Source: Erinaceus europaeus (lineage: Eukaryota > Chordata > Mammalia > Eulipotyphla > Erinaceidae). From it: a stretch of DNA of 64,000 nucleotides. Positions 1 through 64,000 of the stretch are shown here, piece after piece. The notes below the pieces were generated by a model. The model saw only the letters and a program-made list of their open reading frames with translations. It searched no databases and was not told the DNA's origin. Positions within the stretch are counted from its first letter, which is position 1; every line of letters begins with the position of its first letter. Made by a program: the position numbers and the translations under genes. The stretch is from assembly GCF_950295315.1 (NCBI RefSeq), contig NC_080162.1, positions 72,112,697 to 72,176,696 of the forward strand, written 5' to 3'.

Positions 1-840
1 GTCATATGCCTAGTGACTGGCAGAGCCAGAAATCTCAGCCAGGGTCTTACTGGGACTTCCCTATTGTTGTGGGTCCCAGTGTGCCCAGAAGGGAAGCCCT
101 GATAGGACCTGCTGTCTAGAATATCTCCACATGGTAAAGGGCCTATACCAGTCACTGTAGTCTCTGTTGGTGTTTGTACTCTGACAGAGGAGAGAGTGCA
201 AACTTGAATGGGAAAAAATGTGTCCCAAAGGACAGTTCCTCTGGGCGGATACAAGAGGAGCAGGCAGTCCTAGCAGGCCTTCCCTCCTCCAAGGGAAAGC
301 AGTCTGGGTACCTGCTGCAAAAGCATCTGAGGCAACTTCTCCTTCCCCTGTCTGCCACCCTTGGTGAAGCCCAGGATTGGCTCTGCCAGGCCCCCAACTA
401 AGGATCCTGTGTCTCTGGCTGTGTATTCTCTAGAGCTCTGTTTCCTTACAAAACATCCCTTGTCCTAGCACAAATCCCAGCCTTCTGGAAGGGAGGAGAC
501 AGGAGCTAGGGAGGGACCCCACTCAGACTCTTCTCAAATTAACAACTGCAAGGATATTTGTGTGCTGTTTCTGCATTAGCTCATATTCTGCTCCCTGCAG
601 CTCTTCTTTGGACAAAGAAAGATGCATCCCTACAACCAACTCATCAACCTGCATCCTTAAAAAACAGCAGAGTCAATGCAACAAGTGCCACCATGCCATG
701 TTATGCTGCCAGTCCTAGAAAAAAAAAAACACTGTATACAATTGGCCAAGAGATATACTGACAAAAAATATTTATCAACTAAAGGACAATTATTGTCTCT
801 ATGACAACCTTTATTAGAATCATCAAACAAATAAATGCTG
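1..840. other. Unique sequence, no gene recognised
   Basis: I see no repeat family, splice-bounded exon or RNA gene here. Open frames are short, overlap on both strands and look like chance. The last 100-300 bases may already be a very decayed extension of the L1 3'-UTR copy that follows. Confidence 0.5.
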
Positions 841-2340
841 TAAAACTCAAGGCTAGCTTAGACCCCACTAAAATCCTAGGTGTATTTCCTCCCTAACTTG
901 AGGCCAGACCCCATAAACAATATCTGCTTAGATACAAAAATAACACTCAATGCTTTGACAACTGGGTGAAAGCCCATGCTTGTCAGGTAAAGAAAAGACT
1001 AAAAAAGCTGGTAAAGGGCAATAGACTGGCTTACTTGATGGCCTTTTTGGTCACTGCCAGTTCACCCCATCACTTGGGACCCTAGTCAGGGGATCCATGG
1101 ATTCCCCTCCCCATACATTCAATGGGCCTAGACCTTTAATAGACCCCTCTCTCCACCATCACTAATCACTTCCATCAGGAACATCAGTATAAGCTCTCTT
1201 GTGGGATTCTTCAGGACTGTACCCTCACTATGAACTAGCAATGGAAAGGACTGCCCCACTCTCCAAAGGGAGGCTGAGTCATCCTACTCTGCCACTCAAG
1301 GATCACTGGTTTTGAAATGGGTACAGCCTAGAATGTTAATAGTTGTGACCATGAACTAGTTGTGAACACATGGACTCAAATGTTATACAGGCTCCTGAGT
1401 TAAATAAAAATTTATATATATATACATATGCCCTGGGTCAGATTGATGAGGTAAACAGTTAATTGTATTTAAGTATTTTCTTCAAGTTTGGGAGCTACTC
1501 TTTGCCCTAATCAAGCTTTTTAGTCCTATTATCAATTCTGACATCATCTTCTTAGACAATATCTTAGTCCACCTCCCTGTTAGCTATCACAATCCAGCAA
1601 AAATTACCATTATCACGGGCACTTAGGAACATACCTAAAATAGACTTCCTAGTTCTTTTCTCCCTAAAATCCTATTCCCATCTTCTCTATTCCTACTTTA
1701 TGGTTCCTATTCATTAAACACTTTGTGCTGCTTTTTATCTTATCGCCTTTTAGCTACCAAGCTGTGGATGCTACTAAGATTTCATCCTGAACTTCTGGGC
1801 AGATGGCCTCACCAATATGTCCTGGAACCTCACCACTCCAGAGCCCTACCCCACTATAAAAATCTTACAGAAATAGGCTGGAGATAAGGATTGAGCTTCC
1901 AATGCCAGAGAAGAAGCAATTACAGAAGCCAGACCTTCTACCTTCTGCACCCCATAAAGAATTTTGGTCCATACTCCCAAAGTAGTGAATATTAGGGCAA
2001 GATGACCAGAACATTCTGAAGTCCAATTCCATCAGGACCTGAAGAGGGTGGAGTGAAAGAAGGACACTCAGAAATAGTGTATGACTTTGAAAAGAAGAGA
2101 AGGGAGAGCCACAGGGAAAAACTGGGGAAAAAGATAGATAGATAGATAGATAGATAGGTAGATAGATAGATAGATATAGAAATAAGTCAACCCATATCTG
2201 TGATTTTGGGAGAACTACTACAGTTTCCAATGGAGGGAATGGGGACACAGAACTCTGGTGGTGGGAAAGATATGGAATTATACCCCCATTACCTTATAAT
2301 TTTGTAAATGAATATTAAATCATTCATAAAAATTTTTTTT
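841..2340 (+). mobile_element. Old L1 3'-UTR copy
   Basis: Segments match in order the better-preserved copy at 50625-52790: 'gggcaatagactggcttac' and 'ggaccctagtcaggg' near 1020-1090, the 'tgacatcatctt' block near 1540, the 'gaagcaattacagaagccag' block near 1912, and the terminal '...ctctggtggtggg...tggaattatacccc' block near 2250-2285. Many substitutions and extra sequence (2040-2190) show that it is older than the copies around 52-60 kb. Confidence 0.7.
2133..2176. repeat. (GATA)n microsatellite
   Basis: About eleven GATA units with one GGTA interruption, inside the old L1 copy. Confidence 0.95.
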
Positions 2341-2344
2341 AAAT

Positions 2345-2955
2345 CAGGCAAGAAAGAAACCTTGGAGACTGCTCCACCCTTATCCTTATCCTCTAAATGA
2401 AGACATAGAGGGCCTGAGAGATGATCTGCCTGAGGGTGGCTGGGAAGAAGGCATCTCTTGACTCTCTTTCCAGTGCTCCTTCTCATAGTCTATGCCACAT
2501 CCCCGAGTTATTACTTAACTCCAGTGTCAGAAAATTTCTCTGATGCTTCCCCCTGAGAATACCAGTACCAGCAGTAGTCCTCATGTAGCCGAGACTGTTA
2601 GAGGCTGTCCTAGTACTCACTCACTCTTTGTTTCCTGGTAATATAACTCCCTTATGTGAACAGGCACTGCATTTCCCAGGCTCCCCTGAACTGGAGGGTC
2701 CACACAAATAATTAGAATAGATTCCAAACTGTGAAAGTGATAGGAGCCAGTTATCTCAGCCCTTATCTACCTCGTGCTGTAACTGAATCACCTCGGGCAG
2801 ACAGGCATGTCTTGATGCAGGAATGTAACCCGGGCTTTCCCTCCTACTCCCGGCAGGACCAGACCACAGAGTCTAGGCTGGTGGCCCAACCTGAGTGGGC
2901 CTCATCCTCCACCTCCGCAAAATTTGTTCCCATGTACCTTCTCTAGACAAATAAA
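2345..2955. other. Unique sequence
   Basis: No family is recognised with confidence. The segment at about 2650-2955 is GC-richer and ends in aataaatctttt. It could be the 3' end of an old retroelement or pseudogene, but nothing in it identifies one. Confidence 0.4.
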
Positions 2956-2964
2956 TCTTTTATT

Positions 2965-3105
2965 TTACAGATTTGGGGGGGGCGGGACTGGAGCAGAGCA
3001 ATGCTCAGTTCTGGCTACTGGAGATGCCAGGGATTAAGCCTGGGACCTTTTGCATGTAAATCCTATATATGACCCCTGTACTACCTCCCTCAACCCTTAA
3101 AGATT
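2965..3105 (-). mobile_element. tRNA-derived SINE (type 5)
   Basis: The reverse strand reads as the type-5 head with 'gtcccaggcttaatccctgg' (box-B-like) followed by 'ccagaactgagcattgctctg'. The same head occurs at 19150, 38620 and 41775. Confidence 0.65.
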
Positions 3106-3176
3106 TCCACAGTGAATGAAATACTAAAAATTATCTAGCTAAGTATCTCCCCCATAAAGAAGCATAGTGTTTACTT

Positions 3177-3390
3177 GGAGTGGAGTTGGTATATTACACC
3201 AAAGTAAAAGACTCTGGGGTGGTGGCGGGGGGGAAGAGTACAGGTCTTGAAACAGGATGGGTGTGGACCTAGTAGGGGATGAATTGTTATGTGGATAACT
3301 GAGAAATGTTATGCATGTACAAACTATTGTATCTACTGTCGACTGTAAAACATGAATCCTCCTAAAAATAAGTTAAAAACAAAAGAAACA
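3177..3390 (+). mobile_element. L1 3' end, second 3'-UTR family
   Basis: It reads 'ttacaccaaagtaaaagactctgggg...ttatgcatgtacaaactattgtatctactg' and ends in an A-rich tail. This is the same 3'-UTR as the L1 ending at 62285 and the reverse copies at 37590 and 47960. Confidence 0.85.
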
Positions 3391-3464
3391 TAGTGTTTAT
3401 ATATTTGGATCTCTAGCTCAAAGTTTCACAAAACAATATTAGCATTTACTGTGCACAAAGTCTG

Positions 3465-3473
3465 TCTGTGTGC

Positions 3474-3523
<50 letters not shown>
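3465..3523. repeat. (TG)n microsatellite
   Basis: Tract of TG dinucleotides bounded by 'gcgag' interruptions, abutting the tail side of the next SINE. Confidence 0.95.
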
Positions 3524-3525
<2 letters not shown>

Positions 3526-3650
3526 TCCACCATTCATGGAGCTTCCTTAGGAGTTGAGGAGCTCCCATGTAGTGCCAGGGGCTTGAACCCAAGGCCTCAT
3601 CAATGGTAATGTGAGTAATCTTCCTGGCGAGCTATCTCCAAGTCTCCAAA
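3524..3650 (-). mobile_element. SINE, reverse orientation
   Basis: It contains 'ccattcatggagcttcc', 'gccaggggcttgaaccc' and a terminal '...gcgagctatctcc' matching the reverse of hedgehog-type SINE heads. The TG tract occupies the tail position. Confidence 0.7.
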
Positions 3651-3701
3651 GTACTGATACAATTTTTCCTTTTTCTTGACTGGAAAAAAAATTTTATGGG
3701 T

Positions 3702-3980
3702 GGGAGTCAGGTGGTAGCATAGAGGGTTATGCACATAGGGTGTAAAGTGCAAGGGTTGGTGTAAGGATCCCGGTTCGAGCCCCCAGCTCCCTACCTGCAG
3801 GGGAGCCGCTTCACAAGTGGTGAAACAGGTCTGCAGGTGTCTATCTTTCTATCTCCCTCTCTGTCTTACCCTCCTCTCTCTCCTCTGTCCTATCCAACAA
3901 TAATGACAACATCAATAATAATAACTACAACAACAAGAAAACAACAAGGGCAACAAAGGGGAATAAATAAATAAATATTT
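3702..3980 (+). mobile_element. tRNA-derived SINE (type 1)
   Basis: Type-1 head 'gggagtcaggtggtagcatag' with box B 'ggatcccggttcgagcccc', then the 'ctgcaggggagccgcttcac' and 'gcaggtgtctatctttct' body, 'cctatccaacaa' and a CAA/AAT tail. An A-rich/ATTT sequence is similar on both sides, so a target duplication is possible but not clean. Confidence 0.9.
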
Positions 3981-3989
3981 AAAAAAATT

Positions 3990-4353
3990 TACTGGCCACT
4001 ATTCACTAAACCAATGTGGTAACCTGCTCATAGATGATAACTAGCAGCTTGAAAACCCGTAACAGAATCCAGTAGCCCCATATGACAGGTAAGCAAAGGG
4101 AGGCCATATGCTGAGGCCACGAAGAAATTAGAAGTCCAGGTCGGCCCAGAGCCAGGTCTTAGATCCTGGCCACCAAGCGGCTGTCATTCCCAGGGCCCTT
4201 TCTTCCCCTCTGAGCACAGGGGCCACCTAGAGTTCTGGTCGGCAACACTGCTGGCTCCAAGAACACAGGGCATTCCTGCTGGTGCCTGCTCTCCTCTCTA
4301 GCCAGTGCCTTTTCCCTCATGTTTTCCCACACTTGGACATGTTTAATCTTTGT
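3990..4353. other. Unique sequence
   Basis: GC-moderate sequence with no recognised repeat or exon. Open frames reaching into the AGCAC repeat are artefacts of that repeat. Confidence 0.5.
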
Positions 4354-4440
4354 ACAGCACAGCACAGCACAGCACAGCACAGCACAGCACAGCACAGCAC
4401 AGCACAGCACAGCACAGCACAGCACAGCACAGCACAGCAG
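4354..4440. repeat. (AGCAC)n pentanucleotide repeat
   Basis: About 17 nearly perfect AGCAC units. The period is five and the unit has no stop codon in any frame on either strand, which creates spurious open frames on both strands. Confidence 0.97.
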
Positions 4441-4524
4441 CACAATCCCTAGGCACGCAAGAGGTGGGGAAGACAGGACAGGGGTGGGGTTGTCCTTTGG
4501 CATGAGTGAGGTGTTGGTGAGACT

Positions 4525-4748
4525 ATTACTATTATTATTATTATTATTTATTTTTATTTATTTATTTATTGGCTAGAGACAGCCAGAAATCGAGAGGGAA
4601 GGGGGTGATAGAGAGGAGGAGAGACACCTGCAACACTGCTTCACCACTCATGAAGCTTTCTCCCTACAGGTGGGGGCTGGGGGCTTGAACCTGGGTCTTT
4701 GCATATTGTAACATGTGCACTCAACCAGGTGCACCACCACCCAGTCCC
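4525..4748 (-). mobile_element. SINE (type 2) with 13-bp target duplication
   Basis: Reverse-strand type-2 SINE: A/T tail at the left ('tttatttatttattggctagagacag'), then 'caccactcatgaagctttctccctacagg' and 'gcaccaccacccagtccc'. Target duplication 'tgttggtgagact' is at 4512-4524 and 4749-4761, perfect over 13 bp. Confidence 0.95.
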
Positions 4749-4761
4749 TGTTGGTGAGACT

Positions 4762-5277
4762 CTTGAACGGGAGCCCCAGAAAGCTGAAAGACTTTGATGT
4801 TTTCCCCACATGCACCTGGTCCCCCAGAGTATGGGGGATGGGAGGACAAATGCCCTGGGATCCCACACATAAAAAGCCAAAAACAACACAGGATAGAGGA
4901 GGGAGGGTTTTTTTTTTTTTTTTTCAGAGCTTCTACTGGGCCTCTCAGATGTGCCAGGCTCTGTGCTAAGCATTTTACTGTGTGACGGCCTGAGATTATC
5001 ACAAACAAACCTGTGACGCTGCAGTTCCCTCTCCGCACTCAAGGGTCTGGGAAGTCTGGTCAGGTGATGTTACTCAATAAATCTCACACACTGAGAGCTG
5101 GGACACGAGCCAGAGGGGAAGTCAGTTTGACTTGACCGCAGGTGACTCCACAACACCATCCTGAAGCCAATAATGATGGTGGCGGTGGTGGTAGCAGTGA
5201 CTTGAACTGTTTCCCGGAGGCTGCTGAGAGACAGTGCCACCCACAGCCTGCTTCTTGCCTCAAATATGCTCAGGGTG
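4762..5277. other. Unique sequence with a T17 run
   Basis: No gene is recognised. A homopolymer T run lies at about 4908-4924. The rest is non-repetitive and lacks convincing splice or coding signals. Confidence 0.5.
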
Positions 5278-5353
5278 TGAGGAAGGAAGGAAGGAAGGAA
5301 GGAAGGAAGGAAGGAAGGAAGGAAGGAAGGAAGGAAAGAAGGAAGGAAGAAGG
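5278..5353. repeat. (GGAA)n microsatellite
   Basis: About 18 GGAA units with late GAAA variants, purine-only on the plus strand. Confidence 0.97.
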
Positions 5354-5454
5354 GTTCTGTGGTCCACTTCGCTTCATTCCCAAAGAGAGGTTAGTATCTC
5401 TGAGACCACATCCTTGCGTACATGAGTGGCCTGGAGATGCCCTTTCCTTCCTTT

Positions 5455-5705
5455 CTTAAATCCTTCTTTCCTCCCCCTTCCTCCCTCCCTCCTCCCTTCC
5501 TTTCTCTTTTTCTTTTTTAGATTGAGACAGAGAGAGAGAGGCAGAGAGAGAGAGAGAGTGAGAGACAGAGAGACAGAGAGAGGAGAGAAGGAGACCACAG
5601 CACTAAAGCTTCCTTCCGAGAAGCAGGGGCCAAATTCAAATTTGGATTGTGCACATGGCAATGCAGCTCACTATGCAAGTGAGTTGTTTCACCAGTTCAG
5701 AGCAT
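5455..5705 (-). mobile_element. SINE (type 3) with pyrimidine and GA-rich parts
   Basis: It reads in reverse as 'gaccacagcactaaagcttcc...aattcaaatttgg...cactatgcaagtgagttgtttcacc', the same family as 11240-11465 and 23218-23385. A TTCC/CCCT stretch (5455-5515) and a GAGA stretch (5525-5590) form the expanded tail and body. Confidence 0.75.
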
Positions 5706-6089
5706 GTTGAGTCTGGCCTTAGTCCCGTCCTAGTCCAGTCAAATCAACCTCAGGGGAGGGCAGTGCTAGCTTGGTAGTACAGTGGCTCCCCCTCAATCCA
5801 GGTTTCTCTGTTTATGCCTTCAGTTACTAGCAGTCAATGGTGGTCCACAAATATGCACACTGCCAAGCACTGCCAGAGAGAAACCATCAGTCACCTGATT
5901 TTTATTACCATACACTGTTACGATGGGTCTATATTTTTACCATAAAAATAGACTTTTGAGCTCTTGATATATGCAGCCAGCACTGAGGACCACAATAGTT
6001 TGTCTCTGTGTCTAATTTCTAAGTGAAGCTTTATTATAGGTTTGTATGTAGACAGGGCTCAGTTTAGGAACCAGCTGGGGCAGAGGATG
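5706..6089. other. Unique sequence
   Basis: No repeat or coding feature is recognised. The sequence is AT-moderate, with 'catactgtt'-type low-complexity patches only. Confidence 0.45.
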
Positions 6090-6187
6090 TCTTGAAAAGT
6101 ACTCCCATATGGATTGACCTGCCAACGCCCATGTCCAGCAGAGAAGCAATTATGGAAGCCAGACCTACCTTCTGCACCCTGTAAAGA

Positions 6188-6404
6188 ATTTGGGAGGGTC
6201 AGGTGGTGGCATAACTGGTTGAGCACACATGTTACAATGTGTAAGGACATGGGCTCAAGCCCCTGGTCCCCACCTGCAGGGGGACACCTTTGCAGGTGGT
6301 GAAGCAGTGCTGCAGGTATTTTTCTGTCTCTCTTCCTCTCTACCACCCCTTACTCTTGATTTCTGGTTGTCTCTATCCAATAAATAAATAAAGAGAATAA
6401 AAGC
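6188..6404 (+). mobile_element. SINE (type 2)
   Basis: 'ggtcaggtggtggcataactggttgagcacac' head, 'cctgcagggggacacctttg' body, 'tctctatccaataaataaataaa' end. It is inserted in the L1 3' end. Confidence 0.9.
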
Positions 6405-6630
6405 TGGGGCCAGGTGGTGGCACACCTGATTAAGCGCACATATTAGAGAGCACAAGGACCCAGGTTCAAGTTCTGGTCCCCACCTGTAGGGGGAAAGCTT
6501 CACAAGTGGTGAAGCAGGGCTGCAGGTGTCTCTCTGTCTCTTTCTCTCTACCTCCTCCACCCATCTCAATTTCTCCCTGTCTCTATCCAATAATAAATAA
6601 AATTAAATAATTTTAAAAATAAATTGTTCA
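6405..6630 (+). mobile_element. SINE (type 2), tandem neighbour
   Basis: Second type-2 SINE starting directly after the tail of the first ('ggggccaggtggtggcacacctg...'), probably inserted in that A-rich tail. Confidence 0.9.
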
Positions 6631-6860
6631 TCTCTTTCCCATGGAAATTGTAAATGTTTGTTAAAATAAAAAGTGTAATATAAAAACTTTAAAAAACAAA
6701 TTTTGGTCCTTACTCCCAGAGGGATAAAGAATAGGGAAGCTTCCAATGGAGGGGATGGGATATGGAACTCTGGTGGAAGGAACTGGAATTGTACTCCTGT
6801 TATCTTACAATCTTGTTAATCACTATTCAATCACTAATAAAAAATTTTAGAGAAAAGAAA

Positions 6861-7346
6861 AGTACCCTCATGGATAAAGGAAGAGTGACAGAGGTATTGA
6901 AAAGTATTGAGCTCTTCGTATAAGCAGCCAGAACTGAGGACCACTGGTTTAGGCCTATCCATCATTTCTCATTTATCAGAACTCTTTCACATTCATCTGC
7001 TTACCTGAGCTCTGTGGCAGTGCTGGGAAGGGATTTAAGAACTTGACTTCCAGAGGAGGAAAGAAGGCTAAGGGAGGTAGGAGAGTGGGGGAGGAATGAA
7101 GATTCCTGGCCCACTTTCAGCCCATTTCAGGGGCCCTGACACTGGTCCCTACCATCCCTGAGTAAGATGGAAAGTGTCTCTTGGACAGAGTGTGCCCTGG
7201 ACTGGCACGTAGGCCCTGGGGAGGAGCAGCCTTGCTCCATCTGTGGGCAAGGCCCAGCAGGGTGGAGACAGAATTGAAAAGGGCCTCTTCGTTGTCTCCA
7301 AATCTGAGGACTTGGGACCGTGTGTGTGCAGTGTGTGTGCAGTGTG

Positions 7347-7390
<44 letters not shown>

Positions 7391-8014
7391 TGGGAGGATG
7401 GGGACAACACAGACTGACAAATCATGCTTAGTTGGAAAATAAACTTCATCTTGCAGGCATTTTCTCCAGGCCCTGAAGGTGAGGAGCAAACAGGCTCTTG
7501 AAACAAGTTCCCAATGTAATAAGCTACATGGTCTGAGTGCTGATGAGGCAGAAGTCACAATAAGCCCACCTGAGAGAGAAGGAACAGAGAGCCCAGGGGG
7601 TGTGGGGTAGAGGCAGTTCCTCCCCATTCCAAGCCCAGTTCTGAACTGAGAGCAGCTAGGCCTGCATTTTCAGAGCCCAAGTGACTAAAACATGAAGCCT
7701 TTCCCAGTGCCACGAGAGCCCTGGATGCTTCTGGAAGATTTGCAGAGGAAGAATAAGAAGCCTGGGAGGAATCACCAACCACTTTCAGAGGAGAGAGAGC
7801 TGCCACCGACACAGGAAAGATGTCTAGACTGGCAGGATCAGCACAGAGTGAGGTCTGAGAGGGAAGTCCCAGAAGCTGAGGCCTGTGCTCTGCCCAGCAA
7901 AGCCATTGGCAAGAAGGCTCGACATCCAGTGGTGGAGGCCTGCAGCTCAGGTTTGTGCCTCGAGGCCCCTGCCTCTGGAGCACAGCCTCCCTTCCTGGGG
8001 GCGGGGGGCTGTGT
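6861..8014. other. Unique sequence
   Basis: Non-repetitive, GC-moderate DNA apart from the TG tract at 7319-7389. Several open frames of 120-166 codons exist on both strands, but they overlap each other and run through the TG repeat, so I do not call any of them. Confidence 0.5.
7319..7389. repeat. (TG)n with an 11-bp higher-order unit
   Basis: Three copies of 'tgtgtgtgcag' followed by an uninterrupted TG run: a compound repeat that began as an 11-mer. Confidence 0.95.
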
Positions 8015-8030
8015 CTGTGTTCACATTCTG

Positions 8031-8067
8031 CAGTCAAATGCTCTACCACTGAGCTATACCCCCTCTG
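8031..8067 (-). pseudogene. tRNA-Cys 5'-half inserted between direct repeats
   Basis: The reverse strand reads GGGGGTATAGCTCAGTGG followed by TAGAGCATTTGACTG. This is the acceptor 5' strand, whole D-arm and anticodon-stem 5' strand of a tRNA-Cys(GCA); the match ends at the anticodon loop. Flanks are 'ctgtgttcacattctg' at 8015-8030 and 'ctgtgttcatattctg' at 8068-8083 (15/16 identical), as expected of a target duplication. There is no A-tail. This fits the known class of tailless retropseudogenes made from truncated tRNAs. It cannot encode a working tRNA. Four extra bases (caga) precede the G run. Confidence 0.75.
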
Positions 8068-8264
8068 CTGTGTTCATATTCTGAATGCTTGTTTTCCCTG
8101 GGTTTCTGCCATGCCAACTCATGCACAGCATAGCCAGCCTTCCTGTGGCACATCTCCCTCCCCACATGCCAGCAGCCATCTCCACCAGGCACTGCAATGA
8201 CTGAACTCCTGCTGATGCCAGCAACATAGACCAATTAGGGGCTGGACACAGAGTCCCCTCAAAA

Positions 8265-8625
8265 CAGCACATGTGACCCCAACAGTCCCTGGGCCATGCC
8301 TGCTGCCCTGCCCACACTTAGGCACCTGTTCCTTCTGCCCAGGACATGCCTTAACCCACACAAGTCTTCCTGGCCAGGCTCAGTACCAAATGTCATCTGC
8401 TTCCCACGATTTCCCCTGTGGCAAAGCTGTGACTCTTTGGTTGGCATTTGTAGTGTGGTCTGATAATGGCCCACTGGCCATGAATGGGAGTCATCAAGTG
8501 CTATCAGACTGTGAGCCCACAGAAGGCAGAGACCACAGCTCTGAGGCCCCCTAGCACCTAGCACAGCTCCTTTTCCTCCATATCTAAATGAGTGGATCCA
8601 CTCATCCAACAAACACTGAGCGCAG
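8265..8625 (+). mobile_element. L2 3'-end relic
   Basis: Order of features typical of L2 3' UTR: 'tgcctgctgccctgcccac', 'caagtcttcctggccaggctc...aaatgtcatctgcttccc', then 'agactgtgagcccacagaaggcagagaccacag' and 'agcacctagcacag...atctaaatgagtgg'. Confidence 0.75.
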
Positions 8626-10284
8626 CCCGACCATGGCAGGGAACTGAGCAAGGTGCTGCTTTTATGGCAAATGTAAAGGATAAAGCTGCTCACCTGTCCC
8701 CAACCCCTTTCTAAAACTGATTTTCTCCTAGCTGGCCATTGCTTACATCCTGTCTTGGCTCAGAACGGCCCTGGCAGATTGAGATTTTGAGCTCCAGAGC
8801 TAAATGCTCAGTGCCTGCAAGAATGGCAGGCACAGACACATTGCACGATCCGACTGACACAAGGCTCTTCACCACCAGGCAACTGAAGGGCCTGTGTACC
8901 CCACAGAGAGGTGTGAGTACATACCTCCAAGAGCTGAACACACACACGGGGGGGGGGGGAACAGGGGGCAGTGATCTTTGTCCTGCTTTCCTCACCTGGA
9001 AAGAGAGTCTGCAAGTCCATCTATTTCAAGCCCTTCCTCCTGTTATCAGAAGTCTGAGACTGATGGATGGTGCGTCAGAGAACGTATAAAGCATTGACTA
9101 TGGAGTGCAAATGAGAAATCCAGCTTAGTGCTGCTTTCCTGCATCATAGTGACCACAGAAGTCCATGTGTCAGCTTTGCTTTGGAATCAAGACACAGTGG
9201 ATAAGATGCTTCAGGGACCTAATCTGGCTTCTGCTACCCACTCTGTACAACACATCCTCTAAGTCCCTAGCCCTTCCTAAGCTGCTGTCTCCTGGAGGGG
9301 AGGAGGGGAATAGGTGCCAGCTGGCATCTTCTCTTGCTGTATTCTATAGGAGCCAAAGCCCCTCTTCTTAGCAATACAGCAAAACTTCCTATCTGCAGGA
9401 AGACATGGGTTAGGGAAGCCCTTATATCTGAGACATCCTGTCTAGGTCTTGATTTCTGAAGTACCCAGCACTGGCTTTTGCATCTCACTCAGAGATTTCT
9501 TTGGCAAACCTTCCCGCAGTGCTAACCGCCATTCATAGTATTTCACAGGTTTGACTCATGCCTTGTTTGGGTTTGGCGTCTTTGCCGTCAACCCAGCAGG
9601 CAGTGAGAACTATGACAAGTAGTAATTAGCATGCTGCTGAGCAGGGGGCCTGTCTAACCAGAGCCCCAGTCCTCATCAGTGACCACAGAGCTAGAGAACC
9701 TGGGCCTCTCACTGTTCTCTCTCACCCCCTCCCGGGAGGCTGCGGGACTGTCAGTGGCACACCTGCTCTTGTGACAGGGACAGGGAGGGAGGATTCGGCT
9801 CCTCAAGTCACTTCAAAGAGCCTTCTGGTGCTTCTGGAGGTGCAGTTTACTTAGGAGCATTCCAGGGCTGCTGGTGGTTGCTTTCAAATCAACTTACATA
9901 CTGTCACTTTCTCACTTCCTTGTGGCTCTAAGATGTGCTTTCCTTTGCCTGTGTTACTGACAGCTGGGCAGAACTGCACTGAGAAACATGGGTGGCAGGT
10001 ACCAGCTGGCTGAACACGGCTGGGCTCATCCATCTTTCTGAAGGTATGTGGCCTCCAGCAGCACTGAGCGCCTGCCCATTACTCAGATTGCATTCCAAAT
10101 GTGTCCTAACCCAGGACGGCACGAGAGAAAGGAGTGCCTCTGACCAGAACCCTGAAATACTAAGATCCAGCCTTGGGAGTCCCCAAGGCAGATGCCCTAA
10201 GCCTACACTCTGGCCTCTCGGGCTGGCCCAGGAGGAGCTCAGGCCTCCATCAAGGAATTGGTAGAGAAGGTGCCACACACTCAC
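8626..10284. other. Unique sequence, possibly intron of a minus-strand gene
   Basis: No repeat is recognised except a short CACA/G-run at 8938-8960. If the promoter-like element near 10.34 kb is real, this stretch is the start of its first intron. No convincing second exon could be picked out by eye. Confidence 0.4.
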
Positions 10285-10341
10285 CGGCCATGGTTCACCT
10301 CCTCGGCCTCTTCTCGGCTGTCTCGGACTGCGTGGGGAGAC
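10285..10341 (-). other. Candidate first exon (leader + ATG) of an unidentified gene
   Basis: Read on the minus strand from about 10341: roughly 50 nt of CpG-containing leader (five CpGs), then ATG at 10291-10289 in a good context ('gaggtgaaccATGG'), codon GCC, and a G followed at 10284 by GTGAGTGTG, a near-consensus splice donor. The exon would thus code only Met-Ala plus one base and be phase 1. A TATA box lies about 30 bases upstream of the inferred start. I do not recognise the gene. The start site is inferred from TATA spacing, and no second exon was found. Confidence 0.45.
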
Positions 10342-10365
10342 AGGCTGCTGGGGATCGCCTTCCCA

Positions 10366-10371
10366 TTTATA
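10366..10371 (-). promoter_or_regulatory. TATA box of the candidate minus-strand promoter
   Basis: Minus strand 'ggcttctataaatggga' carries TATAAA at 10371-10366. The context 'ctataaatgg' is also one mismatch from a CArg/SRF box. It is correctly placed for transcription starting near 10341. Confidence 0.5.
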
Positions 10372-10393
10372 GAAGCCTCTCCTACACACCCCA

Positions 10394-10407
10394 ATTAGAA
10401 TTCTAAT
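10394..10407. promoter_or_regulatory. 14-bp perfect palindrome with two TAAT cores
   Basis: ATTAGAATTCTAAT is a perfect inverted repeat containing back-to-back homeodomain-type cores, 23 bases upstream of the TATA box on the minus strand. Homeodomain dimers bind such arrangements; which factor is unknown. Confidence 0.45.
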
Positions 10408-10744
10408 GAGGTGGGCGAGGCACCAGGTCATTCCTGTCGTGCCTGCAAACGTTTCACTTACGACACACTTGCCACCCAATGGAAGGTCACCCTGTTTGTG
10501 CAAGACCAGCTTGAGGAGGACAGGGGAGATAAGGGGGGGAAACACAGATAGTTCATGTTCATGGTTATTTTTTTTCCCCCAAATGGGCAACTTCTTGGGT
10601 TGTAGGGTTTACAAAATGCTGTCATGCTTTTCTTGAGATATCTTGTTCTGAGGTAGTGCTGAGAAAGCTGCTGGGGGCAGGGGGGGTCAGACAAATTTCT
10701 CGGCAGGACCCAGACTCAGGAAATTGCTTAGTCCTTTCCCATGG

Positions 10745-10747
<3 letters not shown>
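10408..10747. other. Unique sequence upstream of the candidate promoter
   Basis: No repeat family is recognised. It includes G/A-rich and T-rich patches (10526-10580) and 'ctgctgggggcaggggggg' near 10668-10688. Confidence 0.4.

Positions 10748-10796
<49 letters not shown>
10748..10796. repeat. (CA)n microsatellite
   Basis: About 24 uninterrupted CA units. Confidence 0.97.
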
Positions 10797-10797
<1 letters not shown>

Positions 10798-11104
10798 TCT
10801 GTACGGACAAGGGGCACAGTGTGGTAGAGAGGGAAGTTGGCTATTTGGGGATAGAAATCAGTGCTGATGCTGCAGGGCCCTGAACTGTCATCAAACCAAA
10901 GAGCCCTGGGAACCTCCTCTGTGACCAGGGGTGATGCCCACCATTCCCAGCTCACCGACTGGTGGTACTACTCAAAAGAGATGACAAAAGTGAAAAGTGT
11001 AGGTATGTGTACCATGTGGGATAAGTTCAGATGTCATCTGGAATTGTTAATTTGATTCCTGATGGTTTTTTTTTTTTTTTAAAGAGGTGTTGGGGGCATC
11101 CATT
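10797..11104. other. Unique sequence with a T-run
   Basis: No feature is recognised. A T15 run lies at about 11065-11080. Confidence 0.45.
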
Positions 11105-11215
11105 GAACTTGTAGTCATGATACAGTTGTCATCCCAGTTCTGCCACTTGTTCACTGGATGGTAAGTCACAGACCTTCTCTAGGCCCAGCTTCCACATCAG
11201 TTAAAATAGAGGTTA
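11105..11215 (+). mobile_element. MIR relic
   Basis: 'cccagttctgccacttgttcactgg' then 'aagtcacagaccttctctaggcccagcttccacatc' follows the MIR core and 3' part (Ctgccacttactagctgtgtgacc / cctcagtttcctcatc) with old divergence. Confidence 0.75.
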
Positions 11216-11239
11216 GGGGATGGAGGGTGTCAGCATCCT

Positions 11240-11465
11240 ATGGGCTTTTTTTTCCTTTCAATTTTTGCTTACTTGCTATTTTTAGAAGGGTTGTTCTTTT
11301 TTTTCCCCCTTTGTTTTCTAGATAAATAGAAACAGAGAAGGAAGAGAGACAGAGAGAGAGAGAATAGCACCAAAACTTCTTTCAGTGCCATGGGGGTTAG
11401 GCTCAAATCTGGGGTGCACACATGATGAAGCAGCTTACTATCCAGGTGAGCTATTTCACCAGCCC
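11240..11465 (-). mobile_element. SINE (type 3)
   Basis: Reverse SINE: T-rich tail, 'agataaatagaaacagagaagg', GA stretch, 'caccaaaacttctttcagtgccatggggg', ending 'tatccaggtgagctatttcaccagccc'. Confidence 0.8.
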
Positions 11466-11587
11466 AGGTACCTTTTTCCCTCAAAAGATTCTATTGTGAA
11501 TATTTACGAGTATCAAGTTCTCTGTGACAGATAAGGGAGTTTTAAAAATGTTCAATGACTTCACTCATAGGTGAGCTTTAAGAAACA

Positions 11588-11715
11588 AGAGAGACTGGCA
11601 AGATAACTCACCTCGGACACACCTGCTTTGCCATGAGCCTGATTCAAGTTTAAATCTTCACTGACATGGCATTGGGGGAAGGTTCAGTGGCATGTTATCT
11701 CTCCCCCACCACACA
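11588..11715 (+). mobile_element. SINE head (type 3), 3'-shortened
   Basis: 'gactggcaagataactcacctcggacacacctgctttgccatgagcctgattcaag' is the forward head of the same family seen at 47135. The tail is missing because an L1 piece begins here. Confidence 0.7.
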
Positions 11716-11717
11716 CG

Positions 11718-11990
11718 ACTCTTACTTACAATGGCCAAAAACTGGAAACAACCGAAGAGCTCATCCACAGATGAGTAGGATGTCTACACACACCCTCGGA
11801 TCTAAAAATAGAAGAAGTCCTCCATTTTCTGTGAGTAGAGTGGATCCAGAGAGTATTACACATAGTAAAATAAGTCATATGGGGAAATATTTCATTCGCA
11901 TGTATATTTCACACACATAGAAAAAAATAGATAAAATGGAAATCAACTTGTAGACTATAAAAATAACATAGTAATGCTTCAAAGAACCAT
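11718..11990 (+). mobile_element. L1 3'-end relic
   Basis: 'acaatggccaaaaactggaaacaacc...gctcatccacagatgagtagg' is the conserved sequence at the end of L1 ORF2 and the start of the 3' UTR, followed by 'agtattacacatagtaaaataagtcat'. Confidence 0.75.
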
Positions 11991-11999
11991 GACAGAACA

Positions 12000-12224
12000 A
12001 ACATTCCTCAGTACCCCCTCCTCCCTCCACCTGCCCACCTATGTATCCAGTGGGAGTGAAGACCTAGCTCCATGATGACAAGATCAGGTCTCCAAATACA
12101 GGTGAGGCTGACCATGGCAGGCTGGGCTAGAGGACTCAGCATCTTTTCCTTGTTCTAGAGGCTTCATGACATCTGAAATATTTCAAGCCCTCCATTACCG
12201 TCTGTACGTAGTCTCTCTGCACTG
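12000..12224. other. Unique sequence
   Basis: No repeat or exon is recognised. Confidence 0.4.
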
Positions 12225-12365
12225 GAACAGGAGCTTCTTCTGTCTGTCCTTGATCCTAGACTGAACACTCTGCAGATGCAGGCTGCACATTATTCACATC
12301 TTCTTAGAACCTAGAATGGGGCTAACACATGCAGGAGCACATGTGTTTTTGAATACGTGAATCAG
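12225..12365 (+). mobile_element. Possible L2 tail relic
   Basis: 'ggaacaggagcttcttctgtctgtcc' and 'agaacctagaatggggctaacacatgcagg' have the order of the L2 terminal 3' UTR ('gggcagggact...tagcacagtgcctggcaca'), but divergence is high. Confidence 0.4.
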
Positions 12366-12389
12366 TCACTGTAAAGATGGAAATAACAG

Positions 12390-12592
12390 GGGCCAGGCGG
12401 TGGTGCACCGGGCTAAGTGCTCACGTTACAGTGAGCAAGGACCTGGGTTTAAACCCCTGGTCCCCACCTGCAGGGGGGAAGCTTTATGAGTGGTAAAGCA
12501 GGGCTGCACATATCTCTTTATCTGCCTCTTCCCTCTCAATTTCTGTCTCTATCCAATAATAAATAAAAATTAAATTAAAAAATTTAAAAAAG
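12390..12592 (+). mobile_element. SINE (type 2)
   Basis: 'ggggccaggcggtggtgcaccgggctaag' head, 'tccccacctgcaggggggaagctttatgagtgg' body, 'tctctatccaataataaataaa' tail. Confidence 0.9.
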
Positions 12593-12857
12593 ATGGGAAT
12601 AACAGCTGCTTCAATTCAGTGCTCTCTGCTGGCAGGTGGGCATTGCCTGCTCTAGTCTTTACCAGTCCCATGGCTCAGAGGCTAGGACTACTGTCGTCTC
12701 ATGGAGGAGAAATGGGTGCATCTGAGTCCATTCAGCTGTGAGATTCACACCCACATGTGAGGGACCCTACAGATTGCTCATTTGACATCAAGGTCAATTA
12801 TGCAAGTGAAGTGGGGCTCAGTCTTTCCTAGACATGAGTGGCTCCCAGAAAGGGTAA
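12593..12857. other. Unique sequence
   Basis: Nothing recognisable. Confidence 0.4.
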
Positions 12858-13020
12858 TTTTGGGGCCAGTGAGATCCAACACACTTGGATAGTGTGTTGC
12901 TTTGCCAGGTGCACAACCCAGGTTGTACTTGGCCTCCACTGCACTGAAGGAAGACTGAGTTCTGTGGTCTCTTTTTTCTTTCTCTGCCCCTCTGTCTCTA
13001 TCATAAAAGGTGGTGGGGAG
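12858..13020 (+). mobile_element. SINE (type 3), forward
   Basis: 'ggggccagtgagatccaacacac...tagtgtgttgctttgccaggtgcacaacccagg' head, then 'gcactgaaggaagactgagttctgtggtctc' and 'tgcccctctgtctctatcataaaa'. Confidence 0.75.
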
Positions 13021-13358
13021 AGGAGGGATGGGGAGCAAAAGAAAGGAGCAATGAGTTCTCGTTCTCAAACAGGAGGTCCAAGTGGGGGCTTTGGGCAGGG
13101 CCTCCTTCTACCCAGTGGGTAAAGCCAGCAACAGGAGAATTGTGAGTGAGTGAGTGAGTGGACCAGTCAGTGTGAAAGCACTCCCTCGACTCTCCAGTGT
13201 GACATAAAAGAGGGGAGAGCCTTTGTTTATTCTTGCTGCTGTTGGCCTGACAGCCAAGAAGAACTGAACCCTGATCACTTCTGTCAGAGACCTGACAAGT
13301 TTATACACAGAGGTGCTAGAGAGCCGGGGCTGCCCTGGGAGAGGAAGTGGAGATTGCT

Positions 13359-13360
<2 letters not shown>
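13021..13360. other. Unique sequence
   Basis: Contains GAGT tandem units at 13144-13160, otherwise unremarkable. Long open frames starting here run into the purine repeat and are artefacts. Confidence 0.45.
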
Positions 13361-13406
<46 letters not shown>

Positions 13407-13705
13407 AGAAGAAGAAGAAGAAGAAGAAGAAGAAGAAGAAGAAGAAGAAGAAGAAGAAGAAGAAGAAGAAGAAGAGAAGGAGGAGGAGGTGGAGAAGGGG
13501 GCGGGAGAGGAGGGGGAGAGGGAGGGGAGGGGGAGGAGGGGGAAGAAGAGGAGGGGAGGAGGGGGAGGAAGGGGAGGGGAGGAGGGGGAGGAAGGGGAGG
13601 GGAGGAGGGGGAAGAAGGGGAGGTGAGGAGGGGGAAGAGGGGGAGGAAGGGGAGGGGAGGGGGAGGAGGGGGAGGAAGGGGAGGGGAGGGAAGGGAAGGG
13701 AAGGA
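13361..13705. repeat. 345-bp purine tract: (GA)n, (GAA)n, G-rich minisatellite
   Basis: Three blocks: GA units (about 13361-13402), GAA units (about 13403-13474), and a G-rich block (13475-13705) built of units such as 'aggaaggggaggggaggaggggg'. Pyrimidines are nearly absent on the plus strand. This explains the open frames of 130-158 codons on both strands (poly-Glu/Arg/Gly and poly-Ser/Leu/Pro). Confidence 0.97.
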
Positions 13706-13744
13706 ACAAAGAGTGCTTCTGGTTCTGCTAGTGTCCCCTTTGTC

Positions 13745-13830
13745 CTCATCTGTACCCTGCAAGTAGAATTGCTGTGAGGATTAGGTGACAGGAAAGTGCT
13801 TAGTCCTGTGTTCCTATTAATATTAGGGTT
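13745..13830 (+). mobile_element. MIR 3'-part relic
   Basis: 'taccctgcaagtagaattgctgtgaggattagg...gaaagtgcttag' resembles the MIR segment 'cctacctcatagggttgttgtgaggattaaatg...aagcgcttag'. The next SINE inserted at its end. Confidence 0.6.
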
Positions 13831-14006
13831 CTTTTTTAAATTTTTATATTTATTTATTTATTGGATAGAGATAGTAAAAAATGAAGAGGGGAGAGAGCTT
13901 CACCACTTGTGAAGTTTTCCCCTGCAGGTGGGGGCTGGGGCTCCAACTAGGGTCCTTATGCACTGTAATGTGTGCACTCAGCCAGGTGTGCCACCACCTG
14001 GCCCCA
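13831..14006 (-). mobile_element. SINE (type 2) with 13-bp target duplication
   Basis: Reverse type-2 SINE ending 'gtgtgccaccacctggcccca'. Target duplication 'taatattagggtt' (13818-13830) versus 'taatattaaggtt' (14007-14019), 12/13 identical. Confidence 0.9.
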
Positions 14007-14019
14007 TAATATTAAGGTT

Positions 14020-15295
14020 ATTCTCTTTGAACACCCCGCTCATTCCCCAGAACAGCAGATTTTGTAACAGGACCCATAATATGGAGCCTGACCACTGACC
14101 CCTTAGTCCTCCCTGGGAAGGGTTGGTAGCTTGTTGGTCTTGTTCCCAGGGGGATGTGAGCTGAATTCAGAAGACGCCTCTGAAAGCCAGGCTCTGTGGC
14201 TTGCCAGTTATGAAATGTTGGGGTGATCCTTTCACTACTGTGAACCTCCACTTGCTATTCAGCCTCCCTACACACCTCCTATGGGAGTGGTAAGTTGCAA
14301 AGCCCTGGAATTGGAGGAAATGATGCTACTGTGTAGATGACCAGTGCTGTTCAAACATCAGGGGCAGGCAACTCTCCTCCCCTCTGGCTGCTCCAGCCAG
14401 CTGGCCTGCACCTGCTGAGGACCCTGTCTCTGTTTTACAGACAACCTGACAGGCATGCCCTGAGCTGACCTAGTGTGAGCCGCTGGATTGCACCACAGAG
14501 GCTCCAGCCTGCAGGCGGGCCATAATTTGCACGCAGTGTTACAATGTCAGCTAAATGATTTTTCATTCATAGGTGGAGCCACCTGGCTACAGGTGGGATG
14601 AAATTCCTGCTTGGCTACACTCTGGAGCTCAGTTAGTAAGAGGGAACACGCAAATGTGGGCCCTTTTTTTTTTTTTTTTAAAGGAGATGCTAAGTGATCA
14701 TTTGTCCTTTTTTTTTTTTCACCTCTAATTAAGGTCTTTAAGATTGAGGAAGATTTTTCAACCAGTTGTTGGAGACATCATCTAGTGCAGAGTTTTCTCA
14801 CAGTCTAATATTCCCTTTCCCAATAGTTTTCTCTAGGAAATGCCGTAATAGGGAATTTACACCTCTGGAAGCAGCCCTCCCGTGTACTGCTGCATGTTCA
14901 GTGCTGGGGAGATGCTGTTGACTGCGTGTGTCCCCCCCTTCACAGGCTTTTATGGATATAGGAACTCCGTCTATGCCCATTCATTAGCACTCCATCTGCA
15001 GCGTATCTCTGTGTCTAAGGCACACATTGGGGTCTCCCCAAACTGGGCTAAAGTACAAGGAGAGTCCCAGAAAGTTCTTCCTCATATGCACTAAAAATTT
15101 GTCCCCCTAGAGCCTCTAATCAATGGTCCTCCCTGCCTCTTCCCAACCCCCTCATGGAACCCACACGAAAGCAGCTTGTTTCTTCCTTCACCCAGTAATG
15201 GGCACCTTCTCCCCTGCATCTGGCAGACTCTCCTCCCTTCTGACAAGCCTTCTCTTCTCCAGGTTAGACATCAGTTTCTTAAACCATTCTTAATG
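14020..15295. other. Unique sequence
   Basis: The longest repeat-free stretch on the left side. T-runs lie at 14665-14680 and 14708-14720. The stretch 'ataatttgcac...gtcagctaaatgatttttcattcat' (14520-14575) has the AT-core look of a conserved enhancer, but nothing proves it. No exon is recognised. Confidence 0.4.
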
Positions 15296-15690
15296 CATCA
15301 TGACTTGGAGACCTCTCACCATCTTGGTGGGATCATGTCACTCCCCTCCTCTGAAACATTCAGTAGCTCCCCATGGTCTGTTGCAGCCCCATTTCCTTAG
15401 TTTGGTGTTTAAGGCCCTTCAGTGTGTGTCCAATCTTAATTCCATTTTAGAGAACTATTCCAGCATTAACTCTTCTGTTTACCAAAACTGCCTATGTTTC
15501 CTGGAACCTGGTGTCATTATCCCTGCAACTACATGTGTGTAACAAATGCACCGTGGGAGGAATGCTTTCCTTACTCCCACTACCTAAGTCTCATCATCAC
15601 CAAGGCCCAAAGCAAGCTTTCCCCTTCTCCTGATGATTCTGGAGATAGTGGACAGAGTATCTACAGTGAGACAAGCTAAATTAGGTTTTT
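15296..15690 (+). mobile_element. L2 relic
   Basis: 'gggatcatgtcactcccctcctctgaaacattcagtagctccccatgg', 'tttccttagtttggtgtttaaggcccttc' and later 'actgcctatgtttcctggaacc' follow the L2 3' segment in order, with moderate divergence. Confidence 0.8.
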
Positions 15691-16009
15691 GTCTTAAAGG
15701 TTCATTCTAACTGAAAGAACCACCTTGGGTGAACCATTGTTTCAATTCTCTGAGTCCTAGTTTTTCCCCCAGAAGGAATGGATGCCCACTAGCATATTCT
15801 GTGGAATCACGAGGAAAAGTGCACAAAAGTCCTTCATAAATAACAAGATGCCCTATCCCCACCCAGCTCTGAGCCTTCCAAACAGGCCATCCATCATTCA
15901 TCAGATACCTAAGGAGACCCCGATAATTTGGTTCTTTAGGAAGAGCGTGTCTGGTCTCTGTGGCTGGCCATCATTTCCTGATGCCAGGCTCAGTACTTTT
16001 ATATTGGTC
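15691..16009. other. Unique sequence
   Basis: No recognised feature. Confidence 0.4.
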
Positions 16010-16177
16010 ATGTTTTAAACCTCATAACAGACTTATAAAGGATACATTAAGATTCATCTCATAGATGAGAAACCAGGGGCTGACAGGAGCTGAAGACATT
16101 GACAATGTAGCACAGCTAACAAGTAGCATCATCAGGATCTGAACTTGGGTCTTCCTGACAGCAGAAACTTCATCTAT
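16010..16177 (-). mobile_element. MIR relic
   Basis: 'attcatctcatagatgagaaaccaggggctgac' and 'cacagctaacaagtagcatcatcaggatctgaacttgggtcttcctgac' match the MIR reverse strand (cattttacagatgaggaaactg / cacacagctagtaagtggcagagccaggattcgaacc). Confidence 0.8.
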
Positions 16178-16192
16178 GTTGCCCTGTCTTTT

Positions 16193-16471
16193 TTTTTTTA
16201 ATATTTATTTTATTTATTTATTCCCTTTTGTTGCCCTTGTTGTTTTATTGTTGTAGTTATTATTGTTGTTGTTGGATAGGACAGAGAGAAATGAAGAGAG
16301 GAGGGGAAGACAGAGAGGAGGAGAGAAAGAAAGACACCTGCAGACCTGCTTCACCACCTGTGAAGCAACTCCCCTGCAGGTGAGGAGCCGGGATTCGAAC
16401 TGGGATCCTTATGCCGGTCCTTGTGCTTTGCGCCACCTGCGCTTAACCCGCTGCACTACAGCCTGACTCCC
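16193..16471 (-). mobile_element. SINE (type 1) with 15-bp perfect target duplication
   Basis: Reverse type-1 SINE: 'attcccttttgttgcccttg' tail side, 'gattcgaactgggatccttatgccgg' box-B region, and 'acccgctgcactacagcctgactcc' end. Target duplication 'gttgccctgtctttt' at 16178-16192 and 16472-16486. Confidence 0.97.
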
Positions 16472-16784
16472 GTTGCCCTGTCTTTTAAAGATCCTCTAGC
16501 TTGGCCTTCTGGATCTTTCCCTCAGGAGATTGTGGTCACTGTGAATATATTAACAATTCAGTCTTGAACAGGAGAGTAGGGTCTTTCCTGAATTAATACT
16601 GAAGCCTCAGCTTTAATGTGTTTAGGTCCAAATTTCCCACCTCTATCCAAACAAACAAACAAACAAGCCAGAAGCAAATTCTCAAAGGAAAACTAGATAG
16701 CAACTTTTATTCAGCTAATGTCTGCTTGTCTGAGGTGGGTAGGTAGCACTAAGAGAGGCTCAGTCCTCAAGAAGAGAGACAGGG

Positions 16785-17083
16785 TGTCCTGGTGCCCCAC
16801 CTCCCCAGATCCCTACCCCACTAGGGAAAGAGAGAGACAGGCTGGGAGTATGGACAGACTTGCCAACACCCATGTTCAGCGAGGAAGCAATTAGAGAAGC
16901 CAGACCTCCCACCTTCCGCACTCCATAATGATCCTGGGTCCATACTTCCAGAGGGATAAAGAATAGGGAAGCTATTAAGGGAGGGAATTGGATACAGAGT
17001 TCTTGTGGTGGGAATTATGTGGAATTGTATCCCTCTTATCCTATGTCAATACTTCCATTTTATAAATAATAATAAAAAAGAAC
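16785..17083 (+). mobile_element. 5'-truncated L1 (3' UTR only) with 10-bp target duplication
   Basis: The last 0.3 kb of the L1 3'-UTR family ('gggaaagagagagacaggctgggagtatgg...gaagcaattagagaagccag...gggtccatacttccagaggg...'). Target duplication 'agagacaggg' at 16775-16784 and 17084-17093. Confidence 0.9.
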
Positions 17084-17093
17084 AGAGACAGGG

Positions 17094-18080
17094 AGTAAGA
17101 GAACTCTTGAAATAATGAGGCACTGATAAGAACTGAAAAGAGATGTAGACTATTCTTGGATCAAGTTCAGAAGATTGACACCCATTATGGGGATTGAGCA
17201 AAGTTACTTATTGAGGAGGAAGCACTTGAGGCATTCCCTCAAAGAGACATCACAGAGAGAGGCACTCAGGCTGGAAGGGAGTCAGGGGTGGAGAGCAGAC
17301 ATTAGTCCTGGGGAAAGACAGCAGGTGAGTTATCTAGAGCACACAGCACCCTAGGCCAAGGGAGTGCTTAATCCCTGGGTATGAGGAAGCCAAGTCAGTG
17401 GGCAGCCCTGGTTTTGAAAGGTCTGAAGCCTTTTGGTGAAAGGCTTGGCACTCTCTGCCAAGCTGTCAGTCGACCGTTTGAGTGTGCAGCAGAAACACAC
17501 ACAACCCACCATCTGTGAGCTCTGAGGCGTGTCACACCTAGGAGGCTAAGGGGTGGGTTGCCTAAGAGTATAAGGCTAAGAACATACTAGAGACCAGGGG
17601 GCAGACAGAGGGCAGGTCACCCAATTTGTGTGAATTCTTAGAAGTGAAATGGGCCAGAAAGGCCATCCAGCCCAATCCATTCTTTGTACAGAGGAGGAAA
17701 CTAAGACCTTGGGAGAAGGGTCTGCCTGAGGTCACAACTGGCTTGTGTACCAGATTTGGGAGAGCACACAGAGGGCATCTTGTTCAACTTCTTGAGAACA
17801 CTGAGGCCCAAACCACCTAGAACTAGAGTGATGGCTTCCCTGAGATGCTCACTTTGCTCTTTCTGTCATGCTACTTCAGTCATTTCCTTTCAGTTGAGAA
17901 ATCCATCTCAGAAAGGCCTAAGGGTTTAGAAATGCAAGATTAAGAAAATAGTTTTCAGTGTTATCAGTAGCAGCAAATATTATTCATGTTGTTAAACATT
18001 TGTACAATTATCACAAAATGTGTTTTCATATTCACTCTTTCCTCTGACTCTTTCCTGGCTTTTAGAAAGCAGATTTATTT
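17094..18080. other. Unique sequence
   Basis: No gene is recognised. The part at 17640-17820 ('tttgtacagaggaggaaactaagacc...gaggtcacaac', then 'gttcaacttcttgagaacactgaggcc') has the phrase 'aggaaactgaggcc' typical of MIR-like or MER relics, in two degraded copies. Confidence 0.4.
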
Positions 18081-18082
18081 TA

Positions 18083-18155
18083 GTTTCTGTTTTTGTAAAT
18101 ATTTATTTATTCCCTTTTGTTGCCTTTTTTATTGTTGTAGTTATTATTATTTTTT
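18083..18155 (-). mobile_element. SINE (type 1) tail fragment
   Basis: 'atatttatttattcccttttgttgcc...attgttgtagttattatt' is the reversed 3' end of a type-1 SINE. The body is absent, and an L1 3' end follows immediately. Confidence 0.75.
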
Positions 18156-18156
18156 T

Positions 18157-18860
18157 ATTTATAAAAAAGAAACATTGACTAAACCATAGGATAAGAGCAG
18201 TACAACTCCACACAATTCCCACCACCAGAACTCTGTATCCCATCCCCTCCTGATAGCTTTCCCATTCCTTAACCCTCTGGGAGTATGAACCCATGGTCAT
18301 TGTGGGATGCAGAAGGTTGAAGGTCTGGCTTCTGTAATTGCTTCCCCACTGAACATGGGCTTTGGCAGGTCGATCCATACTCCCAACCTGTCTTTCTCTT
18401 TCCCTAGTGGAGAAGGGCTCTGGGGAAGCGGAGCTCCAGGACACATTGGTGGGGTTGTCTGTCCAGGGAAGTCTGGTTGGCATTCTGCTAGCATCTGGAA
18501 CCTGGTGGTTGAAAAGAGAGTTAACATACAAAGCCAAACAAATTATTGACCAATCATGGACCTAAAGGCTGGAATAGTGCCGATGAAGAGTTGGGGGCCC
18601 TCCATTTTGTAGATAGCTAATAGGCATATTTTAGTTAAATTCCAAAGGGCCTGTGACTATAGTAGTGTTTTTTTTTTCCCTGAGCCTGAAATCTGATATG
18701 CAGGTGGATCCTAATTATTGTCTGGGGAGATGATGTCATGGCTGGAAAAAGGACCAGAAAGCTGGATCAGGAAAAAGAGTAGCTCCCAAATATGGGAAAG
18801 GTGTATAAATATTGTTGATTGTAAACTCCATCGATTTGATGTGATGAAAGCAGTTTTTTT
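18157..18860 (-). mobile_element. L1 3'-UTR copy, reverse
   Basis: Starts 'ttataaaaaagaaacattgactaaaccatagg' (reverse of the L1 terminus) and continues through 'gaagcaattacagaagccag' and 'gattccatgattggtcaataatttg'-type blocks to the 'tgatgtcatggctggaaaaaggacc' block, colinear with 52080-52790. Confidence 0.9.
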
Positions 18861-19149
18861 TTTTAACATGATAATTATGATAGGGAAAAGAAAATGATCA
18901 GATAGCTCGTGTGTCTAAGCAAAAACCAGACTTAAATCTAAAACTTTGGATTTCAGATGCCATGTTTCTTCTTCTCTACCTCATATAACAGCTTCTATAG
19001 CGGTGGGATATATATATTAAAAAGTCTATTCAAAATCACATAGGTGCAATGTGGTTTCGTTCTGAAAACTTATATGTACAAGTTTGTATTATTTTTACAA
19101 TCTGACATAAATCCATTTGAATATAAATGTGATATATGAAGAAATATAA
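18861..19149. other. AT-rich unique sequence
   Basis: No recognised feature. Confidence 0.4.
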
Positions 19150-19300
19150 AGGTTTGGGAAGGGCTAGGTGAGGCAATTAGCTTTATAAAGTCTATGCAAA
19201 GAGACACTCATGCATGGGGCTCCAAAGTCCCAGGTTCAATTTCCTGCACCACCACAAGCCAGAGCTGAGCTTGTGGTTCCAGTTAAAAAACAAATAAACA
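19150..19300 (+). mobile_element. SINE (type 5)
   Basis: 'ttagctttataaagtctatgcaaagagacactcatgcatggggctccaaagtcccaggttcaatttcctgcaccaccacaagccagagctgagc' is the type-5 head with box B and the GAGCTGAGC motif. Confidence 0.8.
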
Positions 19301-19651
19301 AAACAAAGGTTTGGGAAGGGATCAAGAACTGTTTAGGGGAGCATGTTAAGAAAGCCTGTTGGACTGGGAGTCTTATGACCTTGGGGAACCCTTTCTATTC
19401 ATACACAGACAGACATTAGAACAAAACTCCCACTCAACACCCATTTCCTCAGCTGCCAAAGGGATAAGATACATACACAGGCCCTCTCTCTAACCTGGAC
19501 CTTTCTCGTGGTGCCTAGAAAAATCAATGGATCTTTCACCAAGGTCTAAAAAGAAAAAAAGAAAGATTAAAGGAAGAGACAAAGAATTTCTTCTCTACTC
19601 AACATTTATGTCTACCATATACATGACATTTAGACACTCTAAGGCATTAAA
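19301..19651. other. Unique sequence
   Basis: No recognised feature except an A-rich patch near 19548-19575. Confidence 0.4.
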
Positions 19652-19666
19652 AAATGAATGCATTTT

Positions 19667-19856
19667 GGGGCTGGGTGGTGGTTCACTTGGTTAAGTGCAC
19701 ATGTTACAATGCATAAGGGCCAAGGTTTGAGCCTCTGCTCTCCACCTGTAGGGGAAAGCTCCATGAGTGGTGAAGCAGTGTCTCCTTCTCTCTTTCACTC
19801 TATTTCCCCTTCCTTCTCAATTTCTCTCTCTGTCTCTGTCCAAAAAATAAATAAAC
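19667..19856 (+). mobile_element. SINE (type 2), outer element of a nested pair
   Basis: 'ggggctgggtggtggttcacttggttaagtgcac' head and 'tctctgtctctgtccaaaaaataaataaac' tail. The pair with the next SINE is bounded by the perfect 15-bp repeat 'aaatgaatgcatttt' at 19652-19666 and 20212-20226. Confidence 0.93.
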
Positions 19857-20147
19857 GGGAGTCGGGCTGTAGCGCAGTGGGTTAAGTGCAGGTGGCGCAA
19901 AGCACAAGGACCGGCATAAGGATCCCGGTTCGAGCCCCAGCTCCCCAGCTGCAAGGGAGTCGCTTCACAGGTGGTGAAGCAGGTCTGCAGGTGTCTGTCT
20001 TTCTCTCCTCCTCTCTGTCTTCCCCTCCTCTCTCCATTTCTCTCTGTCCTATCCAATAATGACAACAACAATAATAACTACAACAAGAAAAACAGCAAGG
20101 GCAACAAAAGGGAATAAATAAAATAAAATAAATATTAAAAAAATAAT
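19857..20147 (+). mobile_element. SINE (type 1), inserted in the tail of the previous SINE
   Basis: 'gggagtcgggctgtagcgcagtgggttaag...ggatcccggttcgagcccc' to '...gggcaacaaaagggaataaataaa'. Its own target duplication 'aaataaataaac' lies at 19845-19856 and 20148-20159, that is, within the A-rich tail of the outer SINE. Confidence 0.93.
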
Positions 20148-20226
20148 AAATAAATAAACAATTAATATTATAAAAAATACTTTAAAAACTAAAAAAATAA
20201 CTGCTTTTAGTAAATGAATGCATTTT

Positions 20227-20820
20227 ATGGAGGACAATTTGTATCCAAACCTATAAAAGTGTACATATACAAATGTATATGGCAGAGTGATTCATAACAT
20301 CTATTAATAAAATGAAGTATTTGGGGAAATAGTGCAAATGTTCAGTGATAAGAAATACATTACATTGTGACACATACACTTATTTTCTCTACAGAGATTA
20401 GAAAGGATAATGTAGATATTTAAGTATTTGACATTGAAGGTGTTCACTCTATGCTAAGAAAAAAACAAAACTATGTAAGGAAGCTTTTAAATATATAAAT
20501 GTCATAACACTCACAGAAAAAATTAATGTATCTAGTATATAGAAGGCTATAGAATAATATGCAGATTGATTTATGAGGTGTGATTGAAATATATTTATCT
20601 TTATGCTATTCTATTTTGTCAATGAGCACATATTGTTATAATTGGATGACAGGTTTCCATTTTTCACAAAAGACCATACTACCACAGAAAGATACCAATA
20701 AAATATTTATAATATAAAATAGATCTCAAGACTTTATGTATTAGATAACCAGATATTGACAAGCACAAGTAGGATAACCAGATATTGAATAGCACAAGTA
20801 GGACTTAAAAAATCTAGAAT
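20227..20820. other. AT-rich unique sequence
   Basis: No gene. A short tandem duplication 'aggataaccagatattga.aagcacaagtagga' is visible at about 20740-20800. Confidence 0.45.
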
Positions 20821-20824
20821 CATG

Positions 20825-21325
20825 TACAACAAAATACAAATGCTGGTTTATCCAGTGGACACTCAAGTACTAATTCAAAGGGCTATATGTGCCTCTATGT
20901 TCATAGCTGCATTATTCACAATAGCCAAAGAGTGGAAGCAGCCTAAATGCCCATCAACAGATGACTGGCTAAAGAAATTATGGGATTAGGGGGCTGAGCT
21001 GGTTAAGCACACATGGCACCAAGCTCAAGGACCCGCCTAAGGATCCCAGTTTGAGTCCCTGGTCCCCCACCTGCAGGGGTTCACTTCACAAGTGGTGAAG
21101 CAGGTCTGCAGGTGTTTATCTTTCCCTTCTCCTCTCTGTCTCCCCCTCCTATCTCGACTTCTCTCTGTCCTATCCAACAACAACAACAGCAATTACAACA
21201 ATAACAACAACAACGATAAAAAACAACAAGGGCAACAAAAGGGAAAAAATGGCCTCCAGGAGCAGTGGATTTGTAGTGCAGGCACTGAACTCCAGCAATA
21301 ACCCTGGAGGCAGAAAGAAAGAAAG

Positions 21326-21375
<50 letters not shown>

Positions 21376-21725
21376 GAAGGAAGGAAGGAAGGGAGGAGTT
21401 ATGGGATATATATTCCATAGAATACTACTCTGCAATAAAAAAGATGGTATTCTGTCCTTTTGGACAAAATGGATGGAATTAGAGGTGATTAGGCTTAGTG
21501 AAATAAGTAGAGAGATGAATATGTGGAATCTAGAGAGATCTGATTTACATGAACTTGCTAAAATAAAAAAAAACAAACAAAACTGAAGCAAGCAAACTGT
21601 AAGACTTATAAGAACTATGGTGGTTATCTTTAGGACCGTGGGGATACAGAGCTTTGGTGGTTGGTGTTGTGTGGGACTATACATTGTAATCTTATAACAA
21701 ACTATTAATAATAAAAAAATTAAAA
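20825..21725 (+). mobile_element. L1 3'-end relic interrupted by a SINE
   Basis: 'ttcatagctgcattattcacaatagccaaagagtgg...cccatcaacagatgactggctaaagaaatt' is the end of L1 ORF2. After the SINE it resumes 'ttatgggatatatattccatagaatactactctgcaataaaaaag' and ends '...ttataacaaactattaataataaaaaaa'. Confidence 0.88.
20987..21398 (+). mobile_element. SINE (type 1) with 3' module and AAAG/AAGG tail
   Basis: Type-1 head and body, then the extra 3' module 'ggcctccaggagcagtgg...agcaataaccctggaggca' (21250-21312), then an AAAG-to-AAGG microsatellite to 21398. Target duplication 'ttatgggat' at 20978-20986 and 21399-21407. Confidence 0.93.
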
Positions 21726-22095
21726 AATAAAGATACTGGGAGTGGGAAAGAAATGGTGGTGAACTTCTTTATTTTCTGGAAAAAAGGTTTGTATTCATTA
21801 TTATTATATGGTGTCTGTAATGAATATGATAAGTCATGTAAAAGGAAAATCTTCCTTTTTCTAAAGTGTGTTAATAAAATGGAGTACTTTCCTTTACAAA
21901 TTAATGACTAAATAGAGATGAAGGCAGAATGCAAATGACAAAAATATGAAAAATTTGATAGTTACACCTACTACATGAGGCAAAGAATCAAAATGAGATA
22001 AGGACTGGAAAAAAGATTCATGGAAGAAACATTTGGCCCATGCCTCTGGATATTGATATGTACAAGCAAGAATTGGAGAAAAGAGCATTCTCAGC
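21726..22095. other. AT-rich unique sequence
   Basis: No recognised feature. Confidence 0.4.
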
Positions 22096-22099
22096 AGAG

Positions 22100-22135
22100 A
22101 GAGAGACAGAGAGGCAGAGAGAGAGACAGAGAGAC

Positions 22136-22173
<38 letters not shown>
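22100..22173. repeat. (AG)n-type repeat
   Basis: AGAG runs interrupted regularly by CAGAG units. Confidence 0.95.
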
Positions 22174-22175
<2 letters not shown>

Positions 22176-23215
22176 CTGAGAAGCAGCAGAGTGTGGGTGT
22201 GTCCAGGGAGCAGCACATTGAAAAGGCTGGATCCTACATGATCAACTCTTCCCTGTGAACTGCCCACTATTCCCAACCAACCATCATGCTTAGTCATCAA
22301 GTTCTTCTATACATTTTCAAAGGAGATGACTATGAATGAGTGCAAAGGGTGCACATTCCATTCTGTTATAATATTGCTACATACTGAATGAGTGATATAA
22401 ACATGGATTTAGCACTAGGTGACTTACTAGTGAGTTATTTTACAGTTTGAGTATTGACTCTTAGCTGGATTTGATTGGCACTTCCGGTGTTCACTAAATT
22501 TATTCAATATCAACTTTAATTTTCAAGGACATGTATGAATTTCCCAGGAAGCAGATCTAGATCTTAGTTTCAGGTATCCATCCATATTAACAACTACAAA
22601 TTGCTGAGGGCTGAGGTTTGTCTTAGCATACTATGGGACTTCACGGCAAGGAATTTAATAGCTTAACTGGAAGCTATTAAATAACTTATAACTTATAAAT
22701 GATGCTATAACCCTTCTCCCAGAAGAAAACTGGGCAAGTTCTGGAAAGTCCAAATGAAGCTTGCTCTAAGAGATGTAGCAATATTCATAGGACTTGTACA
22801 TATGAAACATGAAAGGAAATTAAATAATTCAGTTACGTTAATTACAACACATGACCAAATGGAGAATTTCCTGAGAGGCACTGTCTACTTCCCACAGACC
22901 AAACACTTGGTCTTCCTTTACTTTCTGACCTGTACCAAGGTGGCAAGGATGAATTTTATATTTGGGTGAAATGGGAGCTCTTACTAACATTCTATTACTG
23001 GTTCTGTTACTAACTCACTTGGAGATTTGGAAAATGAGGTGACATGTCTAAACCAATAGATCTTTAGTTCCTTCACCATTTACTCCACTCACTTATCAAA
23101 AGGCCTCTCTTTGGACAAAGTGGTTGTCAACTAACCTGGTCCCATCCTACGATTCTCTGATGCCCCACCAAGAACCTCTGAACAAAATGATCTTTGTAAG
23201 TCTCACACCCATCCA
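22174..23215. other. Unique sequence
   Basis: About 1 kb without recognised repeats. The 71-codon open frame at 22754-22969 has no recognisable domain and its length is within chance expectation. Confidence 0.4.
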
Positions 23216-23217
23216 CT

Positions 23218-23385
23218 TTTTAAAATTTTAAGATATAGAAAGGCAGAGAGACAGAGAGTTAAAGAGACCACAGTACCAAAGCTTCCTTCAGCATGGTGGG
23301 AGCCGGGCTTGAACCTGTCATGGGAGCCTGTACGTAGCAAAGCAGTCCACTACCCAAGTGAGCTATTTTATGGACCCTCACACCC
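23218..23385 (-). mobile_element. SINE (type 3)
   Basis: Reverse SINE: 'ttttaaaattttaagatatagaaaggcagagagacagagag', 'accacagtaccaaagcttccttcagcatggtgggagccgggcttgaacc', ending 'gcagtccactacccaagtgagctatttt'. Confidence 0.85.
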
Positions 23386-23644
23386 ATCTACTCTTAAGTT
23401 TTGGGGTTCTAGATTTAAACTATTGTCAAATGTCTTGGAATAACATAGACATCTACAATTATGTGTATATAAGCTGATACAGTTGTGCTTGTTCTCTATG
23501 GAGAACTGGTTCCTTAACTATCCCTGGATGGTCAAGTCCTTTACACAAAATGGTATAGTAGTTACATATGATCTATACCCATCATCCCACATATTTTAAA
23601 TAATCTCTAAATTACCTAGCATGTCTTATACAAAGTAAATAAAT

Positions 23645-23937
23645 GTTTTTAATAGTTTATTTATTTATTTTCCCTTTTGTTGCCCTTGTTGTTTTTTATT
23701 GTTGTAGTACTTATTATTGTTGTAATTGATGTCATTGTTGCTAGATAGGACAGAGAGAAATGGAGGAGGGGAAGACAGAGAGGGGGACAGAAAGGTAGGC
23801 ACCTGCAGACCTGCTTCGCTGCCTGTGAAGTAACTCCCCTGCAGGTGGGGACCTGGGAGCTCGAACCAAGATCCTTAGGCTGGTCCTTGCACTTTGTGTC
23901 ACATGCACTTAACCAGCTGTGCTATCACCTGAATCTT
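23645..23937 (-). mobile_element. SINE (type 1)
   Basis: Reverse type-1 SINE: 'tttattttcccttttgttgcccttgttg' tail side, 'gacctgcttcgctgcctgtgaagtaac' and a 'gctgtgctatcacctgaatctt' head end. Confidence 0.92.
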
Positions 23938-24825
23938 CATAAATCACTGTTATACTATGTTTAGTATAACAAGGATACTATGTTATACTATGTTTAGTTT
24001 AATAAGGAAAAAGATTTTGTGCATGCTCAGTATAAATGAAATTATTATATAGTACTAGTTTTTATTTGTGATTGGCTGAATTCAAGAGTGTGGAAAACAG
24101 ATTCAGATGGCCAATTGCACTTATATATATATACTAAAACAATGTCTGGAAAGATTTAAAAGAAAATTGCAACAGTGATTTTTTTCTCTGAGGAAAGCAT
24201 CTGAGTCTGATGGTTGAAGAAACAAAGAGATTGACTTTGTACTATAGTATATCCACCCAGGTTTCTTTCTTTCTATTTGTAACTAAGTAAATATTAAGAC
24301 TGTTCCAGAGTGAATGCCCACTGTCATAAATCTACTACGTAAAACAGCAAATCCATCTCAAGTCCCAACTTGAAGGCAAAGTCTTGGTCTGTTTACCTAA
24401 ACAAGGAGCTGAAACAAAAACAGTGATCTGACTGACATGAGCGAAAAGGGCATGCTTCAGGATGGCTTCTAGAACCAGGATGGCCATTATGGGACCTGCC
24501 CTAGGAGCAAAGCCATCTCTTGACAAACACAAATCAGACATTGGCTGAAAGAAACCAGAGTCTGTAAGCATTCCTCATCTTTTCTTCACCAATAGCATCC
24601 AGTTGTATTGCAAAGGTTGTATTCTATGAGCAAAAGAAGGTAGGAATGCCTGCTCTCACACCTTGGTGCTGCTCGGGCATGGTCCTTCTGGGAAACTGAA
24701 AGAACATGGGCAGGGTCATGTGAGGACAGGGAGTCAGCATACCTCCACTGCTACATGTCAATGCTGCCAGAGGATGACCCAGGGTTTGGAGGGAATGTGG
24801 TAGAAAGTGGCAAGCACTGCCAGGA
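23938..24825. other. Unique sequence with a small imperfect duplication
   Basis: 'ttatactatgtttagtataacaaggatac' is followed by a second 'ttatactatgtttagttta' copy (about 23950-24005). 'gttatactatgtttagtataac' can also fold as a short hairpin. The rest (24010-24825) shows no gene or repeat I recognise. Confidence 0.45.
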
Positions 24826-24827
24826 GT

Positions 24828-25090
24828 ACAAATACTATCTACTATGAATGTACTATGTGTCAGACACTGTATTAGACACTCAATAACTGTTAGCTCATTT
24901 AATAGTCTCAATAAACTACATCCTTAACAAATAGGTCTTATCGTTCATATGTATGGAAGGAGAAATTCCAAGTCTGGAAAGTTAAGTTAGTTGTTTCAGG
25001 AAACTTAGTAACTGAAAGGCAGGGTCAAGATTCAATCTCAGGTGTCTGACTACAAAATGCATTGTCTTTTCATTAAACCAGTTACTTCAC
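24828..25090 (-). mobile_element. MIR relic, nearly full length
   Basis: 'tactatgtgtcagacactgtattagacactcaataactgttagctcatttaatagtctcaataaactac', 'ggagaaattccaag', 'acttagtaactgaaaggcagggtcaagattcaatctcaggtgtctgactac' follow the reverse MIR in order. Confidence 0.85.
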
Positions 25091-25095
25091 CTCTA

Positions 25096-25832
25096 GGTGA
25101 GATGTAATTTCAATAGGACTACCCTGAAATATCATCCTTCTCAAGATACCCAATGCTATATGTTTCAGAGTAGTAGTTCCTCAGTCAGGAAGAAGTAAAA
25201 GAAATCAGATCTTTGGAGAAAGCTGGTTTAAGTTTAAAACCTCTGTGTTCTTAACTATAGGACTTCTCCAAGCTTTACTATCTTGATATACATGTGAATC
25301 TACAGAATGGAACTGGATATCATCTGAATGCCCCAGAAGACTATTCTTTCTCAAAAACTATGTAAGAAATCAATATCTTACAGAACAACTTGTAAAATAC
25401 ACATATAATCAAGTTCTCTGATTTTAAGTATAGAAAGGAAGGCAGGACAATTTTCTTCATTGATATGACAACCTGGAGCAAGGTGATGCCAAATACATAC
25501 AGTCTCCCTCCATCTTGCCTCATGTCTTAGCTGAGAAGCTCTGCCCATCATCAGTCACCAACAGTGAGTGCCCTACCATGTCCTGGGCACTGGAGCAGAG
25601 AAGACCTAGTGTGGAAGCAACCACAGCACCATGCTGTGACAGTGTCAATGATCTAGCAGAAGGACTGGCTAGAGCCAGATTCAAGGGCTGCAGAAAGCTT
25701 CCTCAGGGACTTCTGGCCCCTTTGTTCCTAAATGCCAGCATGTCTCATGAGAACTCAGAGCATCTGACCCTTACCCATGCTTTTATTATAAGCGGTCTCA
25801 TCTTCAGAAGTCTTTCTTCTCTGGCAACAGTT
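25096..25832. other. Unique sequence
   Basis: No gene is recognised. A 115-codon open frame at 25515-25862 runs into the following L1 copy and shows no domain. Confidence 0.4.
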
Positions 25833-25842
25833 AAAGAAGCAA

Positions 25843-26256
25843 CCGGCAAACAGAATACCTGACCAGTCAGGGCCTTGGTCTTGCCTGGGCCACCAGATTC
25901 CAGATGCTACCATGATGCCAACTGGACTTCCCTGGACAGATGATCCCACCAATCTCCTGGAGCTCTGCTCCCTTAGAGCCCTGCCCCACTAAGGAAAGAG
26001 AGAGACAGGCTGGGAATATGGATCAACCAAGCAATGCCCATGTTCAGTGGGGAAGCAATTACACAAGCCAGACCTTCCACCTTCTGCATCCCACAATGAC
26101 CCTGGGTCCGTACTCCCAGGAGGGTTAAAGAATAGGAAAGCTATCAGGGGAGGGGATGGGATACGGAGCTCTGGTGGTGGGCACTGTACCCCTCTTATCC
26201 TATGGTCTTATCAGTGTTTCCATCTTGTAAATAAATTAAAAAGAAAAAAAGGGAAA
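25843..26256 (+). mobile_element. 5'-truncated L1 (3' UTR) with 10-bp target duplication
   Basis: Last 0.4 kb of the L1 3'-UTR family ('caccagattccagatgctaccatg ... gaagcaattacacaagccag ... ggtggtgggcactgtacccctcttatcctatgg') with an A-rich tail. Target duplication 'aaagaagcaa' at 25833-25842 and 26257-26266. The first 50 bases are not clearly L1. Confidence 0.8.
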
Positions 26257-26266
26257 AAAGAAGCAA

Positions 26267-26604
26267 TTGGTAGAGATGATAATTCCTTAGTAGTTCCACA
26301 GGCAGTGGTTGAAAGCCCTCTGCAGTATAAGCCTACATTTCTTTGTTGTGGGGGTGTCTGATGCTAGAATGACCACAGGAAGTCAGAGCCGGGATATCTG
26401 CATGATGGTCTAATAGGAACCACAGTACATGCAGGTATAGTGAACCTGGAATCAGAGGGTTAACTCTCACTGAGACTCAGCATAGCTCCCCTTCCATTTG
26501 CTAGTCCAAATTGATGTTCAAAGTGAAACATAAGTGACTTGAGGAGAAAAACATCCCCTGCTACCACCAGTTTTATATCTTGGGGTTTCATACCTATACA
26601 ACTC
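26267..26604. other. Unique sequence
   Basis: No recognised feature. Confidence 0.4.
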
Positions 26605-26838
26605 CACTGTTCCCAGTGGTCTTTTTTTTTTTTTTTTTTTCCTTTTCGATGGAGGGTGAGAACCAGAGAGGTGGGTGGGGAGAGATAACTGAGAGTACAG
26701 ACACTGTAGCACCACCCCAATGTTTATGAAGCTTCCCCACTGGAGGTGCTCCCATGCGGTGGCTGGGGGATCAAACCTGGGTCCTTAAGCATGGCAATGT
26801 GTGCACGCTTCTGAGTGAGCCACCACCTGACCCTATAT
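26605..26838 (-). mobile_element. SINE, reverse, with T20 run
   Basis: T-run at 26620-26640, 'gatggagggtgagaaccagag', 'caccccaatgtttatgaagcttcc', 'gatcaaacctgggtccttaagcatgg', ending 'gagccaccacctgaccct'. Confidence 0.88.
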
Positions 26839-27250
26839 ATTGATGGTGTATACCTTCTTCTTGGATCGATACTTTGACCATTATGCAGCGTCCACCTCTG
26901 TCTCTGATTACCTTCTTTGCCTGAAAGTCTATTTTATTTAGTATCAGAATAGCTGCTTCTACACTTGTCCCACATTATTGACTTGGAATACATTGCTCCA
27001 GCCTGTCTCTGAGTTTCTGCTTATCTTTCATTCAGATGTGTGTTTCCTGGAGAATTAAATATATCCTTTTTTTTTTTTTTTATCCATCCTGCTCCCCTGA
27101 GTCTTTTCATAGGTGAATTGAAGCCATTCATATTACTGATGGATTTGGCTTATTTATAGTGATTCTGATTTTTATTTTGAGGTTGTTTCTATTTTTGCTG
27201 TTTCTTTTCCTAGTTGCTTCTATTTGTTCCTTTGTGTGAATGGTTATCTA
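26839..27250 (-). mobile_element. L1 ORF2 relic, reverse
   Basis: 'tcgatactttgaccattatgcagcgtccacctctgtctctg', 'agtatcagaatagctgcttct...' and 'gaattgaagccattcatattactgatgg' are the reverse of L1 ORF2 5' coding sequence as found in many mammals. Confidence 0.75.
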
Positions 27251-28200
27251 TAACGGTTCTCTCCTGAGGAAAAACATTTGAATGTACAGCATGCAGACTG
27301 ACATCCCACCTGTAGGAAATGAAGGGAGGCATGTGCCCAAGTCAAGTGGAAGCTTCCTGTTAGATCCTGGGGGGAAACAAGGTGAGTGAGCAGTTCCAGA
27401 TTTCCATAATTAAAATCTGGCTGCTCTTTGAGGCGGCAGTAGTCACTGTGTGCCCTTTGGGAGTAGGGTGGGGGTGGTTGCTGCTGACCTTTGTCCTTAT
27501 GTCCTTACCTACAAGAAGGAGACTTGGTTTGTGGTGTTGCTTTCAGCACTAAAAGTCTGTGGAAGGGTGTATCCAACAGAAGGTCAAAGTACAGCTGACC
27601 CTTGACTTCCTCTCACTGTTGGTTCCTTAGCCATTCACTGGGCACATTTGCTTTGTGGAAATCATAGAGCCTGCTAAAAGAGAGTCTAGATCCAGGATGG
27701 GTGGGCCTTGCCGCTGACAGAACATAAATTACAGCAAACTTGCTGGGGCAAGAGTGAGCCTGATGAGATTGCTGAGAAATTGCAGGGAGAGTTGCCTGCC
27801 CCAAGGGACCCTTTGGGGAAGGTGGCCTTGCAGTCTCTGTTGGGCTACCAGCCATAGACATGGGCCAGGGCCAGGCCCTGATTGCTACAATGTCAGGATG
27901 TTGAAATGGGCTGGCGGTGCCTTGACAACCCAGAATAGGTCCAGACCTCAGACCCTGCCAGTCCTATGCACGCCTATCCTTTTCTCATCAGACATTTCCC
28001 ACCATCCACATAGTGGAGATTCTTCTGAGGCTAGCGGTGGTTGCTAAGTGACCATGCCAGATTGACTGGAAGCATTTAGGCTTATCCCAGAGGAAGTGTC
28101 CTCTGCAGATAAGAGTATCTCTAGAGTCTAGCATTAATTCTGAAGCATAGCAGGGGGATCACGGAATGATGACGGGTCTAAAAACCCAACCCTGATGGAC
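27251..28200. other. Unique sequence
   Basis: GC-moderate, no repeat family or exon recognised. Confidence 0.4.
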
Positions 28201-28204
28201 TTTT

Positions 28205-28626
28205 ATTTTATTTTAAAGATGTTTTTCTTTCTTTTTATTTTTTTAAATTGAATTATTTACTGGATAGAGACAGAGAGAGAAATTAAGGGGGGGAGATAGA
28301 GAGGGAGAAAGAGAGACATCTGTAGCACTGCTTCATTTCTTGTGAAACTTTCCCCCCTGCAGATGGAGACCAGAGGCTTAAACCTGGGTTCTTGTGCTTT
28401 GGGTCCATACTCCCAGAGGGATAAAGAATAGGAAAGCTATCAGGGGAGGGGATGGGATGCAGAGTTCTGGTGGGGGGAATTGTGTGGAGTTGTGCCCCTC
28501 TTATCCTATGGTCTTTGTCAGTGTTTTCTTTTTATAAATAAAAATTAAAGACAAAAACCAAAAACCTGGGTCCTTATGGTTTGTTGCATGTGCACTCTAC
28601 CAGGCACACCACTGCCCAGCCCCTTG
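28205..28626 (-). mobile_element. SINE (type 2) interrupted by an L1 3' end
   Basis: Left part 'ttgaattatttactggatagagacag...cttcatttcttgtgaaactttcc...aaacctgggttcttgtg'. After the L1 piece it continues 'cctgggtccttatggtttgttgcatgtgcactctaccaggcacaccactgcccagcccc'. Confidence 0.9.
28397..28562 (+). mobile_element. Very short L1 3' end inside a SINE
   Basis: Only about 165 bp: 'gggtccatactcccagagggataaagaatagg...gtggagttgtgcccctcttatcctatgg' plus A-rich tail. Flanks 'aacctgggttcttgtg' (28381-28396) and 'aacctgggtccttatg' (28563-28578) are a target duplication, 14/16 identical. Confidence 0.9.
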
Positions 28627-29005
28627 GGCTATTTTAAGGGCCTACCTTTAACTAGAAATATTTAGCTTAGACATCTTTAGCTGCCAAGATTACTGTCAAG
28701 ACTATTGTCTTCAGTAGTTGATGGACTGTCATAATGAAGAGGGACTGACTTTGTTCAGTATGGTCTCCAGTGTAGAAGTACGTGGGTGGCAGGTTTGGCT
28801 TCACTGAAGGAGCAACACCTTCCAGCATTCAGGTACATAGCCCTTCAAGGGACAGCAGGTTTGCCTGCTGCTGAGTGATAAATGGAGACTCCCCAGCCGT
28901 TTGCGGATAATTAGCAGATCAGTCAGAGTCAAAGACAGTTATACCAGATGTTCAGTTTAAAGTCTCTTTCACTCTAGAAAATTCATGAGTAAGACAGGAG
29001 CTTAG
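28627..29005. other. Unique sequence
   Basis: No recognised feature. Confidence 0.4.
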
Positions 29006-29008
29006 AAG

Positions 29009-29145
29009 GGGCTGGAAGATAGCTCACCCGGTAGAGCACATACACACTTTATGTGCATGAGGATCCAGTTTCAAGCCCCTAGCTATCAGATAGCAGCACC
29101 ATGCAAAGGGGAAGCTTTATGAGTGGTGAAACAGTAATATGTCTA
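29009..29145 (+). mobile_element. SINE head
   Basis: 'ggggctggaagatagctcacccggtagagcacatacac...gaggatccagtttcaagcccc...gggaagctttatgagtggtg'. It is followed directly by a reverse SINE. Confidence 0.75.
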
Positions 29146-29149
29146 TCTT

Positions 29150-29497
29150 TTAAAAAATTTTTGCCACAAGGGTTATTGCTCAGGTTCAGGGCCTGCATGA
29201 CTCTTCCGGTGGCCATTTTTCTCCTTTCCCTTCCCTCCCCTCTCCTCTCCTGTCCTCTTTCTTTTCATCGCCTCTTTCTTTCCCTCACTGTTTTCTTCCT
29301 TTTTTTTTTTTTTTTTTTTTTGATAGAGGGTGAGAGACAGAAAGAGACGAAGCAGGAGAGGGGGAAGAAAGACAACTGCAGGACTGCTCCACCATTTGTG
29401 AAGCTTTTCGCCTGCAGGTAGGAACTAGGGACTTGAACCTGGACCCTCATGTACAGTAACATGTATATTCTACTGGGTGTGTCACTACCTGGTCCTA
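29150..29497 (-). mobile_element. SINE, reverse, with 3' module
   Basis: It begins with the reversed 3' module ('ttgccacaagggttattgctcaggttcagggcctgcatgactc...ggtggcc'), then a pyrimidine-rich stretch and T22 run, then 'aactgcaggactgctccaccatttgtgaagc' and the terminal 'gtgtcactacctggtcct'. Confidence 0.85.
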
Positions 29498-29523
29498 CTG
29501 TGATACCTCTCCTTTCTTTTTTT

Positions 29524-29556
<33 letters not shown>

Positions 29557-29589
29557 CTCTTTCTCTGAAAAAAGAAAAAAGATATTCAC

Positions 29590-29870
29590 AGAGGCTGGAT
29601 GGTGGTACACCTGGTAGAGAAAACACATTATAATGCTTAAGGACTCAGGTTAAGTCCCTGGTCTCCACCTGCAGGGGAGAAGTTTCATGAGTGGTGAAGC
29701 AGTGCAGGTGTCTTTCTCTCTCCCTATCTTTCCTCCCCTATCACAGAAAAAAATAAATAAGGGGGGGGGGGAAGGCCACAGGAAGCAGTGGATTCATTGT
29801 GCAGCCCCAGCAAAAACCCTGCTGGCAATAGGGGGGGGGGGAAAGAAGAAAAGAAAAGGAAAAGGAAAGG
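29590..29870 (+). mobile_element. SINE (type 2) with 3' module
   Basis: 'aggctggatggtggtacacctgg...' head and body, then G10 run, the 3' module 'ggccacaggaagcagtggattcattgtgcagccccagcaaaaaccctgctggcaata', a second G run and an A/G tail. A CT/CTTT tract (29510-29575) precedes it. Confidence 0.88.
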
Positions 29871-30149
29871 AAGGTGTTTGCAGAAGTTGTCCAGTAGTGC
29901 CTGAATCTTTCCTGAAAGAGAATAATTTGTAAACACATTTCTCCTACATCTCTAGATTTATAAAAAACACATTTCCCCCCCTCAGCACCAATTCTACCAT
30001 TCCTCCTTCGGGGCTCAAACATCTGGAATTATAAATTTCTTTGAAGATCTTTCTCTTCAGTTTTGAAACTCCTGTTGAATAAATAAACACTCTCTTCTCT
30101 GTTAAGACATCTGTACCATAAACTGGGAATTAAATATCAAATGCCGCTT

Positions 30150-30150
<1 letters not shown>
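29871..30150. other. Unique sequence
   Basis: Nothing recognised. Confidence 0.4.

Positions 30151-30190
<40 letters not shown>
30151..30190. repeat. (GT)n microsatellite
   Basis: About 19 GT units. Confidence 0.95.
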
Positions 30191-30194
<4 letters not shown>

Positions 30195-30500
30195 TCTACT
30201 TTCTTTGCCAAGCTGGCATTATTTTATACTTGTGATTGACACAAGGCAGGATTAATCCTGCCTTGGCTTCTTGATGAGCTGATTAGAAATTTGGCTGTTC
30301 TCCACTGCCATTTTTATTCTTCCATGGGCTGTTTGGAAAACAGAATATCAATTTGGTCTTTTTTCAATGCTCTTACAGAGAAAGTGAATAAAAACCAAAT
30401 TTTTCATAAATGTCAATGTTTAGGAATGATTGGAGAAATAGGAAATTCCCTCCAGATCCTTAATGGCAATGATGATTATTTTTCCTTTGTGATATTTCAT
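30191..30500. other. Unique AT-rich sequence
   Basis: No recognised feature. Confidence 0.4.
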
Positions 30501-30516
30501 AAAACCAGATCTTTTT

Positions 30517-30788
30517 TTTAATTTTATTTATTCCCTTTTGTTGCCCTTGTTGTTTTATTATTGTAGTTATTATTGTTGTAATTGTTGTTGGATAGGACAG
30601 AGAGAAATGGAGAGGGGAGGGGGAAGACAGAGAGAGGGAGAGAAAGATAGACACCTGCAGACCTGTTTCACTGCTTGTGAAGCAACACCCCTGCAGGTGG
30701 GGAGCCAGGGCTTGAACCAGGATCCTTATGCGGGTCCTTGTGCTTAGCACCACCTGCGCTTAACCCGCTGCGCTACAGCCCGACTCCC
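30517..30788 (-). mobile_element. SINE (type 1), first of two at one target site
   Basis: Complete reverse type-1 SINE ('attcccttttgttgcccttgttg ... acccgctgcgctacagcccgactcc'). Target duplication 'aaaaccagatcttttt' at 30501-30516 and 30789-30804, perfect over 16 bp. Confidence 0.97.
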
Positions 30789-30804
30789 AAAACCAGATCT
30801 TTTT

Positions 30805-31087
30805 AAAAAAAATATTTATTTATTTATTCCCTTTTGTTGCCTTTGTTGTTCTTGTTCTATTGTTGTTGTTACTGATGTCATTGTTGTTGGATAGGACAGA
30901 GAGAAATGGAGAGAGAAGGGGAAGACAGAGAGGGAGAGAGGAAGATAGACACTGCAGACCTGCTTCACTACCTGTGAAGCAAATCCCTGCAGGTGGGGAG
31001 CTGGGGGCTTGAACCAAGATCCTTACGCCGGTCCTTGTGCTTTGCGCCACCTGCGCTTACCCCACTGTGCTACTGCCCAACTCCCTT
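30805..31087 (-). mobile_element. SINE (type 1), second of two at one target site
   Basis: Complete reverse type-1 SINE starting in the target copy at 30789-30804. A third, diverged target copy 'gaaatcagatctt' follows at 31088-31100. Confidence 0.95.
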
Positions 31088-31107
31088 GAAATCAGATCTT
31101 AAGAAAA

Positions 31108-31295
31108 AACTAATGGAGGAATAGGATCAGGCTTAACTGCAGAGAATATGGGTTTCAGTCATGATTGCTTCACTGGGACAGTCCACTCAACCTCATTGAA
31201 TCTCAGTTTCTCATCTTTAAAATGAAGATTCATGAGCTCATTTAATTACTGTATAAAGTATTACCTATAAGTAATAAATAAACTTCATATGAGTG
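31108..31295 (+). mobile_element. MIR relic
   Basis: 'atgattgcttcactgggacagtccactcaacctcattgaatctcagtttctcatctttaaaatgaagat' matches the MIR 3' half (tgacc...aacctctctgtgcctcagtttcctcatctgtaaaatggg). Confidence 0.85.
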
Positions 31296-31299
31296 AATT

Positions 31300-31510
31300 G
31301 ATTGGCATATCTCTGAAAGTTTTTCATAAATTATAAAGGGGAGGGTTGTAATATGTAAGACAAGGTCTAGAATATTTTTTTCTCTTTAGTAAAGACTATT
31401 ATATTCAGTATTTCTTAGCAATAAACCCATATCATCTGGGGTCAATTATACTACTAACTGAAAATATGAAAACACTTGTCTTTTTCTCCCATCCTGTTCA
31501 AAGTAAAAAA
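31300..31510. other. Unique AT-rich sequence
   Basis: No recognised feature. Confidence 0.4.
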
Positions 31511-31514
31511 TAAA

Positions 31515-31672
31515 TCTAGTGATCCAGGAGGTGGCACAGTGGATAAAGCAATGGATTTTCAAGCATGAGGTCCTGAGTTCAATCCCCAGCAGCACATGTA
31601 TCGGAGTGTCTGGTTCTTTTTCTCTCTTCCTATCTTCTTTATGAATAAATAAAAATCTTAAAAAATAAATCT
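31515..31672 (+). mobile_element. SINE (type 4)
   Basis: 'ccaggaggtggcacagtggataaagcaatgg', 'aagcatgaggtcctgagttcaatccccagcagcacatg' and the '...ttatgaataaataaaaatctt' end. A short family with a tRNA-like box B, also at 47758. Confidence 0.85.
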
Positions 31673-31734
31673 ACACCTTTATCAGAGAATGAAGACTAAA
31701 ATTCCTCTATGCTTCTTAAAAATTACTCAAATTC

Positions 31735-31835
31735 TTAAAATTTATTTATTTTTATTTACCCACAACACTTTATGGCTTATGATGGTATGGGGGATTGAAC
31801 CTGAGACTTTGGAGTCTCAGGCAAGAAAGTCTCTC
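31735..31835 (-). mobile_element. SINE fragment, reverse
   Basis: 'tttatttatttttatttacc', 'gggggattgaacctgagactttggagtctcaggcaagaaagtc' reverses a type-4/5-like head, as at 39655. Confidence 0.7.
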
Positions 31836-31869
31836 TCTTTTTTTAAACTTCTGTGTTTCTAAATTTCAT

Positions 31870-32145
31870 GCTTGTTTTTTTCCACCAGGGTTATCCCTGG
31901 GGCTCAGTGCCTGTACTAGGGATTTACCTTTCCTAGTGGCCATATTTTATTTTTAATCTGATAGAGCAGAGAGAAATTGAGAGGGGAGGGGAAGATACAG
32001 GAGAGAGGAAGACAGACAGCTACAGATCTGCTTCACCAACAGTGATGCTTCCCCCTTGCAGGTGCGGAGCAGGGGGTTATACATTGGCCCTTGACCACAG
32101 TAGTGTGTGTGTGTTCAGCTGGGTGCACCCTGCCCAGCCCCTTGG
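31870..32145 (-). mobile_element. SINE, reverse, with 3' module
   Basis: Begins with the reversed module 'caccagggttatccctggggctcagtgcctgtac...tagtggcc', then 'gatagagcagagagaaattgagagggg', 'gatctgcttcaccaacagtgatgc' and the end 'ctgggtgcaccctgcccagcccc'. Confidence 0.85.
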
Positions 32146-32379
32146 AAGTCTTTCTACATTCCCTCTGCCCTTGAGATGACTGCCAGTCACTTCACTACTA
32201 GGACCACTCAGAATACAACTTCTTCCACAAAGCTCCAGGCATTTCCTAAGTTATAGTAGAGGCATTACAGGGGTTCTTTTCTGTTCTTGGGAGTTTAGGA
32301 ACACGGCAGGATGTAGCTATAACAAAGAGAAACCAAACAAAAAGCATGTCAATCTCACCGATATCTTTGCCACTCACAA

Positions 32380-32490
32380 TTAGGCTCTGTCTCCATATCA
32401 GTAAAATGGGGATTATAACACGCAGTTTATTTAGCACATAAAGCTGTAGTGAAGTTCTAATGAGACAATAATGTGAAAGTGCATTTCAGA
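32380..32490 (+). mobile_element. MIR 3'-part relic
   Basis: 'ctccatatcagtaaaatggggattataacacg...tgtagtgaagttctaatgagacaataatgtgaaagtgc' corresponds to the end of MIR. Confidence 0.7.
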
Positions 32491-33140
32491 GTTGAAAGAT
32501 CAGGAACCAATGGTAGGAATTATTTTCCAGTGCTTACCACATGGGCAAATCTGAGGCCTCTCTGTCACTGTGCTTCCACTCTGTAAGAGCCCGTGTGGGT
32601 TCCAACCACTATTTACTTAATAAGTTTCCAACACTCCTATTTTCTAGGAGTCATCCTCTCTCTCTAAGATCCTGTGTAGACTCATTCAACACAGAAGCTA
32701 GAAACTGATTTCAGCAGGTAGCTCAGCTGTACGGCAAATGCCATTTTGTTCCCAGGAAGTGTGACTTTATTTCCTCTTGCTGTTTAAGCTGTAGTCATTT
32801 CTAAGTCATGGCCACCTACAAGTTAATGACTGTGACTTTATTTCCAAGCCTTAATGATGCTACTGAGACAGTCCCAGCACCACTCCTTGCAACATCTTTT
32901 AGACATCTTCCCACAGTTAAACCTACTGATAGACTGGAGTGATTACTTAGCATTTATAAAGCACTTGGTGTCATGAAGGAATTTACGACTTGCTTTATTA
33001 GCTCTTCCTTAGAACCTCCCTAAAAGCATTTTCAAGAAGACACTGGTGAAGAAATCTGGCTGCTAGGTGACAACATCATGACAAGTCACTGTTTCCATGG
33101 AAAGGACTGTGTTCTACTTCTCCAGCAAAATCTTGGCATT
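32491..33140. other. Unique sequence with a possible MIR piece
   Basis: No gene is recognised. 32930-33035 ('agcatttataaagcacttgg...ttattagctcttccttagaacctcccta') may be a reversed MIR. Confidence 0.4.
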
Positions 33141-33153
33141 AATACTAGAGAGA

Positions 33154-33432
33154 GGGAGTTGGGTGGTAGCGCAGCGGGTTAAGTGTAGGTGGCGCAAAGC
33201 AAGGACTGGTGTAAGGATCCTGGTTTGAGCCCTGGGCTCCCCACCTGCAGGGGAGTCGCTTCACAAGCAGAGAAGCAGGTCTGCAGGTGTCTATCTTTCT
33301 TTCTCCCCTCTTTCTTCCCCTCCTCTCTCCATTTCTCTCTGCCCTATCCAACAACAATGACATCAATAATAACTACAACAATAAAACAACAAGGGCAACA
33401 AAAGGGAATAAATAAATAAATAGTTTTTAAAA
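33154..33432 (+). mobile_element. SINE (type 1) with 9-bp target duplication
   Basis: 'gggagttgggtggtagcgcagcgggttaag' to '...aacaaaagggaataaataaataaatag'. Target duplication 'aatactaga' at 33141-33149 and 33433-33441. Confidence 0.95.
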
Positions 33433-33444
33433 AATACTAGATAG

Positions 33445-33655
33445 GGACTGGGTGGTGGTGCACTGGGGTTGAGCACACACATTACAGTGTGCAAGGCACT
33501 GGGTTCAAGCCCCCATTCTCCACATGTAGGGGGAAGGCTTCATGAGCAGTGAAGTAGTGCTGAAGGTGTCTCTCTTTCTGTCTCCCTATCTTCCTGATTT
33601 CCTCTCAATTTCACTTTGTCTCTATCAAACAAATTAATAAATAATGTTTTAAAAA
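33445..33655 (+). mobile_element. SINE (type 2)
   Basis: 'gggactgggtggtggtgcactgggg...' head, 'gggggaaggcttcatgagcagtg' body, 'tctctatcaaacaaattaataaat' end. Confidence 0.9.
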
Positions 33656-33680
33656 TGACTTAAAGAAATACTCTCCAACA

Positions 33681-34020
33681 GGGAGTCGGGCAGTAGCGCA
33701 GAGGGTTAAGTGTACATGCTGCAAAATGCAAGGACTGGAATAAGGATCCCGGTTTGAACCCCAGCTCCCCACCTGAAGGCGATTGCTTCACAAGTGGTGA
33801 AGCAGGTCTGCATGTGTCTATCTTTCTCTCCTCCTGTCTTCCCCTCCCCTCTCCATTTCTCTTTGTCCTATCCAAAAACAATGAATTCAATAACAACAAT
33901 AATAACAACAACCACAACAACAATAAAACAACAAGGGCAACAAAAGGGAAAAAAACAGCCTTCAGGAGCAGTGGATTCTTGGTGCAGGCACCGAGCCCCA
34001 GCAATAACCCTGGAGGCATA
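33681..34020 (+). mobile_element. SINE (type 1) with 3' module
   Basis: 'gggagtcgggcagtagcgcagaggg...' head to the CAA/AAC-rich tail, then the module 'agccttcaggagcagtggattcttggtgcaggcaccgagccccagcaataaccctggaggca'. It abuts the L1 5' end. Confidence 0.93.
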
Positions 34021-34724
34021 CCAAAGGAGACCACCAGGAACTGCAACAACACAGGACTAGAACGACTTCAGGAACCCACCAAATGACCAGTGAGTGCAAA
34101 CACATGTGGCTCATGGACAGAGAGGAGCCTAGGGAGAGATTAAATGGCTAATAACAGTCTGGCAGTTTAGCAGTTGAGACACCACCTCCAGTCTGTTTTA
34201 CCAACAAGGGGATGGCTGAAGGGAGGAGAGGACTCCCCTGGGATTCACCAAATGCAACTGTGAGTCTCCATTGCTACTACCCTCAGAATCTGGAGCTGTG
34301 GTGGGGAGGCCCTGTACTGACACGAGTGGACAGAGAACTAACCAGGAAACTCAGGAGAAGATCTAGACCTCGGTGGCCTAGCGGTGGGGCTGTGAGAGTC
34401 TCTTTGCATAACCACTGGGTTATCTCTGCCCCACCCTGCTTTATCTCTTGGTCAGGAGTCAGTGATTAAGCTAAGAAGCCTACTTACAGTTTAAAAGCCC
34501 TCAGGCTCCCATAGCCTACTGGGAAGAAAAAGAACAAAAGAGGCTTTTAAGGCACTGTGCTCCAACTCAGGGATTAAAAGACTATTGAAACAACTGTCAA
34601 ATTTCCACAACTGTGAACCCTTTATTTACCTTACTTAGACATAAGTCAATCCAGGCAAGAGTGATCAGTAATTTGAAAAGTACTGAGAGAGGTGGTTAAA
34701 CAAACAGGAAGAAATATTGAAGAA

Positions 34725-35668
34725 ATGAACCAGGACAAGAGTCCAGCTAAAAGCCCCCCAAAGGTTAAAGCACAAAATAATGAGGTCAACATCCAAGCAT
34801 TAGTTAAGGAAATAATCACAGGAGTGAGTAAAGAGTTTTAAAAGAATTGTCATCAGAAATACAGAAACAACAAATAATACTCTGGAATAAAACACTAATT
34901 ATCTCAAGGTTATTAGAGAGCTGAAAGCTGAAGTAGCTGAGCTAAGAACACAACTAGCTGAGCAAGCTAAAACAGTATCAGAACAGGGTAACAAAATAGA
35001 TGAACTCCAGAAAACAGTAGAGGGCAGAGAGAATAGAATCAATGAGGCTGAAGACAGAATTAGCAAGATCGAGGATGAATTAGAGATAACTAAAAAAGAA
35101 GTAAGAGATCTCAAAAAGAGATTAAGAGATACTGAAAACAACAACAGAGACCTATGGGATGACTAAAAAAGAAATAATATACACATTATTGCTTTACCAG
35201 AGGAAGAAAGAGAGGGAGGGGAAGAAAGCATTCTTCAGGACATAATAGCTGAGAAATTCTCTAGTCTAGACAACATCAAAGACATAAAGGTTCAAGAAGC
35301 CCAGAGGGTCCTAAATAGAATTAACTCAGACTTAAAGACACCAAGACACATCATATTTAGTATGGACAGGAATATGGATAAAGAAAGAATCCTGAAAGCT
35401 GCAAGAGAAAAACAGAGTCACCAACAGAGGAAAACCCATAAGATTAGCAGCAGACTTCTCCACACAAACACACAGGCCAGAAGAGAATGGCAAGCTATCT
35501 ATCGAATGCTCAATGAGAAAAGTTTTCAACCAAGATGACTACTGCTGTATCCTGCTAGACTGTCATTCAGACTAGATGGAGGCATCAAAACCTTCTCAGA
35601 CAAGCAACAGTTGAAGGAATCAACTATCACCAAGCCTGCCCTGAGAGTTCTGAAAGGTCTCCTATAAA
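34725..35668 (+). pseudogene. L1 ORF1 (RNA-binding chaperone), disrupted
   Basis: ORF1 protein of L1 coats L1 RNA as a coiled-coil trimer. The frame starts MNQDKSPAKSPPKVKAQNN; a frameshift and stops follow near 34840. A coiled-coil segment at 34890-35150 contains LKAEVAELRTQL and IDELQKTVEGRENRINEAED heptads, ended by a stop at 35165. The RNA-recognition part follows ('NNIHIIALPEEEREGGEESI', 'RVLNRINSDLKTPRHIIFSM') and then the C-terminal domain. At least two breaks mean no functional protein. Confidence 0.85.
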
Positions 35669-35723
35669 TGATCAGACCACCATAAATAGGACATATATCA
35701 GAACACTCTAAAACTCTACAAGA

Positions 35724-36253
35724 ATGGCGTTAAAATATCTTCAGTCTTTGATATCAATAAATGTCAATGGCCTGAATTCACCTATTAAAAGGCACAGAAT
35801 AGGAAGATGGATCAGAAAACACAACCCAACAATATGCTGTCTATGGGAAACCCACCTAACTCAACAAGACAAACACAGACTTAAAGTGAAAGGATAGAAA
35901 ACTATCATACAAGCCAATGACCCACAAAAAAGGGGCAGGAACAGCTGTTCTCATATCTGACATGACAGACTTTAAAATAAATAAAATTTAAAAAGACAGG
36001 GATGAACACTACTTAATGCTCAGTGGATCAGTCAATCAAGAGGACTTAACAATTATTAACATCTATGCACCCAATGAGAAGCCATCTAAATACAACAAAC
36101 ATCTACTGAAAGAGCTACAGCAATATATTAACAGCAACACCGTCATAGTAGGGGACTTCAATACCCTACTCTCTCAACTTGACAGATGATTGAGGCATAA
36201 AATCAATAAAGAAATGAGGGAGCTAAATGGGGAGATAGATAAACTAGAACCTG
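35724..36253 (+). pseudogene. L1 ORF2 endonuclease, truncated and disrupted
   Basis: Starts MALKYLQSLISINVNGLNSP, the typical APE-type endonuclease N-terminus, with the catalytic-Glu segment CLWETHLTQQDKHRL (usual Gln before Glu replaced by Trp). An in-frame stop follows at about 35898 and further frameshifts later. Only the first quarter of the endonuclease to middle region is present. Confidence 0.85.
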
Positions 36254-36298
36254 GTTCCTTACCTGCAGGAGGAAAGCTTCACAAGTAGTGAAACAGTG

Positions 36299-36331
<33 letters not shown>

Positions 36332-36390
36332 CCTCTCTCTCCCTTTCTCTGCCCTCTATCAAATATAAAAAGTTTAAAAATATTAAAAAA
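36254..36390 (+). mobile_element. SINE (type 2), 5'-truncated, with CT expansion
   Basis: 'acctggttccttacctgcaggaggaaagcttcacaagtagtgaaacagtgct', a CT tract at 36300-36350 and 'ctctatcaaatataaaaag' tail. Its head is missing. It forms the 3' limit of the L1 fragment. Confidence 0.85.
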
Positions 36391-36840
36391 GAAAGAATAA
36401 GTTCTATCCATGGCTTGCATTATAGTTCTTTTAGCACTGTAATCTACTCTATATAAGTTTCTTTTTTCTAAAAAAAATCTGTGTATGAATTGTTAACCTT
36501 TCAATAAATATCTTTCTTCAGGCTAGCCAAGAACCTAGGAAACAAGGATTAGAAATTAGCTTTCTTTGCAACAAAAAAGGAAACACTCCTCCTCCTCCTC
36601 CTCCTCCTCCTTTTCCTCCTCTTCTCTTCTCAAATACCTCCCCACAGTAATTGCACTCTTCTTAGCCTTACTGAAAAATCCCAGCTACCAGTGCCTCTGC
36701 GATTGCCAACCTAGGAAGCCATGCACCTCACCAGGAGAACTAGCACCCTAATCCCAGCTACCATCAGCATAGAAGTATACTGTGAACCAAGCAAGTATTT
36801 TTGGAGTCTCCTTTTAGTGAACAGGGTTTACTAAAAGTAA
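36391..36840. other. Unique sequence with a CTC repeat
   Basis: Includes (CTC)n at 36589-36625. No gene is recognised. Confidence 0.45.
36589..36625. repeat. (CTC)n repeat
   Basis: About 12 CTC/CCT units. Confidence 0.93.
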
Positions 36841-37060
36841 TTACCTTAATAACTGATATGTTTGTATCACTTTGCAATTTACAATAAGTGCTTCCCCAGA
36901 TATCAATCTCATTTGACTCTCATAACAGTCCTGTAACATGGCATTATTATGACCACATTTGACAGCTAAAGATACAAACTGAAAGAGATTAAGAAGCTTA
37001 TTCATGATCACAGAAGTAGACAGAAGTAGATGCAGTTTTAAACTCTGCTCTCTAATATAT
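36840..37060 (-). mobile_element. MIR relic
   Basis: 'atcaatctcatttgactctcataacagtcctgtaacatggcattattatgaccacatttgacagctaaagatacaaactgaaagagattaagaagc' follows the reverse MIR pattern. Confidence 0.8.
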
Positions 37061-37589
37061 GAGGGTTTTAACACACATCTCAGAGCAATGCAGAATTGAG
37101 TATGTGAGTTCTGCTGGGGCTCAGTGATCCCAAGGTTCCCTATTCCACAGTACTCTAGAGCCCAGATCCTCAGTAGAAGAGGAGAGAAAAGACATATAAA
37201 GTAGAAAGAGAAAAATCCAGATAAGGAAATACATACATCTTGCCTTAGAGACAGCTTCTCTAGTGGTGTAGCATAATCCCTACTGTAATTATCTCTTATG
37301 CTGATGCTCATGGAAAATGAAATGCTGTTATGGTTAGATTGTTATGGGTGGAAATCCTACCTGGGCAGAGGTGGGAAAGTTGATGTTCAAAGGTATTAAA
37401 TACAGTGTTCACTCATTCTACCACCCAAAATTATTTTTGGATATTATATACAAATCATATATATTTTGTCACTGCCACCTATTTTTTATTTATTTTTTAT
37501 TAGTGATTTAATAGTGATTACAAGATACTAGAGAAGAACAGTATCATTTTCAATCTACAGGGTAGGTTGAGGCATTTTCTTCTTTAGTG
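37061..37589. other. Unique sequence
   Basis: Nothing recognised with confidence. The AT-rich end (37480-37560) may belong to the L1 tail. Confidence 0.4.
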
Positions 37590-38325
37590 ATCTACACATA
37601 GTTTTCATTATTTTTCCTTTTATTAAGAGGATTAATGGTTTACAGTCAACAGTAAAATACAGTAGTTTGTACACTTGTAACATTTCTCAGTTTTCCACAT
37701 AAGAATCTAACTCCTCCCAACCCCCACCTAGGCTCTCCTCTACCATCATGTTCCAGGACCTGAGCACCCCCACTCCCCACACCAGAGTCTCTTACTTTGG
37801 TGCAGTATACTAACTCCAGCCCAAGTTCTGCTTTATGTTTTCCCTTCTGTTCTCATATTTCAAATTTTGTCTATGAGTGATATCATTCCATATTCATCCT
37901 TCTATTTTTGACTTATCTCACTTAAAAAGATTCCTTCAAGCTCCATTCAAGATGAGATGAAGAAGGTGAAATCACCATTTTTAATAGCTGAGTAGTATCC
38001 CATTGTGTATATAGACCAAAACTTACTCAGTCACTCATCTGCTGTTGGACACTTGGGTTGCTTCCAGGTTTTGGCTATTACAAATTGTGCTGCTATGAAC
38101 ATAGGGATACACAAATCTTTTTGTATGGGTGTGTTTGATTCCTTAGGCTATATCCCCAGGAGAGGAATTATAGGGTTATAGGATAGGTCTATTTCTAGCC
38201 TTCTGAGAGTTCTCCAGACTGCTCTCCACAGGGATTGGACCAGTTTACATTCCCACCAGCAGTGCAGGAGGGTTCCTTTGTCCCCACAACCTCTCTAGCA
38301 TTTGTTGTTGCTAGACACTCATATT
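37590..38325 (-). mobile_element. L1 3' end, reverse
   Basis: Reverse of the 3'-UTR seen at 62070-62285 ('ttaatggtttacagtcaacagtaaaatacagtagtttgtac'), then reversed ORF2 end: 'gtatcccattgtgtatatagacc', 'tgctgttggacacttgggttgcttcc', 'ccccaggagaggaattatagg', 'attcccaccagcagtgcaggagggttc'. Confidence 0.93.
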
Positions 38326-38439
38326 TATAATAATTAATTAATTATTCAATAATTATCTTAACTATATCCTCCTAGCTTTTGGGGGTTTATTTTTGTTTCT
38401 TTCTCTAGTTTTTGATATAGAACATTTTAAGCACTTTTT

Positions 38440-38618
38440 AAAAATACCTCAGAGACTGAGCACTGGCATACCCAGTTGAGCATACACATTACTATGAGCA
38501 AGGATATGGGTTTAAGCCCCCAGTCTCCAATTGCGGGAGTGGGGGGATTTTCACAAGTGGGGAAGCAGTGCTGCAGTTGTCTCTCTCCTTCCCCTCTCAA
38601 TTTCTCTTTGTCTGGGGC
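38440..38618 (+). mobile_element. SINE (type 2)
   Basis: 'agagactgagcactggcatacccagttgagcatac...aagcagtgctgcagttgtctctc' with a short end. Confidence 0.85.
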
Positions 38619-38619
38619 T

Positions 38620-38915
38620 GAGGAGATAGCATAGTGATTATGCAAAAGAGTTTCATGCCTGTAGCACCAATGGTCCCAGGTCCAGTCTCCAGTACCACCA
38701 TAAACCAGAGCTGAGCAGTGCTCTGGTGAAAATAAAGAAAGAAAGAAAGAAGGGAAGACAGAAAGGAAGGAAGAAAATAAACTTTTCTGTGTCTTATCGG
38801 ATAAAAGAAAGGGGGGAAGAAATAAATGACCACCAGGAAGAGTAAATTCATCATGCAGGCACCAAGCTCCAGTAATAAGACTGGTGGCAATAAAAAATAA
38901 ATAAATAAATAAATA
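38620..38915 (+). mobile_element. SINE (type 5) with 3' module
   Basis: Head 'ggggctgaggagatagcatagtgattatgcaaaagag', 'cagtaccaccataaaccagagctgagcagtgctctgg', an AAAG/GGAA stretch, then the module 'gaccaccaggaagagtaaattcatcatgcaggcaccaagctccagtaataagactggtgg' and (AAAT)n. Confidence 0.85.
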
Positions 38916-39149
38916 AAATCTGTTTCCTAATTAATGCACTTTAAAGTCAGGCATTTTTCTCCAAGTATTTGGAATACTTTTCAAACAGATTTATTCTACT
39001 TTAGACATATTTTATTAATCTAATAGATTTATTCTAGTCAATCTGATAATAGATTCTAATTTTAGAGCAAATAGTGCATATACACATGGCACAAAATCAA
39101 AGAAGTACAAAATTATGCAATGAAAAGTCTCTCAAATACTGTGTCTACA

Positions 39150-39380
39150 GATTCTGTTTTGTGACATGATAGAAAAGGCTAAACTATAGGAATAGAAAAC
39201 GTATCAGTGACTATATGAATTTGGCTATAAAGATACAGAATATAGTGTGGGGTGGGGTGATGGGATTGTTCTGTTTTGTGATGGTGATTACCTGGCTGTC
39301 TGCACTTGTCAAAACTTGGACCAATGCTAAAGAGGGCAAATGCACAGCATGCAATTTATGCCTTAAATTCTAATAGCTAA
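39150..39380 (+). mobile_element. Old L1 3'-UTR relic
   Basis: 'gacatgatagaaaaggctaaactataggaatagaaaac...atcagtgact' and 'ttgttctgttttgtgatggtgattacctggctgtctgcacttgtcaaaactt' follow the common old mammalian L1 3' UTR. Confidence 0.6.
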
Positions 39381-39654
39381 AGTTTCCCTCCCAGTTCTAG
39401 AATCAGCTAAAATATCATTGGAAAATATCTGTAGTATATACAGATGTTGACTTTCAATGCTATACACAAGAAATCTAAATAATACTGTAAACAAATGTTC
39501 CTTCAATAAAAAATGCTTTAAAAAAAAGTTTATAGCCACGTTTTTTTCTCTTTTGCTAGTGACCTCTATTTTAGCTACAATAAACTCCTGAAACACTCAT
39601 TACCCTAAAAATCAATTTGCAGAGCAATATTCTGTCCTACAATCTTTTAAAAAA

Positions 39655-39815
39655 TATTTTATCTACTTTATTTTAATAAGAGAGATACAGAGAGAAAGAC
39701 ACAGAGCACTACTTAGCACTGGCTTATCGTGGTATTGGGGATTGAATTTGGGAGCTTGGAGCCTCAGGCGTGAAAGTCTTTTATATAATTGTTTTGCTAT
39801 TTCCCCAGCCCCCTG
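39655..39815 (-). mobile_element. SINE, reverse
   Basis: 'ttttatctactttattttaataagagagatacagagag', 'ggattgaatttgggagcttggagcctcaggcgtgaaagtc', ending 'ttttgctatttccccagcccc'. Confidence 0.75.
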
Positions 39816-39928
39816 TGACCTTTTATAAATCTGTATATTCTACTATGATTTACTGGGAGTATATTATCTTGACCATACACCTAGGAGCTACTGTGTATGT
39901 AAGACTCTACTAACACTGGCCAGAAACC

Positions 39929-40118
39929 TTAGAGAGCTCTGGTCGGTTCAGCATCCAGCTCTTTGGCGAATGTCTGAAATCCAGCTGAAAATATCAAGTC
40001 AACATTAGGCTCAAACCTTGGATGCCAGCAGGTCTGCCGTGGCATCTTCAGAGTTGGAGTTAAGTGATCATTGTAGAAGTTTGCTAAGATGGCGTGATTA
40101 TAATTATCCACAGGTAAA
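39929..40118 (-). other. Weak candidate for a coding exon
   Basis: On the minus strand, 'ttatgttgtttcag' (a plausible acceptor ending at about 40119) is followed by a 62-codon open frame reading LPVDNYNHAILANFYNDHLT... to ...FAKELDAEPTRAL and a TAA at 39931-39929. Four CpGs in 200 bases stand out against CpG-poor flanks. I do not recognise the protein, the frame length alone is within chance, and the plus strand also shows a donor-like 'cacaggtaaac' at 40108-40118. Confidence 0.25.
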
Positions 40119-40430
40119 CTGAAACAACATAATTGTCATTAATATTGCTGGGTTGTGATAGTGACACAATTGGGATTAGGTAGAGAATGGGTGAGGTACA
40201 TGATAATAATCCTACTGTAAATCTGTACTAAGTACTACATAATAAATAACAATAATACTCCTGTAAGCATGTACTAAATACTAAATAACAATCCTCCTAT
40301 AAAACTGTACTAAAGCCCTACTTTGGTATTATTTATCAACTTTCTTCCTCACCTTGATTCAGAAAGTATTTAAAGATGCTAAGGCCTTAGTCATCAAGTA
40401 CACAAGTGTTGGTAGAGAAGTCAACCTCCC

Positions 40431-40565
40431 GAAGTGCAAGGACTCAAGTTTGAGTCCCTGGCTCCACACCTGCAGAGAGGTCACTTCACAAGCGGTTAAG
40501 CAGGTCTATAAATAGGTGTCTATCTTTCTCTCCCCCTCTCTATCTCTGCTCCCCTAAAAAAATCA
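40431..40565 (+). mobile_element. 5'-truncated SINE (type 1) with 15-bp target duplication
   Basis: Only the box-B half onward: 'aagtgcaaggactcaagtttgagtccc...' to '...ctctgctcccct' and A-run. Target duplication 'agaagtcaacctccc' at 40416-40430 and 40566-40580, perfect. An incomplete reverse transcript was inserted. Confidence 0.93.
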
Positions 40566-40864
40566 AGAAGTCAACCTCCCTAAGCCTTGGCTTCCTCCTG
40601 TATAAAAGAGAAGATTCCACCCATTTCATAATTTACTAGAAAGACAGAGGGAGATAATGTAGGTACAAGCAATGGAGAAGCTCCTTTCTGTAATTACTGC
40701 ATATGTCCAGTGAGGACCTCTGGGTCTTTTGCAATGATAATAGCAGCCTTTCCTCTTGGTCCTTCAAAGGTCAGGAACTTCTCAACTAGTATTCATATCA
40801 GCATCAAATGAAGCAATGAATAGAAAAGGACCTTGGCTTTTATAAAACACTGCAATGGCATCAC

Positions 40865-41095
40865 TACCTCCCTTTACATCCACACACATCTTTCCACTTG
40901 GATAATTCAAACCTGTCTTTTAAAATTGAGTTCAAGCAGCAACTCCTCCAGGAAGCCTCCCCAGATTAACTATCTGAGCTTTAATGATCTTACTCTGGGC
41001 TGCCAGAGCCTCTCACATTACAGTTTGGTTGCCTGTTTGCTTGTCGGTCACTTTGTCTAATCTGGAAGCTAAGGGTCAGAATCTTTCCTATTTCA
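40865..41095 (+). mobile_element. L2 relic
   Basis: 'tgagttcaagcagcaactcctccaggaagcctccccagatt', 'tgggctgccagagcctctcacattac' and 'tctaatctggaagctaagggtcagaatc' follow the L2 3' UTR. Confidence 0.75.
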
Positions 41096-41637
41096 TGTTA
41101 TGGACGGCAGAATTCTGGCAACAGGGTGGGCATGGGTCCAGGTTTGTTGACAGACTATTACTGGTGCAATATAAGGTGTTTCTGATAGCACTTCTACTGC
41201 TAAAATGCCATTTTCATAAAGTCTCTTCCATCTCTTGACCAAAGAGAATCTCATCTTACCCTTGAACAACCCCAGGGTGCTTTCTGGCTGCTTGGAACTT
41301 GTAGCCTATCACCTCACACTCTTGGTTGCGTGGGAACAGAAACACTTACGCTGATGCCAGGAGGAATGAGGAGACTCCCTTCGAAGAGGCTGAGAGAGGG
41401 GAGCTCCCTGGGGGAAAGGTCAGGAGTCAAGACTTTGTTTTCCTGACCTGCTCCTTTCTGTGGCAGGAGAAGTGTGCTGTAGAGACAGAGTCAGGATTAA
41501 CTCTTGGCCATGCATTCACTTCCCTCCCTGCTCTGGAATGCTAGGCTCTTTGCATGGCTGACTTTTCTCCTGTGAAGTCCAGCAATTCTTCCTGGTGGCT
41601 TCCCATAGGCAACACAGGTTTCCCAGCATCCTCTAAG
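41096..41637. other. Unique sequence
   Basis: No gene is recognised. Confidence 0.4.
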
Positions 41638-41745
41638 GCAGTGGTTTTTGATCCTGACATACACTCAGATCACTGGAGGACATTCACACACTTGTCTGCA
41701 GTCTTGATCTCCAGGTTCCAATGTGGCCAGTGTGCCATGGGAACT
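41638..41745 (+). mobile_element. MER5A-like DNA transposon relic
   Basis: 'gcagtggtttttgatcctgacatacactcagatcactggaggac' resembles the 5' end of MER5A ('cagtggttctcaaccctggctgcacattagaatcacctggggag'), a non-autonomous hAT element. Confidence 0.55.
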
Positions 41746-41774
41746 GTGCATGCCCCAACTTACAACAGTTACAA

Positions 41775-41965
41775 TGGGGAGCAGGGTAGATAGCTTCATG
41801 GTTATGAAAAAGCAATCTCATGCCTGAGGTTCCAAAGTCCCAGGTTTAATCCCCTGCACCATTGTAAGCCAGAGCTGAGCAGTACTCTGGCCTGTCTCTC
41901 TGCATCTTTCTTTGTATCTCTCTCTCTCCTAGTTAAAATAAATTAAATAAAATATATTTTAAAAG
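41775..41965 (+). mobile_element. SINE (type 5)
   Basis: 'gggagcagggtagatagcttcatggttatgaaaaagcaatctcatgcctgaggttccaaagtcccaggtttaatcccctgcaccattgtaagccagagctgagcagtactctgg' with CT body and AAAT tail. Confidence 0.88.
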
Positions 41966-42139
41966 GTTAATAAAAATAAATTCAGAAGTCTCTAGAAGTA
42001 TCACTTTGGAAGAAATTAACATATGACTCAGAAACATAGCCCCCCTTAATGCCCTGAGCCCATGGCCCAACATGTTTAAAACACATTATAGGCAAGTAGA
42101 ATCTTAAGTCAAAACTGAAATGGGTAAGATGTCAACTGC

Positions 42140-42240
42140 CCACTCCCTTAATTCTCAGATAGGGAAACCGAGGCCCAGAGAAGGTCTGTGATATGGCAAA
42201 ACCAAGACCTGGACCCAAATCTCCTGACCCAAATTAGTGC
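42140..42240 (-). mobile_element. MIR relic
   Basis: 'attctcagatagggaaaccgaggcccagagaagg' and 'aaccaagacctggacccaaatctcctgac' match the reverse MIR core. Confidence 0.75.
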
Positions 42241-42650
42241 TTCTTTTGGGGTGGGGTGGGGAGTTATTGTTATCTGCACCAGGGGATCAAGTAGAGGGGT
42301 CCTGAATAGTTCTTTCCAGTGAACTGCAAAGGCTCAAAAGTCAATCTTCACTAACCACTGAAGAAACCTACATGTCCCATGCGCTCTAGTCAGTGCTGTT
42401 CATGGCTATTGTCCAGATCATCACAAATAAGAAAATTCTAAAGTCACTGGAGTTAGGGGGGTGTCAAACAGAGATAGAACAAGGCTCAGTCCTGCCATTT
42501 CTGAGCTGAATGAATGAAGTGGCACAGGGACAAGTCTGTAGTGCCCACCACCAGTAGAGATTTGTACTCAGCCCGCCCATCTCCATCTCCCTTCTGCTGT
42601 ATATATCTGTTTCTCAGCTCCAGGACAAGCTTTCACTCTAAGTAATGGGT
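42241..42650. other. Unique sequence
   Basis: No recognised feature. Confidence 0.4.
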
Positions 42651-42654
42651 TCTC

Positions 42655-42920
42655 ACACTTGGTTGAGAGCTCAAGGATCCAAGTTTTAAGCCCCCAGACT
42701 CTACCTCAGGTCATAGGTCTGTAACTGTCTCTCTTTCTCTCTTCCTCCCTGTCTCCTCCTCCCCTTTCAATTTCTCTCTGTCCTATCAAATAATATTTAA
42801 AAAAGGTAAAGAAAAGTGGTCACTAGGAGCAGTAGATATATTTTGTACGCACCAAGCTCCAGTGATAATCCTGATGGTAATAAAAAACAAAAAACAACAA
42901 AAAGAAAAAGAAAGGATAAT
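42655..42920 (+). mobile_element. SINE, diverged, with 3' module
   Basis: 'cacttggttgagagctcaaggatccaagttttaagccccc', CT body, 'ctctgtcctatcaaataatat', then module 'ggtcactaggagcagtagatatattttgtacgcaccaagctccagtgataatcctgatgg'. Confidence 0.8.
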
Positions 42921-42956
42921 GGTTCTCTGTTCCTTTTCTATTAATTTGACTCTGTA

Positions 42957-43072
42957 ATGGAGAAGGAAGGAGGGAAGGGAAGAAAGGAGGAAGGAAAGAA
43001 GGAAGGAAGGGAGGGAGGAAGGAAGGAAAAAGAAAAGAGAAGAAAAGGAAAGAAAAGAAAAGAAAAGAAAAA
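42957..43072. repeat. Purine-rich GGAA/AAAAG repeat
   Basis: GGAA, GGGA and AAAAG units; plus strand almost purine-only. Confidence 0.93.
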
Positions 43073-43879
43073 TACCTCAAATACCAAACAAGAGACATTT
43101 CTGGAAACCTAATTCCTCTTCCCTTCACTCTTCCTGACTTTCCTCCTATGTCGTCTAAGAATGAGGTACTGGAAAGAACAAGATCCACAGCCCCTTCCCA
43201 GCCTTTCTTTTTCTTCTGTAGCAAGAAGCATCTATCAGACTGTTAGAAAACATTTTATTCTGCCAACTCCAAAGAAATTCCCTCTTCTGAGGTCAAGACT
43301 GCTCCCTTCAAAAGGTATGCAGTGTATAACTCCTAAACCTTGGCACATGGCTTCCTGGGGACTCTAAGTGCCTCTTTGTTGTGAGGCTGAGCCCTGCTGG
43401 AGTGATGACAGGACAAGTTTTCCCCACACCCAGTTCTTCGACACTATGCAGTCACCCTGAAAGCTGGGGAGTGGGCAGGGCGGGACAGACTGCAGAAAAG
43501 CTGAAGAAAGATGCCTGCACACACCCTCACAGCCACTGTCATTTGGCCATGGCTACCAATCAGGAGCCCATGGTCCTTGGGCAAGAAACAGAAGGGAGAA
43601 GAGGCAGGTGGCAGGTTTTACCTTGACTTACTATGGCATACCTGCTGTCCCAGCTAAGTTCTGCTCACCTGTTGTAGTGAATGGCTTAAGTTGCAAGGCT
43701 CTCTTCCACAGCCCTGCCCCCACAGAAGCTCGAGTCTCCACTACACCACTGGTTGGCACAGGAACTGGAGAGAGGCTGGCCACCAACTCTGGGTTGGCCA
43801 GGACTTAGAGAGCAGCTCTCATACCCCTGGCCAGTTTGCCAAGAAAAGCCTTGGTCTCTCAAAAGGGTAGGAGTCACTA
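43073..43879. other. Unique sequence
   Basis: No repeat family or exon is recognised; GC-moderate. Confidence 0.4.
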
Positions 43880-44510
43880 ATTCAAAATAAAGATGTTGAT
43901 GGGAATACAAAGTAGTACAGCTCCTTTGGAAAATGCTATGAAGATTCTTGAAAAAAATAATAAAAATGGAAAGACTTTATGATCCTGCAATGCTGCTCCT
44001 AGACATATATTCAAAGGACACAAAAATACTAATTCAAAGAGGTCTATGCATCCCTACGTTTATAGCTACTTTATTCACAAGTGCCAAGAAGTAGAGGCAA
44101 GGTAAATGCCCATCAGTAGGCAACTGGATAAAATAATCATGGCACATATATTTGTCAGAATACTCTGAAAATAGAAAAGGAATGATCTTGGGTCCTCTGG
44201 GACAAAATGGATGGAACTGGAGGTGATTCTACTGAGTGAGGTAAATGAGAAGGTGAAAGACAGCTATCAAATGGTTTTATTCTATGTGGCACACAGAAAA
44301 TTGAAGCACATGAACTTGCAAGAAAGAAAATAAAAGAATGAAGGAAGAAAAAAAGAAGTAGAGAAAAGAAAAGTGACCAAACTATCCCCAAGACTGTGAA
44401 AACTATCGTGGTTACTGGGGGTGGTGGTGGTGAAGAACTTTGGTGGTGGGTGCTGTATGAAACTATACCCTATAATCTTATAAACCATTATTAAAGCACT
44501 AACAAAAACA
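43880..44510 (+). mobile_element. Old L1 3' end
   Basis: 'tcctttggaaaatgctatgaagattcttg', 'tatgatcctgcaatgctgctcctagac', 'tttatagctactttattcacaag', 'gacaaaatggatggaactggaggtgattctactgagtgagg' are the late ORF2 and 3'-UTR landmarks in order. Confidence 0.88.
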
Positions 44511-45189
44511 GGAATATATATATATATATATAATTTTCACTTCACAGAAAAAATGAGATGTCTGTCAATTCCATGTGGACATGCCTGTCAGCTGCTTCAA
44601 GGAATACAGTCTCCAAGGTTCTTTCTCCTCAGAGGCATTGCAATTCAGTTCTGAGTTTTACAGAGCAACCAAATTATGCAAACCTCTTCCCTGTCATTCC
44701 CCCAAAAAGAAACAGGCTAAGCCTGCCTTCCCAGAAATTCAACACCCAGCACAAGAAGCAAAACAAATATATCAACTGCCTAAGAAAGAACTTGGGGAAT
44801 GCTACAACCCAGACCAGAACAGATATCATGGGAATAGAATGATCTTGGATGGAAAGATAAGAAGTTTCATAAAAACAGATCAACTCTGAGCTGAACCCTG
44901 AAGGAAGAGTAGAATTTTGATGAGCAAAGAAGTTCTCACTCATTCTGTTGAGTAAGGCTGAGGAGTTGACTGAGGAAAAACCTCTTTGGTTCTCTGCAAA
45001 GTAAGTTTCTTATCTCTACAGCTGTTTTTGAATACCCAAGTGAAAAGAAAGCTGTTCTGTGTGGTCTTAATCATAGTGTCTTTCTGTGTTTTTTTTTTCT
45101 CTCCTCTTGATTTGTAAGATTGAATATTGTCTCTTTTAGAGGCAGAAACCCAACACAGCCTGAATCCACAGTATGTTCCCATAAAGGTA
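44511..45189. other. Unique sequence
   Basis: (TA)n at 44514-44533. Two overlapping open frames of 94 and 104 codons (44558-44889) have no recognisable domain and no supporting splice or CpG signal. Confidence 0.4.
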
Positions 45190-45480
45190 TTATCTATTTA
45201 TTTTTTAATTTTGTATTGGCACCAGGGTTATTACTGGGGCTTGGTGCCTGCACAACCACTCCACCATTCTGTGGCCACTGTTTTCTTTTCCTTTTTGATA
45301 GGAATTGAGAAGGAGGGGAAAGATAAGGAGAGAGAGAGAGAGGAGAGGGGAGAGAGAGAGAGAGAGAGAGAGAGGAGAGGAGAGGAGAGAGAGAGAGAGG
45401 GAAAATGACACACCTGCAACACTGCTTCACTGAATGAGAAGTCACCCTCCCCCCTCCCCCCCACAGGAGGGGGTGGCGTC
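45190..45480 (-). mobile_element. SINE, reverse, with 3' module and GA expansion
   Basis: Reversed module 'ggcaccagggttattactggggcttggtgcctgcacaaccactccaccattctgtggcc', a GA tract (45325-45400) and 'acacctgcaacactgcttcactgaatgagaag'. The head is truncated or replaced by C/G-rich sequence. Confidence 0.8.
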
Positions 45481-45669
45481 TCTACTGGGACATCACCACC
45501 CAAATTCTGCCAAAGGTATTCTAAGTAGAGTTTATAACTGGGCATTAGGTTCCTTCTAGGATTAAAGTTCATCATCTTATGAGACTTCAATACATTTGAT
45601 TTTTATAAAGCATTAATAAGGAATCTGAATTTGTATCTAAAAACTTTGTTGTAAAGATCGCTACCATAG

Positions 45670-45915
45670 GGAGTTGGGCAGTAGCGCAAGGTGTAAGGAT
45701 CCCAGTTCCAGGGCTCCCTACCTTCACAGGAGTCGCTTCACAGGAGGTGAAGCAGGTCTGCAGGTGTCATTCTCTCCCCCTCTCTGTCTTCCCCTCCTTT
45801 CTCCATTTCTCTCTGTCCTATCTAATAATGACATCAACAACAACAATAATAACTACAACAACAATAAAAACAATGAGGGCAACAAAAGGGAAAATAAATA
45901 AATAAAAATTTAAAA
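45670..45915 (+). mobile_element. SINE (type 1) with internal head deletion
   Basis: 'gggagttgggcagtagcgcaaggtgtaaggatcccagttcc': about 40 bases between box A and the box-B side are missing compared with other copies. Short target duplication 'atcgctac' on both sides. Confidence 0.88.
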
Positions 45916-45959
45916 AATCGCTACTACATTTTCATGTTTGGTGACTACTACTATATTAA

Positions 45960-47130
45960 AAGTAGATCAAAAGGCAGACAGTCCAACAACAACAAATGAT
46001 TAAAAGACTTGAGCAAGTCTCCTTAGAATATATACAAATGGCAAATAAGCATATACCATAAGTGCTCATTTTCATTAGTCACCAGGAAATACAAATTAAA
46101 ACTACAATGTCATAATACTTCCTCCTACCAGGATGGTTAAAATGAAAAGAACAGACAATAGCAAATGTTAACAAGGACGCACAGCAACTAATACCCTCAT
46201 ATATTGCTTGTGGGTGTGTAAAACTACTGAAGAATAATGTTTGGTAGGGAGTCGGGTGGTAGCACAGTGGGTTAAGCACATGTGGTGCGAAGCTCAAGGA
46301 CTTGAGTAAGGATCCTGGTTTGAGCCTCCGCCTCCCCACATGCAGAGGAGTCACTTCACAGGCGGTGAAGCAGGTCTGCAGGTGTCTATCTTTCTCTCCC
46401 CGTCTCTGTCTTCCCCTCCTCTCTCCATTTCTCTCTGTCCTACCTAACAACGACAACATCAATAACAACAACAATAAAAAACAACAAGGGCAACAAAAGG
46501 GAAAATAAATAAAGATAAAAAATAAAGTAAAACAAAGTAACATTAAAAAAAAAGAATAATGTTTGTAGCATGCAGGAAAATGATCATATGCATAACCAGT
46601 GACTCAACAGTTCCACTCCCAGACTATACCCAACAGAACGCACACATATGTTCCCCAAAGATAGGTGCTAGAAAGTCCACAGCAACACTTTATAAAAGCC
46701 AAAGACTGGAAACAACTCAGATTTCCATCAACACCAGGATGGATAAACATGTTGGTTTTTGTTTATACAACTAGAACACAACATAACAATAAAAATTAAC
46801 AAGTTATGCACATCATGGATGGACTTCACATATATCATGATGAACAAAAGAAGCCAGGCATTAAAAAATGTTTCATGACTCCACTCATGAGAAGTTTGAG
46901 AGCAGGCAAAAAAATTATACTATTAGAAATCACAATGGTGGTTACCCTTGGGGAGATGGATTAATGATTGCAAGGGAACCAAGGGCAGCTTGGGGAATTT
47001 TGAATTATTTTTTTCTTAATCTAACCAATGGTTACACAGATGTGCTCATTCTGTGAAAATTAAGCTATACATTAATAATCATTCACTTTCCTGAATGCAT
47101 ATTATACTTCAATGACATTTATATTAAAAA
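45960..47130 (+). mobile_element. Old L1 3' end interrupted by a SINE
   Basis: 'tcattttcattagtcaccaggaaatacaaattaaaactacaatg', 'caacagttccactcccagactatacccaacagaac', 'aagactggaaacaactcagatttccatcaacaccagg' and the 3' UTR 'atcacaatggtggttacccttgggg...' in order. Confidence 0.9.
46244..46551 (+). mobile_element. SINE (type 1) with 14-bp target duplication
   Basis: Full type-1 SINE ('gggagtcgggtggtagcacagtgggttaag...gggcaacaaaagggaaaataaata'). Target duplication 'aagaataatgtttg' at 46230-46243 and 46552-46565, perfect. Confidence 0.96.
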
Positions 47131-47134
47131 GCAA

Positions 47135-47330
47135 ATTCGGGACTGGCAAGATAGTTTACTTGAGAGGTTCCTGCTTTGCTATGTGCATGACCCAGGTCTG
47201 AGTCCAGCTCCTACCAAACTGGGAGAAAAGCTTCAGTGTGATGGTATCTTTCCCTCTGTCCCTCTCTCTATCTCTTCCTATCTGAAATGTTAGCCCAGAG
47301 CAGTGAAACCCCAACAATGACAAAAAAAAA
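47135..47330 (+). mobile_element. SINE (type 3), forward
   Basis: 'gggactggcaagatagtttacttgagaggttcctgctttgctatgtgcatgacccagg', then CT body and A10 tail. Confidence 0.85.
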
Positions 47331-47424
47331 AGTTAGAACCTGCTTTGACTCCATATCTACATTTCAGATAATAGAAAATGTATGGCAGAGAACAAATCGA
47401 GATATTCTATTTCTGTCTCTTTTT

Positions 47425-47745
47425 AGAGATAAGACTTTACTGATTGAGTTATAATTTACATACAATAGGATTCACCACTTTAAAATGTAGAAAATTTGAT
47501 AGCATTTGAAAGAAGTTGTAGTAGTACAGCCACCATCACAATGATGCTTTAAAATATGAGTTCTCTTCCTCTCTGTGGACAAACCTTCTTTCCATGTGCC
47601 TGGTAACCGCTAACTGACCTTTGAGGCCTCTCTGCATTTTTGCCTTCTCTAGAATTCCACATAGACAGAGTCATAGCATATTGTCTTTAAAATGAGTTTC
47701 TCTAAACATGATATTGTGGTAGGTTTACAATTAGGTTGAATGGAA
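47425..47745 (-). mobile_element. Old L1 3'-UTR relic, reverse
   Basis: 'actgattgagttataatttacatacaataggattcaccactttaaaatgtag...cagccaccatcacaatg...cctggtaaccgctaactgac...attccacatagacagagtcatagc' is the reverse of the common old mammalian L1 3' UTR. Confidence 0.75.
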
Positions 47746-47757
47746 TGTGTCACAATG

Positions 47758-47930
47758 GTTTGGGAGATGGGATAGTGGATCTATCCCATCTCCCACTGGA
47801 CTCTCAAGCATGAGGTTCTGAGTTCAGTCCCCAACAGCATATGTACCAGAGTGATGTCTGGGTCTTTCTTTCTTTCCTTTTACCTTTCTCATTAATAAAT
47901 AAATAAAGTCTTTTAGAAAATTTACAAGAG
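47758..47930 (+). mobile_element. SINE (type 4)
   Basis: 'gtttgggagatgggatagtggat...ctggactctcaagcatgaggttctgagttcagtccccaacagcatatgtaccagagtgatgtctggg' with 'attaataaataaataaagtctttt' end. A 'tctatcccatctcccac' stretch is an odd local inverted duplication of 'gggagatgggata'. Confidence 0.85.
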
Positions 47931-47959
47931 GAATGTGTCACATTGGATTTTTTTAATTC

Positions 47960-48285
47960 TTTTTCTGATTTTTTTATTGGGGAATTAATGTTTTACATTC
48001 AACAGTAAGTACAATAGTTTGTACATGCATAACATTCCCCAGTTTCCCATATAACAATACAACCCCCACTATGTCATCTATCATCCTTCATGGACCTGTA
48101 TTCTCTCCACCCACCCACCCCAGAGTCTTTTACTTTGGTGCGACGTGCCAATTCCATTTCAGGTTCTACTTGTGTTTTCTTTTCTGATCTTGTTTTTCAA
48201 CTTCTGCCTGAGAGTGAGATCATCCCATATTCATCCTTCTGTTTCTGACTTATTTCACTTAACATGAAATTTTCAAGGTCTTCTA
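47960..48285 (-). mobile_element. L1 3' end, reverse
   Basis: 'ttttattggggaattaatgttttacattcaacagtaagtacaatagtttgtacatgcataacattccccagtttcccatataac' and 'agagtcttttactttggtgcgacgtgccaattcc' reverse the 3' UTR of the L1 ending at 62285. Confidence 0.93.
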
Positions 48286-48755
48286 CCCTGATGAAACACA
48301 CAGGATCTTTCATGGATATTCTATGTTAAAATGACACTAGCTGGCTAGAAGTTGTACATCCAAAACTCAAAGAAGGGTCCTGTGAGAGATGAGATATATG
48401 CCATGAAGCCCAGAAGATGGATCCATATCTGGGGACAGGGACATAAAGACCATCATCAGCTTAACAAAAGTGTGCATTAAGGGAATGCAAAACACAGCCA
48501 GAAAGGTCATAAAGGAAGTGTAGCTTACACGTTTCTATCCAGACATGGACTAACAGAAACTGAGACTACAAACACATCCTGGATACCTAGTACAAAACTG
48601 CAGGCTCTGGTAATGGTTGAATGAGACTCAACAATGGACCAGTCACACCGAGAGAGCAACTACCTCCTTGAATCAGAATCACTATAATTTCTCAGAACCC
48701 CTGTGTGAGGTTGCCTGTTAAATTGATGAATGACCCTCAGCATCATTTTAAAAAA
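48286..48755. other. Unique sequence
   Basis: No repeat or gene is recognised. Confidence 0.4.
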
Positions 48756-48759
48756 AAGT

Positions 48760-48985
48760 TCAATTTTTTTAAACCTTTTATTTTTTTATTTTATTATTGG
48801 ATAGAGACAGAGAGAAATTGAGAGGGGAGGGGAAAGTAGAGAAGGAGAGAAACAGAGACACTTATAGCCCTGCTTCACCACTTGTGAAGTTTTCCCCCTG
48901 CAGGTGGGGTCCAGGGGCTTGAACCTGGGTCCTTGCACACTGTAATGTGTGCGCTTAAACACGTGTGCCACCACCTGGCTACAAC
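48760..48985 (-). mobile_element. SINE (type 2), reverse
   Basis: 'tttattttattattggatagagacagagagaaattgagagggg', 'tgcttcaccacttgtgaagttttccccctgcagg', 'acacgtgtgccaccacctgg' end. Confidence 0.92.
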
Positions 48986-49583
48986 AGTTCAATTTTATAC
49001 GGACTCTGCATTCCCCTGAGTTACAATGCTGAAAGCCCCATGTAAGTGCCTGTTTTTCACCACAGTTTCTTCTCAATTTGTTTGACAGAAGGAAGATTCC
49101 TCCAAATGCCAGGGTTTTATCAAACCCTGAAATGTTCTTCCTTTTCAGAGAGAATAGCAAGATGTGATAGCTAATCATCAAGGCTTTATCAAGGAAATAT
49201 GGGTGGGGAAGGGGTCTCGTGGGTTTTACTGTCTACCCCAAGTCTAATATATCTCTAGAGCTTCCTGGGTCCTAAAGAAAAACCACAAATATTTTCATAT
49301 CAGGTGGGATAAGGCAAAAAGTATAGTTTTCAAAGTACACATTTTATAATAAGACTGGAATCTCAAGCTACTAGGAGAGGCTGTAGCTCAAAACCATGGA
49401 GGCAACAAAAACACACATGAAACATGTATAGTAAGTGGCTAATTAGTAATTTTTTTTTCTTCATCAATTTTATGAACAGCTTCCAGGTGGGCCAAAGAGC
49501 TAAAATTTGCATTGTTCCTTTTCTCCAGGCAGAAGGAGAAAAATCAATTCCTAGGAGCAAATTATCAGAGAAACTAGAGGGGG

Positions 49584-49585
<2 letters not shown>
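48986..49585. other. Unique sequence
   Basis: No recognised feature. Confidence 0.4.
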
Positions 49586-49633
<48 letters not shown>

Positions 49634-49634
49634 G
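49586..49634. repeat. (CA)n microsatellite
   Basis: About 23 CA units with one AA interruption. Confidence 0.96.
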
Positions 49635-49904
49635 GGTAATACAGTAATTTCTTCTAGCCTTTCCCCCTCCCCCTTGCATTCCAGTCCAAATCTCCATACA
49701 GTGATTATAAGCCCTGGAAATACTGAATGTTCTGCTTCAGGTATGAGTAAATGTCCAATGGAGGGTGTGAAAGGCAGATTTTGTGGACAGCTTTGTATTT
49801 CATGGCTATGGGATCTGAATGTATGATGGAAAATGAGGAACAGCATTAATAGGCTTATCATTCCACAAATGCTAGAAGGGCCATCAGGGCATCTAGAAAA
49901 AAAA

Positions 49905-50248
49905 ATCTTTTTTTTTTTTTTGCCTCCAGGGTTATGGCTGGGGCTTGGTGCCTGTACTACAAATCCACTGCTCCTGGAGGCCATCTTTCTTCCATTGTTG
50001 TTGTTGCTGTAATTATTGTTGTTGCTGCTGCTGCTGCTATTGTTGTTGGATAGAACAGAGAGAAACTGAAAGATATGGGGAAGATAGAGAGGGAGAGAAA
50101 GATAGACATCTGCAGACCTGCTTCACCGTTTGTGAAGTAACTCCCTGCAGGTGGGGAGCTGGGGGCTTGAACCACGATCCTCGCGCAGGTGGGTCCTTAT
50201 GCTTCACACTATGTGTGCTTAACCCGGTGTGCCACCACCCGACCCCTG
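49905..50248 (-). mobile_element. SINE (type 1), reverse, with 3' module
   Basis: Reversed module 'tgcctccagggttatggctggggcttggtgcctgtactacaaatccactgctcctggaggcc', TGTTG/CTG tail repeats, body, and 'accacgatcctcgcgcagg...cccggtgtgccaccacccgacccc' end. Confidence 0.92.
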
Positions 50249-50620
50249 GGGGGAAAAATCTTTTTGAGATACAACATCCTTGATTTCTTTTTGCCACTGA
50301 TCACATAAGAATTTAAATTCTTTGAATTGAAAAACAGAATATGTCTTCAGATTGATTTGTACTGTGATTTTTGTCTTGTGAAGCCCCTGGGAAAAAAACA
50401 ATTGACTTCAAGAGGGAGGCACTCACCAGATGAAAACACACTTTGGGGTTTTAAAAACCAGGCTCTGGTAGCTAATGACCTGCTATAGATCCTATCAGAT
50501 CTGATAAAAGCTGATTCTGATGGGCTGAGGAGTTTTAGAACTGCTGTGCATAATTTTGAGTGTGGATCAGCCTGAACTCTCAGAACAACAATAAGGAGAG
50601 TGCTTAAGAAAGTCTTGCTT
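50249..50620. other. Unique sequence
   Basis: No recognised feature. Confidence 0.4.
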
Positions 50621-50624
50621 TGGA

Positions 50625-52790
50625 GTAGGGCACCAAAGTAAATATCTCTGGATTGAGGGTGAGGGTGGATGTCCCGACTTCACTGGGGTGGGGGTGGGGG
50701 GGTGGTATGAGATACAGCCTTTTGGTGGTGGGAATGGTATTTATGTACACTCTATTAATTTTTAGTCATATAAATCACTGTTTAATTAATACGAGAGGGT
50801 AAAATTGATTGAATGTCTCAAAATTTTTAATGCACAGACCATAGGCCGAGTCTTTTAAATGCTGACTCTCTAAAAAGCTTAGACCAGGGAGAACAGAAGC
50901 AAACAGTGACATTACTCTATAAGACACTGCTATATAAAAATAATGTCAAAGGACATAAAGACGGTGATAGTTGTGTATGATACAGCAAATATTAACAAAG
51001 TTAGTATTATTTTATTATTATTTTTCAAAGTTAACCCAACTGCCAAATAATTTGATTACAGCAATAACTGTCTATTGCCTTCTTAAATCCTAAGACAGCA
51101 GGAACCTCCCATTTCCTCTATAAAGCCTATATTTCCCCCAGTCCTGGAACCTCTAGAGTGGGGCTCACTTTCCTGCATGCTTCTCTCAATTCCTATCAAA
51201 TGATATTGCATCTGCTGACCCAACCTAATCAACACAATGAGTACCACCTCAGCAAGCTTCACTTCAGACTGTGTCCCGAGACGTCAGGCATGGAATGTCA
51301 ACCCTTCAGCCTCATTACTCGGGTGAGACCTTTACTTTCATATGATTCTCTAATTCCATTCCAGGTGGTTCACTTCCTAACAAAGTCCTAAAACCTAGAT
51401 ATAGACCAGGTCCCATGAGATATGGCATATGTTCACATGTATCCACAATTTAGGGCAAAATATATACCTGAAAGCAAAAATGCACAATAGTCTGCAGTGA
51501 GTCAGTATATGCAGCAAGCAAACAGAAAGACCTAAAAAGGCACCATAAAGTTCCTAATGAACTAGTGTCTACTTAGAAGTAGATAACTTCCTCACCTACC
51601 TCCTATTGCACTTCCCTAAGTCACTCCAAAGCTAACCTTATCAAAGTAAGGACTGCAAAAGCTGAATAAGGGCAAGAGACTGGCATACTTTAATGATGAC
51701 TCTTTAGTCACTATCAGGCCACCCCATCAGCTGGGGCCCTAGTCAGGGCAACCTAAGATTCCCAAACAGACATGATGGGCCTAGACCTTGAATAAATCCC
51801 ACTCTCCATGGTAACTGGTCATCTCTTATCAGAAACAACACAATAGATCCCTCTGTGGGCCACCATAGAACCTTGCCCTCAACATGAATCAAGCCACAAT
51901 AGAGAATGTTCTATCCTCTGGTGGGAGGCTGTACAACATACTCCATCTTCCATCTGAGGAAGACAGATTCTGAAATTGGGGCAGTTTGGAACGTTCCTAC
52001 TCATGACCACAGAATGTGAGCTCAGATTTACAGGGATGCAGAGGTCACATAGGCTCCTAAGCTGAATATGGGCCCCAGATCAAATAGATAGGATTTACAA
52101 TCAATAATATTTATATACCTTTCTAATATTGGGGAGCTATTCTCTTCCCTGATCCAGCTTTCTGGTCCTTTTTCCAGCCATGACATCATCTCCCCAGAAA
52201 ATAACTTGGATCCACCTGCATATAAGAGGTCAGACTCAGGAAAAAGAAAAAAAACAACCAAAAAACACAAGTATAGTCATGGGCCCTTTGGAATATACCT
52301 AAACTAGGCCTACTAAATATCTACAAAACAGAGACCCTCAAATCTTCATCTGCAGTACTCCAGCCTTTAGGTTCATGATTAGTCAACAATTTGTTTGGCT
52401 TTATGTATTAACTCTTCTCTCAGCCACCAGGTTCCAGATGCTACCATGCCAACCAGACTTCCCTGGGCAGACCACCCCACCAGTGGATCCTGGAGCCCTG
52501 CTTCTCCAGAGCCCCGCATCACTAGGGGAAGACAGAGACAGGCTGGGAGTATCTATCGACCTGTCAATGCCCATGTTCAGCGGGGAAGCAATTACAGAAG
52601 CCAGACCTTCCAACTTCTGCATCCCACAACGACCTTGGGTCCATACTCCCAGAGGGATAAAGAATAGGAAAGCTATCAGGGGAGGGGATGGGATATGGAG
52701 TTCTGGTGGTGGGAACTGTGTGGAGTTGTACCCCTCTTATCCTGTGGTTTTTGTCAGTGTTTCCTTTTTATACACAAAAATTATTTAAAA
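50625..52790 (+). mobile_element. Long L1 3'-UTR copy (about 2.2 kb)
   Basis: Starts 'ggagtagggcaccaaagtaaatatctc' (compare 59008 in the copy that still has the ORF2 end) and runs to '...gtggagttgtacccctcttatcctgtgg' and an A-rich tail. It includes a segment of about 0.8 kb (51515-52330) absent from the copy at 58771-60336. The best template in the window for this 3'-UTR. Confidence 0.85.
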
Positions 52791-52885
52791 AAAAAAGAAA
52801 AGAAAAGAAAAAGAAAGAAAGCCTTGCTTGGCCAGCCCAACCCTGTAACCTCCTAGCCTGCTCTATAGCTAAAGAAATGCTTTTG

Positions 52886-52898
52886 TTCAGGCTCAAGC

Positions 52899-52930
<32 letters not shown>

Positions 52931-53493
52931 CACTAGTATAGCTACAGGCCTTTTGGAATATAAATAAAATATGCCTACTAGCTATCTACAAAATGGAGGA
53001 CCCCCCAAACACTTCATCTGTACTATTCCGGCCTTTAGGTCCATGACTGTCCAACAATTTGTTTGGCTTTGTATATTAACTCTCTTTTCAGCCACCAGGT
53101 TCCAGATGCTAGCACGATGCGACCAGACTTCCCTGGACAGACAACCCCACCAATGTGCATTGGAGCTCTGCTTCCCCAGAGCCCTTCCCCACTAGGGAAA
53201 GAGAGAGGCAGGCTGGGAGTATGGATCGATCTGTCAAAGCCCATGTTCAGTGGGGAAGCAATTACAGAAGCCAGACCTTCTACCTTCTGCATCCCACAAT
53301 GATCTTGGGTCCATACTCCCAGAGGGTTAAAGAACAGGAAAGCTATCAATGGTGGGGATGGTATATGGAGGTCTGGTGGTGGGAATTGTGCGAAGCTGTA
53401 CCCCTCTTATCCTATGGTTTTGTCAATGTTTCCTTTTTATAAATAAAAAATTTAATAATAATAATAAAAACAAAGAAAAACAAAACAAAAAAT
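52886..53493 (+). mobile_element. 5'-truncated L1 (3' UTR) with 14-bp target duplication
   Basis: 'ttcaggctcaagcaaaaaa' and (AAAAC)n, then 'tagctacaggccttttggaat...gaagcaattacagaagccag...gtacccctcttatcctatgg' and an AAT/A tail. Target duplication 'aagaaatgcttttg' at 52872-52885 and 53494-53507, perfect. Confidence 0.95.
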
Positions 53494-53507
53494 AAGAAAT
53501 GCTTTTG

Positions 53508-54010
53508 ACCTCTTGGGATCCAGGACTCTGTGAGCTGAAATCTGATACCTTCTGCCAAGAGCTGCTCAGCCTTCTCAGTGCTGAAGTGCAAACTGGCACA
53601 GGCCCAGAGGGCAGGACCTCAGCTCTGGAGCCTGTGCAGAGTGGGTGGGGCATGCCTCTGGGACTCTGGCTGTGAGAACGTCATGGGCTCTGGCTAATCC
53701 AACTGGATCAATTACAGATGTCCACAGGAAAGCACTTTATACTCAGATGCGGCCATGGGAAAGCTTATGAACTCTCTTTGGTCGGATCCTCACCTGGTGA
53801 CCAATTAATCCTAATGGGAGATTATTGCTAAAAGTTGTACACTAGGAGAAGGCTCACTGAGGGCCTGTGTCCTTTCACTTTCTTCTGACAGATGCATGTT
53901 CACTGCTGTTGCTCCTTGCTCTCAGTTGCTTGGGCAAGCTACAGCTTGCTTATGTAAGGCACCTGCTTTCTGGGTGGCAGCTTGCAGAGATGCACCTGAG
54001 GTCTGACAAC
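53508..54010. other. Unique sequence
   Basis: No gene is recognised. Confidence 0.4.
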
Positions 54011-54012
54011 AA

Positions 54013-54230
54013 AGGGATTTTCAAAGTTAACCCAACTGCCAAATAATTTGAATACACCTATAACTATCTATTACCTTCTTAAACCATAAGACAGCAGGAA
54101 CCTCCCATTTTATCTATAGAGCCTATGTATCCCCCAGTCCTGGAACCTCAAGGGTGGGGCTCAGTTTCCTGCATGCTTCTCTCAATTCATATCAAATGAT
54201 ATTTGATACCCTCCACCATCCTGCCTCCTA
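54013..54230 (+). mobile_element. Internal L1 3'-UTR fragment
   Basis: 'ttttcaaagttaacccaactgccaaataatttgaatac...tcctggaacctcaagggtggggctcagtttcctgcatgc' matches 51022-51215 closely but has neither the start nor the polyadenylated end of the family. Confidence 0.85.
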
Positions 54231-54688
54231 TGCACACTCCTTGGGAGGCAACTTGATTCTTAAATGGGGTTGGCTCCAAAAAGGCTGCTTGCTGGATAAA
54301 TAAGAAAAGTAAGAGAGTTCACTTACACCTATTCTAAAAGTAGTTAAAAATTCAGGATTTCACCTCACCCTGACTAGTTTGAGTTAACTTTCAACTGAGT
54401 TCTATAGAACTGTTTTTGTTGAGAGGTTTGCTTTTGCCCCTCCTGTTTATAACTCTTTCAGGTAGAAGGTCTGAATGAAGGTAGAGGATGACTTTTAAAA
54501 ATATCCAGTTACTGCATAAATTGCAAAGAGAGATCAGGACCTTTCTTTGGGTCTCAGAGTGTTTAAACATCTGAAAGGATTTGAAAAATGCATATGTAAT
54601 GATTTAGGAGCTTAAATATTAAAATAAATAAAGTTCACTGAAATAAAAAAGAACATAGCAAATCTTATTCATGTTTATTCCATACTTA
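54231..54688. other. Unique sequence
   Basis: No recognised feature. Confidence 0.4.
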
Positions 54689-54702
54689 AAATTTGTATAT
54701 GT

Positions 54703-54948
54703 GCGTTGACTGGTCGATCCATACTCCTAGTCTGCCTCTCTCTTTCCCTAGTAGGGTGGGTCTCTGGGGAAGCAGGGCTCCAGGACTCATTGGTGGGGTC
54801 CATACTCCCAGAGGGATAGAGAATGGGAAAGCTATCAGGGGAGGGAATGGGATATGGAGATCTGGTGGTGGGAATTGTGTGGAGTTGTACCCCTCCTATC
54901 CTATGGTTTTGTTAATGTTTCCTTTCTTAAATAAAAATAAAATAAGAT
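54703..54948 (+). mobile_element. 5'-inverted L1 3' end (twin-priming product)
   Basis: 54703-54795 is the reverse of the L1 block 'ctagggaaagagagaggcag...gggagtatggatcgacc'. 54796-54948 is the forward terminal block starting 'gggtccatactcccagaggg'. About 80 bases of consensus between the two blocks are missing. Target duplication 'aaatttgtatatgt' (54689-54702) and 'aaatttgtatctgt' (54949-54962), 13/14. Confidence 0.93.
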
Positions 54949-55245
54949 AAATTTGTATCTGTAATTATTTTACAGATTGGTACTAATTTTTAATTTTGTT
55001 AAATTAAAGAGAGTGGCAAGATATTTACTGAGTGCTCAATGAGAAAGGCTTTCAAACAAGACTACTATATCCTGCTAGACTGTTATTCAGACTAGATGGA
55101 GGCATCAAAACCTTCTAAGACAAGCAACAGTTAAAGGAATCAACTATCATCAAGCCTGCCCTGAAAGAAGTTCTGAAAGTTCTCCTATAAACTATCAGAC
55201 CACCATAAACATGCCACATGTCAGAACACTCTAAAAACTACAATA

Positions 55246-57028
55246 ATGGCATTAAAATATCTTTAATCTATTATATCAATATATGTCAATGGCCTGAATT
55301 CACCTATTAAAAGGCACAGAGTAGGAAGATGGATCAGAAAGCACAACTCAACAATATGCTGTCTACAGGAAACCCACCTAACTCAGCAAGGCAAACACAG
55401 ACTCAAAGTGAAAGTATGGAAAAACTATCATACAAGCCAATGGCCCACAAAAAAGGGCAGGAACAGCTATTCTCATATCTGACATGACAGACTTTAAAAT
55501 ACATAAAATTTAAAAAGATAGGGATGGACACTACTTAATGCTCAGTGGATCAGTCAATCAAGACGACTTGCCAATTATTAACATCTATGCACCCAATGAG
55601 AAGCCATCTAAATACATCAAACATCTACTGAAAGAGCTACAGCAATATATTAACAGCAACACAGTTATAGTAGAGGACTTTAACACCCCATTCTCTCAAC
55701 TTGACAGATCATCCAAGCAGAAAATCAATAAAGACATGAGAGAGCTAAATGAGGAGATAGATAAAGTAGAACTATTGGATAGTTTCAGAGTCATTCATCC
55801 CAAGAAAATGGAATACATATTCTACTCAAGTCCACCGGGTCATTCTCAAGGATAGACCTTATGTTAGGCCACAAAAACAGCATCAGCAAATTCAAGAGCA
55901 CTGAAATCATCCCAAGCATCTTCTTAGACCACAGTGTAAATAAACTAACACTTAACAATCAACAAAAGATTAGTAATTGTCCCAAAATGTGGAAGCTCTA
56001 CTTAACAACTACTTAACAACTACTGGGTCAAAGAAGAAAGAAAGGAAGAAATAAAAATGTTTCAAGTATTCGATGAAAATGAAGGCACAAGCTACCAAAA
56101 TATTTGGGACACAGCTAAGGCAGTACTGAGAGGGAAGTTCATAGCCATACAAGCACACACTAGGAAACAAGAAAAAGCACAAACAGCCTGATTGCACACC
56201 TTGAAGACCTAGAAGAAGAACAAAGGAACCCTAAAGCAACCAGAAGGACAGAAATTACTAAAGTTAGGGCAGAAATAAATAACATTGAAAATAAGAAAAC
56301 CATACAAAAGATCAATGAAAGTAAATGTTGGTTCTTCGAAAGAGTGAACAAAATTGACAAACCTTTAGCCAGACTCACTAAACAAAAAAGGGAGAAGACC
56401 CAAATAAATCAGATAATAAATGAAAGAGGAGATATCACAAGAGACACCGCAGAAATTCAACATACCATGCTAGGCTTCTATGAACAACTATATGCCACCA
56501 AGCTAGAGAACCTGGAAGAAATGGATGATTTCCTAGATACCTATGAACATTCAAAATTAAATAAAGAGAAACTAGAAAATATGAATAGACCCATCACAGC
56601 TAACAAAATTTTAAGTTAAAAAAACCTTCCCAAGAATAAAAGTCCTAGACAAGATAGTTTTACAAGTGAATCTATAAAACCTTCAAAGAAGAACTAATAC
56701 CTCTACTTTTAAAAGTCTTCCAGAAGATTGAAGACACAGGAATACTCCCTTCCAGCTTTTATGAAGCCAACATCACTCTGATACCAAAAGCAGACAGGGT
56801 CACAACCAAAAAAGAAAACTAAAGACCAATATCTCTGATGAACATAGATGCCAAAATATTGAACAAAACTCTAGCCAGCCAGATACAGCAGTATGTTAAA
56901 AAGATTGTTCATCATGACCAAGTGGGGTTTATTCCAGGCATGCAAGGTTGATTTAATATATGTAAATCAATCAACGTGATCCACCACACCAACAAAAGCA
57001 GAACCAAAAACCACATGGTTATATCAAT
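55246..57028 (+). pseudogene. L1 ORF2, first part (endonuclease to N-terminal RT), disrupted
   Basis: ORF2 of L1 nicks target DNA and reverse-transcribes. Visible: endonuclease segment CLQETHLTQQGKHRLKV (catalytic Glu), a short intact stretch at 55538-55855 with IINIYAPNEKPSKYIK and DFNTPFSQLDRSSKQK, and linker/N-terminal RT at 56344-56619 (NKIDKPLARLTKQKREKTQI). RT boxes follow near 56820-57000 in more than one frame. Several stops and frameshifts make it non-functional. It stops where the antisense element inserted. Confidence 0.9.
57017..57028. repeat. Target-site duplication, left copy (12 bp)
   Basis: GGTTATATCAAT, identical to 58408-58419. In the uninterrupted L1 it occurs once (frame ...[16 protein letters not shown]...). 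Confidence 0.95.
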
Positions 57029-58407
57029 TCTTCTTCTAGCGTTTGCCCTTCTTCTGTAGCCAGTCAACAGCGTCAGGTTGAGCCTGATGTAAAGTTTCGA
57101 GACCTCCTTTGAATCTGGAGAGGTGGCAGTCGTTGACTATGTGGGTCATAGTCTGTCTGTAGCCACAGGGGCAGTTCGGGTCGTCTCTGGCTCCCCAGCG
57201 GTGGAACATAGCGGCGCACCGGCCATGGCCTGTTCGATAGCGATTGAGGAGGGCCCAATCATAACGTGCTAGGTCAAAGCCGGGTTGACGCTTGCAGGGG
57301 TCTGTGATGAGGTGTTTATTCTTTACCTCAGCTGACTGCCAACTCTGTTTCCAAGAGTCTGGAACAGAGAAATTCAGTGTAGGCATAGGAGACCAGATTG
57401 GATGACGAGACGTCAAGCGTTGAACAGGGTGGGCGAAGATATCCGCGTATATTGGCAGGTCCGGTCGAGCGTAGACGTGGGAAATTAACTTAGATGATGC
57501 CGCATCCCAACGAATATCTGGCGGGGCGATGTTGCTAAGAACTGGCAGCCATGGAACCGGGGTGGAATGGATGGTTCCAGAAATTATCCTCATGGAGGAA
57601 TATAATTTGAAATCGACCAAGTGGACATGGGGGCTACAGAACCATACTGGGGCACAGTATTCTGCAGTGGAATAGCATAATGCCAGAGATGATGATCGTA
57701 GTGTGGAAGCGCTCGCGCCCCATGAGGAGCTGGCCAGTCTTGCAATGATGTGATTCCTCGCACCCACCTTTGCTGCAGTTTTTATGAGATGTTCGTGAAA
57801 TGACAGGGTGCGATTGAGAGTAACGCCAAGATAGACTGGCTGGGCTTCATGCCGGATTCTTGTATCATCAAGCTGCACATTAAGCTCACGCGAGGCCGAG
57901 GCATGGTGTAGATGGAAAACAGATGATACCGTTTTTGCAGTGCTAGGGATTAGTCGCCATTTTTTACAGTAATCAGATATCAGAGACATGTCTTTCGGGA
58001 GTGTTTCCTCGAGGATGTCGAACTTGGATGCCTGAGTTGCACAGCAGATGTCATCGGCGTAGATGAACTTCCTTGAAGAAGTTTCTGGAAGGTCATTGAT
58101 GTAAATATTAAATAGCATAGGAGCCAGAACAGAGCCCTGGGGGAGGCCACTTGAGACAAGTCTCCATCTGCTAGACTTGTCACCCAGATGCACCCGAATC
58201 TTCTGTTTTGGAGAAGAAACGATATAGTGTTGGCCACCCATGGAGGCAGGCATCTTGAGATCTTGACTAGGAGACCACGATGCCAGACCGTGTCATAGGC
58301 TGCTGTGAGATCAACAAAGACAGCACCCGTCTTTAAATTCTTCTGGAACCCATTTTCAATGTAAGTTGAGAGGGCCAGGACTTGTTCGCAGGTAGATCTT
58401 GTTCGCA
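57029..58407 (-). mobile_element. Non-L1 non-LTR retrotransposon, 5'-truncated, antisense in L1
   Basis: 1379 bp on the minus strand bounded by a perfect 12-bp target duplication. It encodes the RT-to-C-terminus part of a non-LTR ORF2-like protein whose RT signature (GLPQGSVLAPMLFNIYINDLP region; YADD) is of the Jockey/CR1-like group rather than L1 (which reads [18 protein letters not shown] and FADDM in the same window). It is GC-richer and CpG-richer than the surrounding L1. The 3' end has no poly(A): TAG, AAGAAGA, then target. The 5' end is truncated inside the RT domain with a short duplication. The exact clade is not decidable by eye. Confidence 0.93.
57036..58398 (-). pseudogene. Reverse transcriptase of the foreign retroelement, one frameshift
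   Basis: Truncated polymerase of a non-LTR retrotransposon. The upstream frame (58398 to about 58195) carries RT box A (GAVFVDLTAAYDTVWHRGL, catalytic Asp at about 58311) and NTISFLLQNRRF. A single-base frameshift near 58195 shifts to the frame of a 405-codon open stretch (57036-58253). Within that stretch are GLPQGS at residues 36-41, FIYADDIC with catalytic YADD at 65-68, the thumb/RNaseH-less linker VYLGVTLNRTLSFHEHL at 140-156, AEYCAPVW at 197-204, and a Cys-His knuckle (C361, C363, H371, C376) after RTGHGRCAAMFHRWG. Apart from the frameshift no stop interrupts it. The first 17 residues of the 405-codon stretch are out-of-frame translation, not protein. Confidence 0.92.
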
Positions 58408-58410
58408 GGT
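58381..58410. repeat. 17-bp-spaced duplication at the element's 5' junction
   Basis: 'cttgttcgcaggt' occurs at 58381-58393 and again at 58398-58410, the second copy running into the target duplication. It marks the 5' end of the inserted element (minus strand). Confidence 0.9.
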
Positions 58411-58419
58411 TATATCAAT
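58408..58419. repeat. Target-site duplication, right copy (12 bp)
   Basis: GGTTATATCAAT, identical to 57017-57028. L1 ORF2 continues immediately after it. Confidence 0.95.
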
Positions 58420-58770
58420 AAATACAGAGAAAGCCTTTGACAAAATACAACATCCCTTTATGATCATAATGCTACAAAAAATGGGAATAGATGGAAAATT
58501 CCTGAAGATTGTAGATTCTATATATAGCAAACCTACAGCCAACATCATACTCAATGGTGAAAAACTGGAAGCATTTCCACTCAGATCAGGTACTAGGCAG
58601 GGCTGCCCACTTTCACCATTACTATTCAACATAGTGTTGGAAGTTCTTGCCATAGCAATCAGGCAGGAGCAAGGAATTAAAGGGATACAGATTGGAAGAG
58701 AAGAAGTCAAACTCTCCCTATTTGCAGATGACATGATAGTATACACAGAAAAACCTAAAGAATCATGAAG
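58408..58770 (+). pseudogene. L1 ORF2 reverse transcriptase, middle part
   Basis: Open for about 120 codons: [13 protein letters not shown] (RT box A region), [18 protein letters not shown] and [13 protein letters not shown], the catalytic box C of L1 RT. The frame is interrupted at 58771 by the nested L1 3' end and resumes at 60337. Confidence 0.93.
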
Positions 58771-60336
58771 AGCCCAACAACAGATGAGTGGCTGAGAAAG
58801 CTATGGTATATATACACAATGGAATACTATGCAGCTATCAAGAACAATGAACCCACCTTCTCTGACCCATCTTGGACAGAGCTAGAAGGAATTATGTTAA
58901 GTGAGCTAAGTCAGAAAGATAAAGATGAGTATGGGATGATCCCACTCATCAACAGAAGTTGACTAAGAAGACCTGAAAGGGAAACTAAAAGCAGGACCTG
59001 ACCAAATTGTAAGTAGGGCACCAAAGTAAAAACCCTGTGGTGAGGGGTAGACATGCAGCTTCCTGGGCCAGTGGGGGGTGGGAGTGGGTGGGAGGGATGG
59101 GTCACAGTCTTTTGATGGTGGGAATGGTGTTTATGTATACTCCTAGCAAAATGTAGACATATAAATCACTAGTTAATTAATATGAGAGGGGGAAAATCAA
59201 TTGTATGTCTCAAAGTTTTTCAAAACACAAACTGAATCTTTTTAATATATAGGTTGTGTATTTGATATGCGGACTCTCTCAAAAGCCTAGACCAAGTATA
59301 TCAGAAGCATCCAATAGCACAGCTATATACAAGATACTGGATACTGTACAGCAAACCATAACAAAAGGACTTTTCAAAGTTAACCCAATTACCAAATAAT
59401 GTGATGATAACATTAACTATCGATTGTTTTTTTGAACCCTAAGACAGCAGGAACCTCACATCTCCACTATAGTGCCTCTACTTCCCCCAGTCCTGGAACC
59501 ATTGGATAGGGCCCACTTTCCTGTATGCCTCTCCCAATCCATATAAAATAATATTGCATCCGCCGATCACAACCTAACCAACACAATGATTGCCACCTCA
59601 ACATGCTTCACTTCAAACTGTGTCCAGAGATTTCACGTGTGGAATGACAACCCTTCAGATTCATTACTTGGGTGAGACCTTTCCTTTCATATACTCTAAT
59701 TTCATCTCAGGTGGTTCACTTTCTAACAAAGTCCCAAAACCTAGATATACACCAGTTTCTGTGAGAGAGAGCATATGTTCACATGTATCCATAAACTACT
59801 GCAAAATATATACCTGAAAGCAGAAGTACACTAGAGTTTGCAGTGAGTACCTCCCAAACACTTCCTCTCCACTATTCCAAGCTTTGGGTCCATGATTGCT
59901 CAACAATTTGTTTGGCTTCGTATGTTAACTCTCTTTTCAGTCACCAGGTTCCAGATGCCATCAGCATGCTGGCCAGGCTTCCCTGGATTGAAGACCCCAC
60001 CAATGTGTCCTGGAACTCAGTTTCCCCAGAGACCCACCCTACTAGGGAAAGAGAGAGGCAGACTGGGAGTATGGACCGACCAGTCAACGCCCGTGTTCAG
60101 CGGGGAAGCAATTACAGAAGCCAGACCTTCTACCTTCTGCAACCCACAATGACCCTGGGTCCATGCTCCCAGAGGGATAGAGAATGGGAAAGCTATCAGG
60201 GGAGGGTTTGGGATATGGAGATTGGGTGGTGGGAATTGTGTGGAGTTGTACCCCTCCTACCTTATGGTTTTGTTAATTAATCCTTTCTTAAATTAAAAAA
60301 AAAAATAAAGAGCTTCTCACCAAAAAAAAAAAAAAA
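58771..60336 (+). mobile_element. 5'-truncated L1 nested in L1, with 14-bp target duplication
   Basis: Starts with the last 60 codons of ORF2 ([18 protein letters not shown]...LSELSQKDKDEYGM) and continues with the long 3'-UTR family to '...ggagttgtacccctcctaccttatgg' and an interrupted A tail. Target duplication 'aaagaatcatgaag' (58757-58770) and 'aaagaatcctgaag' (60337-60350), 13/14. Its ORF2-to-UTR junction identifies the recurrent 3'-UTR repeats of this window as L1. Confidence 0.95.
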
Positions 60337-62065
60337 AAAGAATCCTGAAGAATCTAGCACGAAGCTTTTGGAAATCATCAGGTAATACAGTAAGGTGTCA
60401 GGTTACAAAATTAACATTCAAAAGTCAATGGCATTCCTCAATGAAACACTAAGTTAGAAGATATTGAAATCCAGAAATCAATTCCTTTTACTATAGCAAC
60501 AAAAAAAATAAAATATCTAGGAATAAACCTAACCAAAGAAGTGAAAGACCTGTATACTGAAAATTATGAGTCATTACTCAACGAAATTGAAAAAGACACA
60601 AAGAAGTGGAAAGATATTCCATGTTCATGGGTTGGAAGAATTAACATCATCAAAATGAATATACTACCCAGAACCATATACAAATTTAATGCTATCCCCA
60701 TCAAGATCCCAACCACATTTTTTAGGAGAAAAAAAATGCTACAAATGTTTATCTGGAACTATAAAAGACCTGGAATTGCCAAAACAATCTTGAGAAGAAA
60801 GAACAAAACTAGAGGCATCACACTTCCAGATCTCAAATGTATTATAGGGCCGTTGTCATCAAAACTGCTTGGTACTGGAACATGAATAGACATACTGACC
60901 AGTGGAATAGAATTGAGAGCCCAGAAGTGAGCCCCCACACCTATGGACATCTAATCTTTGACAAAGGGGCCCAGACTATTACATGGGGAAAGCAGAGTCT
61001 CTTCAACAAATGGTGTTGGAAACAATGGGTTGAAACATGCAGAAGAATGACACTGAACCAATATATTTCACCAAACACAAAAATAAATTCCAAGTAGATC
61101 AAGGACTTGGATGTTAGACCAGAAACTATCAGATACTTAGAGGAAAATATTGGCAGAACTCTTTTCTGCATACATTTTAAAGACATCTTCAATGAAACAA
61201 ATCCAATTACAAAGAAGACTAAGACAAGCATAAACCTATGGGACTACATCAAATTAAAAAGCTTCTGCACAGTAAAAGAAGCCACTACCCAAACCAAGAG
61301 ACCCCTCACAGAATGGGAGAAAATCTTTGCATGCCATACATCAGACTAGAGGCTAATAAGGAGAATATTTAAAGAGCTTGCCAAACTCAACAGCAAGAAA
61401 ACAAATAACCCATCCAAAAGTGGGGGGAGGACATGGACAGAATATTCACCACAGAAGAGATCCAAAAGGTGAAGAAATACATGAAAAATTTCTCCAAGTC
61501 TTTGATTGTCAGAGAAATGCAAATAAAGACAACAATGAGATACCACTTCACTCCTGTGAGAATGTCGTACATCAGAAAAGGTAACAGCAGCAAATGCTGG
61601 AGAGGTTGTGGGGTTGAAGGAACCCTTCTGCACTGCTGGTGGGAATGTCAGTTGGTCCAACCTCTGTAGAGAACAGTCTGGAGAACTCTCAGAAGGCTAG
61701 AAATGGACTTATCCCTATGATCCTGCAATTCCTCTCCTGGGGATATATCCTAAGGAAGCCAACACATCCATCCCAAAAGATCTGTGTACACATTTGTTAT
61801 TAGCAGCACAATTTGTAACAGCCAAAACCTGAAAGCAACCCAGGTGTCCAACAACAGATGAGTGGCTGAGCAAGTTGTGGTATACAGACACAATGGAATA
61901 CTACTCAGCTGTAAGAAATGGTGACTTTACCGTTTTCAGCCGATCTTGGATGGACCTTGAAAAATTCATGTGAAGTGAAATAAGTCAGAAACAGAAGGAT
62001 GAATATGGGATGATCTCACTCTCAGGCAGAACTGAAAAACAGTATCAGAAGAGAATGCACAAGTA
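60337..62065 (+). pseudogene. L1 ORF2, C-terminal part, disrupted
   Basis: Visible L1 landmarks: [73 protein letters not shown] and [21 protein letters not shown] (the C-terminal Cys motif region). Frameshifts occur between these blocks (about 60880, 61100, 61350, 61680). It ends near 'atgcacaagtag'. Confidence 0.9.
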
Positions 62066-62255
62066 GAAATTGAACTGGAACTGGTGTATTGCACCAAAGT
62101 AGAAAACTGGGGGGTGGGGGTAGTGGGGGTAGAATACAGGTCCAAGAAGGATGACAGAGGACCTATGGGGGTTGTATTGTTATATGGAAAACTGGGAAAT
62201 GTTATGCATATACAAACTATTGTATTTACTGTTGAATGTAAAACATTAATTCCCC

Positions 62256-62261
62256 AATAAA
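62256..62261 (+). terminator. L1 polyadenylation signal
   Basis: AATAAA followed by an A-rich tail to 62285, closing the L1 copy. Confidence 0.85.
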
Positions 62262-62285
62262 GAAATTAAAACAAAAACAAAAACA

Positions 62286-63765
62286 GAACTCAAGAACTGT
62301 GCCGAATTGATTGAAGAGAACCAGAAGACTACAGGGAGAGTTCCTACAGTGACAGGCACACTGGGGACTTGTTGATCCTACCACCTGCCTCATGTGTGTC
62401 TTGTGTAGTGCCCCCAACATCTGCCAGCTCTTTGTTTCTAGAAGTACTGCGGATGCCTCTGGGACTGCACACCTTGTGTGTGTGCCTTCCATCACTACCA
62501 CCTAGGTCTTGGGAAGCCATTAGGTCAGCTTTGACTTTCTGTGCTGAGCTATGCTGTGCCTCAGCTGATGTCACAGGCAAATGAAAAGGGCTTACACCAA
62601 AATTTAGGGAGAAAGTCAGATGGTGTCTGAAGACAGAACTTTATGGTTCTGGGCTTTGTGTTAACTGGCTAAAGGCCAGGATGTTTAAAGATCATATCTG
62701 ATGTTAGTACTACAGGGGAGTATCACTAGCTGCATGAGCTTCTTGAGCAATGGGGTGGATTATGAGAAACAACTGAACACAGTAAGCCCAAGGCTATTAT
62801 TTTTAGAAAGACCTTGAAAGTTTGGTCCCTGACTGGCATTTGAGAACTTGGATTTCTGAACGATTCTTACCATTCATTTTAGCTGTGCTAAACTGTAGAA
62901 GGAATATGGGGGAGTGGGAGGATCTGCTTTCCTTCTGGGTACCTTGAACTTTTGGGTATGTGCTAGGCAGAGGATACCTGCCCCCATTAAAAACTGTGGA
63001 GCCCAAGGCTCAGGTAAGTCTCCCTAGAAGACAATATTCTGTATGTGTTCTCACGATTAACTGCTGGAGGAATTGAGGACACCTAGTGTGACTCAGCTGG
63101 GAGAAAGTCAACTAAAACTCTTGAAAGTCTATGTCCAGCTTCCTCTAGACTTTGCGCCCCACCCACCCCACTGCACTCCCCACCATGCTGGTCTGACTTT
63201 GTGTCCTTTCATGGAAAAAAAAAGATCAGAGCAGTGAAGAAATCTCTATACTCAGTCTTCCTACTCAGTCCCTGGACCTGAGGGTGGTTGTGGAAATGTC
63301 CCCCATGCATGGAGAAAGGACCAGAAGGATTCAAGAGATAGACAGAAAGAAGATGTGTGAAGATGGGAGAAAGCAACAGCAAGAAAAGGAAATAGGGTTC
63401 AAAAGAAAGCAGTCCAGTAATAGGACTGAACTTAGAGGCTCTGGGGCTGCCACACCTCGTATGAGTTCAAAGGATAGTCCTCAGATGACCTTGCCAGCAC
63501 AGCTGTCCCAGGGAACAGAATGACTGACACTCCTGCGTCTACTGGGCAACAAGCATAGCAATGACAACACACACAGGCTGCAGAGGTGCACAGAATATGA
63601 AAGCCTTTGTCCATGAGGCAAAATGAATAATTATTATTGTTCCTAATGCAAAGGGCATTTAAAAGGGCACCTAGAGTGGCTATTTTCCCATCTGTTTGTA
63701 CTTCTCTGATAAAACCGACCCTGGTTTGCTGTGCATGTTCATTCAATAGGCTCCTTTGTCTCTTC
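62286..63765. other. Unique sequence
   Basis: About 1.5 kb without recognised repeats, splice-bounded exons or RNA genes. Confidence 0.4.
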
Positions 63766-63769
63766 CACT

Positions 63770-63863
63770 GGACTTTGATTTTCTTTCTTTTCTTTTCTTT
63801 ATAAAAAGGAAACACTGACCGAACCATAGGATAAGAGGGGTACAACTCCACACAATTCCCACC
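63770..63863 (-). mobile_element. L1 3' terminus, reverse, about 95 bp
   Basis: 'ttataaaaaggaaacactgaccgaaccataggataagaggggtacaactccacacaattcccacca' is the reverse of the long L1 3'-UTR end; everything further 5' is absent. Confidence 0.9.
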
Positions 63864-63894
63864 ATGGTCTGCCTTCCTCTTGTGATTTTTTTCC

Positions 63895-64000
63895 CCCTAC
63901 AAATCCACTGCTCCTAGAGGCCATTTCCCCCCCTGTTTTTGTTGCCCTTGTTGTTGTCGTTAGTGTTATTGTTGCCATTGATGCTATTCCTCTTGTGATT
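63895..64000 (-). mobile_element. SINE 3' module and tail, reverse, cut by window end
   Basis: 'ctacaaatccactgctcctagaggcc' is the reversed 3' module, then 'tttttgttgcccttgttgttg...attgttgcc' tail. The element continues beyond the window. Confidence 0.85.

Follow-up and report, generated by a model that had tools for sequence, protein, structure and literature searches.

The stretch of Erinaceus europaeus DNA analysed here (64 kb, hereafter the window) contains at 57029-58407 a 1379-bp minus-strand insert, a 5′-truncated copy of a non-LTR retrotransposon, very probably of the Vingi type, that retains part of the reverse transcriptase (RT), the C-terminal region and the tail. It lies between perfect 12-bp repeats, the target-site duplication GGTTATATCAAT, with a left copy at 57017-57028 and a right copy at 58408-58419; nowhere else in the window do 12 or more consecutive bases agree at this offset. 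On the minus strand an open frame of 418 codons plus a TAG stop (57036-58292) abuts the 3′ tail, (AAG)2A, at 57029-57035. The frame contains a GLPQGS box (58131-58148), a YADD box (58050-58061) and a C-terminal Cys-His knuckle made up of CPCG (57162-57173) and HIVNDC (57126-57143), all on the minus strand. The first-pass annotation had described an insert with these motifs, and its boundaries proved exact; the frame, given there as 405 codons, is actually 418 from stop to stop. When the insert was shuffled 1000 times with dinucleotides preserved, the longest open stretch was 313 codons, and in 44 other 1379-bp tiles of the window it was 226. Pfam recognized the RT in this frame (RVT_1, PF00078; E = 2.5e-11), and NCBIfam gave only a weak match to a group II intron RT (7.9e-6), below its cut-off.

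An upstream piece of the RT is found in another frame at 58196-58407 (minus strand), with an AAYDTVW box at 58283-58303, and a single frameshift near 58196-58216 splits the two frames. The 5′ truncation has removed the endonuclease part seen in longer copies. Because of the missing endonuclease and the frameshift, the copy in the window is dead. At its 5′ junction are eight extra bases (58400-58407, minus strand) copied from a few bases inside the element, where a 13-mer recurs with a spacing of 17. These bases are absent from the family at this point, where matches begin at query base 8 (in one case 7) and the alignment has a gap of 8. These eight bases are probably the scar of a template switch. 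No second copy of the element was found within the 64-kb window, and an Rfam scan of the window gave 0 matches at the gathering score.

The insert interrupts an L1 on the plus strand. Its decayed left part is placed at 55000-57028; within it, 56952-57026 aligned with human L1 ORF2p, and we take the remainder to be L1. The right part (58408-58759) matches human L1 ORF2p with its register kept, and a 132-aa piece of this flank aligns with E = 4.5e-55. On human L1 ORF2p (8sxt_A) the alignment of the left flank ends at residue 598 and that of the right flank starts at 595, the overlap of residues 595-598 arising because the target codons were duplicated. In the empty site, with one GGTTATATCAAT copy taken out, the L1 ORF2 frame continues unbroken and in register, which bears out the earlier description of perfect 12-bp duplications of L1 sequence. 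The 418-aa frame of the insert had no match to L1 at E ≤ 1 and the insert is therefore not an L1, an identity that we also rejected on its tail, (AAG)n and not poly-A.

The same L1 carries a second nested insertion at 58760-60351, with 18 A at 60322-60339 and flanking 12-bp duplications (58760-58771 and 60340-60351) that differ by one mismatch; it is presumably a 5′-truncated L1 3′ end. Elsewhere in the window we noted a tandem duplication at 30523-31085 (unit of 297 bp, 1.9 copies, 87% matches) and a perfect pentanucleotide array, (ACAGC), at 4354-4439 (17.2 copies, 100% matches). A hedgehog tRNA-SINE probe gave two matches in the window, one of 111 bases at 88% and one of 80 bases at 90%.

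The insert stands out from its surroundings in composition. Its CpG observed/expected ratio is 0.68, compared with a mean of 0.12 and a maximum of 0.255 in 2994 other windows of the same 1379-bp length (overlapping, step 20) elsewhere in the 64 kb, so the insertion is recent. Its G+C content is 0.50 versus 0.43 for the window. We used the insert as a query against its own 2.72-Gb genome, which gave 5219 first-look candidates, and, as in each search, scored the best 40. All 40 were at or near the full length of the query; the window copy matched itself at 100% and the 39 further copies matched at 97%. Thirty of the 40 scored matches were excised as loci (29 others plus the window copy). Twenty-nine lie on contigs of at least 46 Mb and one, L024, on a 72-kb contig, and the flanks inspected differ between copies. 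The other copies examined have CpG observed/expected ratios of 0.63-0.75. Pairwise divergence among the 30 copies averaged 2.8% (1.8-4.1%), a value that is biased low and understates the spread of the family because these copies belong to its most similar ones genome-wide; the sample comes from the best 40 candidates only, and older copies lie outside it.

Of the changes private to the window copy, 5 fall in the 1197 non-CpG columns and 2 in CpG columns; the corresponding ranges for the others are 3-14 and 0-7. A 454-codon frame across the fragment is still open in 12 of the 30. Variable sites at codon positions 1/2/3 numbered 85/65/79 for singletons and 26/33/37 for shared sites, giving no clear sign of purifying selection by codon position, as expected of dead copies. 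The first-pass annotation had called the insert young, of a non-L1 type and nested within an L1, and the CpG ratio of 0.68, the lack of an L1 match at E ≤ 1 and the divergence of ∼2.8% among the closest copies all uphold that description.

Twenty copies were extracted with 4.5 kb of upstream sequence, four more were chosen on their 5′ end with enough sequence to hold a complete element, and five further short stretches were taken by 5′ end, making nine 5′-end copies in total. Near-complete copies are ∼3.08 kb long and consist of a short leader, one frame, TAG and an (AAG)n tail. The element in L040 spans 3089 bp and is flanked by a 20-bp duplication, the right copy of which is separated from the tail by a few extra bases. 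Three others (L052, L053 and L054) extend from base 4 or 26 of the L040 element to its end. In L051, positions 80-797 match element bases 26-743 and are followed by unrelated DNA without a 3′ tail; no inverted element match was found in L051 beyond base 743.

L053 has a single frame of 995 codons (L053:165-3149) that covers both an APE endonuclease and an RT, with Pfam matches to PF03372 (4.9e-11), PF14529 (6.9e-12) and RT (PF00078; 7.9e-29). The APE-like endonuclease lies N-terminal to the RT and was detected by PF03372 and PF14529 in both L040 and L053. No RNase H family was found in the L053 frame in Pfam at E ≤ 10. The frame of L052 is open over 971 codons. Since the long frame opens near the start of the element (match start at 81 and frame start at 165 in L053; 84 and 249 in L052), there is no room upstream for a separate ORF1. 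At the 3′ end the TAG of the frame directly precedes (AAG)n, so the element has no 3′UTR, and this repeat takes the place of poly-A, with n ranging from 0 to 7 by script count in the other copies listed. The RT box of L053 reads YADG in place of YADD although its 995-codon frame is open, and L032 has YAND at this box in an 850-codon frame.

The excised copies also record how the family moves. A duplication of at least 8 bp, no more than 8 bases from the 5′ junction, was found in 19 of the 29 other copies, compared with 6 of 870 mismatched flank pairings used as a control; the script found none in the remaining 10, among them L030, which extends beyond its excised locus. Among 28 readable copies there were 27 distinct truncation points. 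An inverted stretch of the element set against its own 5′ end, the typical mark of twin priming, is present in two of the nine 5′-end copies, L055 (reverse strand) and L058, and absent from the other seven. Duplications, scattered truncations and two 5′ inversions thus point, as scars of the process, to target-primed reverse transcription with the family's own endonuclease. The RNA of autonomous copies would encode an APE-like endonuclease and an RT in a single protein. The endonuclease may nick a loosely chosen site, here within an old L1 after ...TATATCAAT on the plus strand. Reverse transcription would start on the (AAG)n end of the RNA and mostly halt early, and joining of the second strand would leave a short target duplication. 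The activity of both enzymes is predicted from sequence.

We believe, with a probability of about 0.9, that the insert belongs to the Vingi family of hedgehogs (Vingi-1_EE type) as a dead, 5′-truncated copy, mobilised by target-primed reverse transcription. The fit to Vingi-1_EE follows from the agreement of structure, tail, abundance and host type; the name is drawn from structure, host type and the literature, rather than from letter comparison or a tree. Vingi-1_EE, Vingi-1_AAl and the Vingi-1N derivatives of hedgehogs were reportedly described by Kojima, Kapitonov and Jurka in 2011 (Mol Biol Evol 28:17-20). PMC3183009 records Vingi-1N3_EE in Erinaceus europaeus, with 311 copies at <1% divergence. 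Table 1 of PMC12026660 lists 4476 copies (2.23 Mb) of I-Jockey class LINEs for the African hedgehog; these are presumably Vingi, a word that the main text of that paper never uses.

The nearest competitor is another compact single-ORF clade (RTE/BovB, RTEX or Ingi). With a single ORF, a simple-repeat tail and a length of ∼3 kb, the element would suit RTE as well, and a comparison with PDB structures leaves the clade undecided, with L1 and R2 reverse transcriptases matching about equally. However, the C-terminal Cys-His knuckle and the AAYDTVWH and GLPQGSVLAP boxes suit the I/Jockey group, and the RNase H of Ingi has no counterpart in the L053 frame at E ≤ 10. The same Table 1 (PMC12026660) lists RTE-BovB and RTE-X for the African hedgehog as well, at 1333 and 888 copies, yet the I-Jockey count of 4476 is the better fit to our 5219 first-look candidates, 40 of them scored. 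Taken together, a clade other than Vingi seems unlikely. The first-pass annotation had proposed a Jockey/CR1-like element. Kinship with the Jockey group fits the boxes, but the CR1-like part fails on the (AAG)n tail and the lack of room for an ORF1. CR1 and Jockey proper, which carry a separate upstream ORF1, were rejected on the structure of L052 and L053.

Descent from ancient L2/L3 (CR1-group) LINEs that stayed active in the hedgehog lineage is distinctly improbable. CR1 and L2 differ in their 3′ tails and encode ORF1 separately, against the single frame and (AAG)n tail found here; in its favour, many LINE clades have left relics in human, one of them from Vingi (PMC5753468). Contamination, with the assembly fusing mammalian sequence to that of a parasite or another foreign source, might be suspected from the G+C and CpG values of the insert, which differ strongly from those of its surroundings. 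Against this stand the perfect duplication in an L1 whose register is kept, the varying flanks, the 29 of 30 loci on contigs of at least 46 Mb and the 39 further scored copies. Since those 39 match at 97%, contamination is very unlikely, to the point of being negligible, in agreement with the earlier argument from the target duplication. The insert is a genuine copy, young and dead, and its family is most likely a known one.

The first-pass annotation had also put the insert forward as a candidate for horizontal transfer, for example from an invertebrate parasite. As a new case this is not supported: the element is most likely hedgehog Vingi, known since 2011, and PMC3183009 already prints a likely, older horizontal transfer, with families common to several species. 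The published case makes transfer of hedgehog Vingi likely, short of proof. The relics listed for human in PMC5753468 include one of the Vingi class, X12_LINE, and the fossil counts of PMC9004415 include one pre-amniote Vingi protein fossil in human. On the strength of these two, the Vingi clade was already present in mammalian ancestors, and such old relics weaken the case that vertical descent is impossible. No relatives were confirmed in viral contigs, prokaryote genomes, phages or E. coli, collections that are non-animal and silent on animal relatives. A stronger version, in which the family entered the ancestors of hedgehogs by horizontal transfer and is still moving, with insertions that differ between living hedgehogs, we hold only tentatively and at less than even odds. 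If true, such insertions could date the invasion and trace its donor. The long frames of L052 and L053 are still open, although the catalytic box of L053 is altered.

The window copy is most likely ordinary, with its family and the possible transfer already known, and it contributes one more example, in this case cleanly nested in its host. What the genome-wide data supply is the anatomy: a compact single ORF, no 3′UTR, an (AAG)n tail, short target-site duplications and 5′ inversions. To our knowledge, hedgehog Vingi is one of few young non-L1, non-RTE LINEs in placental mammals, which makes it a case on which horizontal transfer can be tested.

Among known systems, mammalian L1 shares with the family an APE endonuclease, an RT, target-primed reverse transcription and target duplications. 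In contrast to L1, the family has a single ORF and ends in (AAG)n instead of poly-A, and its RT bears only a distant resemblance (E = 1.9e-12 with the 995-aa L053 frame, versus 4.5e-55 for the 132-aa piece of the host L1). Ingi, a clade related to Vingi that comprises the trypanosome element and its relatives, likewise combines an APE endonuclease with an RT; it carries RNase H, whereas the L053 frame has none in Pfam at E ≤ 10. The Vingi clade, unlike Ingi, is without RNase H and is its sister in RT phylogeny. The title of the 2011 Vingi paper, as cited elsewhere, terms Vingi ‘Ingi-related’. RTE1_Sar of the common shrew is likewise a non-L1 LINE in a eulipotyphlan, presented as horizontal transfer in PMC6542046; it belongs to another clade (RTE), and the same paper gives no significant hits in hedgehog. 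The closest likeness is to Vingi-1_EE, Vingi-1_AAl and Vingi-1N of hedgehogs, which share an APE endonuclease and an RT, no RNase H, compactness, youth and a multi-copy state with the family studied here. Compared by description, Vingi-1_EE and this family showed no difference, the window copy being a truncated and frameshifted member.
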